This document shows positions 1 through 64,000 of a stretch of DNA of 64,000 nt, piece after piece (position 1 is the stretch's first letter; each line of letters opens with the position of its first letter). The position numbers were made by a program, and so were the translations under genes. Source of the DNA: Zobellia nedashkovskayae (GTDB taxonomy: Bacteria > Bacteroidota > Bacteroidia > Flavobacteriales > Flavobacteriaceae); assembly GCF_015330125.1 (NCBI RefSeq), contig NZ_JADDXR010000002.1, positions 2,802,685-2,866,684 on the forward strand. Reading direction: 5' to 3'. The notes beneath the pieces are model-generated. The model worked only from the letters and a program-made list of their open reading frames with translations. It did not search any database and was not told where the DNA came from.

Positions 1-948
1 TTCATAGCAACGGCGAATAACTTAGGTACAATCCAGCCTGCGCTTCGTGATCGTATGGAAATCATAAACGTTACAGGTTATACTATTGAGGAAAAGGTGG
101 AAATTGCCAAAAGGCATTTACTTCCAAAGCAGTTAAAAGAGCATGGTCTTACTGCTAAGCACCTGACTATAGCAAAACCTCAATTAGAAAAAATAGTAGA
201 AGGCTATACGCGTGAATCTGGCGTGCGTTCTTTGGAAAAGCAAATTGCAAAAATGGTGCGTTATGCGGCCAAGAATATTGCATTTGAAGAGGAATACCAA
301 GTAAAAGTCACCAATGAAATAATCGAAAAGGTTTTAGGGCCAGCTAGGTTAGAGCGTGATAAGTATGAAAATAATGATGTAGCAGGTGTTGTAACCGGTC
401 TTGCTTGGACAAGTGTTGGAGGTGATATTCTCTTTATAGAATCTATCTTATCAAAAGGTAAAGGCACTTTAAACATTACCGGAAACTTAGGTAAGGTAAT
501 GAAGGAATCGGCAACAATTGCCATGGAATACATTAAGTCCAATGCGGAAAGATTTGGAATAAATCCCGAAGTATTTGATAAATATAATGTTCATATTCAC
601 GTGCCTGAAGGTGCTACTCCAAAAGACGGGCCTAGTGCAGGTATTACAATGTTGACCTCTTTAGTATCTTTGTTTACCCAGAAAAAGGTTAAGAAGAGTT
701 TGGCTATGACTGGCGAGATAACACTTAGAGGTAAAGTATTGCCTGTTGGTGGAATCAAAGAGAAAATTCTTGCTGCTAAGCGAGCGAGGATTAAAGAATT
801 GATTCTTTGTAAAGACAACGAAAAAGATATTTTAGAAATTAAAAAAGAGTATCTTAAGGGTCTTACATTTCATTATGTTACAGACATGCATGAAGTGGTA
901 GATTTAGCCATTACAAATCAAAAAGTTAAGAACGCAAAAAAACTCTAA
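1..948 (+). CDS. lon: Lon protease (endopeptidase La), C-terminal part; 5' end lies outside the window
   Basis: ATP-dependent serine protease of the cytoplasm that degrades misfolded and regulatory proteins. The frame is open from base 1, so the 315 visible residues are the end of the AAA+ module (sensor region FIATANN, then the alpha-helical lid) and the whole proteolytic domain. The catalytic dyad is present: Ser in GPSAG (codon 634-636) and Lys in GGIKEK (codon 757-759). The N-terminal substrate domain and Walker motifs are missing only because of the window edge. The stop codon overlaps the cmk start by one base (TAATG), so the two are probably translated together. An ATG at 55 is internal and not a true start. 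Identification is secure. Confidence 0.97.
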
Positions 949-1640
949 TGTCTAAGATTACGATTGCAATAGATGGATTTTCTTCCACAGGAAAAAGCAC
1001 GTTGGCTAAACAATTGGCCAAAGAATTAGGCTACGTTTATGTAGATACGGGAGCCATGTACAGAGCAATAACATTGTTTGCTATGCGCAATAATTTTATT
1101 GGAGACGGAGAAGAGCGGTTAGAAGATTTGGTAAAACTATTACCAAAAATAAAGTTACACTTTGTTCCTAATTCTGAATTAGGATTTTCTGAAATGTACT
1201 TAAACAATGAGAACGTAGAGAAAGAGATACGCACTATGCGGGTTTCTAAATTTGTTAGTAGAATTGCCGAGATTGAACAGGTGCGTTTTAAGTTAGTGGA
1301 GATGCAGAAGGGTATGGGCAAAGAAAAAGGAATTGTTATGGATGGTAGAGATATTGGTACCGTAGTTTTTCCTGATGCAGAATTAAAAGTTTTTATGACC
1401 GCATCACCTCAGGCAAGGGCTACCCGGAGATATAAGGAGTTGTTGGATAGAGGAGAGGAAGTCTTATACAAGGATGTACTGGAAAATGTGGAAAAACGTG
1501 ATTTTATAGATTCGCATCGCGAGTTTTCCCCGTTACGAAAAGCAGATGACGCTATAGAGTTTGATAATAGCGATATGGGCCTCAAAGAGCAGTTTGAACG
1601 GCTGTTGAGTATAGCCGAGCGCTATATTGAAAAAGTATAA
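948..1640 (+). CDS. cmk: (d)CMP kinase (cytidylate kinase)
   Basis: Phosphorylates CMP and dCMP with ATP in pyrimidine nucleotide supply. The protein has 230 residues, the usual length for the bacterial enzyme. A P-loop GFSSTGKST lies near residues 9-17, followed by the CMP-kinase signature DTGAMYRA; MDGRDIGTVVFPDA is the conserved NMP-binding stretch, and the Arg-rich lid is seen as ARATRRYKEL. Its ATG overlaps the lon stop by one base, so it is probably the last gene of a lon-cmk unit; a strong hairpin terminator follows directly. Confidence 0.96.
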   Translation: MSKITIAIDGFSSTGKSTLAKQLAKELGYVYVDTGAMYRAITLFAMRNNFIGDGEERLEDLVKLLPKIKLHFVPNSELGFSEMYLNNENVEKEIRTMRVSKFVSRIAEIEQVRFKLVEMQKGMGKEKGIVMDGRDIGTVVFPDAELKVFMTASPQARATRRYKELLDRGEEVLYKDVLENVEKRDFIDSHREFSPLRKADDAIEFDNSDMGLKEQFERLLSIAERYIEKV

Positions 1641-1679
1641 AAAAACCTGCCAGATATAAATCTGGCAGGTTTTTTTTTA
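1641..1679. terminator. Bidirectional intrinsic terminator between cmk and the LysM gene
   Basis: Nine-bp perfect stem (CCTGCCAGA at 1646-1654 and TCTGGCAGG at 1661-1669, 6-nt loop), with an A run before and a T run after. It lies between the stops of two convergent genes and can serve both strands. Confidence 0.92.
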
Positions 1680-1702
1680 TTTAATTGGTTGTATACTATT
1701 CC

Positions 1703-2083
1703 TTATAAATTTGGAATAACTAAAACCTGATCAGGCTGAATTACATCTGGGTTGCTCAATACGCCAGTGTTGGCAGAAAAAATCTGCTTGTATTTCATTG
1801 GGTCTCCGTAATATTGTTTTGCAATCTTACTCAAAGATTCACCGCTTTTAACAGTGTGTCTGGCATAGATAGAAGAATCCGTAACAGAAATATTAGCTTT
1901 TACGTCAGAAGGACTTTCGCCACCTAACTGCTTAATTTTATCCCAAAGCAAGTTTTTTTCATATGGGGTTCCAGCTTCGCCTTTAATTTTCAGCACACCG
2001 TTTTCTTCAGAAACGTCTCCGTTTTTTATACCCAATTGTTCACCAAGATTTAAAACTTCTTGATATTTTGCTTTTACGCTCAT
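1703..2083 (-). CDS. BON-LysM protein resembling Kbp/YgaU (LysM peptidoglycan-binding domain protein)
   Basis: Small protein of 126 residues. The N-terminal half resembles the BON fold of E. coli Kbp/YgaU (EENGVLKIKGEAGT), and residues about 75-126 form a LysM domain (HTVKSGESLSKIAKQYYGD ... VLVIPNL). No signal peptide is visible, which fits the cytoplasmic Kbp type that binds K+ in E. coli better than a wall-bound LysM protein; that function is inferred from domain order, not from ligands I can see. It is transcribed alone, convergent with cmk and divergent from rpsA. Confidence 0.82.
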   Translation of the reverse strand: MSVKAKYQEVLNLGEQLGIKNGDVSEENGVLKIKGEAGTPYEKNLLWDKIKQLGGESPSDVKANISVTDSSIYARHTVKSGESLSKIAKQYYGDPMKYKQIFSANTGVLSNPDVIQPDQVLVIPNL

Positions 2084-2197
2084 ACTTAATACTTTTTAAT
2101 GGTTAATATTATTGTCCCTAAGATAACGATAAAACCACGGTTTTACGTATAAAAAGGTTAAAAAAAGGTCGTAAAAAGAATGGTATCATAAGAAGGA

Positions 2198-2228
2198 TTG
2201 GTAAACTAATAAAAAAGATGTATTTTTG
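2198..2228 (+). promoter_or_regulatory. Putative rpsA promoter (Bacteroidetes type)
   Basis: TTG at 2198-2200, a 20-nt spacer, and TATTTTTG at 2221-2228, matching TTG-N17..23-TAnnTTTG. Transcription would begin near 2235 and leave a leader of about 115 nt before the rpsA ATG, long enough to hold a regulatory structure, although I could not define one. Confidence 0.7.
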
Positions 2229-2349
2229 CACTCCTTTTTTACAAAGAATTCAAGAGCGAAAAGGAAAGATAAAAAAATTACATATAACAACTTCTGCGAT
2301 TATTGTTTAACTCTTGTGACGTCGTAGAATACAAATTTATAATCAGCAA

Positions 2350-4179
2350 ATGGCTGAAGAAAAAACAACTGCCCAGGTAGAGGATACTACTGCGGCAAAA
2401 CAAGAAGTAAAAGAACAAGCCCCTAAACAAGATCCAAAAGAATTTTTGGAAAACTTTAATTGGGAGAAGTACGAAGAAGGTATTGAAAAAGTAGATGACT
2501 CTAAACTAGAGGAATTCGAAAAGTTGGTAGCTGAAAACTTCGTAGATACTGCCGATGAAGAGGTAGTTCAAGGTAGAGTTGTCTATTTGACCGACCGTGA
2601 GGCGATTATAGATATCAATGCTAAATCTGAAGGTGTTATTTCTTTGAATGAATTCCGTTACAACCCAAACTTAAAAGTGGGTGATAAGGTTGAAGTTCTT
2701 ATTGATATCCGTGAAGATAAAAGTGGTCAATTAGTACTTTCTCACAGAAAGGCTAGAACCATTATGGCATGGGATCGTGTAAATGCGGCCCACGATAATG
2801 AAGAAATTGTTAGTGGTTTCGTTAAATGTAGAACTAAAGGTGGTATGATTGTAGATGTTTTTGGCATCGAAGCTTTCTTACCAGGTTCTCAAATTGATGT
2901 GAAGCCTATTCGTGATTACGATCAGTATGTTGGTAAGACAATGGAATTCAAAGTGGTTAAAATTAACCATGAATTCAAAAACGTTGTAGTATCTCACAAA
3001 GCGTTGATCGAAGCAGATATCGAAGAACAGAAAAAAGAAATCATCAGCCAATTAGAAAAAGGACAGGTGTTAGAAGGTGTTGTAAAAAACATTACTTCTT
3101 ACGGTGTGTTTGTTGATCTTGGTGGTGTTGATGGTTTGGTACACATTACGGATCTTTCCTGGAGCCGTATCAACCACCCGAACGAGGTTGTAGAATTGGA
3201 TCAGAAAATCAACGTTGTTATACTTGATTTTGATGAGAACAAATCTAGAATCCAGTTGGGTATGAAGCAATTGGAGAAACATCCTTGGGATGCCTTGAGC
3301 GAAGAAATCAAAATTGGAGACAAAGTAAAAGGTAAAGTAGTTGTAATCGCAGATTACGGTGCATTTATTGAAGTTGTTGAAGGTGTTGAAGGTTTGATCC
3401 ACGTTTCTGAAATGTCTTGGTCTACGCACTTGCGTTCAGCTCAGGATTTCGTGAAAGTTGGTGATGAAGTAGAAGCTGTTGTGTTGACATTGGATCGTGA
3501 AGATCGTAAAATGTCTCTTGGTATCAAGCAATTGACTCCAGACCCATGGACAGATATTACTACTAAATATCCTGTAGGTTCTAAACATTCAGGTATTGTA
3601 AGAAACTTTACCAACTTTGGTGTCTTTGTTGAGATGGAAGAAGGTATTGATGGTTTGATCTATATTTCTGACCTTTCTTGGACTAAGAAAATCAAGCACC
3701 CATCTGAGTTTGTTTCTGTAGGAGACAAAATGGAAGTTGAAGTGTTAGAGTTGGATGTTGCTGGTCGTAAGCTTAGCTTAGGTCACAAACAGACTACTGA
3801 GAACCCTTGGGATAAATACGAGGCTGAATTTGCCGTAGATACTATTCATAAAGCTGCTATTACCGATATCGTTGATAAAGGTGCTACAATAGACTTTAAT
3901 GAAGATATCACTGCTTTCGTTCCGCAACGTCATTTAGAGAAGGAAGATGGTAAGAAATTAGGCAAAGGAGACGAAGCTGAATTTAAGATCATTGAATTCA
4001 ATAAAGATTTCAAACGTGTTGTTGCAAGTCACACTGCTATTTTCCGTGAGGAAGAGCAACGTAACGTTAAAGCACAGCAAAAGAAATCTGCTGCATCTGC
4101 AGACGAAGCTAAGCCAACATTAGGTGATGCTAACGAAGCTCTTCAAGCATTGAAGGATAAGATGGAAGGTAAGAGTTAA
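2350..4179 (+). CDS. rpsA: 30S ribosomal protein S1
   Basis: RNA-binding ribosomal protein that helps mRNA docking and unfolding; in Bacteroidota, with weak Shine-Dalgarno use, initiation often relies on S1. The protein has 609 residues. After an acidic/Gln-rich N-terminus come successive S1 (OB-fold) repeats with recurring motifs such as GVFVDLGGVDGLVHITDLSW, GAFIEVVEGVEGLIHVSEMSW and GVFVEMEEGIDGLIYISDLSW. A low-complexity Ala/Lys tail ends the protein. It is monocistronic, with its own promoter upstream and a strong hairpin downstream. Confidence 0.97.
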   Translation: MAEEKTTAQVEDTTAAKQEVKEQAPKQDPKEFLENFNWEKYEEGIEKVDDSKLEEFEKLVAENFVDTADEEVVQGRVVYLTDREAIIDINAKSEGVISLNEFRYNPNLKVGDKVEVLIDIREDKSGQLVLSHRKARTIMAWDRVNAAHDNEEIVSGFVKCRTKGGMIVDVFGIEAFLPGSQIDVKPIRDYDQYVGKTMEFKVVKINHEFKNVVVSHKALIEADIEEQKKEIISQLEKGQVLEGVVKNITSYGVFVDLGGVDGLVHITDLSWSRINHPNEVVELDQKINVVILDFDENKSRIQLGMKQLEKHPWDALSEEIKIGDKVKGKVVVIADYGAFIEVVEGVEGLIHVSEMSWSTHLRSAQDFVKVGDEVEAVVLTLDREDRKMSLGIKQLTPDPWTDITTKYPVGSKHSGIVRNFTNFGVFVEMEEGIDGLIYISDLSWTKKIKHPSEFVSVGDKMEVEVLELDVAGRKLSLGHKQTTENPWDKYEAEFAVDTIHKAAITDIVDKGATIDFNEDITAFVPQRHLEKEDGKKLGKGDEAEFKIIEFNKDFKRVVASHTAIFREEEQRNVKAQQKKSAASADEAKPTLGDANEALQALKDKMEGKS

Positions 4180-4200
4180 ATCTTACATCAATTTATATAA

Positions 4201-4236
4201 AATCCCCATAACCTTTTGGTTATGGGGATTTTTTTT
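4201..4236 (+). terminator. Intrinsic terminator of rpsA
   Basis: Stem AATCCCCATAACC (4201-4213) pairing with GGTTATGGGGATT (4218-4230) around a TTTT loop, followed by a run of T. The AATCCCC outer arm recurs in other terminators of the window. Confidence 0.94.
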
Positions 4237-4342
4237 GGTTTTAAGCCTATTGGAAGACAATGGGTTTCTTTCAAAATTTTTAATAGTTCATAAGAAAAGA
4301 ACATACATTTTAAATGTCACTTTTTTTGTAAGCAGAATTCCC

Positions 4343-4350
4343 TATTTTTG
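4343..4350 (+). promoter_or_regulatory. Putative -7 element of the pyrR operon
   Basis: TATTTTTG fits TAnnTTTG 23 bases before the pyrR ATG; no convincing TTG at the right distance. The implied leader is under 20 nt, leaving no room for a PyrR-binding attenuator. Confidence 0.5.
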
Positions 4351-4373
4351 TGAAGCTAAAGCAATAAAGCAGT

Positions 4374-4913
4374 ATGGGTCAAAAAGTACTTCTTTCTGAA
4401 AAAGAAATAAACATCATACTCCATCGTTTGGCATGTCAACTCCTTGAAAATCATTTAGACTTTAAAGATACCGTCCTCATAGGCCTTCAGCCTAGGGGTA
4501 TTTTTGTGGCAGAAAGATTGAAGAGAATATTGCAAGAAGAGTATGGCGTAAAGGAAATTAAACTCGGTTTTCTGGATATCACTTTTTATAGAGATGACTT
4601 TAGAAGAGGAGATAAGACGCTAGAAGCAACCAAAACCAAGATAGATTTTCTAATTGAGGATAAAAAAGTGGTGCTTATAGACGATGTGCTCTATACGGGC
4701 CGTAGTATCCGATCGGCCTTAACGGCAATACAATCATTTGGGAGGCCATCTGAGATAGAGTTGTTGGCACTAATTGATAGACGTTTTAGTAGACATTTGC
4801 CTATTCAACCTAATTACCGTGGGCGGCAAGTAGATGCTATAAACGGGGAAAAGGTTAAGGTTCTTTGGAAAGAGAATGACGGTGAAGACGCGATATATTT
4901 GATAAATAAATAG
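4374..4913 (+). CDS. pyrR: Bifunctional pyr regulator / uracil phosphoribosyltransferase PyrR
   Basis: PRTase-fold protein of 179 residues, the normal PyrR size. The PRPP-binding signature VVLIDDVLYTGRS lies at about residues 99-111, with the PyrR-type motifs LIGLQPRGI and LDITFYRDD earlier. In Firmicutes PyrR binds pyr mRNA to control attenuation; many members also make UMP from uracil and PRPP. Here it lies two bases before pyrB, so it belongs to a pyrimidine operon, but the short leader shows no anti-antiterminator. Its role here may be mainly catalytic, or regulation of another locus. Confidence 0.95.
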   Translation: MGQKVLLSEKEINIILHRLACQLLENHLDFKDTVLIGLQPRGIFVAERLKRILQEEYGVKEIKLGFLDITFYRDDFRRGDKTLEATKTKIDFLIEDKKVVLIDDVLYTGRSIRSALTAIQSFGRPSEIELLALIDRRFSRHLPIQPNYRGRQVDAINGEKVKVLWKENDGEDAIYLINK

Positions 4914-4915
4914 AA

Positions 4916-5842
4916 ATGGCTGAACTGAGTGTAAAACACTTATTAGGAATCAAATACTTAAATGAGAATGATATTCAACTCATTTTCGAGACCGCAGACC
5001 ATTTTAAGGAAGTTATCAACCGTTCTATTAAAAAGGTTCCTTCTTTAAGAGATATTACTATTGCCAATATCTTTTTTGAGAACAGTACCCGAACAAAATT
5101 ATCTTTTGAACTTGCTGAAAAACGACTTTCTGCGGATGTCATTAATTTTTCAGCGGCACAATCATCTGTAAAAAAAGGGGAGACATTAATAGATACGGTC
5201 AATAACATCCTTTCTATGAAGGTAGATATGGTGGTTATGCGCCATCCTAATCCTGGTGCTGGAATATTTCTTTCAAAACATGTAAAGGCATCCATAGTAA
5301 ATGCAGGAGATGGCGCGCATGAGCATCCTACACAGGCACTTTTGGATTCATATTCTATTCGTGAAAAGTTAGGAGACGTAGCAGGTAAAAATGTGGTGAT
5401 CGTTGGTGATATTTTGCATTCCCGCGTAGCGTTATCTAATATTTTCGCTTTAAAATTACAAGGGGCAAATGTAAAAGTTTGCGGACCTAAAACCTTACTT
5501 CCGAAGCATATAGAATCTTTAGGAGTAACGGTAGAGGCTGATTTAAGAAAGGCTTTAAATTGGTGTGATGTGGCTAACATGTTGCGTATTCAGAATGAAA
5601 GACTAGATATTAGTTATTTTCCCACAACAAGGGAGTACACACAGCAATTTGGTGTTAACAAAAAATTACTTAATAGTTTAGATAAAGAGATTGTAATTAT
5701 GCACCCTGGACCAATAAACAGAGGTGTTGAAATTACAAGTGATGTGGCTGATTCAAGACAGTCCATCATATTAAATCAAGTAGAAAATGGAGTTGCCATT
5801 CGTATGGCAGTGATTTATTTATTAGCTTCAAAAATAAAATAA
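4916..5842 (+). CDS. pyrB: Aspartate carbamoyltransferase catalytic subunit
   Basis: Joins carbamoyl phosphate and aspartate in the first committed step of UMP synthesis. The 308 residues match the catalytic chain length. The carbamoyl-phosphate loop STRTKLSFE lies near residue 56, HPTQALLD near 137, and HPGPINRG near 263, as expected for ATCases. No pyrI regulatory subunit follows; the next genes are a small unknown protein, DUF3291 and rnz, so this is the unregulated or PyrR-associated type of ATCase. Confidence 0.97.
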   Translation: MAELSVKHLLGIKYLNENDIQLIFETADHFKEVINRSIKKVPSLRDITIANIFFENSTRTKLSFELAEKRLSADVINFSAAQSSVKKGETLIDTVNNILSMKVDMVVMRHPNPGAGIFLSKHVKASIVNAGDGAHEHPTQALLDSYSIREKLGDVAGKNVVIVGDILHSRVALSNIFALKLQGANVKVCGPKTLLPKHIESLGVTVEADLRKALNWCDVANMLRIQNERLDISYFPTTREYTQQFGVNKKLLNSLDKEIVIMHPGPINRGVEITSDVADSRQSIILNQVENGVAIRMAVIYLLASKIK

Positions 5843-5849
5843 TAAAAGT

Positions 5850-6182
5850 ATGATTTTTGAATCAGACGGTACCACGACCATCGTTTCTCAAGAAAAGACC
5901 ACACTTTCTATTTTCTTGAAAAACTTAAATGACGCTTATCCAAAAATAAAAAATGACAATATTATCATAAACCTTTTTTCCTTTTCAAAACTAAAGGCAG
6001 ATGATGTTCTTGAGTTTTTGCAGATTTCCGATTTGCATAAAAAAGCCAAGAAATCCTTTGTTTTGGTAACCGACAAAGTTTCTTATGATGAGGTGCCAGA
6101 CGCTATAATAGTGGTGCCAACTATTCAAGAAGCACGCGATGTTATAGAAATGGAAGAAATAGAACGAGATTTAGATTTATGA
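5850..6182 (+). CDS. Small uncharacterised protein next to rnz (STAS-like appearance)
   Basis: A 110-residue acidic soluble protein with no signal peptide or membrane segment. Alternating beta strands and helices (IIINLFSFSKL, SFVLVTDKV, AIIVVPTIQEARDVIEMEE) suggest a small alpha/beta STAS-like fold, but I see no catalytic motif. I recall proteins of this size upstream of rnz in flavobacteria sometimes carrying the name ribonuclease Z, which would be a neighbourhood error: it has no metal-binding HxHxDH. It begins 7 nt after pyrB and overlaps the DUF3291 gene by 4 nt (ATGA), so it is translated as part of the operon. Function unknown. Confidence 0.8.
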   Translation: MIFESDGTTTIVSQEKTTLSIFLKNLNDAYPKIKNDNIIINLFSFSKLKADDVLEFLQISDLHKKAKKSFVLVTDKVSYDEVPDAIIVVPTIQEARDVIEMEEIERDLDL

Positions 6183-6652
6183 GTAACTACCACCTAGCTC
6201 AAGTAAACATTGCTAAAATGTTAGCCCCTATAGACAGTCCTGTAATGGCTGATTTTGTTAACGACCTAGACCGTATAAATGCCATTGCGGATAAAAGTAC
6301 AGGGTTTGTTTGGAGATTAAAAGGTGAAGAAAACGATGCTACTGCACTGCGTGTTTTTGAGGATAATTTTCTGATCATTAATATGTCTGTTTGGGAATCT
6401 AAAGAAGCCTTATTCAATTTTACATATGCTTCGCAGCATGCCGGAGTCATGAAAAGAAAAAAGGAATGGTTTCATAACATGTCTGACATGCACATGTGTT
6501 TATGGTATACTAAGGAAGGTCATGAGCCCACTCCGGAAGAAGCAAAAGAGCGTCTTCAATATCTTAACGACCACGGAGAATCTCCATATGCTTTTAGTTT
6601 TAAAGGGCAATTTACAGCTGAAGACGCGCTAATATATTCGCCTAAGAACTAG
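6179..6652 (+). CDS. DUF3291 domain protein (dimeric ferredoxin-like barrel)
   Basis: A 157-residue protein that fits the DUF3291 family: N-terminal YHLAQVNIAKM, central FLIINMSVWES, and the pair WFHNMSDMHMCLWYT with conserved Trp/His, all typical of a small antibiotic-monooxygenase-like barrel. No substrate is known for the family. It overlaps the preceding gene by 4 nt and ends 5 nt before rnz, so it is co-transcribed with pyrimidine and tRNA-processing genes, without an obvious functional link. Confidence 0.85.
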   Translation: MSNYHLAQVNIAKMLAPIDSPVMADFVNDLDRINAIADKSTGFVWRLKGEENDATALRVFEDNFLIINMSVWESKEALFNFTYASQHAGVMKRKKEWFHNMSDMHMCLWYTKEGHEPTPEEAKERLQYLNDHGESPYAFSFKGQFTAEDALIYSPKN

Positions 6653-6657
6653 AAAAA

Positions 6658-7563
6658 ATGAAACTTCAGATTCTAGGTTGCTACGCAGCAACACCACGAA
6701 CAATGACCAACCCTACTTCTCAGGTGTTGGAGGTCAGAAATCATATGTTTTTGATTGATTGTGGAGAAGGCACGCAAGTACAGTTACGGAAACATAAGAT
6801 GAAGTTTTCTCGTATCAACCATATTTTTATTTCTCATTTGCATGGCGACCATTTTTTTGGTTTGCCCGGTCTTGTTTCAACTTTTCGTTTGTTAGGAAGA
6901 GATAAGGAATTACATATTTACGGTCCAAAAGGAATTAAAGAGGCTATTACGCTTTTGTTGAAGCTCGGAGATTCATGGACCAATTATCAATTATATTTTC
7001 ATGAGCTTACCAGTAAGGAGCCGGAGGTTATTTTTGAGAATGATAAAGTTACGGTAGAGACCATTCGTTTAAGTCATAGAGTGTATACCAACGGTTTTCT
7101 TTTTAAAGAGAAATTAGGTGAGCGCAAACTTAATGCAGAAGCTGTTGAGAAATATAAGATTGATAAAGCATATTTTCAAAATATTAAAAATGGAAGAGAT
7201 GTAGCGCTGGATGACGGTACTATAATTTCAAATTCAGAATTGAGTTTTGATCCGCCAGCTCCAAAAAGTTATGCGTATTGTAGTGATACGGGGTATAAGC
7301 CAGATATAGTATATCAAATTAAAAACGCAACAGCATTGTATCATGAATCTACATTTTTAGAATCTGAGGCACATTTAGCGGTAAAAACAAAACATTCCAC
7401 AGCAAAGCAAGCAGCGGCTATTGCTAAAGCCGCCAATGTGGGGATACTCATTTTAGGGCATTATTCTACGCGTTACAAATCCATTGAGCTTTTTAAAGAA
7501 GAAGCCTTGGAAATCTTCCCAAATGTTGAGCTTGCCGATGATGGTAAGTTTTTTGAGTTTTAG
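6658..7563 (+). CDS. rnz: Ribonuclease Z (tRNA 3'-trailer endonuclease)
   Basis: Metallo-beta-lactamase nuclease that removes 3' trailers from tRNA precursors. It has 301 residues, the short bacterial RNase Z. The zinc motif HLHGDH lies at about residues 60-65, the distal ligands in SHRVYTNG, CSDTGYKP and HYSTRY, and the flexible-arm region in the middle (EKLGERKLNAEAV). tRNAs without an encoded CCA, such as the tRNA-Ser in this window, need such an enzyme. It is the last gene of the pyrR operon. Confidence 0.96.
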   Translation: MKLQILGCYAATPRTMTNPTSQVLEVRNHMFLIDCGEGTQVQLRKHKMKFSRINHIFISHLHGDHFFGLPGLVSTFRLLGRDKELHIYGPKGIKEAITLLLKLGDSWTNYQLYFHELTSKEPEVIFENDKVTVETIRLSHRVYTNGFLFKEKLGERKLNAEAVEKYKIDKAYFQNIKNGRDVALDDGTIISNSELSFDPPAPKSYAYCSDTGYKPDIVYQIKNATALYHESTFLESEAHLAVKTKHSTAKQAAAIAKAANVGILILGHYSTRYKSIELFKEEALEIFPNVELADDGKFFEF

Positions 7564-7633
7564 TTTCCTTCCTACTTCTTCGTTACCAATCTTTTGCTGA
7601 ACTTTGGGTAAAAGGATTTTAGCAAAGAAGATT

Positions 7634-8281
7634 ATGCAAAAAGATTTAGGAGATTACCGAAAATCATATGAAAAAAGCGCCCTTTTGGAGGGTTCTATTT
7701 CTGACAATCCAATGGAATTATTTCAGAAATGGTTCTATGAAACCGAAGCAGCGGACGGAGTAGATGAGCCTAATGCAATGACCATTTCTACTATTGGTTT
7801 GGATGGCTATCCCAAAAGCAGGGTAGTGCTATTGAAAAAGTTTACCTACGAAGGATTTATCTTTTATACAAACTATAACAGCGAGAAGGGTAAAGCCATT
7901 GCTGCTAATCCTAATGTGTGTATTTCTTTCTTTTGGCCTAATATGGAAAGGCAGATTATTATAAAGGGTAAAGCCGAAAAAGTAGCAGAAAATTTATCTG
8001 ATGGTTATTTTGAGTCACGCCCAGAGGGTAGTAAGTTGGGTGCCTTGGTTTCTCCGCAAAGTTCTGTTATTTCTTCTAGGGAGGTTTTAGAGAATAGTTT
8101 GAAGAAATTAGAGGACGAATACGAGAATAAAGAGGTTTTACGGCCAGATAATTGGGGCGGATACATTATTAAACCTCAATCTATGGAGTTCTGGCAGGGA
8201 AGACCAAATCGCTTGCATGATCGTATTAGATACGCTTTGATAGATAATTTAGATTGGAAAATGGAACGTTTGGCACCTTGA
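7634..8281 (+). CDS. pdxH: Pyridoxamine 5'-phosphate oxidase
   Basis: FMN enzyme that oxidises PNP/PMP to pyridoxal phosphate. I start it at the ATG at 7634 (215 residues: MQKDLGDYRKSYEK...), because this matches the family N-terminus; an in-frame TTG at 7604 would add ten residues of little similarity. Visible motifs are SRVVLLKKF and FYTNYNSEKGK (FMN and substrate contacts), QIIIKGKAEKV, and the C-terminal GRPNRLHDR ... WKMERLAP that closes the active site. Single gene after a 70-nt gap from rnz. Confidence 0.95.
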   Translation: MQKDLGDYRKSYEKSALLEGSISDNPMELFQKWFYETEAADGVDEPNAMTISTIGLDGYPKSRVVLLKKFTYEGFIFYTNYNSEKGKAIAANPNVCISFFWPNMERQIIIKGKAEKVAENLSDGYFESRPEGSKLGALVSPQSSVISSREVLENSLKKLEDEYENKEVLRPDNWGGYIIKPQSMEFWQGRPNRLHDRIRYALIDNLDWKMERLAP

Positions 8282-8344
8282 TCGGTTCACTTAGGTCGGA
8301 TGAAGCGCTATCAAAACATTTTTAAAACTTAAAATTTTGGTTAA

Positions 8345-8830
8345 ATGAAAACATTGATAATGGTCAGGCATGGCAAATCTTCCTGGGATTATTCGGTGAG
8401 TGATAAAGATCGGCCGCTTCAGGAAAGAGGGGTGAACGATGCTCTTTTAGTATCCTCGGAATTTAAATCTCAAACCCAAAAAGTAGATGCTATTTTCTCA
8501 AGTCCTGCTAATAGGGCGTTACATACCTGTATGATTTTTGTTAGGCAGCTAAACCTACCGTTGTCTTCCGTACAAATAAAAAACGAGTTGTATGATTTTT
8601 CGGGAGAATCCGTTTTCGAATTTATATCAAATCTTGATGAATCCTTAGATTCAGTACTGATTTTTGGGCATAATCATGCTTTTACACATGTTGCCAATTC
8701 TTTGGGAAATTCCTATATTGACAACGTAACCACCAGTGGGCTGGTACATCTGAATTTCAATGTTGATAATTGGAATTTAGTTGAAAAAGGAACAACCAAA
8801 CAGACAATTTTCCCGAAAGACCTTAGATAA
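8345..8830 (+). CDS. sixA: SixA-like phosphohistidine phosphatase (histidine phosphatase superfamily)
   Basis: A 161-residue branch-2-sized histidine phosphatase: catalytic VRHGKSSWD near residues 7-15, DRPLQERGVNDA, FSSPANRALHT, and the second active-site His in FGHNHAF. E. coli SixA acts on phosphohistidine. It abuts ppk1 directly (stop at 8830, ATG at 8831), so the two are almost certainly coupled; this suggests a role in phosphate/polyphosphate signalling, but that is inference. Confidence 0.9.
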   Translation: MKTLIMVRHGKSSWDYSVSDKDRPLQERGVNDALLVSSEFKSQTQKVDAIFSSPANRALHTCMIFVRQLNLPLSSVQIKNELYDFSGESVFEFISNLDESLDSVLIFGHNHAFTHVANSLGNSYIDNVTTSGLVHLNFNVDNWNLVEKGTTKQTIFPKDLR

Positions 8831-10933
8831 ATGATAAAGACTAAAACTAGATATATAAACAGAGAGATAAGTTGGTTACGTTTTAACGAAAGGGTGCTTC
8901 AAGAGTGCGAGGATGAAAACGTTCCGTTAATTGAACGTCTCCGTTTTTTGGGTATTTTTTCTAATAACCTAGATGAGTTCTTTAAGGTCCGGTACGCCAC
9001 TGTAAAACGTATTTTTGAAGCGGGAAAATCTGGTAAAAGTGTTTTGGGTGGTGAAAAGGCCAAAGATTTACTAGTGGAAATTACCAAGTTCGTTATAGAG
9101 CAACAGCGTAAAAGTGTTGAGATACTCAAGAACATTGAAAACGAACTGGAAGAACAAGATATCTACTTGTTGAATGAAAATGAACTTTCTGAAAAGCAAG
9201 GAGAGTTCGCCAGAAGCTACTTTAATGAAAAAGTGAGTCCCCAGCTCATGACCATTATCTTAAATGATTTGGCAGAATTTCCTATGTTGAAGGATACAGC
9301 TGCTTATTTGGCTGTAAAAATGGTGTTGAAGAGTGATGATCACACTAAACTTACCTATGAGAAAAGAGAGAAAAGATACGCTTTAATTGAGATTCCAAAA
9401 GGTATAGATCGTTTTGTGGTACTTCCTAAAGAAGGTAATAAAAATTACATCATTATTTTAGATGATGTAATTAGGTATTGTATGGATAGCGTTTTTCCAA
9501 TGTTTGATTACAAGTCCATTTCTTCTCATATGATCAAGATTACGCGAGATGCAGAACTTGATATAGATAATGATTTAAGTAAGAGTTTTATTGAGAAAAT
9601 TTACTCTAGTGTAGAGCACAGAAAAATTAGTGATCCAGTACGTTTTGTCTATGACAAGAATATAGAAGCGGATACGTTAGATTTTCTAAAGGATAAAATG
9701 GGAATTGAAGATGCGGATAGTGTTATTCCTGGAGGAAGGTATCATAACAAGAGGGATTACATGAGCTTTCCTAGTTTGGGGAGACAAGATCTAATGTATG
9801 ATAAGATAGTTCCGCTACCGGTAAAAGGGCTAAGTCTAGAAGGCAGTCTTTTAGAGAAAATAGCGGAGAAAGATTATTTGCAATACACACCATACCAAAC
9901 GTTTGCCTATGTATTGAAATTCTTACGAGAGGCAGCTCTTGATCCAAAAGTAAAAGCGATTAAAATTACAGTTTATCGTCTTGCTAATGATTCTCAAGTA
10001 GCGGCATGTCTTTCAAACGCCGTAAAAAATGGGAAACAGGTAACCTTGCAGATAGAATTACGTGCACGTTTTGATGAGCAGGCTAACATTAGATATGCAG
10101 AAGAACTTCAGGCAGAAGGAGTGAAACTTATTTTTGGTGTGCCTGGTCTAAAAGTGCATAGTAAAATATGTATGATTGAGCGGGAAGAGAACGGAATTAT
10201 AAAACGTTATGGTTTTATAAGTACGGGTAACTTTAACGAATCAACAGCAAAAATTTATACAGATTACACATTGTTCACGGCAAACGAGCCTATTTTAAAA
10301 GAATTGAACAAGGTTTTCGATTTCTTTGAAACTACATACAAAATCAACAAGTACAGGCATTTAATAGTGTCTCCGCATTACACTAAATCTTTCTTTCTTA
10401 AACTGATTGATAAAGAAATTTTGAATGCTAAGGCGGGTAAGGAGGCTTTCATCAAAATAAAGATGAATAGCTTTACTTCGTACAAGATGATAGATAAATT
10501 GTATGAGGCCAGTAACGCCGGTGTTAGGATACAATTGATTGTACGCGGTATTTGTTGTTTGATTCCTGGTATAGAAGGGATGAGCGAAAATATTGAAGCA
10601 ATCAGTATTGTCGATAAATTTCTAGAACATCCACGCATATTTATTTTCTGTAATGACGGAGATACACGCGTATTTATCTCGTCGGCAGATTTCATGACTC
10701 GTAACCTAGAGAATAGGGTAGAGGTAGGTTGTCCTATTTACGATGAAGATGTAAAAAAGGAATTGTTGGATACCTATGAAATCTCTTGGAACGATAATGT
10801 TAAAGCCAGGGTTTTCAATGAAGAGCAGGATAATGCATATCGTGTAAACGATAAGCCCAAGTTAAGGTCTCAGTTTGCTACGTATGATTATTATAAAAAT
10901 AAATTAGACGCCGATACTCCTATCGTAGAGTAA
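8831..10933 (+). CDS. ppk1: Polyphosphate kinase 1
   Basis: Reversibly transfers the terminal phosphate of ATP to polyphosphate. The 700 residues match PPK1. Order: N-terminal domain (REISWLRFNERVLQE), head domain, then two PLD-like catalytic domains. The phosphorylated His is in KVHSKICM near residue 443, followed by GFISTGNFNEST, and the second-domain motif is in RVEVGCPIYDE. It starts at the base after sixA and is followed by a long inverted repeat that probably stops transcription. Confidence 0.97.
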   Translation: MIKTKTRYINREISWLRFNERVLQECEDENVPLIERLRFLGIFSNNLDEFFKVRYATVKRIFEAGKSGKSVLGGEKAKDLLVEITKFVIEQQRKSVEILKNIENELEEQDIYLLNENELSEKQGEFARSYFNEKVSPQLMTIILNDLAEFPMLKDTAAYLAVKMVLKSDDHTKLTYEKREKRYALIEIPKGIDRFVVLPKEGNKNYIIILDDVIRYCMDSVFPMFDYKSISSHMIKITRDAELDIDNDLSKSFIEKIYSSVEHRKISDPVRFVYDKNIEADTLDFLKDKMGIEDADSVIPGGRYHNKRDYMSFPSLGRQDLMYDKIVPLPVKGLSLEGSLLEKIAEKDYLQYTPYQTFAYVLKFLREAALDPKVKAIKITVYRLANDSQVAACLSNAVKNGKQVTLQIELRARFDEQANIRYAEELQAEGVKLIFGVPGLKVHSKICMIEREENGIIKRYGFISTGNFNESTAKIYTDYTLFTANEPILKELNKVFDFFETTYKINKYRHLIVSPHYTKSFFLKLIDKEILNAKAGKEAFIKIKMNSFTSYKMIDKLYEASNAGVRIQLIVRGICCLIPGIEGMSENIEAISIVDKFLEHPRIFIFCNDGDTRVFISSADFMTRNLENRVEVGCPIYDEDVKKELLDTYEISWNDNVKARVFNEEQDNAYRVNDKPKLRSQFATYDYYKNKLDADTPIVE

Positions 10934-10947
10934 AAATAATTGAAGGT

Positions 10948-10990
10948 TTCAAGTTTTAGGCATGGATAGTTATCCTGCCTAAAACTTGAA
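10948..10990. terminator. Long inverted repeat between convergent ppk1 and miaE (probable bidirectional terminator)
   Basis: A perfect 15-bp stem (TTCAAGTTTTAGGCA at 10948-10962 with its complement at 10976-10990) encloses a second 5-bp stem (GGATA-GT-TATCC). No T tract follows on either side, unlike the other terminators here. It sits exactly between the ppk1 stop and the miaE stop. Confidence 0.7.
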
Positions 10991-10994
10991 ATTC

Positions 10995-11576
10995 TTATCC
11001 GTGAATACTTTCTTTATTTCCTAGATTTTTCATTATTCCAGACTCATAATCCAGTAACTCCTGCCATTTTTTATCTACTTCTGTACGATTTCCGTATTGT
11101 CTAGCAAATTGCAAGAACATGGTGTAATGACCCGCTTCACTTACCATAAGCTTGTGGTAGAACTCTGCAAGTTCTTTGTCTTCTAATTCTTCTGAAAGTA
11201 ATCTAAAGCGCTCACAACTGCGCGCTTCAATTAATGCGGCATACAAAAGACGATGAACCAATTGGGTCGTGCGGCTTCCGCCTTTTGGGAAGAATTTAAT
11301 CAACTGAAGTACGTATTCGTCCTTTCTGTCACGCCCTAAAGTTTGTCCTCTGTCCGTAATTCGGTCATGTACCATTTTAAAATGGGCCATTTCTTCTCTA
11401 GAAAGTGCGATCATCTCCTCTACGAGCTCTGTATATTCCGGAAAACTTATAATTAATGATATGGCTGTGCTTGCTGCTTTTTGCTCACAGTACGCATGGT
11501 CCGTTAAAATTTCATCTATGTTTTTCTCAACAATATTCACCCATCTTGGATCAGTTGGTAACTTCAGGCCTAGCAT
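10995..11576 (-). CDS. miaE: tRNA-(ms2io6A)-hydroxylase, MiaE family
   Basis: Ferritin-like di-iron oxygenase that hydroxylates the isopentenyl group of ms2i6A at tRNA position 37. The 193 residues carry the expected carboxylate/His ligands: HAYCEQKAAS, REEMAHFKMVHD, EARSCERFR and SEAGHYTMF, that is, two E...ExxH sets. It is transcribed alone, divergent from the ebo operon (about 175 nt apart) and convergent with ppk1. Confidence 0.93.
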   Translation of the reverse strand: MLGLKLPTDPRWVNIVEKNIDEILTDHAYCEQKAASTAISLIISFPEYTELVEEMIALSREEMAHFKMVHDRITDRGQTLGRDRKDEYVLQLIKFFPKGGSRTTQLVHRLLYAALIEARSCERFRLLSEELEDKELAEFYHKLMVSEAGHYTMFLQFARQYGNRTEVDKKWQELLDYESGIMKNLGNKESIHG

Positions 11577-11645
11577 AATTATGTTTTTCGTAAAATTAGC
11601 AAGAATAGTTGTAAACTATAACTAGAATTTAGCATCTAATATATC

Positions 11646-11673
11646 TTGTTTCTCCAAAGAATAATTAGTTTTG
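11646..11673 (+). promoter_or_regulatory. Putative promoter of the ebo operon
   Basis: TTG at 11646-11648, a 17-nt spacer, and TAGTTTTG at 11666-11673: a full match to TTG-N17..23-TAnnTTTG. Transcription would start near 11680, about 74 nt before the eboA ATG. Confidence 0.72.
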
Positions 11674-11753
11674 TGAATAGTTGTTTTTTATCATGACGAA
11701 AGGCACTAAAAATAGGGTTGTTACCACTTGTCAAGAAACCCGAATAACAGATT

Positions 11754-12611
11754 ATGGAATTAACCAAATTAGACCAAGAGCTTCAGTCTTTATTGAATAG
11801 GAATTTAGACGCTGCCACAGATTCATGGTTACAATCAAAATTAGAGCAAATCGTTGGCTCAAGTTCTACAAAGGACCTTTATATGACTTATAGCCTCTTG
11901 GCTAGTAAAATTGATTCAGACGCAGTTTTGAATCTGAGTTCAGATACGGATGAAGTAACCCAATATTTGCGAACGCAGAATGCCACGACTCTTCAGATAG
12001 CTCGGATTTATCTTTTGATAAAGGTATTGAAGGCAGACTCAGATTTCTTTGTACCTAAAGTGGCTAACTTAATTCAGGTTGCAGATACCGGGGAGCTTGA
12101 AACTTTTCTAAAGTATCTTGTTCTGTTACCTGATGCCGAAAATTATAAGCAGACTGCAGTAGAAGCATTACGTACGAACATTGCCACAATATTCGAGGCG
12201 ATAAGCATGCAGAATCCGTATCCGGCAAAATACTTTAATGATCAACAATGGAACCAAATGTTTCTTAAGGCCGCTTTTATGCAGTTAGACCTTTCGACCA
12301 TTTTAAGTATTGATGAGCGAGCGAATAAGGATTTGACACGTATTATATCTGACTATGCACATGAACGATGGGCAGCGTCACGAGAAATAGAACCATTATT
12401 TTGGAGACCTGTAGCCGCATTTTTAGATGAAAATCTGTTGAAAGATATAGAGCGCTTGTTTGCCAGCGAGAATCCTATTGAAAATAAAGTAGCGGCACTA
12501 TGTTGTTATACTTCTGAAAAGCCTATGGCTAAGGAATTATTGGCAAAGCATCCCGAGTTGAAAGCTCAAGTAGCGAACGAAAATATTACCTGGAAAAATA
12601 TAAAAGATTAG
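11754..12611 (+). CDS. eboA: EboA domain protein, first gene of the ebo metabolite-traffic operon
   Basis: A 285-residue all-alpha soluble protein without signal peptide or membrane segment; motifs include ERANKDLTRIISDYAHERWAA and SREIEPLFWRPVA. EboA has no known biochemical activity, but it is the hallmark of the ebo cluster found in many bacteria and carried into eustigmatophyte algal plastids. In Nostoc, ebo genes are needed to move a scytonemin precursor to the periplasm. Here it leads a tight run of seven genes with its own promoter; the gap to eboB is one base. The name rests mainly on the gene order eboA-F, which is complete. Confidence 0.88.
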   Translation: MELTKLDQELQSLLNRNLDAATDSWLQSKLEQIVGSSSTKDLYMTYSLLASKIDSDAVLNLSSDTDEVTQYLRTQNATTLQIARIYLLIKVLKADSDFFVPKVANLIQVADTGELETFLKYLVLLPDAENYKQTAVEALRTNIATIFEAISMQNPYPAKYFNDQQWNQMFLKAAFMQLDLSTILSIDERANKDLTRIISDYAHERWAASREIEPLFWRPVAAFLDENLLKDIERLFASENPIENKVAALCCYTSEKPMAKELLAKHPELKAQVANENITWKNIKD

Positions 12612-12612
12612 T

Positions 12613-13521
12613 ATGGAAGATAAAATGATGATAATCGACCCGCATGTACATATGTCATCGCGAACCACAGACGATTATGAAGCTATGGCCGCAGCCGGGG
12701 TTGTTGCAATAATAGAACCTTCTTTTTGGTTAGGACAACCAAGAACTCAAGTAGGTTCTTTTCAAGATTATTACAGTAGTTTAGTTGGTTGGGAGCCTTT
12801 TAGAGCTAGTCAATTTGGTATTCATCACTATTGTACAATTGGTTTAAACTCTAAGGAGGCAAACAATGAAGCTTTGGCGGAACAGGTTATTGAACTTTTG
12901 CCTCTATACGTCCATAAACAGAATGTTGTTGCCATTGGCGAGATAGGTTATGATGACCAAACCCCAGCGGAAGACAAGTATTTCCGTATGCAGCTAGAGA
13001 TGGCTAAAGAATTGGGTATGGTCGTTCAAGTACACACGCCTCACCGTGATAAAAAAGCAGGTACTTTAAAAAGTATGGAGGTTTGTTTAGAGCATGGTTT
13101 GGATCCATCGCAAGTGGTAATTGATCATAATAACGAAGAAACGGTTAAAGACGTTTTGGATAGAGGTTTTATTGCTGCATTTACTATTTACCCAAAAACA
13201 AAAATGGGTAACGAACGAATGGTAGAGGTCGTTAAAAAATACGGTAGTGCTAATATTATTGTAGATAGCTCTGCAGATTGGGGTGTTAGTGATCCTTTAG
13301 CAGTGCCAAAAACCGCAAACCTTATGCTAAAAAGAGGGATTGCAAGAGAAGACGTTGTTAAAACCTGTTACCAGAATGCGTTAGATATTTTTGGTACAAA
13401 TGGCAAGATGAAAGAAGAGCACTGGTTGAATCCAAAAGGTATTAACCAAGCCCAACTTTATAATGATAATAGCGTTCTAAGGGGGCAAGAGCCTAGAGTA
13501 GATTCTGATCAGATTAAATAA
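12613..13521 (+). CDS. eboB: EboB, TatD-family metal-dependent hydrolase
   Basis: A 302-residue amidohydrolase-fold protein. Metal ligands of the TatD type are all visible: DPHVHMS at residues 9-15, the Glu in AIGEIGYDD, His in VQVHTPHRD, His in VIDHNNEE, and the Asp in DSSADWG. TatD proteins are usually nucleases or deacylases; the substrate in ebo clusters is unknown. It starts one base after eboA and overlaps eboC by one base. ATG 12613 is kept as start; internal Met5/Met6 would remove only a few residues. Confidence 0.9.
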   Translation: MEDKMMIIDPHVHMSSRTTDDYEAMAAAGVVAIIEPSFWLGQPRTQVGSFQDYYSSLVGWEPFRASQFGIHHYCTIGLNSKEANNEALAEQVIELLPLYVHKQNVVAIGEIGYDDQTPAEDKYFRMQLEMAKELGMVVQVHTPHRDKKAGTLKSMEVCLEHGLDPSQVVIDHNNEETVKDVLDRGFIAAFTIYPKTKMGNERMVEVVKKYGSANIIVDSSADWGVSDPLAVPKTANLMLKRGIAREDVVKTCYQNALDIFGTNGKMKEEHWLNPKGINQAQLYNDNSVLRGQEPRVDSDQIK

Positions 13522-14423
13522 TGAATCGCACGTTTCTTGGTTATGCGCGATTGGCAAGACCTGCTAATTTACCCACAGCTGCCGCCGATATTTTGGCAGG
13601 TGTGGCTATTGGAGGTGCTTTTATGGGGGGCATTCAAGACGGTTTTATAGAGTCTAGTCTTTTACTAAATATTCTGTACTTAGTATTTTCATCGGTGTTT
13701 CTTTATGCCGGCGGGGTTATTCTTAATGATGTCTTTGACTTTGAGCTTGATCAGGTAGAACGTCCTGAGCGACCTATTCCTAGCGGTATAGTTTCGTTCA
13801 ATTCGGCTGCTCTGTATGGCGGGTTAACCTTAGTTATTGGGGTGTTATTAGCTTTTTTGGTCTCAAGAACTTCTGGTATAGTAGCCGTAGCACTTGCTTT
13901 GGCAATTCTTTTATACGATGCAATCGCTAAAAAGTATGATTTTTTTGGTCCGTTAAGTATGGGTTTGTGTAGAGGTATAAATTTGCTGTTGGGCATGTCT
14001 ATTTTAGGTAATTTCAATTCTTGGTTTATGGCCATTATTCCAATCGTATATATCTTTGCTATTACGCTGATAAGCAGAGGGGAAGTACATGGGAAAAACA
14101 AAAATCACATTGTGTTGGCAGGAGTGTTGTACGGCACAGTTATTTTAGCTGTAGCAACTATGGCCTTTTTACATACGGATGCCCTTTTATTTCCGTTATT
14201 GTTTTTAGTATTGTTTGCGTTCACGGTTTTTAGACCTTTAATAAAGGCACACTCCGTAAACTCACCAGATAATATTAAAAAAGCTGTTATGGCAGGTGTC
14301 ATAGCATTAATCTTATTGGATTCATCTATCGCCGTTGCATTTTTCGACTGGTGGTATGGATTAATTATATTGGCATTACTGCCTGTTTCAAAAGGCTTAT
14401 CTAAAGTGTTTGCCGTTACCTAA
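13521..14423 (+). CDS. eboC: EboC, UbiA-like membrane prenyltransferase
   Basis: A 300-residue polytopic membrane protein with about eight to nine hydrophobic segments. The first Asp-rich motif of UbiA enzymes, NDVFDFELDQVERPERP, lies near residues 69-85; the second region, LYDAIAKKYDFFG, follows further on. The UbiA family attaches isoprenoid chains to aromatic or sugar acceptors at the membrane; in the ebo cluster the acceptor is not known, but a lipid-linked carrier is a reasonable inference. It overlaps eboB by one base; 33 nt separate it from eboD. Confidence 0.92.
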   Translation: MNRTFLGYARLARPANLPTAAADILAGVAIGGAFMGGIQDGFIESSLLLNILYLVFSSVFLYAGGVILNDVFDFELDQVERPERPIPSGIVSFNSAALYGGLTLVIGVLLAFLVSRTSGIVAVALALAILLYDAIAKKYDFFGPLSMGLCRGINLLLGMSILGNFNSWFMAIIPIVYIFAITLISRGEVHGKNKNHIVLAGVLYGTVILAVATMAFLHTDALLFPLLFLVLFAFTVFRPLIKAHSVNSPDNIKKAVMAGVIALILLDSSIAVAFFDWWYGLIILALLPVSKGLSKVFAVT

Positions 14424-14456
14424 GGTCAATTTTTATCGGCCTTCAAAAGATATACG

Positions 14457-15617
14457 ATGTTTAAAACTATAGAGCAAAAATTTGAGGTTTCGTATCAATA
14501 TGGCCTCCACTTTACCGAAAATTTGTTCGGTACAGAGAATACCTTGTTCAAGGATATTATTAAGGCATATAAAAATGAGCCCGTAAAGCTTCTTTTTGTT
14601 GTTGATGATGGGGTAGCTGCTGCTCACCCGGACCTTATTAAAAATATAAAAGCCTACTGTCAACATTACCAAGAGAATCTGGTTCTTATGAAAAGTATGG
14701 TGGTGCAAGGTGGTGAAGCTTGCAAGAATGATGAAAGTCAAGTTGAAGATATCCTCAAGGCAGTTAGCGAGTATGCTATTTGTCGCCATTCATTTGTTGT
14801 TGTTATCGGTGGAGGCGCTGTAATAGACATGGCAGGATACGCTGCGGCAATAGCACATAGAGGTGTTAAGTTGATTCGTATTCCTACTACGGTACTTTCA
14901 CAAGATGATTCTGCTGTGGGAGTTAAAAATAGCGTGAATGCCTTTGGCAAGAAGAACTTTATAGGAACTTTTGCCCCTCCATATGCTATTATTAACGATA
15001 CTGATTTCCTTAAAACGTTGGAACAACGCGATTGGATTTCGGGTATTTCTGAGGCCCTAAAAGTTGCATTGATCAAAGATGTTGTCTTTTTTGAATACGT
15101 AGAAAAAAATGCACATTTATTGAGAGATAGAGATATGGAAGCCATGCAGTATACCATTTATAGGTGTGCAGAAATGCATATGCACCATATTGCTCAAGGT
15201 GGTGACCCTTTTGAAAGTGGTTCTTCTAGACCATTGGATTTTGGTCATTGGGCAGCACATAAATTGGAATATATGACTAACTACGAGCTTCGTCATGGTG
15301 AAGCCGTAGCAAAGGGTATTGTTTTAGATGTAGTCTATGCTCATTTAATTGGTTTGATTAATGAGGCCGATTTAAATCGTGTGGTTCGTGTTTTTCAGAA
15401 CATCGGTTTCGATTTGAGTTTTCCGTTGGCCACAGAAAAAGAGGTAGATGAATTACTTAATGGAATAGAAGAGTTTAGGGAGCATTTAGGTGGAGAACTT
15501 ACGATAACTCTTATTTCAGATATAGGTGTAAAACATGATGTTCACGAAATTGACCTACAGATTATGAAAAAGGCATTGGATTTGGTAAACGAAATTTCAA
15601 AACTTAAAGTAGAGTAG
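14457..15617 (+). CDS. eboD: EboD, 3-dehydroquinate-synthase-like sugar phosphate cyclase
   Basis: A 386-residue member of the DHQS/EEVS superfamily. The NAD-binding GGGAVIDMAG lies near residue 117, with the family stretches RIPTTVLSQDDSAVGVK and NSVNAFGKKNFIGTF. Zinc ligands are seen as Glu in GISEALKVALI, His in LRHGEAVAKG and His in DFGHWAAHKLE. It is probably not the housekeeping AroB: its place in the ebo run suggests cyclisation of a different sugar phosphate, giving a cyclitol-type building block. Gap to eboE is one base. Confidence 0.92.
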   Translation: MFKTIEQKFEVSYQYGLHFTENLFGTENTLFKDIIKAYKNEPVKLLFVVDDGVAAAHPDLIKNIKAYCQHYQENLVLMKSMVVQGGEACKNDESQVEDILKAVSEYAICRHSFVVVIGGGAVIDMAGYAAAIAHRGVKLIRIPTTVLSQDDSAVGVKNSVNAFGKKNFIGTFAPPYAIINDTDFLKTLEQRDWISGISEALKVALIKDVVFFEYVEKNAHLLRDRDMEAMQYTIYRCAEMHMHHIAQGGDPFESGSSRPLDFGHWAAHKLEYMTNYELRHGEAVAKGIVLDVVYAHLIGLINEADLNRVVRVFQNIGFDLSFPLATEKEVDELLNGIEEFREHLGGELTITLISDIGVKHDVHEIDLQIMKKALDLVNEISKLKVE

Positions 15618-15618
15618 C

Positions 15619-16812
15619 TTGCGTATAGATAACAATTTTCAACTTACATATTGCACCAATATCCATCCAGGATTTGATTGGAAGACTACTTTTGACAGTC
15701 TTAAAGAGCACGTTCCACAGATAAAGGAAAAGGTATCTCCTAATGAGCCTTTCGGACTTGGTTTACGATTATCTAATAAGGCTAGCGAAGAGCTTGCTCT
15801 GAACGGAAATCTGAACGAGTTTAAACAATGGTTAGTTGATAATCAGGTTTATGTGTTTACCATGAACGGTTTTCCGTATGGTAATTTTCATAATGAACGG
15901 GTTAAAGATGATGTTCATGCGCCAGATTGGACCACTCCGGAAAGGCTTATTTATACCAAACGTATGTTCGATCAGTTGGCAGCTTTGATTCCAGAGGGTA
16001 TTGCCGGTGGAATTTCAACATCTCCAATAAGTTATAAATATTGGCATGCTACGGAAGAAGCTACAAAATTAGCTTTCGAAACTGGAGCAAAAAACATGAT
16101 AGAGATTGCCATTCATCTCTATAATATAGAACAAGAAACGGGGAAGTATCTACATCTTGATATTGAACCGGAACCAGATGGCATGTTAGAGAACAGTGAT
16201 GAGGTATTGCAGTTTTTTGCAGATTACCTATTCCCTATTGGAATAGCTGTAATTGTTGATAAACTTGGTGTAAATGCTGATATTTCGGATGAAATAATAC
16301 GCCGTTATCTTACGGTTTGTTACGATATTTGTCATTTTTCATTAGCTTATGAGGAGCCCACAGATACCTTTGAGAAGTTCGCGAAAGCGGGAATTGTTAT
16401 AGGAAAAATCCAAGTAAGTGCTGCATTAAAGATTCTTTCAAATCCTTCAGGAAATGATAAGATATGGGAAGCTTTGACACTTTTTGATGAACCTACATAC
16501 CTTCATCAAGTAACAGAAAAGGTAGATGGAAAGGTGAAAACTTACAATGATTTGCCTATTGTACTTGAGAATAAAAGAGAATTTGAAGAGTTACGGGCAC
16601 ATTTTCATGTGCCAATATTTTTAGAACGTTTTGGTGCGTTAGATTCTACGCAAGACCATATTCTAAAAGTGATGAAATATATAAAGGACCATCCTGTTTC
16701 TGAGCATTTGGAAATTGAAACCTATACTTGGGATGTGCTTCCGTCTGCTTTGAAAAAAGACCTTTCCGAGTCTATTATTAGAGAGATTGATTGGTTTGTA
16801 GAAAAGTTCTAG
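15619..16812 (+). CDS. eboE: EboE, metabolite traffic protein (xylose-isomerase-like TIM barrel)
   Basis: A 397-residue soluble protein of the sugar isomerase/epimerase-like TIM barrel class. I see barrel-type metal or substrate positions in LHLDIEPEPDG, CYDICHFSLAYEEP and GKIQVSAAL. The start is a TTG at 15619, one base after the eboD stop: no in-frame ATG occurs until well into the barrel, and the N-terminus RIDNNFQLTYCTNIHPG is family-like. Its reaction is unknown. It lies 3 nt before eboF. Confidence 0.9.
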   Translation: MRIDNNFQLTYCTNIHPGFDWKTTFDSLKEHVPQIKEKVSPNEPFGLGLRLSNKASEELALNGNLNEFKQWLVDNQVYVFTMNGFPYGNFHNERVKDDVHAPDWTTPERLIYTKRMFDQLAALIPEGIAGGISTSPISYKYWHATEEATKLAFETGAKNMIEIAIHLYNIEQETGKYLHLDIEPEPDGMLENSDEVLQFFADYLFPIGIAVIVDKLGVNADISDEIIRRYLTVCYDICHFSLAYEEPTDTFEKFAKAGIVIGKIQVSAALKILSNPSGNDKIWEALTLFDEPTYLHQVTEKVDGKVKTYNDLPIVLENKREFEELRAHFHVPIFLERFGALDSTQDHILKVMKYIKDHPVSEHLEIETYTWDVLPSALKKDLSESIIREIDWFVEKF

Positions 16813-16815
16813 AAG

Positions 16816-18195
16816 ATGAAGAAAACACTAGTGATTAATGTTGTGGGTTTGACCCAACGTCTTATTGGGGAGCATACCCCGTTTATTGAAGCTTTTTTAA
16901 AAAAAGGTAAATCTGCTTATATAAATCCGGTTTTGCCAGCAGTAACATGTTCGGCGCAGTCAACCTACCTAACAGGGAAAACGCCTGATGCACATGGAAT
17001 TGTGGGTAATGGGTGGTATTTTAAAGATGAATGCGAAGTAAAATTCTGGCGCCAGTCCAATAAATTGGTACAGAGTGAAAAACTTTGGGACGAGCTAAAG
17101 AAAGAAGACGAGCATTTTACATGCGCGAATCACTTTTGGTGGTACAATATGTATTCTAGGGTTGATTTCAGTTTAACACCAAGGCCTAATTATTTGGCCG
17201 ATGGCCGAAAAATTCCAGATGTATATTCGTATCCTCCTGAATTAAGGGATACATTACAAAATGAGTTGGGTACTTTTCCGCTCTTTCAATTTTGGGGCCC
17301 AAAGACATCAATAAAATCTAGTAAATGGATTGCAGATGCAGCCATACGTACAGATGAGATGCATAATCCTACCTTGTCTCTGGTTTATCTTCCACATTTA
17401 GACTATAATTTGCAACGCCACGGACTCAATTTTGATAAGATTAAAAAAGACCTGAAAGAAATAGATGGGGTGGTAGAGCAGTTGGTGAACCACTTTCAAA
17501 AGCGTAATGCACGAATTGTGTTACTCTCTGAATATGGTATTACAGATGTGAACAATCCTATTCACTTGAATAGAATTTTACGTTCTAAGGGGTATATAGC
17601 TATTCGTGAAGAACGAGGGTTGGAGCTTTTAGATGCAGGCCAAAGCAAGGCTTTTGCAGTGGCTGATCACCAAATAGCACATGTTTATTTAAATGATCCT
17701 TCCCTAAAGTTAGAGGTTAAGGCTTTACTGGAAACAGTTTCCGGAGTTGAGAGGGTGCTTATGGGCGAAGAGCTTGAGAAGGCTAAATTAAATCATGAAA
17801 GAAGCGGTGATTTAGTTGTGGTTGCAGATGCTGATTCTTGGTTTACGTATTATTTCTGGTTGGATGACGCTAAAGCACCGGACTATGCTCGCATGGTTGA
17901 TATTCATAAGAAACCAGGTTATGACCCTGTAGAAATGTTGACGAATCCTAAGGATAAGTTAGTAATGGCGAAGGTTGTTGCTATGTTGCTTAAGAAGAAA
18001 ATGGGGTTCAGGACGGTAATGAATATAATTCCGTTGGATGCAACCTTAGTAAAAGGTTCGCACGGGAGAATACCGGAAGACAAAGCAGATTTTCCTATCT
18101 TGATTACAGATCAAATTAACAGTGTCTTTAATGATGATATTAAAGCGACTGATGTATATAGTATCTTGAAGAAACACGTAACCGAAGAAGAATGA
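16816..18195 (+). CDS. eboF: EboF, alkaline phosphatase / nucleotide pyrophosphatase-superfamily protein
   Basis: A 459-residue protein of the type I phosphodiesterase/nucleotide pyrophosphatase fold. The nucleophile Thr is in LPAVTCSAQSTYLTGKTPD, a metal Asp and His in PHLDYNLQRHG, and a C-terminal His in KGSHGRIPED. However, the usual first Asp (ILDG-type) reads INVVGL and the usual SDHG reads SEYG, so several metal ligands are changed; this could be a family feature of EboF or a sign of altered chemistry. No signal peptide, so it should act in the cytoplasm. It overlaps the next gene by 4 nt. Confidence 0.88.
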   Translation: MKKTLVINVVGLTQRLIGEHTPFIEAFLKKGKSAYINPVLPAVTCSAQSTYLTGKTPDAHGIVGNGWYFKDECEVKFWRQSNKLVQSEKLWDELKKEDEHFTCANHFWWYNMYSRVDFSLTPRPNYLADGRKIPDVYSYPPELRDTLQNELGTFPLFQFWGPKTSIKSSKWIADAAIRTDEMHNPTLSLVYLPHLDYNLQRHGLNFDKIKKDLKEIDGVVEQLVNHFQKRNARIVLLSEYGITDVNNPIHLNRILRSKGYIAIREERGLELLDAGQSKAFAVADHQIAHVYLNDPSLKLEVKALLETVSGVERVLMGEELEKAKLNHERSGDLVVVADADSWFTYYFWLDDAKAPDYARMVDIHKKPGYDPVEMLTNPKDKLVMAKVVAMLLKKKMGFRTVMNIIPLDATLVKGSHGRIPEDKADFPILITDQINSVFNDDIKATDVYSILKKHVTEEE

Positions 18196-18554
18196 AGTCT
18201 TTCTTTAAAATAGTAGGTTCTGTATTTGCAGTTCTTTTTACTTGGGCGGCATATCTACAATATAACGACCCAGATGCTACTATTTGGTTTATTATTTATG
18301 GCTTAGCTGCTTTTATATCGGTTCTTTTTGTGGTAAACCGTTTACCGTTTTTGATAACAATTTTTTCCTTTCTATTGGCAGCGGCAGGTGCTTATAGTCA
18401 ATGGCCTGCACAATTTCAAGGTTTTACTATTGGAGAAGGAGATATAGAGAATATTGAACGCGGTAGAGAAGCTTGTGGTTTGCTAATTATAGCAGTGGTA
18501 ATGCTGTTGTACGCTCTACGAATTCGTTTTGTAAAAAGGGGATTAAAGATCTAA
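18192..18554 (+). CDS. Transmembrane 220 (TMEM220) family protein, seventh gene of the ebo run
   Basis: A 120-residue membrane protein with about four hydrophobic helices and the family-like motif LQYNDPD after the first helix; a basic C-terminus (RFVKRGLKI) would stay inside. No function is known. It starts inside the eboF stop (ATGA overlap), so it is translated with the ebo operon and is a candidate membrane partner for the traffic proteins. Its 3' end overlaps the convergent dnaX 3' end by 12 nt, with no terminator between them. Confidence 0.85.
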   Translation: MKSFFKIVGSVFAVLFTWAAYLQYNDPDATIWFIIYGLAAFISVLFVVNRLPFLITIFSFLLAAAGAYSQWPAQFQGFTIGEGDIENIERGREACGLLIIAVVMLLYALRIRFVKRGLKI

Positions 18555-20372
18555 ATCAAAAGTTTTTCTAAGCAAATCTATAGCAGGATTCTTCTCCCTA
18601 AGTTTTTCATATTTTTCCTCAGGTGTAAACGCGAATTTTTTAGCTATTTTTTCGTTAACCGTAATCTTAAGTTCAATGAAATAATTGTTGAGATTTTTTC
18701 TTAAGTGTTCCATAAGGCCATATTGCTCTCGCTCAATTTCCTTTTTCATTGTTTCGTTAGGCAATTCGATCCAAATGGTTTTGTCTTGAACTAACTTGGG
18801 TATATCTACGCTAAGGTTGGATGCTAGTATTTTCTTACCATCTATATCGATTTTATGAACAAAATCGGCCCAATGTTTTTGCATAGCCTCTTCGGTAAAG
18901 GCATCTTTAGGAAGTTTACTTTCGTCAATAGTATCATCTTTACGGCTTAGCTCATGCTCTTTCTTTGCTTTTAGACTAGAAATAGAGAGTCCAGAAACCC
19001 TTTTTCCACCACCAATGTTAATTTTATTTACCGGAGCGGGTTCGGATTTAGGTGTTTGAGTAGTCTCTTTTGCCTTAGGTTCGGCAACTGCTAAAGAGTT
19101 TGATGATTGTTTTGTCTCCTCTGCCTGATAATTTGTGGCTTCCTGTTTTTTAACTTCAACAGGTGCTGGAGTAGCTGATTTTGTATGACCTGGAGAAGTT
19201 GTGGTTTCCTCGGAAGTTTTTTTAACAGAGCCATTTCCTCTAAAAAAGGATGCAGGTGCAATAAAATCAATAGTAGAACCGTCTAGGACGTCAGATTCAG
19301 AGTTTTTTTTTTCGGCCTCAAATCCAATTGAAGCTAATTTCATTAAAGTAAGTTCTACCAGCAATCGTTGATTTTTACTGGTCTTGTACTTTAAATCGCA
19401 GTCATTGGCTATGTTCAAAGCTTGCATAAGAAGCTGCATGGAGGTCTTTTTAGATTGCTCTAAATAGTTCTGTTTAGCTACATCACCTACTTCCAACAAA
19501 TTAATGGTGTCTTGATGTTGACAAACCATTAGGTCTCTGAAATGGGAAGCTAAGCCACTTATAAAATGATGTCCGTCAAAACCTAATGACAAGGTTTTGT
19601 TGAACAAAAGTAGTAACTGTGGAATGTTGTGCTCTAAAATAAAATCTGTTGCTGAGAAATAAGTATCGTAATCTAGAACGTTTAGGTTTTCGGTTACGGC
19701 TTTTCTTGTAAGTTCTTTTCCTGAAAAACTAACAACCCTATCAAAAATAGAAAGGGCGTCTCTCATGGCGCCGTCGGCTTTTTGAGCTATGATATGCAAA
19801 GCATCATCATCTGCAACTATACCTTGGTTTTCGGCTATGTACTTCAAATATAGGGCAGCATCCTTAACTGTAATTCGTTTGAAATCAAATATTTGACAAC
19901 GAGAAAGTATCGTTGGGATTATTTTATGTTTTTCAGTGGTGGCCAGGATGAAAATAGCATGCTTTGGGGGTTCTTCAAGTGTTTTTAGAAAAGCATTGAA
20001 GGCAGATTGTGAGAGCATGTGCACCTCATCTATAATATATACTTTGTATTTGCCAACTTGGGGAGGTATGCGTACCTGGTCAATAAGACTACGAATATCA
20101 TCTACAGAGTTATTAGAGGCAGCATCAAGCTCAAAAATATTGAATGCAAAATCTTCATCTTCACTTTCTGTTCCGTCGGAATTTATTTGTTTGGCAAGAA
20201 TACGCGCGCAGGTAGTCTTACCAACACCCCTGGGGCCACAAAATAAAAGGGCCTGTGCCAAATGATTATGTTCAATGGCGTTGGTTAGGGTATTAGTAAT
20301 GGCCTGTTGCCCCACAACATCCTTAAATGTCTGAGGTCTATATTTACGTGCCGATACAATAAAAGGTTCCAA
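18543..20372 (-). CDS. dnaX: DNA polymerase III subunit gamma/tau
   Basis: Clamp-loader ATPase, 609 residues in the full (tau) form. Walker A GPRGVGKTT lies near residue 46, DEVH and the sensor region follow, and domain III ends near residue 350. The four-Cys zinc module of E. coli DnaX is missing: that region reads INSDGTESEDEDFAFNIF. A Pro/Thr/Lys/Glu-rich linker (about 370-480) leads to the polymerase-binding C-terminal domain. At E354-K356 the gene has ten A in a row (+ strand T at 19303-19312), exactly where a short gamma form would end. Single gene, convergent with the ebo operon. Confidence 0.97.
   Translation of the reverse strand: MEPFIVSARKYRPQTFKDVVGQQAITNTLTNAIEHNHLAQALLFCGPRGVGKTTCARILAKQINSDGTESEDEDFAFNIFELDAASNNSVDDIRSLIDQVRIPPQVGKYKVYIIDEVHMLSQSAFNAFLKTLEEPPKHAIFILATTEKHKIIPTILSRCQIFDFKRITVKDAALYLKYIAENQGIVADDDALHIIAQKADGAMRDALSIFDRVVSFSGKELTRKAVTENLNVLDYDTYFSATDFILEHNIPQLLLLFNKTLSLGFDGHHFISGLASHFRDLMVCQHQDTINLLEVGDVAKQNYLEQSKKTSMQLLMQALNIANDCDLKYKTSKNQRLLVELTLMKLASIGFEAEKKNSESDVLDGSTIDFIAPASFFRGNGSVKKTSEETTTSPGHTKSATPAPVEVKKQEATNYQAEETKQSSNSLAVAEPKAKETTQTPKSEPAPVNKINIGGGKRVSGLSISSLKAKKEHELSRKDDTIDESKLPKDAFTEEAMQKHWADFVHKIDIDGKKILASNLSVDIPKLVQDKTIWIELPNETMKKEIEREQYGLMEHLRKNLNNYFIELKITVNEKIAKKFAFTPEEKYEKLREKNPAIDLLRKTFDLDL
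19303..19312 (-). other. A10 slippage site in dnaX (probable tau-to-gamma switch)
   Basis: On the coding strand the codons are GAA AAA AAA AAC. One extra A gives GAA AAA AAA AAA CTC TGA, ending at 358 residues; one A fewer gives a stop (TAG) after about six new codons, ending near residue 362. Either slip yields a protein with only the ATPase and collar domains, that is, a gamma-like form. Thermus dnaX makes gamma by transcriptional slippage on an A run; the same is inferred here. Confidence 0.6.
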
Positions 20373-20498
20373 AAAAAACTAGGGTTTAGTATTTACGTCA
20401 ACTCAATTATACAAATATAAATATAGGAATGATAAGAGCCTTTTTTTTCGAAGGGATAAAGTCTTTATTTATCAACAATTGTACTAATTTAGCACGTT

Positions 20499-20808
20499 AA
20501 GCAGGTCTCCTTATCGCTGCCGTGAAAACGGGAGAGGAAAGTCCGGACACCATAGTGCAGCATAGCGGGTAACGCCCGTCGTCCGTTTATCGGAAAGGAC
20601 AAGTGCAGCAGAAAGTATGTACAGGTAATGCTGTAGTGAAACCAGGTAAACTCTATGCGGTGAAACGTCATGTAAATCGGTGCTTGAGGGCTGTACGCTC
20701 GAGCCGAAGGGTAGGCGGTTTGATACTAATAGTAATGTTAGTACTAGATAAATGATAGGGGAGTCCTCAGGGACTTAACAGAATCCGGCTTATGGGCCTG
20801 CTTTTTTT
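20499..20808 (+). ncRNA. rnpB: RNase P RNA (class A)
   Basis: Catalytic RNA of RNase P, which matures tRNA 5' ends. The conserved core is clear: GAGGAAAGTCCGGAC in the 5' half (CR-I) and ACAGAATCCGGCTTATGGG in the 3' half. P1 is formed by AAGCAGG at 20499-20505 and CCTGCTT at 20797-20803; this pair together with the following T run also acts as terminator. The ends are set from P1 and could be off by a few bases. A one-mismatch TAnnTTTG box (TAATTTAG, 20485-20492) lies just upstream. Located between dnaX and rsmD, both on the other strand. Confidence 0.95.
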
Positions 20809-20824
20809 ATTCTGATTATGGGTT

Positions 20825-21373
20825 TTAGTCTTCGCTAGGATTTGCGAATAAGCTAAAAATACTACCTCCATATTTTCGCTTTTCAACAAAATTGTCCAGA
20901 TGAGATAAGTCCATTTGGCTAGCATGTTCTATTACCAGTAGACCGTTCTCTAATAATAATTCTTTTTCAAAAACTAGTTTCGGTATCTTTTCGAAAGATT
21001 CTAAAGATAAATCGTATGGTGGATCGGCGAATATAATAGTTGCTTTTTCCCGAGACTTTTCAAGATAATTGAAAACATCGCTCTTATACGCAGCAATACC
21101 CATTTCCATGGCATCCGATGTTTCGTTAATGAATCTCACACATCCATAATCTGCATCCACGGCACTTATCTGCTTCGTACCTCTAGAAGCAAACTCGTAA
21201 CTGATGTTTCCTGTTCCGGCAAACAAATCAAGCACAACTAGGTCATCAAAGTAATACCGATTGTTCAAAATGTTGAACAATGCTTCTTTGGCCATGTCCG
21301 TTGTTGGGCGAACGGGTAGTTTTTTAGGTGCAGTTATTCGCTTTCCTTTGTGTAAACCTGAAATGATGCGCAT
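20825..21373 (-). CDS. rsmD: 16S rRNA (guanine(966)-N2)-methyltransferase RsmD
   Basis: SAM-dependent methyltransferase of 182 residues. N-terminal MRIISGLHKGKRI and RPTTDMAKEALFNIL are diagnostic of RsmD; the SAM site is DLFAGTGNISYE, and the catalytic N6/N2-type motif DPPYDL lies near residue 119. It is the last gene of a three-gene operon; its ATG overlaps the stop of the DUF3822 gene (TAATG). Confidence 0.95.
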   Translation of the reverse strand: MRIISGLHKGKRITAPKKLPVRPTTDMAKEALFNILNNRYYFDDLVVLDLFAGTGNISYEFASRGTKQISAVDADYGCVRFINETSDAMEMGIAAYKSDVFNYLEKSREKATIIFADPPYDLSLESFEKIPKLVFEKELLLENGLLVIEHASQMDLSHLDNFVEKRKYGGSIFSLFANPSED

Positions 21374-22206
21374 TAAAAAGCGTTTATTACGGTGAAATCA
21401 ATAGTTTCTTCTGGTCTGTCTATGCCCGGATGTTCAGTAAATGAAGGGTAGAACATGGAGACATCCTTTACGTAATTATAGCAAAGGTCATAAATATCAT
21501 CATCTTTTTCAATATCACCAAAGAGTTTTATCGAAACCGATTCTGTGTCAAGTTCTAGTTGTTCTAGCGTAAAAAGCAAGTAATAGAGAAAATCTTCTTT
21601 GGTTACAAAGTTGAAGCTATTAAAGAGTAAAAGCTTTTTTGAACCTATAACGGTAACATCCATTTGGCGTTGCGAGGTATGTATATAACACATTGCTTCT
21701 TTACTTGCGGAATGGTTGTTCAATAACGACTCTACCATTACGGTACCATTATGCTTAAAGGTGAATTCACCAAAAAGATCATAGATGTAATTGTTGATGT
21801 TCACAAAAGGAACATAAACGTTGTTGATCTCATAACTTTCCAATTCATCAAAGGCTAAGTGATCATTGGCCAATATTTTAGTATTGAATTTTAGGTAGTT
21901 GGCCAGTTCGTCTTCGTTGAATAAAGCTTGTGGTACAAGACTGAACAAGTTATTTCTGTGTACTACTACAATTTCAGAAAATTGATCTTCTTCTATATTA
22001 TGAGTAGAAAAGAGAAGCTTCAGTCTCTTTAAGATTTCATAGGGCGTAAGCTCTTTTGCAAAAACAACCTTTTCTGAATTTAAGATTGTATTGGCTACTG
22101 TGTCAAATACACAAAAAGAAAGTCCATTCAAGCTAACTTGAATGGACAGTTTTTTAAAATTCTCCACTGGTTTTCCAGTATTATTTTTCGTCTCCTTTTT
22201 TGTCAT
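21373..22206 (-). CDS. DUF3822 family protein
   Basis: About 277 residues from the ATG at 22206 (MTKKETKN...); an ATG at 22227 would add seven residues and increase the overlap with the upstream gene. The LSIQVSLNGLSFCVFD N-terminus and the C-terminal LFGDIEKDDDIYDLC are what I associate with DUF3822, widespread in Bacteroidetes beside rsmD. Repeating beta-beta-alpha units make an actin-like (ASKHA) fold possible, but I cannot show an ATP site. It overlaps the upstream pseudopilin-like gene by about 26 nt and rsmD by one base. Function unknown. Confidence 0.85.
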   Translation of the reverse strand: MTKKETKNNTGKPVENFKKLSIQVSLNGLSFCVFDTVANTILNSEKVVFAKELTPYEILKRLKLLFSTHNIEEDQFSEIVVVHRNNLFSLVPQALFNEDELANYLKFNTKILANDHLAFDELESYEINNVYVPFVNINNYIYDLFGEFTFKHNGTVMVESLLNNHSASKEAMCYIHTSQRQMDVTVIGSKKLLLFNSFNFVTKEDFLYYLLFTLEQLELDTESVSIKLFGDIEKDDDIYDLCYNYVKDVSMFYPSFTEHPGIDRPEETIDFTVINAF

Positions 22207-22834
22207 ATATAGGGGGCCAGTTTCCACTGGTACTTACTTCGTTAAGAGAACCTACTTCTATAAATGCTCCGTTAACTTCTTCAACACCAATCTCTGCTTT
22301 TTCTTTCTTAAGAAGTGTTTCAGGTTGATCATACAACACAACTGACTTATCTACTTTAGCTTGGAAAACAGGAGCTTTATAGCTTCCTTTAGTAAGAACG
22401 TCAGATTTCATTTCAAATTTCTCTCCGCCTTGTGCAAAAGGAACTTCCATAAGAGTTTTGTATCGGTTGTCTCCTTTAAAAAGAGAATCTTTTACCGAAA
22501 CAGCGCCTAATGTATCAATGATTTTAACCTCTTTTAAAAGGTCAATTTGATATGTTTTATCAAATTCCATATAAGATGAATCACGTTGTTGAGTGATAGT
22601 GTACTCAGCAGTGTCGATAAACTTAATCAAACTGTTAAAATCTTTGGCGTATTTTTTGTTTACGGTTTTATAGGCCTCTTGAGCGTTTCTAATGTCTTTC
22701 AACTTAGCGATAACCTGCCCGTAACGTTCTTCCTTTACTTTGTTGAACTCTATAGGTCCCGTAACTGATTGGTATATAGCGTATGCTAAACCTGCACATG
22801 CTACCCACAGTACAATTTGAATTATGGTCTTCAT
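22181..22834 (-). CDS. Membrane-anchored protein with pseudopilin-like N-terminal helix, function unknown
   Basis: A 217-residue protein with one N-terminal membrane helix (IIQIVLWVACAGLAYAIY, residues about 4-21) that runs into a long amphipathic helix (YGQVIAKLKDIRNAQEAYK, then VNKKYAKDFNSL). This layout, including the helix-then-KYAxxFxxL turn, resembles type II/IV pseudopilins such as GspG, but no prepilin peptidase cleavage site (G-F/E) is visible. The rest is beta-rich and probably periplasmic. First gene of the operon with DUF3822 and rsmD, behind a good promoter. Confidence 0.75.
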   Translation of the reverse strand: MKTIIQIVLWVACAGLAYAIYQSVTGPIEFNKVKEERYGQVIAKLKDIRNAQEAYKTVNKKYAKDFNSLIKFIDTAEYTITQQRDSSYMEFDKTYQIDLLKEVKIIDTLGAVSVKDSLFKGDNRYKTLMEVPFAQGGEKFEMKSDVLTKGSYKAPVFQAKVDKSVVLYDQPETLLKKEKAEIGVEEVNGAFIEVGSLNEVSTSGNWPPIYDKKGDEK

Positions 22835-22868
22835 TTCTTAAGTGTTAATTATATTTAAGTGGTTGTGA

Positions 22869-22897
22869 CAAATCTACAATTTTTTTTCAATCGCAAA
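22869..22897 (-). promoter_or_regulatory. Putative promoter of the pseudopilin-like/DUF3822/rsmD operon
   Basis: Read on the minus strand: TTTG (22897-22894), a 17-nt spacer, TAGATTTG (22876-22869). This matches the Bacteroidetes consensus fully; the start codon is 35 nt downstream. Confidence 0.7.
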
Positions 22898-22921
22898 AGT
22901 TTTTCTCGTAAAAATCCTGTT

Positions 22922-22929
22922 TATCTTTG
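22922..22929 (+). promoter_or_regulatory. Putative -7 element of the helicase gene (near-leaderless)
   Basis: TATCTTTG fits TAnnTTTG and ends only 6 bases before the ATG at 22936, so the mRNA would begin at or next to the start codon. No clear -33 TTG is seen. Confidence 0.45.
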
Positions 22930-22935
22930 ATACCT

Positions 22936-24375
22936 ATGATAACGTTGAACGATGCATCATTTTACAAAATACTAAAAGAGAAATTTCCACACGAGCCTAC
23001 ACTCAAGCAGGCAATAGCATTACAAAAGCTAGCCACGTATATACTTTCTGACAGAAAGGACGATGTGTTCCTACTTAAAGGTTTTGCTGGGACCGGTAAG
23101 ACCACCTTGGTTGGTACCGTGGTCAATAGCCTTTGGAAGACCACCATGAAAGCTGTTTTAATGGCACCTACAGGAAGAGCGGCAAAAGTGATGTCTAACT
23201 ATGCGAATACGCAATCTTTTACCATTCACAGGAAAATATACTTCCCTAAAAAGCAAGGAGGAGGTGGTATTCAATTTGTTTTAGCACCTAACAAACATAG
23301 AAATACCATTTTTATAGTGGATGAAGCTTCTATGATACCGGATGCACCAACAGATTCAAAGCTATTTGGTAATGGGTCTCTTTTAGATGATTTAATTCAG
23401 TTCGTGTATTCCGGTCATAATTGTAAGCTTGTTTTAATAGGCGATACTGCTCAGTTACCACCAGTACACTTAAATATAAGTCCCGCTTTAGACGCGGACA
23501 AATTAGCATTGAATTACGATAAGGAAGTTATACGGTTGGAATTGGATGAAGTAGTGCGCCAAGCAGAAGATTCAGGTATTTTGGTAAATGCCACATTACT
23601 CAGGGAGCAATTGCAAAGTAATTTTACGGATGAATTTAAATTCCATTTAAGTAATTTCAAAGATATCGTAAGGCTTGTAGATGGTTATGAAATACAGGAA
23701 GCTATTGATACGAGCTACTCGGAAAATGGGAAAGAGGAAACGGCTTTTATAGTAAGATCTAATAAAAGAGCCAATCTATATAACGAGAATATCCGGAGCC
23801 GAATATTGTTTTTAGAAAATGAGATTGCGGTTGGTGATTATATGATGGTAGTCAAGAACAATTATTTTTGGTTGTCCCCTAATACCGAAGCAGGTTTTAT
23901 AGCTAACGGAGATGTTATAGAGGTTCTGGAGTTATTTGCTATAAAGGAATTGTATGGTTTTAGATTTGCCGAGGTAAAGGTGCAGATGGTAGATTACCCC
24001 AATCAAAAACCTTTTGAGACCGTTTTGTTGTTGGATACAATTAAAGCCGAAACACCGTCTTTACCTTATGAGGAGGGGAATAGGCTCTACCAAGAGGTAA
24101 TGAAGGACTTTGCCAATGAGTCATCAAAATACAAGAAATTTTTGGGCGTAAAGAGCAATAAATATTTCAATGCCTTGCAAGTAAAATTTTCATATGCCAT
24201 TACGTGCCATAAATCTCAAGGTGGGCAATGGAATACTGTTTTTGTTGAACAACCCTATTTACCTAATGGAGTAGATAAAGAATATCTCCGTTGGTTGTAT
24301 ACAGCCGTTACAAGGGCAAAAAAGCAGTTGTATCTCATAGGATTCAAGGACGATTTTTTTGTTGGTGAGGAATAG
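22936..24375 (+). CDS. RecD-like ATP-dependent DNA helicase (SF1B)
   Basis: A 479-residue superfamily 1 helicase starting at ATG 22936; an upstream in-frame TTG at 22927 overlaps the predicted promoter and is rejected. Motif I is GFAGTGKTT near residue 50, motif II VDEASMI, motif III GDTAQLPPV, and motif VI/UvrD_C_2 is ITCHKSQGGQW ... YTAVTRAKKQL. It lacks the N-terminal domains of RecBCD RecD or RecD2, so it is a short free-standing form. Divergent from the rsmD operon. Confidence 0.9.
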   Translation: MITLNDASFYKILKEKFPHEPTLKQAIALQKLATYILSDRKDDVFLLKGFAGTGKTTLVGTVVNSLWKTTMKAVLMAPTGRAAKVMSNYANTQSFTIHRKIYFPKKQGGGGIQFVLAPNKHRNTIFIVDEASMIPDAPTDSKLFGNGSLLDDLIQFVYSGHNCKLVLIGDTAQLPPVHLNISPALDADKLALNYDKEVIRLELDEVVRQAEDSGILVNATLLREQLQSNFTDEFKFHLSNFKDIVRLVDGYEIQEAIDTSYSENGKEETAFIVRSNKRANLYNENIRSRILFLENEIAVGDYMMVVKNNYFWLSPNTEAGFIANGDVIEVLELFAIKELYGFRFAEVKVQMVDYPNQKPFETVLLLDTIKAETPSLPYEEGNRLYQEVMKDFANESSKYKKFLGVKSNKYFNALQVKFSYAITCHKSQGGQWNTVFVEQPYLPNGVDKEYLRWLYTAVTRAKKQLYLIGFKDDFFVGEE

Positions 24376-24482
24376 GCTAAATTGCGTCTTTGCAAAGTGT
24401 TAATTTATGGGTTTTTACATTCTTTTGGTGAATGAAACACTCCATTTTAACCTTGTGTGGACCACTATAATTTAGTAATACT

Positions 24483-25052
24483 ATGACGTCAGAGAGCATA
24501 ATCAGTATTTTTTTAGGCATTGGCCTTGCTGCATCTGTGGGGTTTCGTGTTTTCTTGCCGCTATTTGCTTTAAGTTTAGCTTCTTACACGGGGGTTTGGG
24601 AACTTAATGAAAGCTGGCAGTGGATAGGAAGTTTTGCAGCTGTGATAGCCCTGGGAGTTGCAACCCTAGTAGAAATTTTCGGCTATTTTATACCTTTCGT
24701 AGACAATCTTTTAGATAGCTTTGCAGTGCCTTTGGCTGCTATAGCCGGTACGGCCGTTATGGTTTCTACAGTGGCAGATTTAGATCCTGTGGTTACTTGG
24801 TCATTAGCCATTATTGCGGGTGGAGGAACAGCTACTGCAATTAAGGGTGCGGGAGCAACAGGTAGATTGGCTTCTACGGCTACAACAGGAGGTTTGGCTA
24901 ATCCTATAGTTTCAACAGTAGAAACAGGTACAGCGGTGGTTGTAGCCACGGCATCCATTTTTGCGCCAGTACTTGGTGTAATTTTAGTAATAATTATTTT
25001 GGTTTTTATTTTTCGCATTTATAGAAAGTTAAGGCCCAAAAGAGAAAACTAA
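24483..25052 (+). CDS. DUF4126 membrane protein
   Basis: A 189-residue, strongly hydrophobic protein with about four to five membrane segments. The N-terminal stretch GIGLAASVGFRVFLPLF and the central Gly/Ala-rich GGGTATAIKGAGATGRL are typical of DUF4126; a short basic tail (YRKLRPKREN) ends it. No function is known. About 107 nt separates it from the helicase gene and 85 nt from kdsB. Confidence 0.87.
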   Translation: MTSESIISIFLGIGLAASVGFRVFLPLFALSLASYTGVWELNESWQWIGSFAAVIALGVATLVEIFGYFIPFVDNLLDSFAVPLAAIAGTAVMVSTVADLDPVVTWSLAIIAGGGTATAIKGAGATGRLASTATTGGLANPIVSTVETGTAVVVATASIFAPVLGVILVIIILVFIFRIYRKLRPKREN

Positions 25053-25137
25053 TGATTAAGAGGCTTACGATATTTTTACTTTTTCGTAAACCGCAGATAG
25101 AAAAAAATATAGTAGCAAACGATAATAAGGATATAAA

Positions 25138-25866
25138 GTGAAAATAATAGCCATGATACCGGCCCGTTACGCGGCATCTAGATTCCCTGCAAAATTAATG
25201 CAGGACCTATCGGGAAAACCTGTTATACTCCGTACTTATGAAGCAGCAATAGGAACCAAGTTATTTGACGAGGTTTATGTAGTGACCGATAGTGATGTTA
25301 TTTTTGATACCATAACCAATGCAGGTGGTCAAGCACTAATGAGTCAGAAGGAGCATGATTGTGGTAGTGATAGAATTGCTGAGGCAGTTACCAATATGGA
25401 TGTTGATATTATTGTAAACGTTCAAGGAGACGAACCTTTTACGGATAGAGAAAGTTTGGCAAGCGTTTTGGAGGTATTTAAAAACGATACGGAAAAAGAA
25501 ATAGACTTAGCGTCCTTAATGGTTAGGATTACTGATGAAGAAGAAATAAACAATCCAAACACGGTAAAGGTCATTGTGGATAACCGTAATTTTGCCTTGT
25601 ATTTTTCACGTTCAGTAATTCCTTATCCTAGAAATAAAGATATTGAAAGTGTTTATTATAAGCATAAGGGTATTTATGCCTTTAGAAAAAGTGCTTTAAT
25701 GGCTTTTCAAAGATTACCAATGCTGCCTTTAGAGGCTATTGAAAAAATTGAGGCTATTCGTTACCTAGAGTACGGAAAGAAGATTAAAATGGTGGAAACT
25801 ACGGTTTCGGGAATAGAAATAGATACTCCGGAAGATTTGAAAAGAGCACAACAAGCATGGAAGTAG
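25138..25866 (+). CDS. kdsB: 3-deoxy-manno-octulosonate cytidylyltransferase
   Basis: Activates Kdo (or 8-amino-Kdo) with CTP for lipopolysaccharide core synthesis. The 242 residues are family-sized. Motifs: [19 protein letters not shown] at the N-terminus, NVQGDEPF (metal/CMP site), and the C-terminal [16 protein letters not shown]. The start is GTG at 25138: the frame has no ATG that would keep the conserved N-terminus. It overlaps the HAD gene by 10 nt. Substrate choice between Kdo and Kdo8N cannot be read from the sequence. Confidence 0.95.
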
Positions 25867-26558
25867 ACTATAGCCAAATTACAGTGGTTGGCTTTGATGC
25901 CGATGATACTTTATGGGTAAACGAAACCTATTTTAGAGATGCCGAACAAAAATTCGGGAAGCTTTTGGAAGGTTACGAAACCATGAATACCATAGATCAA
26001 GAGCTGTTTAAAATGGAAATCGATAACCTAGAGCTTTATGGCTACGGTGTAAAAGGTTTTATGCTCTCTATGGTAGAATCTGCATTAAAACTTTCAAATA
26101 ACAGGGTTTCACAAGCAACGATTGAAGAAATTTTGAATCTAGGTAAAGAAATGTTGCGTCAACCTGTTGAATTATTAGATGGTGTAAGAGAAGTTTTACG
26201 TAAATTAAGCGGAAATTACCGGTTAATAGTGCTTACTAAAGGAGATCTTTTGGATCAGGAACGAAAGTTGGAACGATCCGGATTATCTGAATTTTTTCAT
26301 CATGTAGAGGTTTTGAGTGATAAAAAGGAAGTAAATTATCAGCATTTGTTGGACCATTTACAGATTGATGTAAATGAGTTTTTAATGATAGGGAATTCAT
26401 TAAAATCAGATGTGTTGCCTTTAATTGAAATTGGAGCACAGGCAGTGCATGTTCCTTTTCATACAACTTGGGAACATGAACAAGTTAAGGTTAATGATGG
26501 GGATTATAATTATCTGAAAATTAATAAATTATCAGATATATTGGAGTATTTGAAATAG
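25857..26558 (+). CDS. HAD-superfamily hydrolase
   Basis: A 233-residue HAD phosphatase of subfamily IA type: motif [11 protein letters not shown] (both Asp present), motif [10 protein letters not shown], motif III Lys in SDKKEVNY, motif [14 protein letters not shown]. These are the full catalytic set. Its position inside kdsB and before a KdnB-like gene suggests a sugar phosphate of the Kdo route as substrate, but this is inference from context; a general house-cleaning phosphatase is equally possible. Confidence 0.88.
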
Positions 26559-26561
26559 ATT

Positions 26562-27692
26562 ATGATGGAGGTAAAAAAAGAAATGCAGGTAAAAAAAGCA
26601 ATTGTAGGTAAACAAACGGAATTTAGAAATTTTCCAATGGTGCCTAGAGTAGTTTTTGGCAAGGGAAGTTTTAATCAATTGGGAGATATCTTAATGCCCA
26701 AGCGAAAACATTCCGATGCTCCTTTTATTTTTTTAGTTGATGATGTTTTTGAAAATACGGAATTGGCAAAAAGAATTCCACTGATTTTTAACGATCAAAT
26801 TATATTCATCTCAGCGGAAGAAGAACCTAAAACGGTACAAGTAGACGCTTTAGTAGATAAAATTAAAAGAGAATATCAAGATTTACCTTCGGGAATTGTT
26901 GGTATTGGAGGTGGGACTTTATTGGATTTAGCCAAAGCGGTATCGATTTTACTAACTAATAACGGAAGTTCTTCAGAGTATCAAGGATGGGATTTAGTTC
27001 AAAAGCCGGCAATTTTCCACGTAGGTATACCTACAATAAGTGGAACAGGAGCAGAGGTTTCTAGAACTACGGTTTTATTGGGTCCAGATAAGAAACTAGG
27101 TATCAATTCAGACCATACTACTTTTGGTCAAGTGCTTTTAGATCCGGATTTGACCCAAGGAGTCTCAAAAGAGCAATGGTTCTATACAGGTATGGATTGT
27201 TATATACATTGTATTGAATCACTTACGGGAACATTTTTAAATGCTTTTAGCCAAAGCTATGGAGAGAAAGCCTTAGAATTATGTAAAGAAGTTTACTTAG
27301 GAGATTTACCGGCAGAGGAATCAAGAGATAAACTAATGATGGCTTCATGGCACGGAGGTATGAGCATTGCTTATTCTCAAGTAGGTGTGGCACATGCTAT
27401 GAGTTATGGTCTTGGTTATTTATTGGGGGTCAAACATGGTATTGGTAATTGTTTAGTGTTTCAACATCTTGAAGAGTTCTACCCAGAAGGCGTAGATCTT
27501 TTCAATAAAATGAAGGAAAAACATAATATTAAATTACCAACTGGTATCTGCGCTAATCTAAGTGAAGCAGAGTTTGAAACTATGATTTCCGTGGCAATGA
27601 ATATGGTTCCATTATGGGAAAACGCATTAGGTAAGAACTGGCGAGATATCATTACTCCTGAAAAGTTAGAATCCATCTACAGAAAAATTTAG
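26562..27692 (+). CDS. Iron-containing alcohol dehydrogenase, KdnB-like (Kdo 8-oxidase candidate)
   Basis: A 376-residue group III (Fe) alcohol dehydrogenase. The NAD(P) site is GIGGGTLLDLAKAV; metal ligands are Asp211 and His215 in GMDCYIHCIESLTG, and His in GVAHAMSYG and KHGIGN. Shewanella KdnB oxidises Kdo at C8 before amination by KdnA to give Kdo8N. Location directly after kdsB and a HAD phosphatase supports a KdnB-like role. No PLP aminotransferase of the KdnA type is in this window, so the pathway is incomplete here. ATG 26562 is used; Met2 is an alternative. Confidence 0.82.
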   Translation: MMEVKKEMQVKKAIVGKQTEFRNFPMVPRVVFGKGSFNQLGDILMPKRKHSDAPFIFLVDDVFENTELAKRIPLIFNDQIIFISAEEEPKTVQVDALVDKIKREYQDLPSGIVGIGGGTLLDLAKAVSILLTNNGSSSEYQGWDLVQKPAIFHVGIPTISGTGAEVSRTTVLLGPDKKLGINSDHTTFGQVLLDPDLTQGVSKEQWFYTGMDCYIHCIESLTGTFLNAFSQSYGEKALELCKEVYLGDLPAEESRDKLMMASWHGGMSIAYSQVGVAHAMSYGLGYLLGVKHGIGNCLVFQHLEEFYPEGVDLFNKMKEKHNIKLPTGICANLSEAEFETMISVAMNMVPLWENALGKNWRDIITPEKLESIYRKI

Positions 27693-27775
27693 TATTATAT
27701 TTTTTTTATAGTAAAATAGGTGGTTATCTTAGATGGTAACCCTGGTTTCACCTTCTTAAAGCTCTATATACTCTC

Positions 27776-28309
27776 ATGCAAAAATTAGCTCGTTTTATAT
27801 ACTTCAAATTGATGGGCTGGAAAATGGTGGGCGAATTTCCCGGTCATATAGATAAGTTTGTAATTGCAGTAGTGCCACATACAAGTTATATGGATTTTTT
27901 CTTAGGACTCCTTATCAGAAAGGTATGGGGCGAAGAAATTAATTTTGTTGGTAAGAAGAGTCTTTTTACTTTTCCTTTTGGATTTATATTTAGAAAATTA
28001 GGAGGAGAACCTATTGATCGTACCAAGAATAATGATATGGTTTCGGCTACAGTAAAGGTGTTTGAAAAACGAAAAAAATTCAGGTTAACGATTGCTCCAG
28101 AAGGTACCCGGAAGGAGGTAGTTAAATGGAAAACCGGTTTTTACTACATTGCTAAAGGAGCCAATGTTCCTATAGTTTTAATAGCTTTTGATTTTGGCAA
28201 AAAGCAGGTCAAGATTTCAGAACCTTTGTATACTACAGATGATAAAGAGGCTGATTTTAAAGTTTATAAAAAATTCTTTGAGGGCGTAAAAGGGAAGAAA
28301 TCTCGATAA
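27776..28309 (+). CDS. 1-acyl-sn-glycerol-3-phosphate acyltransferase-like protein
   Basis: A 177-residue PlsC-type acyltransferase, shorter than classical PlsC. The catalytic HxxxxD is HTSYMD at about residues 35-40, and the acceptor-site motif is APEGTRKE. A single hydrophobic stretch would place it at the inner membrane. It probably acylates lysophosphatidate or another glycerolipid; downstream of a putative Kdo locus it might serve envelope lipids. Sits 83 nt after the KdnB-like gene. Confidence 0.88.
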   Translation: MQKLARFIYFKLMGWKMVGEFPGHIDKFVIAVVPHTSYMDFFLGLLIRKVWGEEINFVGKKSLFTFPFGFIFRKLGGEPIDRTKNNDMVSATVKVFEKRKKFRLTIAPEGTRKEVVKWKTGFYYIAKGANVPIVLIAFDFGKKQVKISEPLYTTDDKEADFKVYKKFFEGVKGKKSR

Positions 28310-28430
28310 TTTTTAGGTATTTATAGTGCTATTTATCAAGATGTTATATTTTATTTGTCCTGTTTTATGATTTTTTTTAAAACCATCTAGTTCGTTCTAC
28401 GTAAGTATGAGCAAATAAAAAAACGAACAG

Positions 28431-29459
28431 ATGAAAAAAAATGTAATAAAACTCGGTTTAGTATTGACTCTAGGTTCATTCGTAATGACCTCATGCGACA
28501 AAGATGATGATGATACAGTAGACACGGAGCAACAAGATGAGCAAGTACAGTTATTTGCTTCAAACAATAGTGATGGTAACGTTACTGTTTATGATATGAT
28601 TAGTGGGGAGGCAAGTACTTTAACAACTACATCAACAGCTGCAGAAGGAATTTATTATGATGAGAATACTGATGAAATTATTCAGGCGTCACGATCTTCA
28701 AATCAATTAAATGCATTTGCCAACATATCAACTTTCTTAGTCGACGCAACTGTTACGGCTTCAATTTCAAGCTCGTCGGATTTAGAAAGCCCGAGAGATA
28801 TTGCAGTGAACGACAACTATATTATAGTTGCTGATAATGCAGATGTAGATGGCAATGCGGACACACCAGATGGAAGGTTGTTTATCTATACTAGAAGTAA
28901 TGGTGAAATAAGTTTACGAAACGTAATTACTACCGATTTTGCCCTTTGGGGTATTGAAATGGTTGGGGATGATTTGTATGCCGTAGTAGACAAAACGAAT
29001 GAACTAGCCGTGTTTACTGATTTTGTAGCAACGAATACAGCAACTACAACAGTAAGTGCTTCCAAACGTATTACTATAGAAGGTATTGTTCGTACACATG
29101 GATTGGCTTATGATAATGGAACAATGATTCTTACAGATGTGGGTGATGCCGCTTCCGATTCAGATGGTGCCTTTCATATAATTTCTGATTTTGATTCTAA
29201 ATTCAGCGCTGTAGCAAATGGTGAAACTATGGTAGTTGCCGATAATCAAATTAGAGTTGCCGGTGCTAGTACCTTCTTAGGTAACCCGGTTTCAGCTGAG
29301 TACGATGCTGATTCGGAAATGGTATTTATAGCAGAGGCCGCTAATGGTGGCGGTCGTATATTGGCATTCTCAAATGCAGATGCAGGCGGAGATGTTGCTC
29401 CTTCAGTGAATAATAGTTTAGCATCCGCTTCTTCACTTTATTTTTATTCGAATAAATAA
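28431..29459 (+). CDS. Surface lipoprotein, beta-propeller-like, function unknown
   Basis: A 342-residue lipoprotein: signal peptide with lipobox FVMTSC (Cys22), followed at once by an acidic run KDDDD, close to the lipoprotein export signal that sends Bacteroidetes lipoproteins to the cell surface. The mature part has repeated strands of the type LFASNNSDGNVTVYD and RDIAVNDNYIIVADNAD, suggesting a beta-propeller. No enzyme motif is seen. Monocistronic, closed by a hairpin terminator. Confidence 0.82.
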   Translation: MKKNVIKLGLVLTLGSFVMTSCDKDDDDTVDTEQQDEQVQLFASNNSDGNVTVYDMISGEASTLTTTSTAAEGIYYDENTDEIIQASRSSNQLNAFANISTFLVDATVTASISSSSDLESPRDIAVNDNYIIVADNADVDGNADTPDGRLFIYTRSNGEISLRNVITTDFALWGIEMVGDDLYAVVDKTNELAVFTDFVATNTATTTVSASKRITIEGIVRTHGLAYDNGTMILTDVGDAASDSDGAFHIISDFDSKFSAVANGETMVVADNQIRVAGASTFLGNPVSAEYDADSEMVFIAEAANGGGRILAFSNADAGGDVAPSVNNSLASASSLYFYSNK

Positions 29460-29485
29460 AAGAAAAAGAATATTATTAAGTTTGG

Positions 29486-29519
29486 AAAAAGCGACCTGAA
29501 AGGGTCGTTTTTTTTTTGG
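29486..29519 (+). terminator. Intrinsic terminator after the lipoprotein gene
   Basis: AAAAAGCGACC, short loop, GGTCGTTTTTTTTTT. Stem of five to six GC-rich pairs extended by A/T pairing and followed by a T run. The same AAAAAGCGACC arm recurs after the next gene. Confidence 0.85.
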
Positions 29520-29680
29520 TTATAAAATTGAGCGTAAATGAACGTGTTTAAAAGACATTTAATCGATTATCTGTATCGCTGGATTAATATCTATATCGAA
29601 GTAATATCTTACAAATATTATTTTCATTACATTACACAGATTTTTACTTATTGATGCTATTTAGCTAACCAACCAATTAT

Positions 29681-32600
29681 ATGATAAAACTTTACTCAAA
29701 CCCCCGTGTAGTTATTTTTATGATTCTTTTAACTATAACCTTTTTTAAGGGTAATAGCCAAAACATTTGTCTGGATTCTTCGCCGAGTACGGGAATCGTT
29801 CCCGTTCGGATTTCAGTCAGTTCGGACGACGGCAACGGCCCGTGCAACGTTATGGACGGCAATTTTTATTCCCGATGGAGTTCCAACGGTTTGGGTGAAT
29901 GGATGACCTTTGATTTTGGGGAGACCAAGAACGTGTCCGATGTGGAGATCGCCTTTTTCTCGGGAAACCGAAGGTCCAGTAGTTTCGACCTTGCCGTATC
30001 GGATGATGGTTCTAACTGGACTAACGTTTTGGAAGGCCAAAGGAGCAGTGGCACTTCCATATCTTTGGAGGCTTATAGCTTTCCGTTGCAAAGTGCAAGG
30101 TACTTGCGCTATATAGGCCAAGGCAATTCACAGGAGAACAATGACTGGAACAGTATTTCTGAGTTCAGAATAAACGAACCAAGACTACCTGAAGTTGAAT
30201 GTATTGAACCAAGTCCCTCTTCCGGCATAGTGCCAAAAAGAATTAATGCTGTTTCAGATGAGGGCAACGGTCCCTGTAATGTGATGGACAATGATTTGGT
30301 CTCCTATTGGAGTAGCAATTTTTCGAGCAAATCCATAACTTTTGAATTGGATGGTTCAAGTGAAATAGACCAAGTTGAAATAGCCTTTTTGTCAGGTGAT
30401 ATAAGGGTTAGCGTGTTTGATATTTCAGTATCGGATGATGGTTCTAACTGGACAACGGCACTAAAGGACGGGTCTAGCAGCGGAGCCTCGCTGGCCTTGG
30501 AAAAATTTAATTTTCCCGTCCAAAATACCAAGTATTTACGATATACGGTTCAAGATTCCCAAGACAATAATGATTTAGGAGGAGTTACGGAATTCCGAAT
30601 AAACAAGTTTGTTTTACCTGAAAGGGATTGTCTGGATTCTTCGCCGAGTACGGGAATCGCTCCCGTTCGGATTTCAGTCAGTTCGGACGACGGCAACGGC
30701 CCCTGCAACGTTATGGACGGCAATTTTTATTCCCGATGGAGTTCCAACGGTTTGGGTGAATGGATGACCTTTGATCTTGGGGAGACCAAGAACGTGTCCG
30801 ATGTGGAGATCGCCTTTTTCTCGGGAAACCGAAGGTCCAGTAGTTTCGACCTTGCCGTATCGGATGATGGTTCTAACTGGACTAACGTTTTGGAAGGCCA
30901 AAGGAGCAGTGGCACTTCCATATCTTTGGAGGCTTATAGCTTTCCGTTGCAAAGTGCAAGGTACTTGCGCTATATAGGCCAAGGCAATTCACAGGAGAAC
31001 AATGACTGGAACAGTATTTCTGAGTTCAGAATCAATGAGGCCAAAATTAATGAATTCAGGCCTTTTGTGACTACTTGGAAAACTGATAATCCAGGAATAT
31101 CAGGAGATGATCAAATTACTATTCATACTTATGAAAATGCAAGTTTTTTTGATTTTGAATATGATTATACAGTCGACTGGGGTGATGGAACAACTACCTC
31201 GGGCTTAACTGAAGATGCTATCCATACCTATGATATTCCTGGTACCTATGAAGTATCAATATTTGGTGATTTTCCTGGTATATATTTTGGTTTTTCTGGA
31301 GAGAATGACGAAAAAAAACTTCTTACAGTTGAACAATGGGGTGATAATGTTTGGGCTTCTTTCCATTCGGCATATAACGGTTGTTCTAATCTAGATATTA
31401 AGGCAACTGATATTCCTAATCTTACAAACGTAACATCATTTGATACCACTTTTGCGTTCTGTTCCAACCTAAAATGGAATTCAACAATAAATTCTTGGGA
31501 TACTAGTAATATTACCGATATGGCATATACATTCTACTCAGCTAGCAATTTCAACCAAGATATAAATAACTGGGATGTGGTTAATGTTATTACAATGGCA
31601 AATATGTTTAATAGAGCTATAAGTTTTAATCAAGATATCAACAATTGGGATGTAAGTAGTGTTAGCACCATGAGTTCAATGTTTGAAAGTGCAATTGCTT
31701 TTAATGGTGATATTAGTAATTGGGATACATCTAATGTTTTGAATATGAGAAATTTATTTCTATCCGTATCCTCTTTTAACCAAGATATTTCGAGCTGGAA
31801 TACTTCTAAGGTGAAATATATGAGCCACATGTTCAGAGGGGCAACTTCTTTTGATCAAAATGTAGGAGGCTGGAATGTAGAAAATGCCGAAAGTATGTTC
31901 TCGATGTTTTCGGGTGTAATCCTTTCCACTGAAAATTATGATAAACTATTATTAGGATGGAGTAATCAAGAGCTAAAAAATGGAGTAACTTTCGATGCTG
32001 GTGACAGCCAATATTGCCAAGGCGAAAATTACTTATATAAATTAGAAGATGAATTTGGATGGAATATTTCAGATGGAGGAATAACTGCTGATTGCAAAAA
32101 CTCTCAACGCCCTTTTATTACCACTTGGAAAACAGATAATGATGGAACTTCAGAAGATAACCAAATAACAATACCAACTTCTTCAGAGGAAACTTACAAT
32201 TATGACATTGATTGGGGTGATGGTACTATAGACACTGGAGTAACAGGAAAGATAACACATACTTATGCAATAGCTGGAACCTATGAAATTTCTATCTCTG
32301 GAGATTTTCCAAGGATACATTTCACTTATTTAGAAGATTTAGAGAAAATACTATTTATAAATCAATGGGGAGATATACAATGGTCTTCCATGGCAGCTGC
32401 TTTTGATCGATGTATTAATCTTCAAATATTAGCAGCTGACGCTCCTGATTTATCTAACGTAACTTCTCTTTCAACTATGTTCAGAAGTGTTGATAACATA
32501 AATAATAATCTGAATACTTGGGATTTTAGTACAATTACCAATATGCGTTATATGTTTAGTGAGTCATCTAATTTTAATCAAGATATTAGTAGTTGGGATA

Positions 32601-34207
32601 CTAGTAGTGTTACTTCTTTATCGGGTATGTTTTATAAAACGGATTCCTTTAATCAAGACATTAGTAATTGGGACACAAGTAATGTTACCAATATGAGTTA
32701 TATGTTTTATCAAGCAGAGTCTTTCAATCAAGACATTAGTATTTGGAATACTAGTAAAGTAACAAATATCGATGGTATGTTTTATAAAGCATCAGCTTTT
32801 AATCAGGATCTTTCGGATTGGGATTTTTCTTTAATTACTTGGATGTTTCAGACATTTCCTTATTCTGGTATTAGTGTAGAGAATTACGATAGTATGCTCA
32901 TTTCGTGGTCAGAGAAAGAAGAGTTAACTAATTTTCGCTTAGATGCAACTGGTTTAAATTATTGTGAAGGGGTATTTGCTAGACAAAAATTAATTGATAT
33001 AAATAATTGGAACATAATTGATAGCGGTTTAAATTGTATTAACACATCACCATTTGTAACTAGTTGGAAAACGGATAACATAGGGTTGTCAAATAACAAC
33101 CAAATAACGATACCTACTTCTTCTGGAGAAACTTATGATTACGACATTGATTGGGGAGATGGCACTTTAGATATAGGGGTTACAGGAGAAATTACACATA
33201 CTTATGTAACTACAGGTACGTATCAAGTAAGTATTACAGGTTCTTATCCTCAAATAGCATTTGGTGATTCTGGAGATAAGAATAAGCTTTTATCTGTAGA
33301 TCAATGGGGAGATATGCCTTGGAGTACTATGTTTTTTGCTTTTGCGAATTGTGAGAATGTTCAAATTTTAGCCACAGATTCTCCTAATTTACTTAATGTA
33401 ACTTCATTATATGGTATGTTTAGAAATGCTGATAGTGTCAATACAGATATAAGCGAATGGGAGACTAGTTTCGTTACTAATATGGGGCAAATGTTTTTTG
33501 ACGCGGATAGCTTTAATCAAGATATAAGTAAATGGAACACTAGCAGGGTTACTAATATGAGTTTTATGTTCTTTGCAGCGGACTCTTTCAATCAAAACAT
33601 AAATGAGTGGGATACTAGTAGTCTTATCAATCTAGAATATGCATTTTTCAATGCGATTTCATTCAATCAAAATCTATCCTCCTTTGATATTTCTAAGGTG
33701 ATAAACTTATCGGGTGTATTTTCTGATTCAGGTTTGAGCTCATCAAATTATGATAGTACCCTAATCGGGTGGGCGGAACAGGATGATTTAATACAGAATA
33801 TTACTTTAGACGCAGATAACATAGCATACTGTGGAGGAGCTGACGCACGTCAACAATTAATAGATACTTATCATTGGATTATAAATGATGCTGGCCTAGG
33901 CTGTGAAGCGCTAGAGGTGCCTTTTGATAATAATAGTGGAAAGGGAATAATAACAAATACGCCTATGTTATCCCCAAATCCTGTGATAGCTGAAACAATA
34001 TTAAGTTTTGAAAAACCGGTTCAATTAACTGAGATAAATGTATTTGATGTTTCTGGAAGATTGGTACATTCATATAGTGGATCAGCCGTATCTGATGATG
34101 GGGAGTACTTATTAAACGTAGAAGAACTTCCTTCAGGAACTTACTTTATCAGGTCACTAGACGCTCAAGGAATGCTGTACCAAAAACAGATGGTAATTAT
34201 GAAATAG
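29681..34207 (+). CDS. Giant T9SS-exported surface protein: three discoidin (F5/8 type C) modules, three PKD-BspA (DUF285) modules
   Basis: A 1508-residue secreted protein, probably an adhesin or glycan-binding surface protein. Signal peptide at residues 1-27 (ends FKGNSQ). Three discoidin-like modules begin at Cys30, Cys174 and Cys317; the first and third are nearly identical in DNA, the second has diverged. Then three modules of about 320-350 residues, starting near 460, 810 and 1123, each open with a (S/R)PFxTxWKTDN segment and a PKD-like strand set (VDWGDGT ... HTY), followed by BspA/DUF285 repeats (SFNQDISxWDTSxVTxMxxMF). A T9SS type A sorting domain runs from about 1429 to the end. No catalytic domain is seen. 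Single gene with hairpins on both sides. Confidence 0.93.
29768..30171 (+). repeat. Discoidin module repeat, copy 1
   Basis: A 404-bp stretch that recurs at 30629-31032 with three base differences (near 29799, 29842 and 29915). Offset 861 bp. It encodes the first F5/8 type C module of the giant surface protein. Confidence 0.95.
30629..31032 (+). repeat. Discoidin module repeat, copy 2 (third discoidin module)
   Basis: Partner of 29768-30171. The middle discoidin module (from 30200) lies between them and is clearly diverged, so the identical copies are not adjacent. Confidence 0.95.
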
Positions 34208-34230
34208 AAAATAATATAGATTTTTTAAAA

Positions 34231-34267
34231 CAAAAAAGCGACCAGTAATGGTCGCTTTTTTGTTTTT
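34231..34267. terminator. Bidirectional intrinsic terminator between the giant surface protein gene and yebC
   Basis: Perfect 14-bp stem, CAAAAAAGCGACCA (34231-34244) with its complement at 34249-34262, GTAA loop, A run before and T run after; serves both convergent genes. Confidence 0.94.
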
Positions 34268-34284
34268 ATAAGCAAAGAATTAAA

Positions 34285-34995
34285 TTACTCTTGCATTGTA
34301 TGATATACATTCTGTACATCATCATCTTCTTCAATTTTCTCTAAAAGTTTTTCAACATCAGCAGCTTCTTCTTCAGAAAGTGCTTTGGTTACTTGCGGAA
34401 TACGCTCAAAGCCAGATGATAGAATTTCTATTTCTCTATTCTCTAATTCTTTTTGAATAGCACCAAAGCTTTCAAAAGGAGCATAAATTAGGATGCCATC
34501 GTCATCAACAAAAACCTCTTCTGCGCCAAAATCAATAAGCTCCAATTCTAATTCTTCAGGGTCAATCCCTTCAGCAGGAATCCTGAAATTACAAGTATGG
34601 TCAAACATAAACTCTACCGAACCTGAAGTACCCAAATTACCATTACATTTATTAAAATAACTTCTAACATTTGCAACGGTACGGGTATTGTTATCTGTAG
34701 CAGTTTCTACAAGTATAGCAATGCCATGCGGAGCGTAACCTTCAAAAAGTACTTCTTTATAGTCGCCCAGACTTTTATCTGAGGCTCTTTTAATAGCGCG
34801 CTCAATATTGTCTTTAGGCATGTTAACGGCCTTACCATTTTGAATTACGGCTCGCAGTCTAGAGTTGGAATCCGGATCCGGTCCTCCTTCTTTTACTGCC
34901 ATAACAATGTCCTTACCAATTCGCGTAAAGGCTTTTGACATTGCCGACCATCGCTTCATTTTACGTGCTTTCCTGAATTCAAAAGCTCTTCCCAT
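34285..34995 (-). CDS. YebC/PmpR family protein (translation factor / transcriptional regulator)
   Basis: A 236-residue YebC protein: N-terminal MGRAFEFRKARKMKRWSAM, RLRAVIQNGKAVNMPKDNIERAIKRA, and the acidic third domain ending VYHTM. Members were first called transcriptional regulators; some have since been shown to help ribosomes through proline stretches. The N-terminal RAFEFRKARK is the Bacteroidetes variant of GHSKW. Monocistronic. Confidence 0.94.
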   Translation of the reverse strand: MGRAFEFRKARKMKRWSAMSKAFTRIGKDIVMAVKEGGPDPDSNSRLRAVIQNGKAVNMPKDNIERAIKRASDKSLGDYKEVLFEGYAPHGIAILVETATDNNTRTVANVRSYFNKCNGNLGTSGSVEFMFDHTCNFRIPAEGIDPEELELELIDFGAEEVFVDDDGILIYAPFESFGAIQKELENREIEILSSGFERIPQVTKALSEEEAADVEKLLEKIEEDDDVQNVYHTMQE

Positions 34996-35136
34996 AATCT
35001 ATGTGTAATATATTTGTTGAAGGTAGTAAATTTAATAAAAATGACAACTGTTACAAGGAATTGAACTTCATCAATTCAAAAGAACTTTACTTAGTATCGT
35101 TTTTGAACCAATGAAGGAGAACCCTTTATCAACTTT

Positions 35137-35424
35137 TTATTCACTATCTATAATCTCTTCTATGCTTTGTGCCAGCTTAAAATCTTTTTCAGTAATGCCC
35201 TCTGCATCGTGGGTGTTAAGTCTAATATGTAAAGAATTGTAGACGTTGCTCCAATCTGGGTGATGGCTTTGAGCTTCACATTCAAAAGCAATGCGGGTCA
35301 TAACAGAGAATGTGTCTTTAAAATCTTTGAATTCAAAAGAAGTCTCAATGGCACCATCAACATATTCCCAACCACTTAATTTGGTAAGTTGGCTTTCTAT
35401 TTCTTGTTCCGATAGTTTTTTCAT
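35137..35424 (-). CDS. phhB: 4a-hydroxytetrahydrobiopterin dehydratase (pterin-4a-carbinolamine dehydratase)
   Basis: A 95-residue enzyme that recycles the pterin cofactor of phenylalanine hydroxylase. The family signature is present: CEAQSHHPDWSNVYN, with the catalytic His pair, followed by the conserved LRLNTHDAEGITEKD. Single gene between yebC and the gcvT operon; no phenylalanine hydroxylase gene lies in this window. Confidence 0.93.
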   Translation of the reverse strand: MKKLSEQEIESQLTKLSGWEYVDGAIETSFEFKDFKDTFSVMTRIAFECEAQSHHPDWSNVYNSLHIRLNTHDAEGITEKDFKLAQSIEEIIDSE

Positions 35425-35516
35425 AGGATTCTGAATTTTTTTTGTTCATAACTAGTAAGCTCTCATAAATTACGCAATTCAAATTCTTTGAGTAGTGAAA
35501 GGAGCCTAATTTAAGA

Positions 35517-36338
35517 TTAACGTATTACATGATGTTCAATAATATCTTGATATCCGTATTGTAAATTTTTTGGCAATTTATTGTCTTTCGGTAGAACGGC
35601 AAGATATCTCTCGTCGTTAGTTGTAAATATCCGTTTGTAAATAGGACTAAATTCTCCAATGCGTTCTACTACTTCTTTTATGAAATCTTCATGGTGCACA
35701 AGATCTTTGCTACCCAAATGAAAGATTCCTGTCTTGTCTCTGTTAATGAGATAGTGGATTTGTTGGGTTAGTTTGTCATCATTGGTAACATTCAAAACCA
35801 GATTAGGAAAAACTTCAACAGGGGCATTATCCCAAATGTAATTTTTAATATCTTTTATCCGCGGAGAGCTATTTCCAAAAACCATTGGAATACGTAAGAT
35901 TCCCATTTTATCTTGCGGCAGCCTAAGCAGCATATTTTCGATTTTAATCTTTAACCTTCCATAAACACTCTCGGAAAGTGTTTTGTCGTGCTCGTAAGAT
36001 GGGTATTTTCTGTAGGCATCAAAGACGTTGGCAGAAGAAAGAAAGTATAGTCTACAATCGTTCTCTTTTAAATATTCAACAATATGTTGATGAGCCAATA
36101 TTTGAGCTGCGAAATTACCCCTAACGGCAGAAACGATTACATTAGGCCGGACTTTTTCTAATATTTCATGTACATCATCTTCCTCCATATCGTATTTGAA
36201 GAATTGCTTATTGTCTTCAAACGACCGCCTAGCTGAATTATAGGTTCCATAAGTGTCAAAATAGTTACATAGTTCCTTATAAATAGCGTTACCTAAAAAG
36301 CCACTTCCCCCAAGTATTAAAATTTTTTTTATATCCAA
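35517..36338 (-). CDS. NAD(P)-dependent epimerase/dehydratase, RmlD-like sugar nucleotide-binding protein
   Basis: A 273-residue short-chain extended dehydrogenase. Rossmann motif ILGGSGFLGNAI at the N-terminus; YxxxK-type active site is seen as VYGRLKIK; substrate-end region resembles RmlD. This points to nucleotide-sugar reduction or epimerisation, but the substrate cannot be told. It begins 3 nt downstream of the glsA stop, so it is the third gene of a gcvT-glsA operon. Confidence 0.85.
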   Translation of the reverse strand: MDIKKILILGGSGFLGNAIYKELCNYFDTYGTYNSARRSFEDNKQFFKYDMEEDDVHEILEKVRPNVIVSAVRGNFAAQILAHQHIVEYLKENDCRLYFLSSANVFDAYRKYPSYEHDKTLSESVYGRLKIKIENMLLRLPQDKMGILRIPMVFGNSSPRIKDIKNYIWDNAPVEVFPNLVLNVTNDDKLTQQIHYLINRDKTGIFHLGSKDLVHHEDFIKEVVERIGEFSPIYKRIFTTNDERYLAVLPKDNKLPKNLQYGYQDIIEHHVIR

Positions 36339-36341
36339 TCT

Positions 36342-37256
36342 TTAAAAAATTGAGTGTCCTGTTTTGGTTGTTAATTCTTCTAATGCAGCCATTCCTAATT
36401 TAGAGTTTCCTTTTGGGTTTAAACCAGGAGACCAGGTAGCTACACAATATACATTAGGTAGCAAAGCTACTATTCCGCCACCAACGCCACTTTTTCCGGG
36501 AAGACCAACTTCAAATGCAAACTCTCCAGCTTCGTCATAAAAACCACAAGTTAACATTAATGCATTTATACGTTTTACCTGGTTTATGTTAAGGTAACTT
36601 TTTCCTCTTTGACATTTACCGTGATTCATGAAAATATAAAAGGCATCTGTCAATTGTTTACAATTCATTTCCAATGAACATTGATGAAAATACATATCAA
36701 GTACAGATTCGACATCATTATTGAGATTACCATAGGATTTCAACAAATTGGCCGCGGCATAGTTTTTAAATCCTGTATTTTTTTCGGACAACGCTACTTT
36801 TTCATTATAGCGAATAGAGGAGTCATTTGTTAGTTCTTGAACAAAACTCAAAAATTCTTCTTTTGGATTTTTTAGGTGAGATACCAGAATATCTGCAATT
36901 ACTATAGCTCCTGCATTTATAAAAGGGTTTCTAGGAATGCCATTTTCTAGTTCTAAAAGAGACAGGTGGTTGAACGGGTCGCCAGAAGGCTCAACATCAA
37001 CTCTTTTCCATAATTCATCTCCTACCAAGCCAAAAGAGAAAGCAAGTGCTAGTACTTTAGAGATACTTTGAATAGAAAAGCCTTCCAATGCTTCTCCGGA
37101 ACTATAGCTTTTCTGGTTTGCATCTAGAATATGAATACCAAACTTATGTAAGCTAATATTAGCTAGTTCTGGAATATACGAAGCTACAACACCTCTGTTT
37201 GTTGTTTCTTTGGAGTTCGCAACAATGTTGTCTATTATGGTTTGATAATTTACCAT
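36342..37256 (-). CDS. glsA: Glutaminase
   Basis: Hydrolyses glutamine to glutamate and ammonia. The 304 residues match the serine-dependent beta-lactamase-like glutaminase family; the catalytic S-x-x-K is in SIQSISKVLAL, with NPFINAGAIV and GKSGVGGGIVAL conserved elsewhere. Cytoplasmic, no signal peptide. Its ATG overlaps the gcvT stop by one base, an unusual partnership of glutaminase with the glycine cleavage T protein. Confidence 0.95.
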   Translation of the reverse strand: MVNYQTIIDNIVANSKETTNRGVVASYIPELANISLHKFGIHILDANQKSYSSGEALEGFSIQSISKVLALAFSFGLVGDELWKRVDVEPSGDPFNHLSLLELENGIPRNPFINAGAIVIADILVSHLKNPKEEFLSFVQELTNDSSIRYNEKVALSEKNTGFKNYAAANLLKSYGNLNNDVESVLDMYFHQCSLEMNCKQLTDAFYIFMNHGKCQRGKSYLNINQVKRINALMLTCGFYDEAGEFAFEVGLPGKSGVGGGIVALLPNVYCVATWSPGLNPKGNSKLGMAALEELTTKTGHSIF

Positions 37257-38341
37257 TATGCTTTGTAGAATGGAAGCTTTACCACCGTTGCGGGTATAGC
37301 TTTTTTACGAACTTGAATGTGTATTTTAGAACCAACTTTAGAAAAAACTTGAGGAACGTAACCTAATCCAATTCCTTTTTCTAGTGAAGGAGACATAGTT
37401 CCCGAGGTTACAATACCAATAGTTTTTCCTTGGCCGTCCACAATGTCATAACCATGTCTTGGTATGCCTCTTTCCTCTAGCTCAAAACCAATAAGTTTAC
37501 GTTCTGGATCATGTGCTTTTATTTTAGCTAAGGATTCACTGTTCACAAAATCTTTAGTGAATTTTGTAATCCATCCTAAACCAGCTTCAAAGGGAGATGT
37601 AGTGTCATCAATATCGTTTCCATAAAGACAATAGCCCATTTCAAGACGTAGGGTGTCACGAGCAGCAAGGCCAATTGGTTTAATGCCGTAAGCGGCGCCA
37701 ACTTCAAAAATATTGTCCCATACTTGTTGAACTTCACTGTTTTTACAATAGATTTCAAATCCACCAGAACCAGTATATCCCGTGGCAGATATGATTACAT
37801 TTCCTAATCCAGCAAAATCAGCAACAACAAAATTATAAAATTTAATGCTGGATAAATCAACCGAAGTTAAGGCTTGCATTGCTTCAACAGCTTTAGGACC
37901 TTGAATAGCTAAGAGCGAGAATCCATCTGAAATATTACGCATAGTTGCGCCTATCTCTTCATTGTATTTTGATATATGCGACCAATCTTTATCAATATTG
38001 GAAGCGTTTACTACCAAAAGATAGGTTTCTTCTTTAATGCGATATACAAGAAGGTCATCAACAATACCACCTGTTTCATTAGGAAGACAGCTATATTGGG
38101 CTTTACCAATGGTTAGTTTAGAAGCATCATTGGAAGATACTTTTTGAATTAGCTCTAAGGCTTTTGGTCCTTCAATTAAAAATTCTCCCATGTGCGAAAC
38201 GTCAAAAACGCCTACACCATTACGAACTGTTTCATGTTCTACATTTATACCTTCATAAGAAACAGGCATGTTATACCCTGCAAAGGGCACCATTTTAGCT
38301 CCTAAAGCTATATGGGTCTGGGTTAATGCAGTATTTTTCAT
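37256..38341 (-). CDS. gcvT: Glycine cleavage system aminomethyltransferase (T protein)
   Basis: Transfers the aminomethyl one-carbon unit from lipoyl-GcvH to tetrahydrofolate. 361 residues. N-terminal [21 protein letters not shown] is diagnostic; folate-binding Asp is in [10 protein letters not shown], and [14 protein letters not shown] follows. gcvH and gcvP are not nearby, as is common in flavobacteria. First gene of an operon with glsA and the epimerase. I looked for a glycine riboswitch in the 127-nt upstream region and saw none. Confidence 0.96.
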
Positions 38342-38468
38342 CGTACTTGTATATTTAGATGTACAAAGCTATTGAAATATTTAACTATTGTATAATTGCG
38401 CTTTGTTATGTTTTACACAATCTTTGTAAATTACCCAAACTTTAAACTAATTCTATAAAACAAACATA

Positions 38469-40082
38469 ATGGTGAGACTTCTTTATTTATTGGTGGCGTT
38501 ATTGCAGGCGCCTTTGACAGGCATTGCGCAAGATGAACCGACGGATTTTCTTTCGGCTGATTTTCATAAAGGTAGGAGAGAGGCAGTGAGGGAATTGATG
38601 TCCGCTAATAGTGTGGCCGTATTTTTTGCAAATGCGGTTCGCAATCGTGCAAATGACGTAGATTATGTCTATCATCAAGACCCTAATTTTTATTACCTAA
38701 CGGGCTACAACGAACCTAATGCAGTTTTGCTCATTTTTTCTGAGAACCAAGAAGTTGCTGGGGTTAGTAATGATGAAATATTATATGTGCAAGAACGGGA
38801 CCCAAGAGCGGAGCAATGGAACGGAAAACGATTGGGTATAGAAGGGGTAAAGAGTAAATTGGGTTTCGCAACAGCTTTTAACGGAAGTGCGTTTAAGGAT
38901 ATACCAGTAAATTTTGAACAGTTTGATAAGGTGTTGTTTTTTGACTTTGAGAATGATTTTCGTGATTCAAGTGATGAGGCTGATTTGTTCGATTTAATAC
39001 AAACATTTAAAACGAAAGCAAAATACCCGGCTGATTTTGATAGCTCAAAGGATAGATTCTATTCTATGATTACGTCTACGGATGTTGAGAACAGCGCAAA
39101 TGTAGCGCAGGTTTTAGGACGTTATCTTAGTAGGGATGAAAAGCTGCAAGAAGATGAACTCATAAACGGTTTTGTAAATGCTGAGGACGACAAATTAAGA
39201 AGTGAAATAAAAGAGAAAGTAACATTAAAATTGGAGGCAAATAATTTGAATTCTTCTATGCTTAACGAAATTATGGCCACGCTGCGGGAAACCAAATCAG
39301 CCGAAGAAATGGTGCTTTTAAAAAAAGCTATTGAAATTTCTGCGGTAGGCCAAGTTGAGGTAATGAAAGCTATGCACCCAAATATGTCGGAAACGGAAAT
39401 TCAAGGTGTACATGAATATGTGTATAAAAAGTATGGAGCAGAATATGAAGGATACCCTTCTATTGTAGGCGGAGGGAACAACGGATGTATTTTACACTAT
39501 ATTGAAAACAACAAACCTAAAGTAGGTGAAGAGTTGATTTTAATGGATTTAGGTGCTGAATATCATGGATACACTGCAGATGTTACAAGAACGATACCGG
39601 CAAACGGAAAGTTTTCAAAAGAACAAAAACAGATATACGATATTGTATACGATGCACAGGAAGCGGGAATTAAAGCTAGTATTCTTGGTGCTCCGTTTCA
39701 AGCTCCAGGTGAAGTGGCCAGTAAAGTAGTTACTGCAGGTCTAATGGAATTGGGAATTATAACTAAAGAGGAAGATGCGCGGATATACTTTCCGCATGGT
39801 ACTTCACATTACTTAGGCCTAGATGTTCATGATAAAGGTACGTATCAGCCTTTTAAAGAGAATACGGTAATTACTGTTGAGCCCGGTATTTATATTCCTG
39901 AAGGGAGTGATTGTGATAAGAAATGGTGGGGTATTGCGGTGCGAATAGAGGATGATATTCTGATAACAAAAGAAGGACCGGTAAATTTATCGGCAATGGC
40001 ACCAAGAAAAGCCGAGGAAATAGAAAAAATAATGAAGCAACCAAGTCCGTTGGATAAGTTTGAACTTCCGACATTGAAGTAA
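38469..40082 (+). CDS. Secreted aminopeptidase P family protein (Xaa-Pro aminopeptidase)
   Basis: A 537-residue metallopeptidase of family M24B. A signal peptide is present (LLYLLVALLQAPLTGIAQ), so it should act in the periplasm or outside. The N-terminal creatinase-like domain carries YHQDPNFYYLTGY. The dinuclear metal ligands are all visible: Asp in LMDLGAEYHGY, Asp in TADVTRT, His in FPHGTSHYLGLD, Glu in VEPGIYIPEG and Glu in VRIEDD. It probably removes N-terminal residues before proline from peptides. A shared terminator separates it from thrC. Confidence 0.94.
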   Translation: MVRLLYLLVALLQAPLTGIAQDEPTDFLSADFHKGRREAVRELMSANSVAVFFANAVRNRANDVDYVYHQDPNFYYLTGYNEPNAVLLIFSENQEVAGVSNDEILYVQERDPRAEQWNGKRLGIEGVKSKLGFATAFNGSAFKDIPVNFEQFDKVLFFDFENDFRDSSDEADLFDLIQTFKTKAKYPADFDSSKDRFYSMITSTDVENSANVAQVLGRYLSRDEKLQEDELINGFVNAEDDKLRSEIKEKVTLKLEANNLNSSMLNEIMATLRETKSAEEMVLLKKAIEISAVGQVEVMKAMHPNMSETEIQGVHEYVYKKYGAEYEGYPSIVGGGNNGCILHYIENNKPKVGEELILMDLGAEYHGYTADVTRTIPANGKFSKEQKQIYDIVYDAQEAGIKASILGAPFQAPGEVASKVVTAGLMELGIITKEEDARIYFPHGTSHYLGLDVHDKGTYQPFKENTVITVEPGIYIPEGSDCDKKWWGIAVRIEDDILITKEGPVNLSAMAPRKAEEIEKIMKQPSPLDKFELPTLK

Positions 40083-40084
40083 TA

Positions 40085-40120
40085 AAAAATCCCCTAAAGA
40101 ACTTCTTTAGGGGATTTTTG
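40085..40120. terminator. Bidirectional intrinsic terminator between the aminopeptidase gene and thrC
   Basis: Perfect 16-bp stem (AAAAATCCCCTAAAGA at 40085-40100 with its complement at 40104-40119), 3-nt loop, A and T runs at the ends. It can end both the aminopeptidase and the thrABC transcripts. Confidence 0.95.
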
Positions 40121-40123
40121 GTT

Positions 40124-41419
40124 TTACCTGTTTAAGAGATACTGTTTCAGTTCGTCATATTCTTTTATTGCAATGGATTTCTTTTCCTTGTCCATTACCT
40201 TTTTAATTTGTTCTGGAATAGCAACGGACTTGCCAATGGTCTCTTCCACAACATCTAAGAATTTTACAGGATGCGCGGTTTCTAAGAAAATACCATAAAC
40301 ATCAGGATGCGATTCTTGATATTTTTTGAGCCCTAAATAGCCTACAGCTCCATGCGGGTCCGCAACATATCCGCTTTCTCCGTATATTTTTTTCATGGTC
40401 TCTCTAGTTTCGGCATCTGAAAAGGAATACGAAGAAAGGTTTTCTTTTAGTGCCTCAAAATTGTCCTGGTACAAATGTCTGATCCGTATAAAGTTACTTG
40501 GATCACCCACATCCATAGCATTTGAAATGGTTGCTGTAGATGGTTTTGGCTTATACTCCTCAGTCTTCATAAACTCGGGTACGGTGTCGTTTACGTTGGT
40601 AGAAGCTATAAAATGCTTTACAGGCATGCCTAAACGCTGTGCTACCATTCCGGCACAAACGTTTCCAAAGTTTCCGCTTGGAATTGAGAAAACGATTTCT
40701 TTTCCTTTTGATTTCGCTTGTTTATAGGCGAATAGAAAATAGAATAATTGTGGTAACCAACGCGCCACGTTAATGGAGTTGGCCGAAGTTAATTGCATTT
40801 TTTCCAGAAGGGTTTCATCTAAAAATGCAGTTTTTACCATTTTTTGACAGTCGTCAAAAGTACCGTCAACTTTAAGAGCGGTTATATTCTGACCTAAAGT
40901 GGTTAATTGTCTTTCTTGAATATCGCTAACTTTACCGTTAGGATATAGAATCACTACACGAACACCTTCTACATCTAAAAATCCATTGGCAACTGCCCCT
41001 CCGGTATCTCCAGAAGTGGCAACTAGTACGGTTACATCTTGTTTTTCTCCTTCTGAAAAGTAACCCAAACAGTTGGCCATAAAACGGGCACCTACATCTT
41101 TAAAAGCCATAGTTGGCCCATGAAAAAGTTCTAAAGTAGCCACATTTTCTTCGATTTCTACAACAGGAAACTCAAAGTCAAGTACTTTGGCAATGATTTC
41201 ACGAAGCCTTTCATTCGGTATTTCTTTGGATACGAATTGATGAATTGCGTTAAAGGCAATCTCATGGTCCGTTAAATCTTCAATATTTTCAAAAAAACGC
41301 TTAGGCAACGGTTCTATTTTCTCAGGGAAATAAAGACCTTTGTCAGGCGCAATACCTTTAATAACGGCATCTTTAAATGAAACTTCAGGGGCTTTTTTGT
41401 TTAGACTGTAAAAATTCAT
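40124..41419 (-). CDS. thrC: Threonine synthase
   Basis: PLP enzyme that converts O-phosphohomoserine to threonine, the last step of the pathway. 431 residues. The PLP lysine lies in MAFKDVGARFMA; the phosphate loop is in TSGDTGGAVANGF, and the SGNFGNVCAG stretch is conserved. Last gene of thrABC; the thrB stop and thrC ATG overlap by one base. Confidence 0.96.
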   Translation of the reverse strand: MNFYSLNKKAPEVSFKDAVIKGIAPDKGLYFPEKIEPLPKRFFENIEDLTDHEIAFNAIHQFVSKEIPNERLREIIAKVLDFEFPVVEIEENVATLELFHGPTMAFKDVGARFMANCLGYFSEGEKQDVTVLVATSGDTGGAVANGFLDVEGVRVVILYPNGKVSDIQERQLTTLGQNITALKVDGTFDDCQKMVKTAFLDETLLEKMQLTSANSINVARWLPQLFYFLFAYKQAKSKGKEIVFSIPSGNFGNVCAGMVAQRLGMPVKHFIASTNVNDTVPEFMKTEEYKPKPSTATISNAMDVGDPSNFIRIRHLYQDNFEALKENLSSYSFSDAETRETMKKIYGESGYVADPHGAVGYLGLKKYQESHPDVYGIFLETAHPVKFLDVVEETIGKSVAIPEQIKKVMDKEKKSIAIKEYDELKQYLLNR

Positions 41420-42342
41420 TACTGTATGGTCTTAATTCCTTCACTATTAATTTTAGATACATGAACATCATAATCAATACCGATGTTTTTGTATACTTCT
41501 TTCATTGCTGCGGCAACTTCATTTGCGGTATCTATCCCTTTGCTGAACGCAAATATAGATGGACCCGAGCCTGAGATACCACAACCTAAGGCACCAGCCT
41601 TTAGGGCTTCACTTTTTACTTGATCAAAACCAGGTATAAGTATGGAACGTATAGGTTCTACAATGTGATCTTCCAATGAACGGCCTATGAGGTCATAATC
41701 TTCAGTAAACAGACCAGCTATGAGTCCGCCAACATTGCCCCATTGTTTAATACCGTCCGCCAAGGTAATATTGGTTTTAAGTATCTTCCTTGAATCTGAT
41801 GTTTTAACTTCTATCTGTGGATGAATTACAGTTGCGTGTAATTCTATTGGCGTATGAATTGGAATAATATCCAGTGGGTCATAACTACGTACTAATGTAA
41901 AACCACCAAATAGGGCAGGAGCTACATTATCTGCATGAGCTACTCCGCTTGCCAGTTTTTCTCCTTCCATAGAAAATTTAACGAGCTCAAGCGTGGTAAA
42001 CGGTCTGTCTAAAAGTTCATTCATGGCCCAAACGGCACCAGTAGAACTTGCGGCACTGCTTCCAATTCCGCTACCGGCTTTAATCTTTTTGTAGATTTCT
42101 ATTTCAAATCCACCTGTGTAATCGCTTTTTTCTAAAAGAGCCAAACCTGCTACGCCTGCAACATTTTGAAGCGTTTCCATAGGTAAATCTTGACCTTCAA
42201 GTTTGGTGATTCGGATACCTTTTTCTTGGGTTTTCCTAACAACCATTGTATCGCCTACATTATCAAGGGCGACACCTAGGACGTCAAATCCACACGAAAC
42301 ATTTGCTATAGTGGCAGGGCAAAAAACTTTGATTTCCTTCAT
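41419..42342 (-). CDS. thrB: Homoserine kinase
   Basis: GHMP-family kinase that phosphorylates homoserine. 307 residues. The ATP loop is KAGSGIGSSAASSTG; the N-terminal PATIANVSCGFDVLG and the C-terminal GCGISGSGPSIFAF are family signatures. Second gene of the threonine operon, 2 nt downstream of thrA. Confidence 0.97.
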   Translation of the reverse strand: MKEIKVFCPATIANVSCGFDVLGVALDNVGDTMVVRKTQEKGIRITKLEGQDLPMETLQNVAGVAGLALLEKSDYTGGFEIEIYKKIKAGSGIGSSAASSTGAVWAMNELLDRPFTTLELVKFSMEGEKLASGVAHADNVAPALFGGFTLVRSYDPLDIIPIHTPIELHATVIHPQIEVKTSDSRKILKTNITLADGIKQWGNVGGLIAGLFTEDYDLIGRSLEDHIVEPIRSILIPGFDQVKSEALKAGALGCGISGSGPSIFAFSKGIDTANEVAAAMKEVYKNIGIDYDVHVSKINSEGIKTIQ

Positions 42343-42344
42343 GA

Positions 42345-44789
42345 TTAGAAATTTCCGATTCTGATGATGTCGGCAAAAATACCTGATGCTGTAACATCTG
42401 CACCTGCACCTGCTCCTTTTATGATCATAGGTTGGTTAGGATAACGCTCTGTGTAGAACAACACGATATTATCACTGCCTTCTAAGTTGTAAAAATCATG
42501 ACCTTTTGGTATAGCTTGTAAACCTACGCTTGCTTTTCCGTCCTCAAACTGGGCAACATATTTTAGCTTGCTGTTGGCATTATTAGCTTCTTTATACATG
42601 GCCTGAAAATCATCTTCATGCTTTATGAGCGTAGCAAAAAAGTCTTCGTTATTATCCGTATCCAAACTTTCTTGTGGTAAGAAAGATTTGTTAGCAATAT
42701 CTGTAATCTCTAATTGATTCCCACTTTCTCTAGCTAAAATCAATATTTTTCGCATTACATCAACACCACTTAAATCAATCTTAGGGTCTGGTTCTGTATA
42801 GCCTTCTTGTTGGGCTTGTTTTACAATATCATGAAAAGTAGTTTTATCATTAAAATTGTTAAATACAAAGTTCAAACTTCCAGAAAGTACCGCTTGAATT
42901 TTAAGAATTTTATCACCAGAAGCAATTAAATGCTTTAATGTATCAATAATTGGTAATCCTGCACCCACATTAGTTTCGAATAAAAATGGAGCATTGTAAG
43001 TTCTAGCAAGCGATTTTAATTCTTGGTAATTTTCGTAGGCGGAAGAACATGCAATTTTATTACAAGTAACTACAGAAATACTATTTCCTAGATAGGTATT
43101 GTATGTTTTTGAAACCTCTTCACTAGCCGTATTATCAACAAAAATACTGTTACGGTAATTGAGTTCATTCACCTTTTTCATGAATTCCACTTTATCGGCT
43201 TTTTGACCACCGGCTAAAGCTTCTTCCCAGTTTTTAAGAGAAATTCCATTCTCTTCAAAAACCATGGTTCGCGAATTGGACATTCCTATTACGCGGATAT
43301 TCAATTTTAGGTTTTCCTTTAAAAATTTCTTTTGTTGATAAACTTGATTCAAAAATTTTGAACCCACATTACCAACACCCATAACAAATAAGTTCAGCTG
43401 TTTTATGTTTTCCTCAAAAAATTCTTCATGAAGGGCATTAAGAGCCTTCTTGACATCATCTTTTTTAATGACTGCAGAAATGTTTCGCTCAGATGCTCCC
43501 TGTGCAATAACCCTTAGGTTTACATTGTTCTTCCCTAAAGTGCTGAACATTTTACCGCTCAAACCCTGATGGCTTTTCATATTGTCACCAACTAGAGCAA
43601 TAATGGCCAAATCTTTTTCGGCTATTACAGGTTTTATTTTTCCACGTTCAATTTCATATTCAAAAGCGGCGTTCACAACTTCGGTAGCCTTATCAATATC
43701 ATCGGCAGCAATACCTACACAGATTGAATGTTCAGAAGACGCTTGAGTAATAAGTACAACGCTTATCTCTGATTGGGAAAGTACTTCAAAAAATCGTTTT
43801 GAAGTCCCTGGGATACCTACCATTCCCGGTCCTTCCAGAGATAAAAGAGCAATATTCTCAACATGGCTTATACCGCGTACGGTCTTACCTTTTTCGTTTT
43901 TGTTCTTGGTAATTAATGTACCTGCATTTTCAGGTTCAAAAGTGTTTTTTATTACTATAGAGATACCCTTAGCCAATACCGGTTGAATGGTTGGTGGGTA
44001 TAAAACCTTGGCTCCAAAATGAGAAAGCTCCATGGCTTCTTCATAAGATATGTGTGGGATTGCTTTAGCCTGTTTTACCAACTTAGGGTTAGCAGTATAC
44101 ATACCGCTAACATCTGTCCAAATTTCTAGGAATTCAGCATTGATCGCTGCTGCAACGATAGCCGCTGTATAGTCAGAACCTCCACGTCCTAAAGTGGTGG
44201 AGTTCCCGTTTTCAGAGGAAGCAATAAAACCTCCCATGACAATAACTTGGTGTTTGTCTTTATCAAGAAAATTTGTGCAATTAGCGTTGGTTAAATTAAA
44301 ATTAACCGTGGCTTTGCCATTAACTTCATTGGTCTTGATGAGCTCTCTGCTATCTACATATCCGGCTTTCAAGCCTTCTTGTGCAAAATACTCACTAATG
44401 ATATATGATGATAAAAGTTCGCCATAGCTTACAATTTTATCGGAAAGTCGAGGAGTAATTTCGCCAATTAGAAACGCACCTTCCAATAGTGTTTCCAAAG
44501 TATTGAGTTCACTTTTGACTTTACTAAGTACCTTGCTTTGAGCATTGACGTGAATAAGTGCCTTGGCAGTCTCTAAGTGTCTGTCTTCAATTTCTTTTAA
44601 AATTGATTTATACCCTTCACTTTGTTTTGAAGCCAAATGTGCCGCATTCAATAAGAGGTCTGTGACTCCACCAAAAGCTGATACCACCACAATGGTCTTA
44701 TTGGTATTTGTATTGGCAACAATATTTTTTACTAATGATATGTTGGAGGCGTTGGCAACAGAAGTGCCGCCGAATTTTAAAACTTTCAT
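42345..44789 (-). CDS. thrA: Bifunctional aspartate kinase / homoserine dehydrogenase I
   Basis: First and third enzymes of threonine synthesis in one chain of 814 residues. Order: aspartate kinase (KFGGTSVANA at the start, GRGGSDYTAAI), two ACT regulatory domains (about 320-460, e.g. VALVGDNMKSHQGLSGKMF), then homoserine dehydrogenase (NAD(P) site FVMGVGNVGSKFL; ETNVGAGLPIIDTL; YTEPDPKIDLSGVDV). Feedback inhibition by threonine is expected through the ACT domains. First gene of thrABC, preceded by a threonine-rich leader peptide. Confidence 0.97.
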   Translation of the reverse strand: MKVLKFGGTSVANASNISLVKNIVANTNTNKTIVVVSAFGGVTDLLLNAAHLASKQSEGYKSILKEIEDRHLETAKALIHVNAQSKVLSKVKSELNTLETLLEGAFLIGEITPRLSDKIVSYGELLSSYIISEYFAQEGLKAGYVDSRELIKTNEVNGKATVNFNLTNANCTNFLDKDKHQVIVMGGFIASSENGNSTTLGRGGSDYTAAIVAAAINAEFLEIWTDVSGMYTANPKLVKQAKAIPHISYEEAMELSHFGAKVLYPPTIQPVLAKGISIVIKNTFEPENAGTLITKNKNEKGKTVRGISHVENIALLSLEGPGMVGIPGTSKRFFEVLSQSEISVVLITQASSEHSICVGIAADDIDKATEVVNAAFEYEIERGKIKPVIAEKDLAIIALVGDNMKSHQGLSGKMFSTLGKNNVNLRVIAQGASERNISAVIKKDDVKKALNALHEEFFEENIKQLNLFVMGVGNVGSKFLNQVYQQKKFLKENLKLNIRVIGMSNSRTMVFEENGISLKNWEEALAGGQKADKVEFMKKVNELNYRNSIFVDNTASEEVSKTYNTYLGNSISVVTCNKIACSSAYENYQELKSLARTYNAPFLFETNVGAGLPIIDTLKHLIASGDKILKIQAVLSGSLNFVFNNFNDKTTFHDIVKQAQQEGYTEPDPKIDLSGVDVMRKILILARESGNQLEITDIANKSFLPQESLDTDNNEDFFATLIKHEDDFQAMYKEANNANSKLKYVAQFEDGKASVGLQAIPKGHDFYNLEGSDNIVLFYTERYPNQPMIIKGAGAGADVTASGIFADIIRIGNF

Positions 44790-44860
44790 GTTAGATGAAA
44801 TTAACTCTTAAAAATAGATTGAATGCGAAATAACGCAATAGCGAACTGATATGTTTTTGT

Positions 44861-44953
44861 CTACCCCAAAGGGGTGGTGGTGCCAAACGTGTTGATTGAA
44901 CCATTGGTCGTGAAGAAAAATTCAGTTGATATGTTTGCGATATGCTGATACAT
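44861..44953 (-). CDS. thrL: Putative thr operon leader peptide (thrL)
   Basis: A 30-codon reading frame upstream of thrA, too short for routine gene calling: starts MYQHIANISTEFFF, ends NTFGTTTPLG, stop TAG at 44863-44861. It has 7 threonine codons, three in a row just before the end (ACC ACC ACC), and 3 isoleucine codons, the composition of classical thr attenuator peptides. Its ATG lies 18 nt after the predicted -7 box, so it is the first frame ribosomes meet. The last codons form a short hairpin (ACCCC-TTT-GGGGT); beyond it are a weak hairpin and a T run before thrA. Known attenuator logic: threonine shortage stalls ribosomes on these codons and allows read-through. Confidence 0.78.
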   Translation of the reverse strand: MYQHIANISTEFFFTTNGSINTFGTTTPLG

Positions 44954-44970
44954 AGTAAAAATGAAAGCAT

Positions 44971-45001
44971 CAAAAGTAGTACTTTTGGATTCTTAATCAA
45001 A
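44971..45001 (-). promoter_or_regulatory. Putative promoter of thrL-thrABC
   Basis: Minus strand: TTTG (45001-44998), 19-nt spacer, TACTTTTG (44978-44971). Full match to the Bacteroidetes consensus. The start point would be near 44965, about 12 nt before the thrL ATG and 175 nt before thrA, which leaves an attenuator-sized leader. Confidence 0.75.
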
Positions 45002-45166
45002 TTTTTGTTGTTAGTTATTAAGCGTTAATGTTAATTACTTACATTATTCAAATTTTTGTGAGATTTCTGCAAGGATTTATGGTTGTAAACCCTTGTTTTT
45101 AATACAGAAGTAACAATCAACAACTAAGTACATATTTAAAAACCAGATAATTCTACAATTTTATAC

Positions 45167-46720
45167 ATGAAAATTTTCTCTGCAAAGCAAATTTATGAAG
45201 CCGACAAGGCAACAATAAAAAAGAATAATATTTCTAGTAATGAATTAATGGAAGGTGCGGCCGTTCAACTTTTCAATTGGTTGCATTTAAGAATTCAAGG
45301 AGGACCGGTAAAAATTCACTTGTTCTGTGGTATTGGCAATAATGGCGGAGATGGTATTGCTTTGGCACGCCATCTACAAGAACATGGATATAATATAGCC
45401 GTGTACGTTGTAAACTATAGCAAGAAACGTTCAGATGACTTCTTAGTAAACCTAGACCGATTAAAAGATAGAAAAATTTGGCCTGAATTTCTTGAGGAAA
45501 ATTCGGTTTTACCAGAAATAGGTCGTGAAGATATAGTGGTAGATGCCATTTTTGGAATAGGCTTGAATCGTGCACCCGATTCTTGGGTTGTTAACTTGTT
45601 TGAGCATATTCAAAAATCAGAAGCTTTTGTACTTTCTGTAGATATTCCATCAGGATTGTTTACGGATAAGGTTCCGAAAGATGAAAAAGCGGTAATAAAA
45701 GCAAACCATACATTAAGTTTTCAGGTTCCGAAATTGGTTTTTTTCTTACCTGAAACCGGTATTTTTACCCAACAATGGGAAGTTTTAGATATCGGTCTTG
45801 ATCCTGAATTTTTAGCAAATACTGAAACGTATTATGAGTTAATAGGTAAAAATGAAATGCTTCCGGTTTATATTCCGAGAGAGAAATTTTCGCATAAAGG
45901 TACTCATGGACATGGTTTAATCGTAGGTGGTAGTTACGGGAAAATAGGGTCTGTTAATTTGGCTTCAAAGGCTTGTTTGGAAACTGGTAGCGGTTTGGTA
46001 ACGGCTTACGTTCCTAAATGTGGATATATTCCTCTTCAAACCAATTTTCCAGAAGCAATGGTTTTGACCGATGCCGATGAAAAGTATATTACTAACATTG
46101 AATTTGATATTAATCCAACGGTAATAGGTATTGGTGTAGGGTTAGGAAAAGATCAGAGCACGGTAAAAGCATTAGATGAATTTTTAAGTAAAAATAAAAA
46201 GCCCCTAGTAATTGATGCAGATGCCCTTAATATTCTTTCAGAAAACAAAAGCTTACTTAAAAAGATTCCTGCTCAAAGTGTATTGACACCACATCCAAAA
46301 GAATTGGAACGTTTGATAGGAAAGTGGAAAGATGATTTTGATAAGCTGGACAAAGCCAAGAAATTTTCTAAACAATACGATTGCATTCTAGTAATAAAAG
46401 GGTCGCATACCATTACGATCTATGATGAAAAGGGTTATGTAAACACGACAGGTAATCCAGGGATGGGAACAGCTGGTACCGGTGATGTTTTAACTGGTAT
46501 GATAACAGGATTGATTACTCAGAGCTATAGTCCATTAAATGCGGCTGTATTTGGAGTGTATTTACATGGTAGGGCAGGAGATATTGCTGTTGATAAAACA
46601 GGATACCAAGCACTCACGGCAACTAATGTTATTAATGATATTGGATCCGCTTTTATAGATTTATTCGCGCAGCCAGAAAGTAGACCTGAAGTTAATGAAA
46701 ATGAAGCGCCGCCAGAATAG
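45167..46720 (+). CDS. nnr: Bifunctional NAD(P)H-hydrate epimerase / ADP-dependent NAD(P)H-hydrate dehydratase
   Basis: Repairs damaged NADHX/NADPHX. 517 residues: N-terminal YjeF epimerase domain (about 1-215, with GNNGGDGIALARHL and DAIFGIGLN), C-terminal ribokinase-like dehydratase domain (about 225-500, HGHGLIVGGSYGKIG, VLTPHPKELERL, and the catalytic NPGMGTAGTGDVL). A short acidic tail ends it. Divergent from thrL-thrABC; terminated by a clear hairpin. Confidence 0.95.
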   Translation: MKIFSAKQIYEADKATIKKNNISSNELMEGAAVQLFNWLHLRIQGGPVKIHLFCGIGNNGGDGIALARHLQEHGYNIAVYVVNYSKKRSDDFLVNLDRLKDRKIWPEFLEENSVLPEIGREDIVVDAIFGIGLNRAPDSWVVNLFEHIQKSEAFVLSVDIPSGLFTDKVPKDEKAVIKANHTLSFQVPKLVFFLPETGIFTQQWEVLDIGLDPEFLANTETYYELIGKNEMLPVYIPREKFSHKGTHGHGLIVGGSYGKIGSVNLASKACLETGSGLVTAYVPKCGYIPLQTNFPEAMVLTDADEKYITNIEFDINPTVIGIGVGLGKDQSTVKALDEFLSKNKKPLVIDADALNILSENKSLLKKIPAQSVLTPHPKELERLIGKWKDDFDKLDKAKKFSKQYDCILVIKGSHTITIYDEKGYVNTTGNPGMGTAGTGDVLTGMITGLITQSYSPLNAAVFGVYLHGRAGDIAVDKTGYQALTATNVINDIGSAFIDLFAQPESRPEVNENEAPPE

Positions 46721-46745
46721 CCCGCTAATAAGAGATAGAAAAACG

Positions 46746-46783
46746 AAAACCTCAAGATTTCAAAGTCTTGAGGTTTTTTGTTT
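46746..46783. terminator. Bidirectional intrinsic terminator after the NAD(P)HX repair gene
   Basis: Stem AAAACCTCAAGA (46746-46757) with TCTTGAGGTTTT (46766-46777), then TTG and TTTTT. It lies between convergent gene ends. Confidence 0.93.
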
Positions 46784-46802
46784 TTGGTAGAGTTATATAA
46801 TA

Positions 46803-47204
46803 CTATTTTGCTTTCACACGTCGTTTGACCCAAGTGACTGCATTATCAAATTCAATAAAGAATTTCATTGGTTTTTTATAGAAAAGTTTTTCAATCTTAA
46901 AGTTATGCATGTCTATTTCTTTTACGGAAACAATTGCTAATGCCTTAAGGTTGTCTAGTTGTCTCAAATAGGTGTAAATAGTAGGGTCTACGGCATAGGA
47001 ATTTTTTCTCAGACTTATATAGCCAAAGTTTTTATCCCTAAAATGAATTTCTGAAATCCCTATTATTTGGTATACTCTCTCTAATGTAAGTGTTGCCCCT
47101 TCATCAAACAGCGAAACCATATAGTTTTCGTAAACCTGTATTTTTCCAACATCTAATTGATACTCCCTGACTATGATAGTCTTCTTTGGTCGTCTCACTT
47201 TCAT
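46803..47204 (-). CDS. Uncharacterised 133-residue basic protein
   Basis: I do not recognise a family. The protein is soluble, Lys/Arg-rich at both ends (MKVRRPKKTI ... WVKRRVKAK), with an alternating strand/helix pattern (LKALAIVSVKEIDMHNFKIEKLF) somewhat like STAS/SpoIIAA-type proteins. No signal peptide or membrane segment. It is bounded by terminators on both sides, so it is transcribed alone. Confidence 0.72.
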   Translation of the reverse strand: MKVRRPKKTIIVREYQLDVGKIQVYENYMVSLFDEGATLTLERVYQIIGISEIHFRDKNFGYISLRKNSYAVDPTIYTYLRQLDNLKALAIVSVKEIDMHNFKIEKLFYKKPMKFFIEFDNAVTWVKRRVKAK

Positions 47205-47355
47205 TTTAAATATATTATAATGTCCTGAGACGAATGTAGATGTATCCTAATCTATTGTAAAAAATAATAGATTAAAAGCGTAAATATCGTTTATAGTGCT
47301 ATTGCCAGAATAGTATTGTGTAGTGTTTCTTACGTTGAAATTTTATCATAAGAAA

Positions 47356-47384
47356 AAAGGGAGTCAATTTAATTGACTCCCTTT
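47356..47384 (-). terminator. Intrinsic terminator of clpC
   Basis: On the minus strand AAAGGGAGTCAAT, loop TAA, ATTGACTCCCTTT then further T. A 13-bp perfect stem, 23 nt downstream of the clpC stop. Confidence 0.92.
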
Positions 47385-47406
47385 GCTAACATTTCTTACG
47401 TTAAGT

Positions 47407-49953
47407 TTATGATTTAGAAGATTTTTCTGCTTTTTTAATTTCAATAGTAAGTTCTTCTTTCTTCTCGTCTAGGTCCATTAGGATAGTATCTCCTTCTTCA
47501 AGTTTAGAATTTACTATCTCTTCGGCCAGAGCATCTTCAATATACTTTTGAATAGCTCTTTTTAACGGTCTGGCACCATATTGCTTGTCAAAACCTTTGT
47601 CTGCAATATAGTCTTTGGCCTTGTCAGTAAGGTTTAGTTCATATCCAATATCCTTGATTCTAGCAAACAATTTGCGAAGCTCAATATCAATGATTTTGTG
47701 TATGTCTTCTCTTTCTAACGAGTTGAAAACAATAACATCATCTATTCTATTTAAAAATTCAGGAGCAAATGCTTTCTTAAGTGCTCCTTCTATAACACCT
47801 TTCTGATGACTATCTTCTTGAGATTTCATTGCTGAAGTTCCAAAACCAACACCTTGACCGAAATCTTTCAATTTACGTGCTCCGATATTAGAAGTCATAA
47901 TGATAATAGAATTTCTAAAATCTATTTTACGTCCTAGACTATCCGTAAGGAAACCATCATCTAAAACTTGCAACAGCATGTTAAATACATCTGGATGCGC
48001 TTTTTCAACTTCATCTAATAGAATAACCGAGTAAGGCTTACGTCTAACTTTTTCAGTTAATTGGCCACCTTCTTCGTAGCCTACATATCCCGGAGGTGCA
48101 CCTACTAGCCTAGAAATAGCGAACTTCTCCATGTATTCACTCATATCAATACGTATTAACGCATCTTCAGAGTCAAAGAGTTGTTGTGCCAATACCTTGG
48201 CCAATTGAGTTTTACCAACACCGGTCTGACCTAAGAAAATGAACGAACCAATAGGCTTGTTCGGGTCTTTTAACCCAGCACGGTTTCTTTGAATTGCCTT
48301 CGCAACCTTCGCAACCGCTTCATCTTGACCAATAACATTGGCTTTAATAAGGTCCGGTAGTTCAGCTAATTTATTGCTTTCTGTTTGTGCTATTCTGTTT
48401 ACGGGTATACCGCTCATCATAGAAACAACATCGGCAACATTGTCTTCACTAACTATTTCTTTATGTAATTTGCTGTCTTCTTCCCATTTTTCTTGCGCAG
48501 AAGCCAAATCTTTTTCAAGACGCTTCTCATCATCGCGTAATTTGGCAGCTTCTTCGTACTTCTGCTTTTTAACTACACTGTTTTTTAATTCACGAACATC
48601 TTCAAGCTTTTTCTCAAGCTCTAGAATCTGTTTAGGAACATCCATATTTACAATATGAACACGAGAACCCGCTTCATCAAGGGCATCAATAGCTTTGTCC
48701 GGTAAGAAACGGTCCGTCATATAGCGGTTGGTTAACTTAACACAAGCAATTATAGCCTCGTCTGTATAGGTTACATTATGGTGGTCTTCATATTTTGCTT
48801 TGATGTTATGAAGAATTTCAATCGTCTCATCAACGGTTGTAGGTTCTACAATAACTTTTTGGAAACGTCTTTCTAGTGCACCATCTTTCTCTATATACTG
48901 ACGGTATTCATCTAGCGTAGTGGCTCCAATACATTGAATTTCGCCTCTTGCCAAGGCAGGTTTGAACATATTTGACGCGTCTAAGCTACCTGTGGCACCA
49001 CCGGCACCTACAATGGTATGAATCTCATCTATAAAAAGAATAACATCATCATTCTTTTCAAGTTCGTTCATGACCGCTTTCATACGCTCTTCAAACTGGC
49101 CACGGTATTTTGTACCTGCCACTAAAGAAGCCAGGTCAAGAGTTACAACTCTTTTATTATACAAAATACGTGATACCTTCTTGTTTATGATACGTAGTGC
49201 CAAACCTTCGGCAATAGCACTTTTACCAACACCAGGTTCACCTATTAGTAAAGGATTGTTTTTCTTTCTTCTACTTAGAATCTGTGAAACACGCTCAATT
49301 TCTTTGTCTCTGCCAACTACAGGGTCAAGTTTGTCCTCCTCCGCCATAAGCGTTAGGTCACGACCAAAGTTATCAAGTACAGGGGTTTTTGATTTTTTGT
49401 TTCCTTTTTGTCCGGCTGCAGTTCCAAAGCTACCTTCTTTACCTTCGTTATCTTCGTTTTCACTAGGAAACGATTCGGAAGTTGGTGCGTCTACAATATC
49501 ATCATCGCTTGTGATCATAAATTTAAACTGTTCCTTTACACCATCATAATCTACTTTCAGTTTGTGAAGTAGTTTCGTGGTGGGGTCATTTTCATTTCTC
49601 AAAATACATAATAATAAATGTGCAGTATTGATCGAGGAACTCTGAAAAAGCTTAGCTTCTAAAAACGTAGTCTTTAGGGCTCGCTCTGCCTGCCTCGTCA
49701 AATGCAGGTTCTTTTTATCTTTTTGTAAACTATTCGGGTTTGGATTGGAAGGGCTAAGAATTTCAACCTTTCGCCTAAGATGATCTAAATCGACCTCCAT
49801 AGCGTCAAGAATACTAATTGCTTTGCCATTACCATCTCGCAAAAGCCCTAACATTAGATGCTCGGTACCAATGAAATCATGGCCTAACCGTAGCGCCTCC
49901 TCTTTACTATAAGCAATTACGTCTTTTACTCTCGGTGAAAAATTATCATCCAT
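47407..49953 (-). CDS. clpC: ATP-dependent Clp protease ATP-binding subunit ClpC
   Basis: Class I AAA+ unfoldase that feeds proteins to ClpP. 848 residues: N-terminal repeat domain (about 1-145, FIGTEHLMLGLL), linker with acidic/Gly-rich residues, AAA1 with GEPGVGKSA near 240, a UVR-type coiled middle segment (KKQKYEEAAKLRDDEKRLE), AAA2 with GQTGVGKTQ near 577, and a ClpP-docking loop region. Monocistronic, divergent from gyrA. Confidence 0.96.
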   Translation of the reverse strand: MDDNFSPRVKDVIAYSKEEALRLGHDFIGTEHLMLGLLRDGNGKAISILDAMEVDLDHLRRKVEILSPSNPNPNSLQKDKKNLHLTRQAERALKTTFLEAKLFQSSSINTAHLLLCILRNENDPTTKLLHKLKVDYDGVKEQFKFMITSDDDIVDAPTSESFPSENEDNEGKEGSFGTAAGQKGNKKSKTPVLDNFGRDLTLMAEEDKLDPVVGRDKEIERVSQILSRRKKNNPLLIGEPGVGKSAIAEGLALRIINKKVSRILYNKRVVTLDLASLVAGTKYRGQFEERMKAVMNELEKNDDVILFIDEIHTIVGAGGATGSLDASNMFKPALARGEIQCIGATTLDEYRQYIEKDGALERRFQKVIVEPTTVDETIEILHNIKAKYEDHHNVTYTDEAIIACVKLTNRYMTDRFLPDKAIDALDEAGSRVHIVNMDVPKQILELEKKLEDVRELKNSVVKKQKYEEAAKLRDDEKRLEKDLASAQEKWEEDSKLHKEIVSEDNVADVVSMMSGIPVNRIAQTESNKLAELPDLIKANVIGQDEAVAKVAKAIQRNRAGLKDPNKPIGSFIFLGQTGVGKTQLAKVLAQQLFDSEDALIRIDMSEYMEKFAISRLVGAPPGYVGYEEGGQLTEKVRRKPYSVILLDEVEKAHPDVFNMLLQVLDDGFLTDSLGRKIDFRNSIIIMTSNIGARKLKDFGQGVGFGTSAMKSQEDSHQKGVIEGALKKAFAPEFLNRIDDVIVFNSLEREDIHKIIDIELRKLFARIKDIGYELNLTDKAKDYIADKGFDKQYGARPLKRAIQKYIEDALAEEIVNSKLEEGDTILMDLDEKKEELTIEIKKAEKSSKS

Positions 49954-50198
49954 AAATTTATCCTTTCATCTATAAAATTACTAAAACTATACCAATCTAA
50001 CGCAAATAGTGTACCTAATATTAGATAAAGTATCCGGAAATAATGAAAAAGGAATAGGTGTTAATGAGAACCGACAATTTTTAGTGTAAAAAAAAGTGTT
50101 GATAAATTGTTTAATAAAGAAAGCCGTATGTGCTTTAAAGGCTATCATTTTACGTATATTGGCATGTTTTTTAACTAAAGTAATTCTAGGATTTAAAA

Positions 50199-52739
50199 AT
50201 GGCAGAAGGAGAAAAATTGATCCCGATTAACATCGAAGACGAAATGAAATCTGCTTACATCGACTATTCGATGTCAGTCATTGTGTCACGTGCATTACCT
50301 GATGTCAGGGATGGTCTAAAACCCGTTCATAGAAGGGTGTTGTACGGAATGCATGAGCTTGGAGTTCGTTCCAGTAGCTCTCATAAGAAGTCTGCACGTA
50401 TTGTAGGTGAGGTTTTAGGTAAGTACCACCCTCATGGTGATACGTCCGTTTATGATTCTATGGTGCGTATGGCGCAAGAGTGGAGTTTACGCTACATGCT
50501 TGTAGATGGGCAAGGTAACTTTGGATCGGTAGATGGTGATAGCCCTGCGGCTATGCGTTATACTGAGGCAAGGATGCGAAAGATCGCCGATGACATGTTG
50601 GCGGATATAGATAAGGATACTGTAGATCATCAATTAAACTTTGATGATTCTTTGCAAGAACCTACGGTTCTTCCTACCCGTGTACCCAACTTGTTGATAA
50701 ACGGAGCTTCAGGTATTGCAGTAGGTATGGCAACTAATATGCCGCCGCACAACCTTACAGAGGTAGTGAACGGAACTATTGCCTATATCGAAAACAATGA
50801 TATAGAGATCGATGAGATCATAACCTATATTAAAGCACCGGATTTTCCTACAGGAGGGACTATTTATGGTTATGAAGGCGTTAAAGAGGCTTTTCATACC
50901 GGTAGAGGTAGAGTAAAAATAAGAGCCAAAGCTATTATTGAAGAGGTTCAAGGTAGGGAGTGTATAGTCGTTACCGAGATTCCATATCAGGTCAATAAGG
51001 CAGATATGATCAAGAAAACTGCCGATCTTGTCAACGAAAAGAAAATAGAAGGTATATCGACTATCCGGGATGAATCGGATAGAAACGGGATGCGTATCGT
51101 TTATATTTTGAAAAGAGATGCTATTCCAAACATCGTTCTTAATACCTTATATAAGTATACGGCATTACAAAACTCTTTTAGTGTTAATAACATTGCGTTG
51201 GTAAATGGCCGTCCAAGGTTGTTGAACGTAAAAGAGATGATTCACTATTTTGTGGAACACCGTCACGAAGTAGTTGTAAGACGTACAGAGTTTGAACTTA
51301 AGAAAGCTGAGGCTCGTGCCCATATTTTAGAAGGTTTAATTATTGCTTCTGATAATATAGATGAAGTAATTGCTATCATAAGAGCATCATCTAATGCAGA
51401 TGAAGCTAGAGAAAACTTGATGGAGCGCTTTAAGCTTACCGAGATTCAAGCAAAAGCGATAGTTGAAATGAGACTTCGTCAGTTAACGGGTCTTGAACAA
51501 GACAAATTACGTGCTGAATACGATGAGGTTATTTTGACTATAGCAGACCTTAAAGACATCTTGGCTAGAAAAGAGCGAAGAATGGATATTATTAAGGAAG
51601 AGCTCATAGAAATTAGAGAAAAATATGGTGATGAGCGTCGTTCTGTAATTAATTTGGCCGGAGGGGATTTAAGTATCGAAGATATGATTCCTGATGAGCA
51701 AGTAGTGATTACTATTTCTCATGCCGGATATATTAAAAGAACACCAGTTTCTGAATATAAAACACAAAACAGAGGTGGTGTTGGTCAAAAAGCATCATCC
51801 ACAAGAAATGAAGATTTCTTAGAATATTTGTTCATAGGAACTAACCACCAGTACATGCTCTTCTTTACACAAAAAGGAAAATGTTTCTGGATGCGTGTTT
51901 ACGAAATACCGGAAGGTAGTAGAACTTCAAAAGGTAGGGCAATTCAAAACCTTATTAACATTGAGCAAGATGATAACGTTAAGGCGTTTATCTGTACTCA
52001 AGATCTTAAGGATGAGGAATACGTAAACAGTCACTACGTTATTATGGCTACCAAAAAAGGTGTGGTCAAGAAAACAAGCTTGGAGCAATATTCACGTCCT
52101 AGACAAAATGGTATAAATGCCATTGGTATTCGCGAAGATGATGAGTTGCTAGAAGCAAAATTGACTACTGGTGCAAGCCAAATATTCTTAGGCTTGAAAT
52201 CTGGTAAGGCCATACGTTTTGAAGAAAGTAAGACACGACCAATGGGTAGAAATGCCTCTGGTGTGCGTGGTATTACTTTAGCCGATGATAACGATGAAGT
52301 TATTGGTATGGTGTCCGTTCATGATATGGAAGAAAACCTTCTTGTTGTTTCTGAAAATGGATATGGTAAACGATCTAATATAGATGATTACCGTATTACC
52401 AACAGAGGTGGTAAGGGAGTTAAAACTATTTCTATTACTGAAAAAACAGGTGGACTTGTTGCTTTAAAAAATGTTTCAGACTCAGATGACTTGATGATTA
52501 TCAATAAATCAGGTATCGCAATTCGTATGAGTGTTGAAGATCTTCGTGTTATGGGAAGAGCTACTCAAGGGGTACGTTTGATCAACCTTAAGGGTAATGA
52601 TTCTATTGCAGCTGTGGCCAAGGTTATGAAGGATGAAGATGAATTGGAAGAGGCTGATCTGTTAGATATAGACGTGGATGCCGAAGAAGGTGGCACGGCT
52701 CTTGATAATGATGAGGCAGAAGGAACAGAAGAAGAATAA
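50199..52739 (+). CDS. gyrA: DNA gyrase subunit A
   Basis: Breakage-reunion subunit of gyrase, 846 residues. The active-site Tyr is in [10 protein letters not shown] near residue 121; the quinolone-resistance region [17 protein letters not shown] is intact. The C-terminal beta-pinwheel (about 500-815) shows repeats such as HAGYIKRT and KKGVVKKT; the GyrA box reads QNRGGVG, a degenerate form of Q(R/K)RGG(R/K)G. A strongly acidic tail ends the chain. Probably co-transcribed with the TPR gene 43 nt downstream. Confidence 0.97.
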
Positions 52740-52782
52740 ATTTGAACCATAATTATAACACTAATATTTAATTAATTTGAAA

Positions 52783-54045
52783 ATGAAACGTAGATTTTTA
52801 TTAGTCGCGAGCCTTTGTTTTTGCATGGTAGGATTCGCACAGAAGAACGAAATAAAAGCAGCCGAAAAGGCTATGAAAGCCGGCGATGCCGCATCAGCTA
52901 GTAGTGCACTTGAAGCTGTTTCTGGTTCTATATCAGGAGCAGATCCAAAGTTACAGGCACAGTATTACTTCGTAAGTGGTAAAGCTTATGCCGATTTAGC
53001 AAAAAAAGGAGATGCAACTGCTTTTCAAAAAGCTGCAGATGCTTATCAAAAAGTAATTGCAGTTGAGGAAGCAAGCGGAAAGAAAAAGTATTCTGCTGAA
53101 ACTCAACAGCACATGTCTGCTTTAAGTGCCGATTTAGTAAACTCTGCAGTAGAGGATAACGGTAACAAAAAGTTTAAAGAAGCTGCTGAGAAGTTATACA
53201 CAAGCTATAAAATTAGCCCAAAAGATACTTCTTACCTTTATTATGCAGCTAGTAGCGCTGTAAATGGTGGTCATTATGAGGAAGCATTGACTTATTATAA
53301 CGAACTTCAAGAAATTGGTTATGACGGTAGTGGTGTGATTTATAAGGCTACTAACGTAGAGACTGGTACGGAAGAAGAGATGGATAAGACTCAGAGAGAC
53401 TTAATGGTTAAGTCAGGAACTTATAAAGATCCTAAAGATGAGAAATCTCCATCTAAAAAGGCTGAAATCGTTAAGAATACAGCTTTAATTTATACTCAAT
53501 TAGGTCAGGATGATAAAGCTTTAGAAGCTTATAAAGCTGCAAGAGCTAACGATCCTAAAGATGTTAATTTAATCTTGAACGAAGCCAATTTGTACTACAA
53601 AATGGGCGATAAAGACCAGTTTAAAGTTTTAATGGCAGAGGCTGCATCTGTTGCACCGGATAATCCAGATTTGCATTACAACATTGGAGTGATCAACATG
53701 GAGCAAGGTAACTTGGAAGATGCTAGAGCATCATATAAGAAAGCTTTAGAAATCAATCCTGGATATACTAACGCACAATTAAACCTTTCTACAACTTACG
53801 TAAACGAGGGTAATGGTCTTATTGACGAGATGAACTCTTTGGGTAACTCTAAAAAAGATATTGCTCGTTACGATGAGTTAAAAGAAAAGAAAGATAACCT
53901 TTTTAAAGAAGGAGCAACTGTATTGGAAGATGCGTTGAAATTGAATCCTGATAACCAAGGCATCTTAACTCAATTAAAAAATATCTATGGCGCAATGGGC
54001 GACAATGATAACTTTTTAAGAGTAAAAAAGTTGTTAGGCGAGTAA
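52783..54045 (+). CDS. Exported tetratricopeptide repeat protein
   Basis: 420 residues from ATG 52783; an in-frame TTG six bases earlier is rejected. A signal peptide (FLLVASLCFCMVGFAQ) is followed by TPR units: the clearest lie around residues 225-320 (ALIYTQLGQDDKALEAYKAA, PDLHYNIGVINMEQGNLEDA, ALEINPGYTNAQLNLSTTY). Probably periplasmic, a protein-protein scaffold; partners unknown. Likely in one transcript with gyrA, closed by a strong terminator. Confidence 0.9.
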   Translation: MKRRFLLVASLCFCMVGFAQKNEIKAAEKAMKAGDAASASSALEAVSGSISGADPKLQAQYYFVSGKAYADLAKKGDATAFQKAADAYQKVIAVEEASGKKKYSAETQQHMSALSADLVNSAVEDNGNKKFKEAAEKLYTSYKISPKDTSYLYYAASSAVNGGHYEEALTYYNELQEIGYDGSGVIYKATNVETGTEEEMDKTQRDLMVKSGTYKDPKDEKSPSKKAEIVKNTALIYTQLGQDDKALEAYKAARANDPKDVNLILNEANLYYKMGDKDQFKVLMAEAASVAPDNPDLHYNIGVINMEQGNLEDARASYKKALEINPGYTNAQLNLSTTYVNEGNGLIDEMNSLGNSKKDIARYDELKEKKDNLFKEGATVLEDALKLNPDNQGILTQLKNIYGAMGDNDNFLRVKKLLGE

Positions 54046-54065
54046 TTTGTCGATAACACAATCAT

Positions 54066-54101
54066 AAAAAAATCCCCTAGGAATTTCCTAGGGGATTTTT
54101 T
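54066..54101. terminator. Bidirectional intrinsic terminator after the TPR gene
   Basis: AAAAAATCCCCTAGG, short loop, CCTAGGGGATTTTTT. Shares the AAATCCCC arm with the rpsA and thrC-side terminators. Lies between convergent ends. Confidence 0.94.
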
Positions 54102-54122
54102 ATTTGCTTTAGTTTCTATTGG

Positions 54123-54875
54123 CTAAACGATTTGTTTTATGACCCTTAGCTTGTGCGTATAGTTGCCTATTTCAGTATTGAATATGCCAGTATGGTCTAT
54201 ACGGTCTATTCGTACTTTTCCGTCTACATGAATTATGTAGTTGTTTTCCATTATGATACCTACGTGGTAAATATCGCCTTCATTGTTATCGAAAAAAGCT
54301 AAATCTCCTGCTTCAGTTTCTTCAATAAAACTCAATGCATGACCTTGTCCAGATTGTTCTGCGGCTTTTCTTAACAAACGATATCCGTTTATCTTATATA
54401 CCATTTGGGTAAAGCCTGCGGCATCAATACCAAAAGGAGTCTTTCCTCCCCATAAATAGGGCGCGTTTAGGTATAGTAGGGCAGTTTGTATAAGTTCTGT
54501 TTTGTCTTTTTTGTTACCGTTGGTCTTCCCATCAAAAGTGTGCGAAAGCACAGCACAGTTACAGGTAGAGGATCCAAGGATAACGGGTAAAAGTATAGAA
54601 TTTTCAGTTTCCACGAAAGAAATGAGGTCTGAGGTGTAGCCTATATCAGTAGAAGATTCAATAGAATTATAAGCTTCTTCCGATATTAAATTCATTTGGT
54701 GATTGCTCACCCATCCTTCAAACTTATCAAAAGCAACGCGAATACGACTCCAAGCCTTCCTGCGCTCTAAGACTTTAAAGTGTTCGCCGTATACCAGTTG
54801 TGAGACCATTTCTGAAGTCTCATCGGCATTTACGCGAACGGAAACTATACTTAAGGGACAAATTCCGTATTGCAT
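54123..54875 (-). CDS. SH3-NlpC/P60 (C40) family protein with the catalytic cysteine replaced by alanine
   Basis: A 250-residue protein of the gamma-D-glutamyl-endopeptidase family: SH3-like domain at residues about 8-75 (SVRVNADETSEMVSQLVYG ... EGWVSNHQ), then NlpC/P60 domain (about 120-245). The usual G-I-D-C-S-G-F motif reads GIDAAGF: codon 152 is GCC (54422-54420), so the nucleophile is lost, while His in YHVGI and the IIH segment remain. No signal peptide is seen at ATG 54875. It is probably not an active hydrolase; a binding or regulatory role is inferred. Confidence 0.88.
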   Translation of the reverse strand: MQYGICPLSIVSVRVNADETSEMVSQLVYGEHFKVLERRKAWSRIRVAFDKFEGWVSNHQMNLISEEAYNSIESSTDIGYTSDLISFVETENSILLPVILGSSTCNCAVLSHTFDGKTNGNKKDKTELIQTALLYLNAPYLWGGKTPFGIDAAGFTQMVYKINGYRLLRKAAEQSGQGHALSFIEETEAGDLAFFDNNEGDIYHVGIIMENNYIIHVDGKVRIDRIDHTGIFNTEIGNYTHKLRVIKQIV

Positions 54876-54900
54876 ATGGTTGGTTAAATGAAGGTATTCT

Positions 54901-56073
54901 TTATCGTTCTACAATTATTGCAGAAGCGCCACCTCCGCCATTACATATTGCGGCAGCACCTATCTTAGCGTTATTTTGTTCCAAAACATTAAGCAGCGTA
55001 ATAAGAATACGTGCACCTGAACAACCCAAAGGATGCCCTAATGAAACGGCACCGCCGTGTACATTTACATTGGTGTCCGATAATCCTAGTAGTTTCATAT
55101 TGGCTAACCCAACTACTGAAAAAGCCTCGTTGAATTCAAAAAAGTCTATATCGTCTATTGAAATACCAGCCTTAGCAATAGCTTTGGGAAGTGCTTTAGC
55201 AGGTGCAGTGGTAAACCACTTTGGCTTTTGTGCTGCATCAGCGTAACCTCTTATGGTTGCTAAAGGTTTTAAACCTAGTTCCTCTGCTTTTTCCGCACTC
55301 ATCAATACTAGTGCAGCTGCACCATCATTAATAGTAGATGCGTTTGCTGCGGTAACCGTACCGTCTTTTGAAAATGCTGGGCGTAATGCTGGAATTTTAT
55401 CCATTCTTACGTTTTTAAACTCCTCGTCTTCAGAAACAATGATTGGTTCTCCACGGCGTTGAGGTACTTCTACAGGAGAAACCTCATTAGTGAATTTTCC
55501 GCTTTTCCACGCTTCCGCAGACCGGTTATAGGATTGAATTGCAAAATTATCTTGGTCCTCACGGCTAAAATTGTACTCTGCAGCACATGCATCAGCACAG
55601 ACACCCATTGCTTCTTGGTCGTAAACGTCTACAAGACCATCTTTTTGCATGCCATCTTCCAATGTAGCAGGACCAAATTTTTGACCGGTTCTCATATGAA
55701 CGTAATGAGGAATAAGACTCATATTTTCCATCCCACCTGCAACTGCAACTGAAATATCTCCTAAAGCTATTGCTTGAGCTGCTTGCATAACTGCTTTCAT
55801 ACCCGAAGCGCAAACTTTATTTATAGTAGTACATGGCACGCTGTCCGGTATTCCGGCAAAAATAGCTGCTTGTCTGGCTGGTGCCTGGCCTGTTCCGGCC
55901 TGAACCACGTTGCCCATGATGACTTCGTCAACTAATTTGGGGTCAAGATTTATTTTGGCAAGTGCCGCTTTTATGGCTGTAGCTCCAAGTTTTGGTGCTG
56001 GAATTGTGGATAAAGCTCCCATAAAGCTCCCAATAGGGGTTCTTGTGGCAGATACTATAACTACATTTTTCAT
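54901..56073 (-). CDS. Acetyl-CoA C-acyltransferase (thiolase)
   Basis: A 390-residue thiolase that forms or cleaves beta-ketoacyl-CoA. The nucleophilic Cys is in NKVCASGMKAVM near residue 89; His in GHPLGCSGAR and the second Cys in CNGGGGASAI complete the site. The N-terminal VVIVSATRTPIGSFMG is typical of acetyl-CoA acetyltransferases (AtoB/PhaA type). Chain length specificity cannot be read directly. It lies 25 nt upstream of the NlpC/P60-like gene in the same direction. Confidence 0.94.
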   Translation of the reverse strand: MKNVVIVSATRTPIGSFMGALSTIPAPKLGATAIKAALAKINLDPKLVDEVIMGNVVQAGTGQAPARQAAIFAGIPDSVPCTTINKVCASGMKAVMQAAQAIALGDISVAVAGGMENMSLIPHYVHMRTGQKFGPATLEDGMQKDGLVDVYDQEAMGVCADACAAEYNFSREDQDNFAIQSYNRSAEAWKSGKFTNEVSPVEVPQRRGEPIIVSEDEEFKNVRMDKIPALRPAFSKDGTVTAANASTINDGAAALVLMSAEKAEELGLKPLATIRGYADAAQKPKWFTTAPAKALPKAIAKAGISIDDIDFFEFNEAFSVVGLANMKLLGLSDTNVNVHGGAVSLGHPLGCSGARILITLLNVLEQNNAKIGAAAICNGGGGASAIIVER

Positions 56074-56169
56074 ATTAAAGCATGAGTTTCTCGTCTTGCA
56101 AAACTAAGAAATTAATAGGCAATACATTTCGTTGTTTCTAGAAAAGCCTGTCGGAAGTTTATAATTTTC

Positions 56170-56177
56170 TATTTTTG
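56170..56177 (+). promoter_or_regulatory. Putative -7 element of the 7TM-HD gene
   Basis: TATTTTTG matches TAnnTTTG and ends 17 nt before the ATG at 56195. No good -33 element at the normal distance. Confidence 0.45.
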
Positions 56178-56194
56178 ACTCAGATACCAAGCCC

Positions 56195-58243
56195 ATGCGC
56201 AATATTCTGGATAAAGTTTTTAAAAACCAATCGCTTCTATATAAGTATTTTTTATACTTGGTATCGGTTGCCTGTATTGTTTTCTTTTTTCCAAAAGGAG
56301 GAAAATTTAAATATGAATTTCAAAAAGGGAAACCTTGGCAATACGAAAATTTGTATGCCCCCTTTGATTTTTCGATTCAGAAGGACAATGAAGATATTTC
56401 GAAAGAAAAGGCCGAATTTCTTAATAATCAAATAGATTATTACCGGTTGGATCCTTCTGTACAGGATGCGGTTAGCAAGGAGTATGAAAAGAAATTTTAT
56501 GAGGTATTTACAGGCGAAAGATTTAGTGCAAGTGCCTTGGAAGCTTTGGATTCTGCAGGAAAAGATATTCTTAAGAAATTATACAAAAACGGAATTCTAG
56601 CCCAGTCAAATAAGCGAAGGCTTAAAGACCAACTCTATCTTGTGAGAGATAATCAGGCGGAAACTGTTCAGTTAAGTAGTCTTATTCAAATTAGAAATTT
56701 AAGAGAGGGACTTCAGAAAATACTTGAAGAAAAAGATTTGGTCACCTACGTGCGTGAATACCAAGATCTCTTTCTTGATATTGTTAAGCCTAATATCATT
56801 TATGATAAAAATTTATCTGAAAGAGCCTTAAACGAAGCGCTATCAGGTATATCGCATACAAGGGGGGCAGTAGATGAGGGAAAACTTATAATAGCAAAAG
56901 GGGAGGTCGTTGAGGCGGAGAACCTAACTATTTTAAACTCGTTAAAAGCAGAGTTTGAGTCTGAACTTTGGACAGCCAAAAACTATTACTTTATACTTTT
57001 TGGGTATACTGTTCTTGTAGCATTGGTGCTTATGATGCTCTTTCTTTTTCTTAAGAAATATAGAAAAGATGATTTTGAGAACAATACCAAGGTTACATTT
57101 ATTTTCTTTAATATTCTTTTTATGGTGTTCGTCACCACCATGGTGGTTAAATATGACGAAGCCTTTGTATTTGTAGTGCCCATATGTATTTTACCCTTGG
57201 TACTCAAAACATTTTTTGATGCAAGGTTAGGCCTTTTTGTTCATGTGCTAACCGTGCTTATATTGGGTTTTGTAGTGCCTAACAGTTTCGAATACATCTT
57301 TCTACAGATAATAGTTGGTATTGTCACCATATTAACGGTCTCTGAATTATATAAAAGGGCAAACCTTTTTATATCTGTCGGTCAGATTACGCTGATTTAT
57401 GTGGTGGGATATTTAGCGTTCCATATTATACATGAAGGCAATTTAGATAATATACAATGGTTTACTTTGGGACTATTCTTATTAAACGGAATGATCACAC
57501 TCTTTGTTCAACCATTGATCTATGTGTACGAGAAGGTCTTTGGGCTGGTTTCTGATGTTTCTCTATTGGAATTGTCTGATACTAACTCCAAACTGTTAAA
57601 AGAGCTCTCTAACAAGGCGCCAGGCACTTTTCATCATTCATTGCAGGTTGCTAACCTTGCGGAAGCAGCAGCCAATGAAATAGGGGCTAATGCTATGTTG
57701 GTTAGGGTAGGGGCATTATATCATGATATTGGTAAAATGAACCACCCAACTTATTTTACAGAGAACCAAATAACAAATGTGAACCCGCATGATGAGTTGG
57801 CTCCAAAGGAAAGTGCTAAGATAATTATCAATCATGTTATTGATGGAATTGAACTGGCTAGGAAAAATAAACTTCCTGATCGTGTTATAGATTTTATAAG
57901 GTCTCACCATGGTACTAGTTTGGTCTATTACTTTTATAAAAAGCAGCAGGAAATAGACGAGGACGTAGATGAAGCAAATTTTAGATACCCAGGACCAATA
58001 CCTTTTTCAAAAGAAACGGCGATACTAATGATGGCAGATTCCGTAGAGGCGGCTTCTAAAAGTTTAAAAAACCCAACTTCTGGCATCATTGAAGATTTTG
58101 TAGATAAAATTGTAGCGGGACAAATGAGCGCTGAACAGTTTTTAAATGCCAATATTACCTTTAAAGAGATTGAAGCGATAAAAAAGATTTTCAAACAAAA
58201 ACTGATAAATATTTATCATTTACGCGTGGAATATCCTGAATAA
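56195..58243 (+). CDS. 7TM-HD domain phosphohydrolase (PgpH-like, probable cyclic-di-AMP phosphodiesterase)
   Basis: A 682-residue membrane protein: an N-terminal membrane anchor (YFLYLVSVACIVFFF), a large extracytoplasmic 7TMR-HDED domain (about 40-255), seven hydrophobic segments (about 270-440), and a C-terminal cytoplasmic HD domain with HSLQVANLAE, HDIGK at 510-514 and SHHGT. Listeria PgpH of the same build hydrolyses c-di-AMP; the same substrate is inferred. Monocistronic. Confidence 0.93.
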   Translation: MRNILDKVFKNQSLLYKYFLYLVSVACIVFFFPKGGKFKYEFQKGKPWQYENLYAPFDFSIQKDNEDISKEKAEFLNNQIDYYRLDPSVQDAVSKEYEKKFYEVFTGERFSASALEALDSAGKDILKKLYKNGILAQSNKRRLKDQLYLVRDNQAETVQLSSLIQIRNLREGLQKILEEKDLVTYVREYQDLFLDIVKPNIIYDKNLSERALNEALSGISHTRGAVDEGKLIIAKGEVVEAENLTILNSLKAEFESELWTAKNYYFILFGYTVLVALVLMMLFLFLKKYRKDDFENNTKVTFIFFNILFMVFVTTMVVKYDEAFVFVVPICILPLVLKTFFDARLGLFVHVLTVLILGFVVPNSFEYIFLQIIVGIVTILTVSELYKRANLFISVGQITLIYVVGYLAFHIIHEGNLDNIQWFTLGLFLLNGMITLFVQPLIYVYEKVFGLVSDVSLLELSDTNSKLLKELSNKAPGTFHHSLQVANLAEAAANEIGANAMLVRVGALYHDIGKMNHPTYFTENQITNVNPHDELAPKESAKIIINHVIDGIELARKNKLPDRVIDFIRSHHGTSLVYYFYKKQQEIDEDVDEANFRYPGPIPFSKETAILMMADSVEAASKSLKNPTSGIIEDFVDKIVAGQMSAEQFLNANITFKEIEAIKKIFKQKLINIYHLRVEYPE

Positions 58244-58347
58244 TAAGGCGGTAGAAACATTCGAAAGCCGATGCTTTATTGTTTTTTATATATCGATTTA
58301 AAATAGTTTTAAATTTCTTTAAAAAAAGAAAAGAAATAGTTGTGAAA

Positions 58348-58380
58348 TTGAATACTAAAATATACATTTGCAACCGCAAT
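58348..58380 (+). promoter_or_regulatory. Putative promoter of the tRNA-Ser/tRNA-Pro unit
   Basis: TTG at 58348-58350, 22-nt spacer, TACATTTG at 58373-58380; the tRNA-Ser begins 47 nt downstream. Confidence 0.62.
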
Positions 58381-58427
58381 TTTAACCACCTAACGGTGCT
58401 GAAATTAAGTTCTTTGAAGAGATTACT

Positions 58428-58516
58428 GGAGAGGTGCCTGAGTGGCCGAAAGGAACGGTTTGCTAAATCGTCGTAGGTGGAAACACTTACCCAGGGTTCG
58501 AATCCCTGTCTCTCCG
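58428..58516 (+). tRNA. tRNA-Ser(GCT)
   Basis: 89-nt cloverleaf: acceptor GGAGAGG pairs with TCTCTCC, D arm with GCCTGAGTGGCCGAAAGG, anticodon loop TTGCTAA (GCT), a long class II variable arm, and T loop GGTTCGAATCC. The discriminator is G and CCA is not encoded (CAA follows). Reads AGY serine codons. Confidence 0.96.
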
Positions 58517-58591
58517 CAATAGCTGTCAAAGCAAATTGCGAGGGCAGAAAATATTTCTCAAGTAGTGAATAAAAGAAGATAATCACATTAT

Positions 58592-58669
58592 CGGGGTGTA
58601 GCGTAGCCCGGTTATCGCGCCGCGTTTGGGACGCGGAGGTCGCAGGTTCGAATCCTGCCACCCCGACCA
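58592..58669 (+). tRNA. tRNA-Pro(TGG)
   Basis: Acceptor CGGGGTG pairs with CACCCCG; anticodon stem CCGCG/CGCGG encloses loop TTTGGGA (anticodon TGG); T arm GCAGGTTCGAATCCTGC. Discriminator A and an encoded CCA end the gene. 75 nt after tRNA-Ser, probably one transcript. Confidence 0.97.
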
Positions 58670-58676
58670 TTTTACT

Positions 58677-58711
58677 AAACCTCTTAAATCATATGATTTA
58701 AGAGGTTTTTT
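58677..58711 (+). terminator. Intrinsic terminator of the tRNA unit
   Basis: AAACCTCTTAAATCAT, complementary to ATGATTTAAGAGGTTT, followed by TTTG and TTTT. It begins 8 nt after tRNA-Pro. Confidence 0.93.
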
Positions 58712-58990
58712 GTTTTACAATGGTTTTGTATGATATCATTTTAAACCACACTTTCTAGTGTGAAATGGGTGAACAAGGATATCTTTAATTATTATATAAC
58801 TACAATAGTGCTATCTAATGGAATACGGATACAGATTGATTCTAAAAATTCAGTTAGAAGGTGCTAGTGTTTCTTTAATAGCTCCAACGTAAATAAATAT
58901 CGATTAAAAAATAACATACTACCTCTTCACAGGGTTGTTCAATTTTCTGAAGCTTGTAATATCTTTTATCTTAAAAAATTTAGTTATAAT
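58712..58990. other. Intergenic stretch without recognised features
   Basis: Between the tRNA terminator and the cytochrome gene. AT-rich, no open frame of note, no repeat or promoter match that I trust. Confidence 0.6.
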
Positions 58991-60247
58991 TCAATTTGCT
59001 TTCGACTTCCCTTCTTGTTCCAAAGAATCCAAATAGGTGTTGATAAGGTCAATACCTTCATCATGTTTGATGCTCGTACCAATTAGGGGCATAAAATAGC
59101 CAGGAATAGCAGTACCCATTCGATCACTAATTTGCGTACGCTCTACATAAATATTACTTTCTGTAAATGGGGTTTCAAAAGTAAAATAGAATTTATCTCC
59201 GAAATCTCTGTTATAAGAGCCCCCTTTTTGATGACAATGGGCACAATTTACATCAAAGTAAGCTCTTGCTCGTTCCTCCAAAGTCAAACTAGTGTCTGAC
59301 CAATCAGGAAGTGTAGGAATCTGTGAAACCTCCGGAGCTTCGGCAAGCATATTATTATCCTTAAAAAATTGAAGGATATTCTGCCCATTATGATTAAAAT
59401 TCATTGCTCTAGCTTTTGGTCCAATAGGTACGATTTTCTCATTAAGCTCGTGGCATTGCACACACATAGTATTTGAAGGAACTACATAATCTACTATTCT
59501 TGAAACTCCTAGGTCATCAATCCAATCTACCTGAAGACCGTGTGCATCATCATCCAATACGGCATCAGTTTGATCTTCGTTCCAAAAATAATTACGAACC
59601 AACCACTCCCCATTCTTTTTAATCAATACCCTAGTTTCAATACATTTTTTTCCTAAGGAAGAATCTCTTTCGTCATTTAGGTAGTAGAAAGTCTTTGCTA
59701 GTATTGTATTATCAGGAAAATCTAATAAGTTATCTCCTTTGTACATCATTTGTGTACCGTCTGGTACGGCCACTACACGAAGTTTATATGAATAATCGGT
59801 AAAAAGAGGAGTGCTCATATCATATTCATATACATTGTCGTTTAGCTGTAAATCGGACATATTACCTTTAAACAACTTTAGCTGGGATAAGTTTGGAAGA
59901 AACTCTGGCACTGCAAAATTCTTAATTATAGGATCGCCATAAGGATTATTCCCAACCGATAGTTCATCTCCGTTAATCAACCCATCACCATCGCAGTCAC
60001 CGGCCAACCATACTAAATTAGATGAGTTGAACGAAGAATACTGTACATCGTGAGAAGGGTCACATGGGTTGTTCTTGTCTGTGCCATTTAATACTTCTTG
60101 GCTATCAAAAATTCCATCACCATCTGTATCAATGTCATAATCCTCAAAATCATCTAAATAATTCGAATTACATGAATAGAGTCCAACAAGTAACATGGCT
60201 ATAATAAATACCAAGGTTATTTTTAAATTATGTCTTTTCTTTATCAT
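58991..60247 (-). CDS. Diheme c-type cytochrome lipoprotein (SO2930/HNE_0200-like family)
   Basis: 418 residues. Lipoprotein signal peptide (lipobox LYSC); then calcium-binding thrombospondin-3-like repeats DTDGDGIFDSQEV and DCDGDGLINGDEL. The catalytic part carries two heme c motifs, CVQCH near residue 261 and CAHCH near residue 332, with a conserved Met/His-rich C-terminus. It fits the family of paired-heme proteins found beside secreted sugar-dehydrogenase-like proteins. It is 61 nt downstream of such a gene and probably takes electrons from it at the outer membrane. Confidence 0.87.
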   Translation of the reverse strand: MIKKRHNLKITLVFIIAMLLVGLYSCNSNYLDDFEDYDIDTDGDGIFDSQEVLNGTDKNNPCDPSHDVQYSSFNSSNLVWLAGDCDGDGLINGDELSVGNNPYGDPIIKNFAVPEFLPNLSQLKLFKGNMSDLQLNDNVYEYDMSTPLFTDYSYKLRVVAVPDGTQMMYKGDNLLDFPDNTILAKTFYYLNDERDSSLGKKCIETRVLIKKNGEWLVRNYFWNEDQTDAVLDDDAHGLQVDWIDDLGVSRIVDYVVPSNTMCVQCHELNEKIVPIGPKARAMNFNHNGQNILQFFKDNNMLAEAPEVSQIPTLPDWSDTSLTLEERARAYFDVNCAHCHQKGGSYNRDFGDKFYFTFETPFTESNIYVERTQISDRMGTAIPGYFMPLIGTSIKHDEGIDLINTYLDSLEQEGKSKAN

Positions 60248-60308
60248 AATGTGTTCAACTACTCTTCAAATACGTAGGTGTACTTTATATTACTATTGTC
60301 TTTATCTA

Positions 60309-63300
60309 TCAATTGTCTACCAGCATACTAAATACAAGCCGTTTACCCTTATCCATTTCAAAACTTAAATAATAGATTTGACCTGTACTCAATGAGGCTA
60401 TAGGTATTTGATATAATCCGTTCGATACTATATCTTTTGCATTATATATGCCTACAATTCTTCCGGAGGAATCATGTAGATATATTTTAAAGACTTTGAC
60501 CATATCGGTACCATTATCGATTATACGAACTTGAGCCACCTCTTTGACAGGGTTTTTCATAAGTATACCAACAATAGTCTCTTCCTCTTTTTTTTCGTCT
60601 ATAACCGTAACGGTTGTAGTTTGGGTATGGCTTAGACCTTGCTCATCATTGACTGTTAAAGAGACTTCGTAGATACCTTTTTCACTAAAGACATGGCTTG
60701 GTTCCATTTCAGATGATGATGTGGAACCATCTCCAAAATCCCATAAATAACTTGTTGTTGCAACATCATCTACCTGGTTTAAAACGGTAAAAGACACCAA
60801 TAATGGAGCTGTGCCATTATCAGGGCTTGCATTTATACCGCTTACTGTAGCCTGATTTTGGTTATCAACTACGGTTATAGTAAGGGTGGTTGAATTGGTA
60901 AGTTCTTCTGAATCTTGGACGGTCAATTCTACTTCATAAATACCGGCGCTTGTAAACGTATGTTTGGGATTTGCGGAGGAAGATGTAGAACCATCTTTAA
61001 AATCCCATAAGTAACTAATTACTTCTATATCATCAGTTGAGTTGTCACCGGTAAAGGTTACGTTTAATGGAACAGTTCCGTTTATTATTTCTGCACTAGC
61101 AATTGCGACCGGCGATTCATTTGAGTCAGTCAATATTTCAATGGCCGAAACTTTAGGGCTGTTTATACCACCTGTACTTGCCAATGCTGAAAAGTTTAGA
61201 TTAAGTTCACCGTCAGATACAGTAACCAAAAATGTTTTTTCTACTGGTGTCTCGGAACCTACATCAGCAATAATATCATAATCATCTAAAACCAAAACAT
61301 CTTCAATATTTACATCAAAAACCCGTTTTCCTATACCACCGGCAACTCCACCAGCTGCTCCCCAGTAAATTTCAGCAAAATGCAGTACTACTTGATAATT
61401 ACCACTTGGAACAGGAATTTTATAATCAAGATTTAGTTTAGAATCAAAGCGCTCTGTTTGGTATAATTCAGGTATTTTGGTACTAGTGTTAGTATAACTC
61501 TGTCCGTTAAAAAAATAGTTGTCCGCGCCAAAAAGATTTCCATTGAGACTTACTTCGGGTCCACCTGCATTGATTCTTAAAGGAAAATTTAGCGCTTCTC
61601 CTTCCATAGGTTCGTAAACCACAATTTTACCATTTAAAGTTCCTGCCCAAATGGTGCCGGGAAATATTTCAGAATCACCATTACAAGTTACCCCAAGGGC
61701 ATTACCACCAATTCCACCTAAAAATTCAGGTGTAAATTTTTTTAATGTACCATCGGCCATAAGCTCTACCCTACGCAAAATCCCGCGACTAGAACCAGCA
61801 AGAAGATCTCCTTTCATGGCGCCCCCAAAATTGGAGGCGGTATACTCATCAATTCCATTGGTATTTGTACCCCATGTTGTAATAGGGTCATCATCTGGCC
61901 CATCAGGATTTGAGATTCCTGGCCCGCGCCAGTCACCCTCAACACTATTTGCCGTTTGAACGGGTGGCCAGTTTGCCGGTAATGCAATATTTACATCAGC
62001 TGTAGAGCCTGGAGTAGAAGAATTCGGATCATATTTTTGCGTACGGAATACAGCCCCAACAGTTCCAAGGTTTGCGGGAGCTGTGTATAGACCGGCACCC
62101 GCGGGGTTTGCTCTTATTGGATTAGGATGACCTCCATAAAAGCTCCCAAAATTATAATTGTCTTTATTTGTAGTTATCAGTTGTAAATGATCGGTATTGT
62201 TCATGAACTCACCGTCATCAGCAGATGAGGAGGAGTCACTCCCTGGCTCATTTGCATCATAAGCGTTCGTTACCGTTGCGCTTCCCTCGTTTACAGGAAT
62301 ACCGCCCCAACCACCATTTGCACCGTTATCAGTAGTGTAAACAGCACCACTTTCTGTTACTACTAAATCATATGGGTTGCGATAGCCAGGAGAAAATATT
62401 TGGACTGGTCCTCCTGGAACAACAATTGCTTGGTTAAGACCATCATTGCCACCCCAAGGATCGTTTATATCCACACCGTTATAAGAGGGATTGTTAGGGT
62501 CCGTTATACCATTAACATTTGCACGGGTAGGGTCATCTAATGTTGGTAAATTGTAGATGTAATTTCTTCCATTATCATTTAGAACAGGCATTTTTTCTAA
62601 AGCGCTCAAGTTGACAGAAAGTATAGCTCCCGACAAAGCATATTCACATAAATAGCTGAAGTTGACAGATGCTGCACCGCCATTTGCATGCCCACCTTGT
62701 GCAACAATAAGATAGTCGATACCATTAATTGTGGTAAACTCAAGTCCGTTGGTCGCATGATTTTCTTCCGACCGGGGTAAACCTCTGACCAAATCTATAA
62801 CATCCCATGAAATCCCATTCCATGTAAGTTGAGTAATTACACCAGAGTTGGTATCAAGATTAACATCTCCAAAACCACCATTAGAACCAGAACCCACACG
62901 ATAATCGCTAGAGGTAACATATAAAATAGGATTTTTAGCAGTACCGGAAACTGCTAAACCAGTTGATTCTCTACTATTACAACTTCCTGAAGGTCCACTG
63001 CAAGTAGTTCCATCGTCATCGTGATTTGGTATACTTTTAACTCCTGTAATTGTTTCTTTTGCAATTACCTCATAATTATCTGAGGCATTCCGCTTTACGG
63101 TTAAGGCATAAATTGTTCCCGGATATTCTAATACATATAAGCGACCGTCAGGTCCAAATGTTAAAGATGTGGTTATAGGGGCTGAACCAAAACCATTAAA
63201 GTTTAGATTACTTTTCGAAAAATCTATTTGTGCCTGTAATGGACTAAAAAATAATCCAATAAAAAGACTGTAAAATAAGGCCAGAATCCATTTTTGTCTA

Positions 63301-63332
63301 CTGACACATGCATTTTTTATAGTCAAATTCAT
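60309..63332 (-). CDS. Secreted multidomain protein: sugar-dehydrogenase-like propeller, malectin, two PKD domains, T9SS sorting domain
   Basis: 1007 residues from ATG 63332; an in-frame TTG at 63344 is rejected. Signal peptide ends FFSPLQAQ. The N-terminal half (about 30-560) is a beta-propeller of the PQQ/sorbosone-dehydrogenase type, with TFGPDGRLYVLEYPG, RSEENHATNGLEF and SPGYRNPYDLVV. A malectin-like carbohydrate module follows (about 575-735, RINAGGPEVSL ... LHFAEIYWG), then PKD domains near 740 and 827 (YLWDFKDGS, YLWDFGDGS) and a T9SS type A-like sorting domain from about 919. Cofactor is not proven. Operon with the diheme cytochrome. Confidence 0.88.
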   Translation of the reverse strand: MNLTIKNACVSRQKWILALFYSLFIGLFFSPLQAQIDFSKSNLNFNGFGSAPITTSLTFGPDGRLYVLEYPGTIYALTVKRNASDNYEVIAKETITGVKSIPNHDDDGTTCSGPSGSCNSRESTGLAVSGTAKNPILYVTSSDYRVGSGSNGGFGDVNLDTNSGVITQLTWNGISWDVIDLVRGLPRSEENHATNGLEFTTINGIDYLIVAQGGHANGGAASVNFSYLCEYALSGAILSVNLSALEKMPVLNDNGRNYIYNLPTLDDPTRANVNGITDPNNPSYNGVDINDPWGGNDGLNQAIVVPGGPVQIFSPGYRNPYDLVVTESGAVYTTDNGANGGWGGIPVNEGSATVTNAYDANEPGSDSSSSADDGEFMNNTDHLQLITTNKDNYNFGSFYGGHPNPIRANPAGAGLYTAPANLGTVGAVFRTQKYDPNSSTPGSTADVNIALPANWPPVQTANSVEGDWRGPGISNPDGPDDDPITTWGTNTNGIDEYTASNFGGAMKGDLLAGSSRGILRRVELMADGTLKKFTPEFLGGIGGNALGVTCNGDSEIFPGTIWAGTLNGKIVVYEPMEGEALNFPLRINAGGPEVSLNGNLFGADNYFFNGQSYTNTSTKIPELYQTERFDSKLNLDYKIPVPSGNYQVVLHFAEIYWGAAGGVAGGIGKRVFDVNIEDVLVLDDYDIIADVGSETPVEKTFLVTVSDGELNLNFSALASTGGINSPKVSAIEILTDSNESPVAIASAEIINGTVPLNVTFTGDNSTDDIEVISYLWDFKDGSTSSSANPKHTFTSAGIYEVELTVQDSEELTNSTTLTITVVDNQNQATVSGINASPDNGTAPLLVSFTVLNQVDDVATTSYLWDFGDGSTSSSEMEPSHVFSEKGIYEVSLTVNDEQGLSHTQTTTVTVIDEKKEEETIVGILMKNPVKEVAQVRIIDNGTDMVKVFKIYLHDSSGRIVGIYNAKDIVSNGLYQIPIASLSTGQIYYLSFEMDKGKRLVFSMLVDN

Positions 63333-63572
63333 TGTGGTTAGCAATTTTTTTAAAATTTGAAGCTATTAGTTTTACAATAACTCCAAATCAATAGAAATAT
63401 AAATCTAAGGACCTTAAAAATCATAAAATATGATTGATGTCATAAAATCAAACTCACCTTAGCAATCTTGAAATGTTAACCACTAATACGTTTTTACGAT
63501 TGTTAAATTATAGTAAAGGTATATGTGAATTGCATAACGGTAAGTAACCCTTGTTACAAAAGGGAATAAAAG

Positions 63573-63608
63573 CCAAAATCCCTCAGGGCTTGCCTGAAGG
63601 ATTTTTTA
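63573..63608. terminator. Imperfect hairpin terminator between the flavoprotein gene and the malectin/PKD gene
   Basis: AAAATCC-C-TCAGG, loop, CCTGA-A-GGATTTTTT: 9-10 pairs with one C/A mismatch, T run on the plus strand. On the minus strand it lies 32 nt beyond the flavoprotein stop, the likely user. Confidence 0.78.
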
Positions 63609-63639
63609 TTTGAGTTAGTTTCTACGTTAGAAGAAGGTT

Positions 63640-64000
63640 TTAAACATGTTTACCTTTCATCATTTTATTCCAATACAAATGGGGTAAGCCATATTTTTTT
63701 AGCATCCAGAGTCTCCAGTGTTCTTTTGAAGAATCTGAAATAAACATCTGTTTTAATTTTGGGTCTGGGGTGAAATTATTTTGATAATCAAATTCTGCTA
63801 AGACCATTTTACCATAATCTGTTACCAACGGACAGGAAGAATAACCATTATAGACTTTAGTTCCCATTTTGTCCTGCTTTATTAATAAATCGATATTATC
63901 AACAACAATTGGTGCCTGTTTACGAATGGCAGCTCCTGTTTTTGCTGTGGGTAAGGCTGCTACATCGCCCAATCCAAAAATATTAGAAAACTTGTTATGT
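63640..64000 (-). CDS. Sulfide:quinone-oxidoreductase-like FAD/NAD(P)-binding protein, C-terminal part; N-terminus outside the window
   Basis: About 120 residues, open to the window edge. NIFGLGDVAALPTAKTGAAI is the FAD-binding GD motif of the SQR/NDH-2 family, followed by IRKQAPIVVDNI and the typical C-terminal membrane-surface region (HWRLWMLKKYGLPHLYWN). Members oxidise sulfide or NADH and reduce quinone. Which one cannot be told, because the redox cysteines would lie in the missing part. Confidence 0.85.
   Translation of the reverse strand, partial: HNKFSNIFGLGDVAALPTAKTGAAIRKQAPIVVDNIDLLIKQDKMGTKVYNGYSSCPLVTDYGKMVLAEFDYQNNFTPDPKLKQMFISDSSKEHWRLWMLKKYGLPHLYWNKMMKGKHV

Follow-up and report, generated by a model that had tools for sequence, protein, structure and literature searches.

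An eboABCDEF cluster in Zobellia nedashkovskayae and its association with a TMEM220-like membrane protein gene in Bacteroidota

The ebo cluster was named in 2016, and the ebo operon described in that report for Bacteroidota and eustigmatophyte plastids has the same gene set and ABCDEF order (PMC5133447) as the locus analyzed here, which lies in a 64,000-nucleotide stretch of Zobellia nedashkovskayae DNA (the window). The main text of the report describes no TMEM220 partner for the ebo genes of either group and does not contain the term TMEM220. A lipid-linked cyclitol was proposed there as the compound concerned (PMC5133447), so this idea, which the original prediction for the window also advanced, is not new. 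In Nostoc punctiforme, the ebo genes were found in 2018 to be required for export of the scytonemin monomer, a precursor, to the periplasm; the EboA, EboB, EboC, EboE, and EboF families are common to that cluster and the window, but eboD lies outside the cluster in N. punctiforme and inside it in the window, and the N. punctiforme genes act with scytonemin genes (PMC6282210). Cyanobacterial ebo differs further in that our searches of cyanobacteria yielded no TMEM220. The EDB cluster of Pseudomonas fluorescens NZI7 resembles the window in holding the full ebo set (PMC6282210); unlike the window, it has been linked to indole compounds and to the repelling of C. elegans (PMC9655573).

Seven open reading frames from the ORF list of the window occupy positions 11754 to 18554 of the forward strand: eboA to eboF and, behind them, a gene for a TMEM220-like protein. 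The successive gaps from eboA to the TMEM220 gene are +1, -1, +33, +1, +3, and -4 nt, the last being a 4-nt overlap between eboF and the TMEM220 gene. Since the six genes A to F stand in order on one strand, this is, judged by sequence, a standard eboABCDEF cluster, and the family matches and the gaps of -1 to +33 nt bear out the claim of a complete operon. Outside the operon, the locus is bordered by a miaE-like gene on the reverse strand (10995 to 11576; PF06175, 146.5 bits) and by the convergent dnaX gene (18543 to 20372, reverse strand; clamp-loader Pfam matches), which overlaps the end of the TMEM220 gene by 12 nt. Both flanking genes recur in relatives, and the ebo gene order together with the miaE and dnaX borders is repeated across many Flavobacteriaceae, which argues that the ebo-TMEM220 arrangement did not arise by chance.

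A promoter-like element, TTG-N17-TAnnTTTG, which we take to be the Bacteroidota promoter form, was located at 11646 to 11673 on the forward strand by pattern match and conservation of the -7 box. The -7 box TAnnTTTG is retained in five of six aligned upstream regions, the window counted among them, but the full pattern on its own is not above chance (3 found versus 2.04 expected).

EboA (11754 to 12611) is a helical-repeat protein, possibly a scaffold, which matches the NCBIfam EboA domain model at 150.8 bits (cutoff, 50) and scores 169.3 bits on a stricter EboA-family subfamily model, under the cutoff of 320. EboB (12613 to 13521) is a TatD-like metallohydrolase (PF01026, 66.2 bits), and EboF (16816 to 18195) is a hydrolase of the type I phosphodiesterase fold (PF01663, 216.4 bits) with phosphonoacetate hydrolase and NPP among its relatives; neither has a dedicated model, and both were assigned through Pfam domain, position, and kinship. 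The nearest solved relative of EboB is AF_1765 (E = 8.5e-27). EboB was rejected as a candidate TatD DNase, scoring 38.9 bits on TIGR00010 (cutoff, 206) and matching only the broad PF01026. EboE (15619 to 16812, with a TTG start) scored 477.5 bits on NF035939 (cutoff, 250), an NCBIfam model named for a metabolite traffic protein with a TIM barrel; searches returned no Pfam match for EboE and no relative of known structure at an E value of ≤1.

EboD (14457 to 15617) is a sugar phosphate cyclase with the DHQ-synthase fold (PF01761, 124.6 bits). A plain dehydroquinate synthase supplying aromatic synthesis is what the NCBIfam model PRK06203 would make of it by name, at 562.9 bits (cutoff, 333); the TIGR01357 aroB model gave 234.7 bits, under the cutoff of 305. 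A search of the genome revealed a second, separate DHQ-synthase gene with a higher score on PF01761 (144.1 versus 127.7 bits for EboD in that search), and His241, Ser257, and Asp261 of EboD align with Lys, Arg, and Asn of this other enzyme, residues that we take to be the substrate-site K250, R264, and N268 of AroB numbering, with the roles assigned to them. All 21 EboD sequences compared have His at the first of these sites and Asp at the third, while the second is Ser in 18 and Ala in 3. EboD as AroB was accordingly rejected on the substrate-site Lys, Arg, and Asn, all three of which are present in the genome's other enzyme. Because a second DHQ-synthase gene exists and the three residues it keeps are missing from EboD, EboD is unlikely to be a shikimate pathway enzyme, and a role in supplying aromatic synthesis seems scarcely credible. 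The prediction that EboD is distinct from a sole AroB was supported in this way, by the second gene and the residue comparison.

EboC (13521 to 14423) is a UbiA-family membrane prenyltransferase matching the NCBIfam model NF035940 at 369.4 bits (cutoff, 250). Its first Asp-rich UbiA motif, NDxxDxxxD, comprises N69, D70, D73, and D77, invariant in 12 sequences, and its nearest solved relative is DGGGP synthase (E = 2e-21). The Maribacter EboC, UbiA-297, is the same prenyltransferase in the same ebo context as that of the window; it was reported in 2022 to farnesylate 8-hydroxyquinoline-2-carboxylic acid (8-HQA) in vitro and worked on 6 of 14 acceptors, and EboC homologues of Zobellia uliginosa and Algoriphagus also farnesylate 8-HQA (PMC9235831). 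The original prediction, which held the flavobacterial product to be undefined, overlooked this assay of a flavobacterial EboC but stands for the in vivo product; the enzyme was tested alone, on chosen acceptors (PMC9235831). A farnesylated quinoline such as farnesyl-8-HQA as the product of the cluster would be in keeping with the activity of all three EboC proteins (PMC9235831). However, the acceptors came from a chosen panel, no ebo gene appears from its family to be quinoline forming, and EboD would be left without a role; we regard such a product as decidedly improbable.

The seventh gene (18192 to 18554, forward strand) encodes a TMEM220-like membrane protein (PF15071, 83.4 bits; cutoff, 27; E = 2e-23), for which AlphaFold2 predicts four helices (pLDDT, 93.2). 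Across 72 sequences, N25, D26, D28, and W32 as well as E89, R92, E93, and G96 are invariant. The charge pattern places the invariant polar residues outside, and the site that they form probably faces the periplasm. Comparison with solved folds yielded none that supplies a function, and the TMEM220 literature, as far as it was covered, contained no biochemistry. Human TMEM220 presumably belongs to PF15071 as well. It is Golgi resident, and its knockdown disturbs the Golgi and secretion (PMC6979480); its likeness to the protein encoded here is one of name.

While the ebo cluster itself is already known, its link with TMEM220 is the new element. Among 296 Bacteroidota genomes, TMEM220 was found in 18 of 24 with EboC, leaving 6 without it, versus 22 of 272 others (Fisher P = 3e-13, with genomes taken as independent of kinship); by genus, the counts in the same survey are 12 of 15 versus 14 of 124 (P = 5e-8, uncorrected for kinship). 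The 40 TMEM220 genomes include one (G085) whose match is under the cutoff and for which the stretch examined showed no copy. In 259 Flavobacteriaceae, TMEM220 occurs in 43 of 48 EboE genomes versus 21 of 211 others, these 64 including one (G396) that is under the cutoff and was not found again. By hand count, TMEM220 and eboE lie within 10 kb of each other in 38 of those 43 genomes. Three of the five exceptions have eboE alone in the stretch read, and two (G533 and G504) are multigene ebo clusters without TMEM220.

Linkage was also followed at the 76 best-scoring ebo loci of a longer list, which are not a random draw: TMEM220 lies within the fetched stretch at 55 of them. At least four arrangements occur among these 76, with TMEM220 after eboF, before eboA, divergent before eboA, or convergent after eboF. 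The 76 are what is left of 80 loci once four that have EboC and neither EboB nor EboE (L139, L156, L160, and L161) are set aside; TMEM220 is present in two of the four genomes of the latter. For L093, the match is a partial one of 31.4 bits and lies at a contig end. Of the 21 loci whose stretch showed no TMEM220, five (L088, L095, L097, L138, and L146) stop at a contig end in or beside the cluster, so their TMEM220 may adjoin ebo after all. All 16 of the non-cyanobacterial genomes from this group that entered the whole-genome search, which left out that of L157, carry a copy. The locus sets partly overlap, dnaX being identical in L028 and L105 and in L183 and L114, which means that some of the 104 ebo loci of the neighborhood comparison are counted more than once. 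In a weakly resolved TMEM220 tree, the copies before eboA and those after eboF fall in different parts.

TMEM220 might have nothing to do with the ebo pathway and merely travel near it, as a membrane protein that perhaps serves sugar metabolism. Many genomes do have it on its own, among them 22 others from the L121 phylum that gave no EboE match (one of the 22 under the cutoff), and the neighbors of such copies sometimes include genes for sugar-isomerase-like, GFO/IDH/MocA, and 3-keto-disaccharide hydrolase proteins. We nevertheless consider this unlikely, since drift would hardly lead separate TMEM220 lineages to repeated linkage at differing positions or keep TMEM220 in the genome even when it is unlinked. 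Rather, ebo and TMEM220 probably form a functional module in Bacteroidota, with TMEM220 as an accessory seventh membrane protein. Searches of 146 cyanobacteria, of which five have EboE, and of four cyanobacterial ebo genomes (one also among the five) gave no TMEM220, which suggests that ebo can work without it. The prediction that TMEM220 tracks with ebo therefore holds in Bacteroidota and in Flavobacteriaceae but not strictly, TMEM220 being alone in many genomes, not found in the cyanobacteria searched, and retained beyond the loss of ebo in some relatives. Of the two results that the original prediction named as refuting it, neither appeared, EboD having been judged by gene content and aligned residues.

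For such a module, a chemistry can be sketched that we put forward tentatively in its substrate, order of steps, and membrane side, as possible rather than probable. EboD would cyclize a carboxylate-free sugar phosphate, perhaps most plausibly sedoheptulose 7-phosphate; EboB, EboE, and EboF would trim or rearrange ring and phosphate groups; and EboC would prenylate the ring, or an aromatic acceptor in its place, within the inner membrane, with the helical repeats of EboA serving as a scaffold. On the periplasmic side, TMEM220 may then handle this prenylated product by means of its N-D-x-D...W and E-x-x-R-E-x-x-G site. Clusters of ebo genes occur in many phyla and also in an algal plastid, and TMEM220, as a second membrane protein with an invariant polar site, would offer a direct handle on the product; either could explain the other.

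TMEM220 could instead receive, take up, or protect against the ebo product rather than help to make it, genomes that lost ebo keeping TMEM220 because the product is still met; we hold this to be unlikely. A bolder form, which we consider quite unlikely, casts TMEM220 as a widespread receiver or importer of, or protector against, a prenylated cyclitol-type product, carried beside ebo by makers and kept by neighbors that lost ebo but still exploit or withstand the common product. If so, ebo would be the source of a public good or a weapon, and a family reaching the human Golgi would gain its first molecular role. In favor of a receiving role, TMEM220 genes that lie away from ebo often have a TonB-dependent receptor gene as a neighbor (19 of 56 rows, with receptor seeds chosen after the loci were inspected and many rows close kin), but most of the receptor-side Flavobacteriaceae copies group in a 13-row clade of their own and are not remnants of ebo-linked copies. 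Five relatives retain TMEM220 at the dnaX-miaE locus without eboA to eboF. These loci were found via TMEM220, so that joint loss of both would go uncounted, and the retention may be lag. In the dnaX tree, which like the TMEM220 tree was a quick one without bootstrap, the five genomes require four label changes, two of them forced by starred branches. Their TMEM220 copies nest within those linked after eboF, and in one genus, a genome with TMEM220 but no ebo (G325) and one with both (G549) have copies that are sisters.

The ebo operon occupies 11754 to 18554, where eboABCDEF and a gene for the PF15071 membrane protein TMEM220 lie on one strand, separated by gaps of +1, -1, +33, +1, +3, and -4 nt. 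Its proteins exceed the model cut-offs for the EboA domain, EboC, and EboE, and Pfam domains were found in EboB (TatD-like), EboC (UbiA), EboD (DHQ synthase), EboF (type I phosphodiesterase), and the last protein (TMEM220), which upholds the complete seven-gene operon described in the original prediction. On one side, the neighboring gene is miaE-like and divergent (10995-11576). On the other lies dnaX (18543-20372), convergent with the operon; its 3' end shares 12 nt (18543-18554) with the 3' end of the TMEM220 gene, an overlap also present in many relatives. Upstream of eboA, a promoter-like TTG-N17-TAnnTTTG element is located at 11646-11673; the pattern by itself is not rarer than chance expectation, and its -7 box is kept in 5/6 aligned upstream regions. 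The window corresponds to G000:C2:2802685-2866684 of the 4.94-Mb genome, and its nearest named relatives belong to Zobellia, with 95% EboA identity to Zobellia barbeyronii and, among the matches listed, 87% EboC identity to Zobellia russellii. Elsewhere in the window, a 1,508-amino-acid protein (29681-34207) contains three F5/8 type C and six DUF285 stretches.

The operon itself is of a known kind, because the ebo cluster has already been published. According to the available portions of these sources, it was named in 2016, with an isoprenoid-cyclitol compound as the proposed product (PMC5133447); the scytonemin monomer stays cytoplasmic in all studied ebo deletions of Nostoc punctiforme, among which eboD was not analyzed (PMC6282210); nematode repellence is tied to a Pseudomonas cluster that includes ebo (PMC6282210; PMC9655573); and membrane preparations with EboC homologues from Maribacter, Zobellia uliginosa, or Algoriphagus were reported in 2022 to attach a farnesyl group to 8-hydroxyquinoline-2-carboxylic acid (PMC9235831). 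The original prediction read the operon correctly and overlooked this farnesylation assay. No description of a TMEM220-ebo partnership was found in the available text of the ebo and TMEM220 literature searched, and within that literature the partnership is, as far as shown, the new part.

EboC (13521-14423) retains the first Asp-rich motif and has, at the usual site of the second, a conserved S-R-x-E-V stretch in which S185, E188, and V189 are invariant across 12 sequences. A second Asp-rich motif is usually carried by UbiA enzymes. Four loci (L139, L156, L160, and L161) have no further ebo genes near the one for their EboC-like prenyltransferase, and TMEM220 is present in two of these genomes.

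EboD as the only dehydroquinate synthase, a case named in advance as contrary to the prediction, was not seen: the genome has two genes with a DHQ-synthase domain, eboD and one outside the operon. The latter retains Lys, Arg, and Asn (K250, R264, and N268), which we take to bind the shikimate-pathway substrate, and the aligned residues of EboD are His241, Ser257, and Asp261. Across 21 EboD sequences, the His and Asp are invariant, and the position of Ser257 is Ser in 18 sequences and Ala in the other 3. These residue changes are compatible with an EboD substrate that would lack a carboxylate, such as sedoheptulose 7-phosphate.

The tracking of TMEM220 with ebo in Bacteroidota, the key test of the predicted partnership, was borne out in two surveys. 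Among 296 Bacteroidota genomes, EboC (E ≤ 1e-20) was found in 24 and TMEM220 in 40 (39 above the cut-off), with both in 18; at the genus level, TMEM220 occurs in 12/15 genera with EboC versus 14/124 others. An EboE query that does find EboE in other genomes had no match in the 22 Bacteroidota genomes with TMEM220 and without EboC. Among 259 Flavobacteriaceae, EboE was found in 48 and TMEM220 in 64 (63 above the cut-off), and 38 of the 43 genomes with both have the two genes less than 10 kb apart, as read by hand. The five with EboE and without TMEM220 comprise two with larger clusters (G533 and G504) and three with eboE alone (G339, G558, and G564). In these three (loci L186, L189, and L187, respectively), dnaX and miaE flank the lone eboE-like gene, the stretch contains no further ebo gene, and the genome search found no TMEM220.

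An EboC profile matched at least 596 stretches, of which 575 were confirmed and the best 80 kept; four of these (L139, L156, L160, and L161), with neither EboB nor EboE, were set aside. TMEM220 lies within the fetched stretch at 55 of the resulting 76 ebo loci (from the best 80 of 575 confirmed). Of the other 21, five are cut by contig ends; 20 of their genomes were searchable, and TMEM220 was matched in all 16 non-cyanobacterial genomes (one match partial) and in none of the 4 cyanobacterial genomes. TMEM220 was not found among 146 cyanobacterial genomes, 5 of which have EboE, in a search without a match in its controls that used the model which finds TMEM220 in Bacteroidota. The co-occurrence and linkage counts favor a seven-part ebo-TMEM220 module.

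In Flavobacteriaceae, TMEM220 follows eboF in the same orientation; it is also downstream of eboF in one Neomarinimicrobiota record, convergent downstream of eboF in Hymenobacter, upstream of eboA in Pedobacter and relatives, and divergent upstream of eboA in Chitinophaga (one locus with three intervening genes). A quick tree of 112 TMEM220 proteins, built from few columns, has a 46-row set (SH-aLRT, 95) that contains 37 of the 38 after-eboF copies. The rest of the set comprises the copies of five TMEM220-only relatives described below, the one from Hymenobacter, a lone copy, and two whose genomes carry ebo at another place. All 18 before-eboA copies fall outside this set, and 17 of them form one clade (support, 99); the Neomarinimicrobiota copy lies outside on a long branch. 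TMEM220 genes of different lineages thus appear to have become linked to ebo on more than one occasion, which argues for a functional tie. Directly upstream of TMEM220-eboABCDEF, Pedobacter locus L031 has a second, weaker EboF-like gene (4250-5581; 254 bits), matched by a gene in L133, which is probably from the same genome. A truncated second TMEM220 lies about 2 kb upstream of a full TMEM220-ebo cluster in another locus (L190:3719-3976).

Five genomes (G134, G566, G354, G441, and G493) have dnaX-TMEM220-miaE without an intervening ebo gene. They occupy four places among ebo-bearing relatives in a quick dnaX tree, with two changes forced by well-supported branches, and their TMEM220 copies fall within the after-eboF-linked set. 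One genus has both states with similar borders: G549 carries TMEM220 with eboA-F, and G325 carries TMEM220 with a TonB-type receptor gene and no ebo gene in the stretch, the two copies being sisters. TMEM220 can outlive ebo at some loci, which were chosen via their TMEM220, so that genomes that lost both fall outside the count. The strongest rival explanation is that TMEM220 serves the use of, or protection from, the ebo product. TonB-dependent receptors adjoin TMEM220 genes away from ebo in 19 of 56 rows; most flavobacterial receptor-side copies form a separate 13-row clade, and the enrichments calculated for neighboring genes are circular in part. Such non-ebo copies (L177, L165, L172, L180, L181, and similar loci) lie beside genes for TonB-dependent receptors and sugar-isomerase-like, GFO/IDH/MocA, and 3-keto-disaccharide hydrolase proteins, in a clade of their own.

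For the favored seven-part module, the protein families suggest a possible chemistry in which EboD would form a ring, EboB, EboE, and EboF would modify it, EboC would prenylate the ring or its partner, EboA would keep the enzymes together, and TMEM220, on the outer side of the inner membrane, would act on the prenylated product. Human TMEM220 is described, in the available text of the source, as residing in the Golgi, and its knockdown as disturbing both this organelle and secretion (PMC6979480). The TMEM220 protein of the window is predicted (pLDDT, 93) to have four helices, and N25, D26, D28, W32, E89, R92, E93, and G96 are invariant across 72 aligned sequences. Both motif-bearing loops are net negative, and positive charge is concentrated at the N terminus, middle loop, and C terminus; by the positive-inside rule, both motifs therefore probably face the periplasm. 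The combined motif is present in 109 of 113 distinct proteins, the four exceptions being one truncated copy, one carrying an insertion, and two that have another residue in place of the second Asp.
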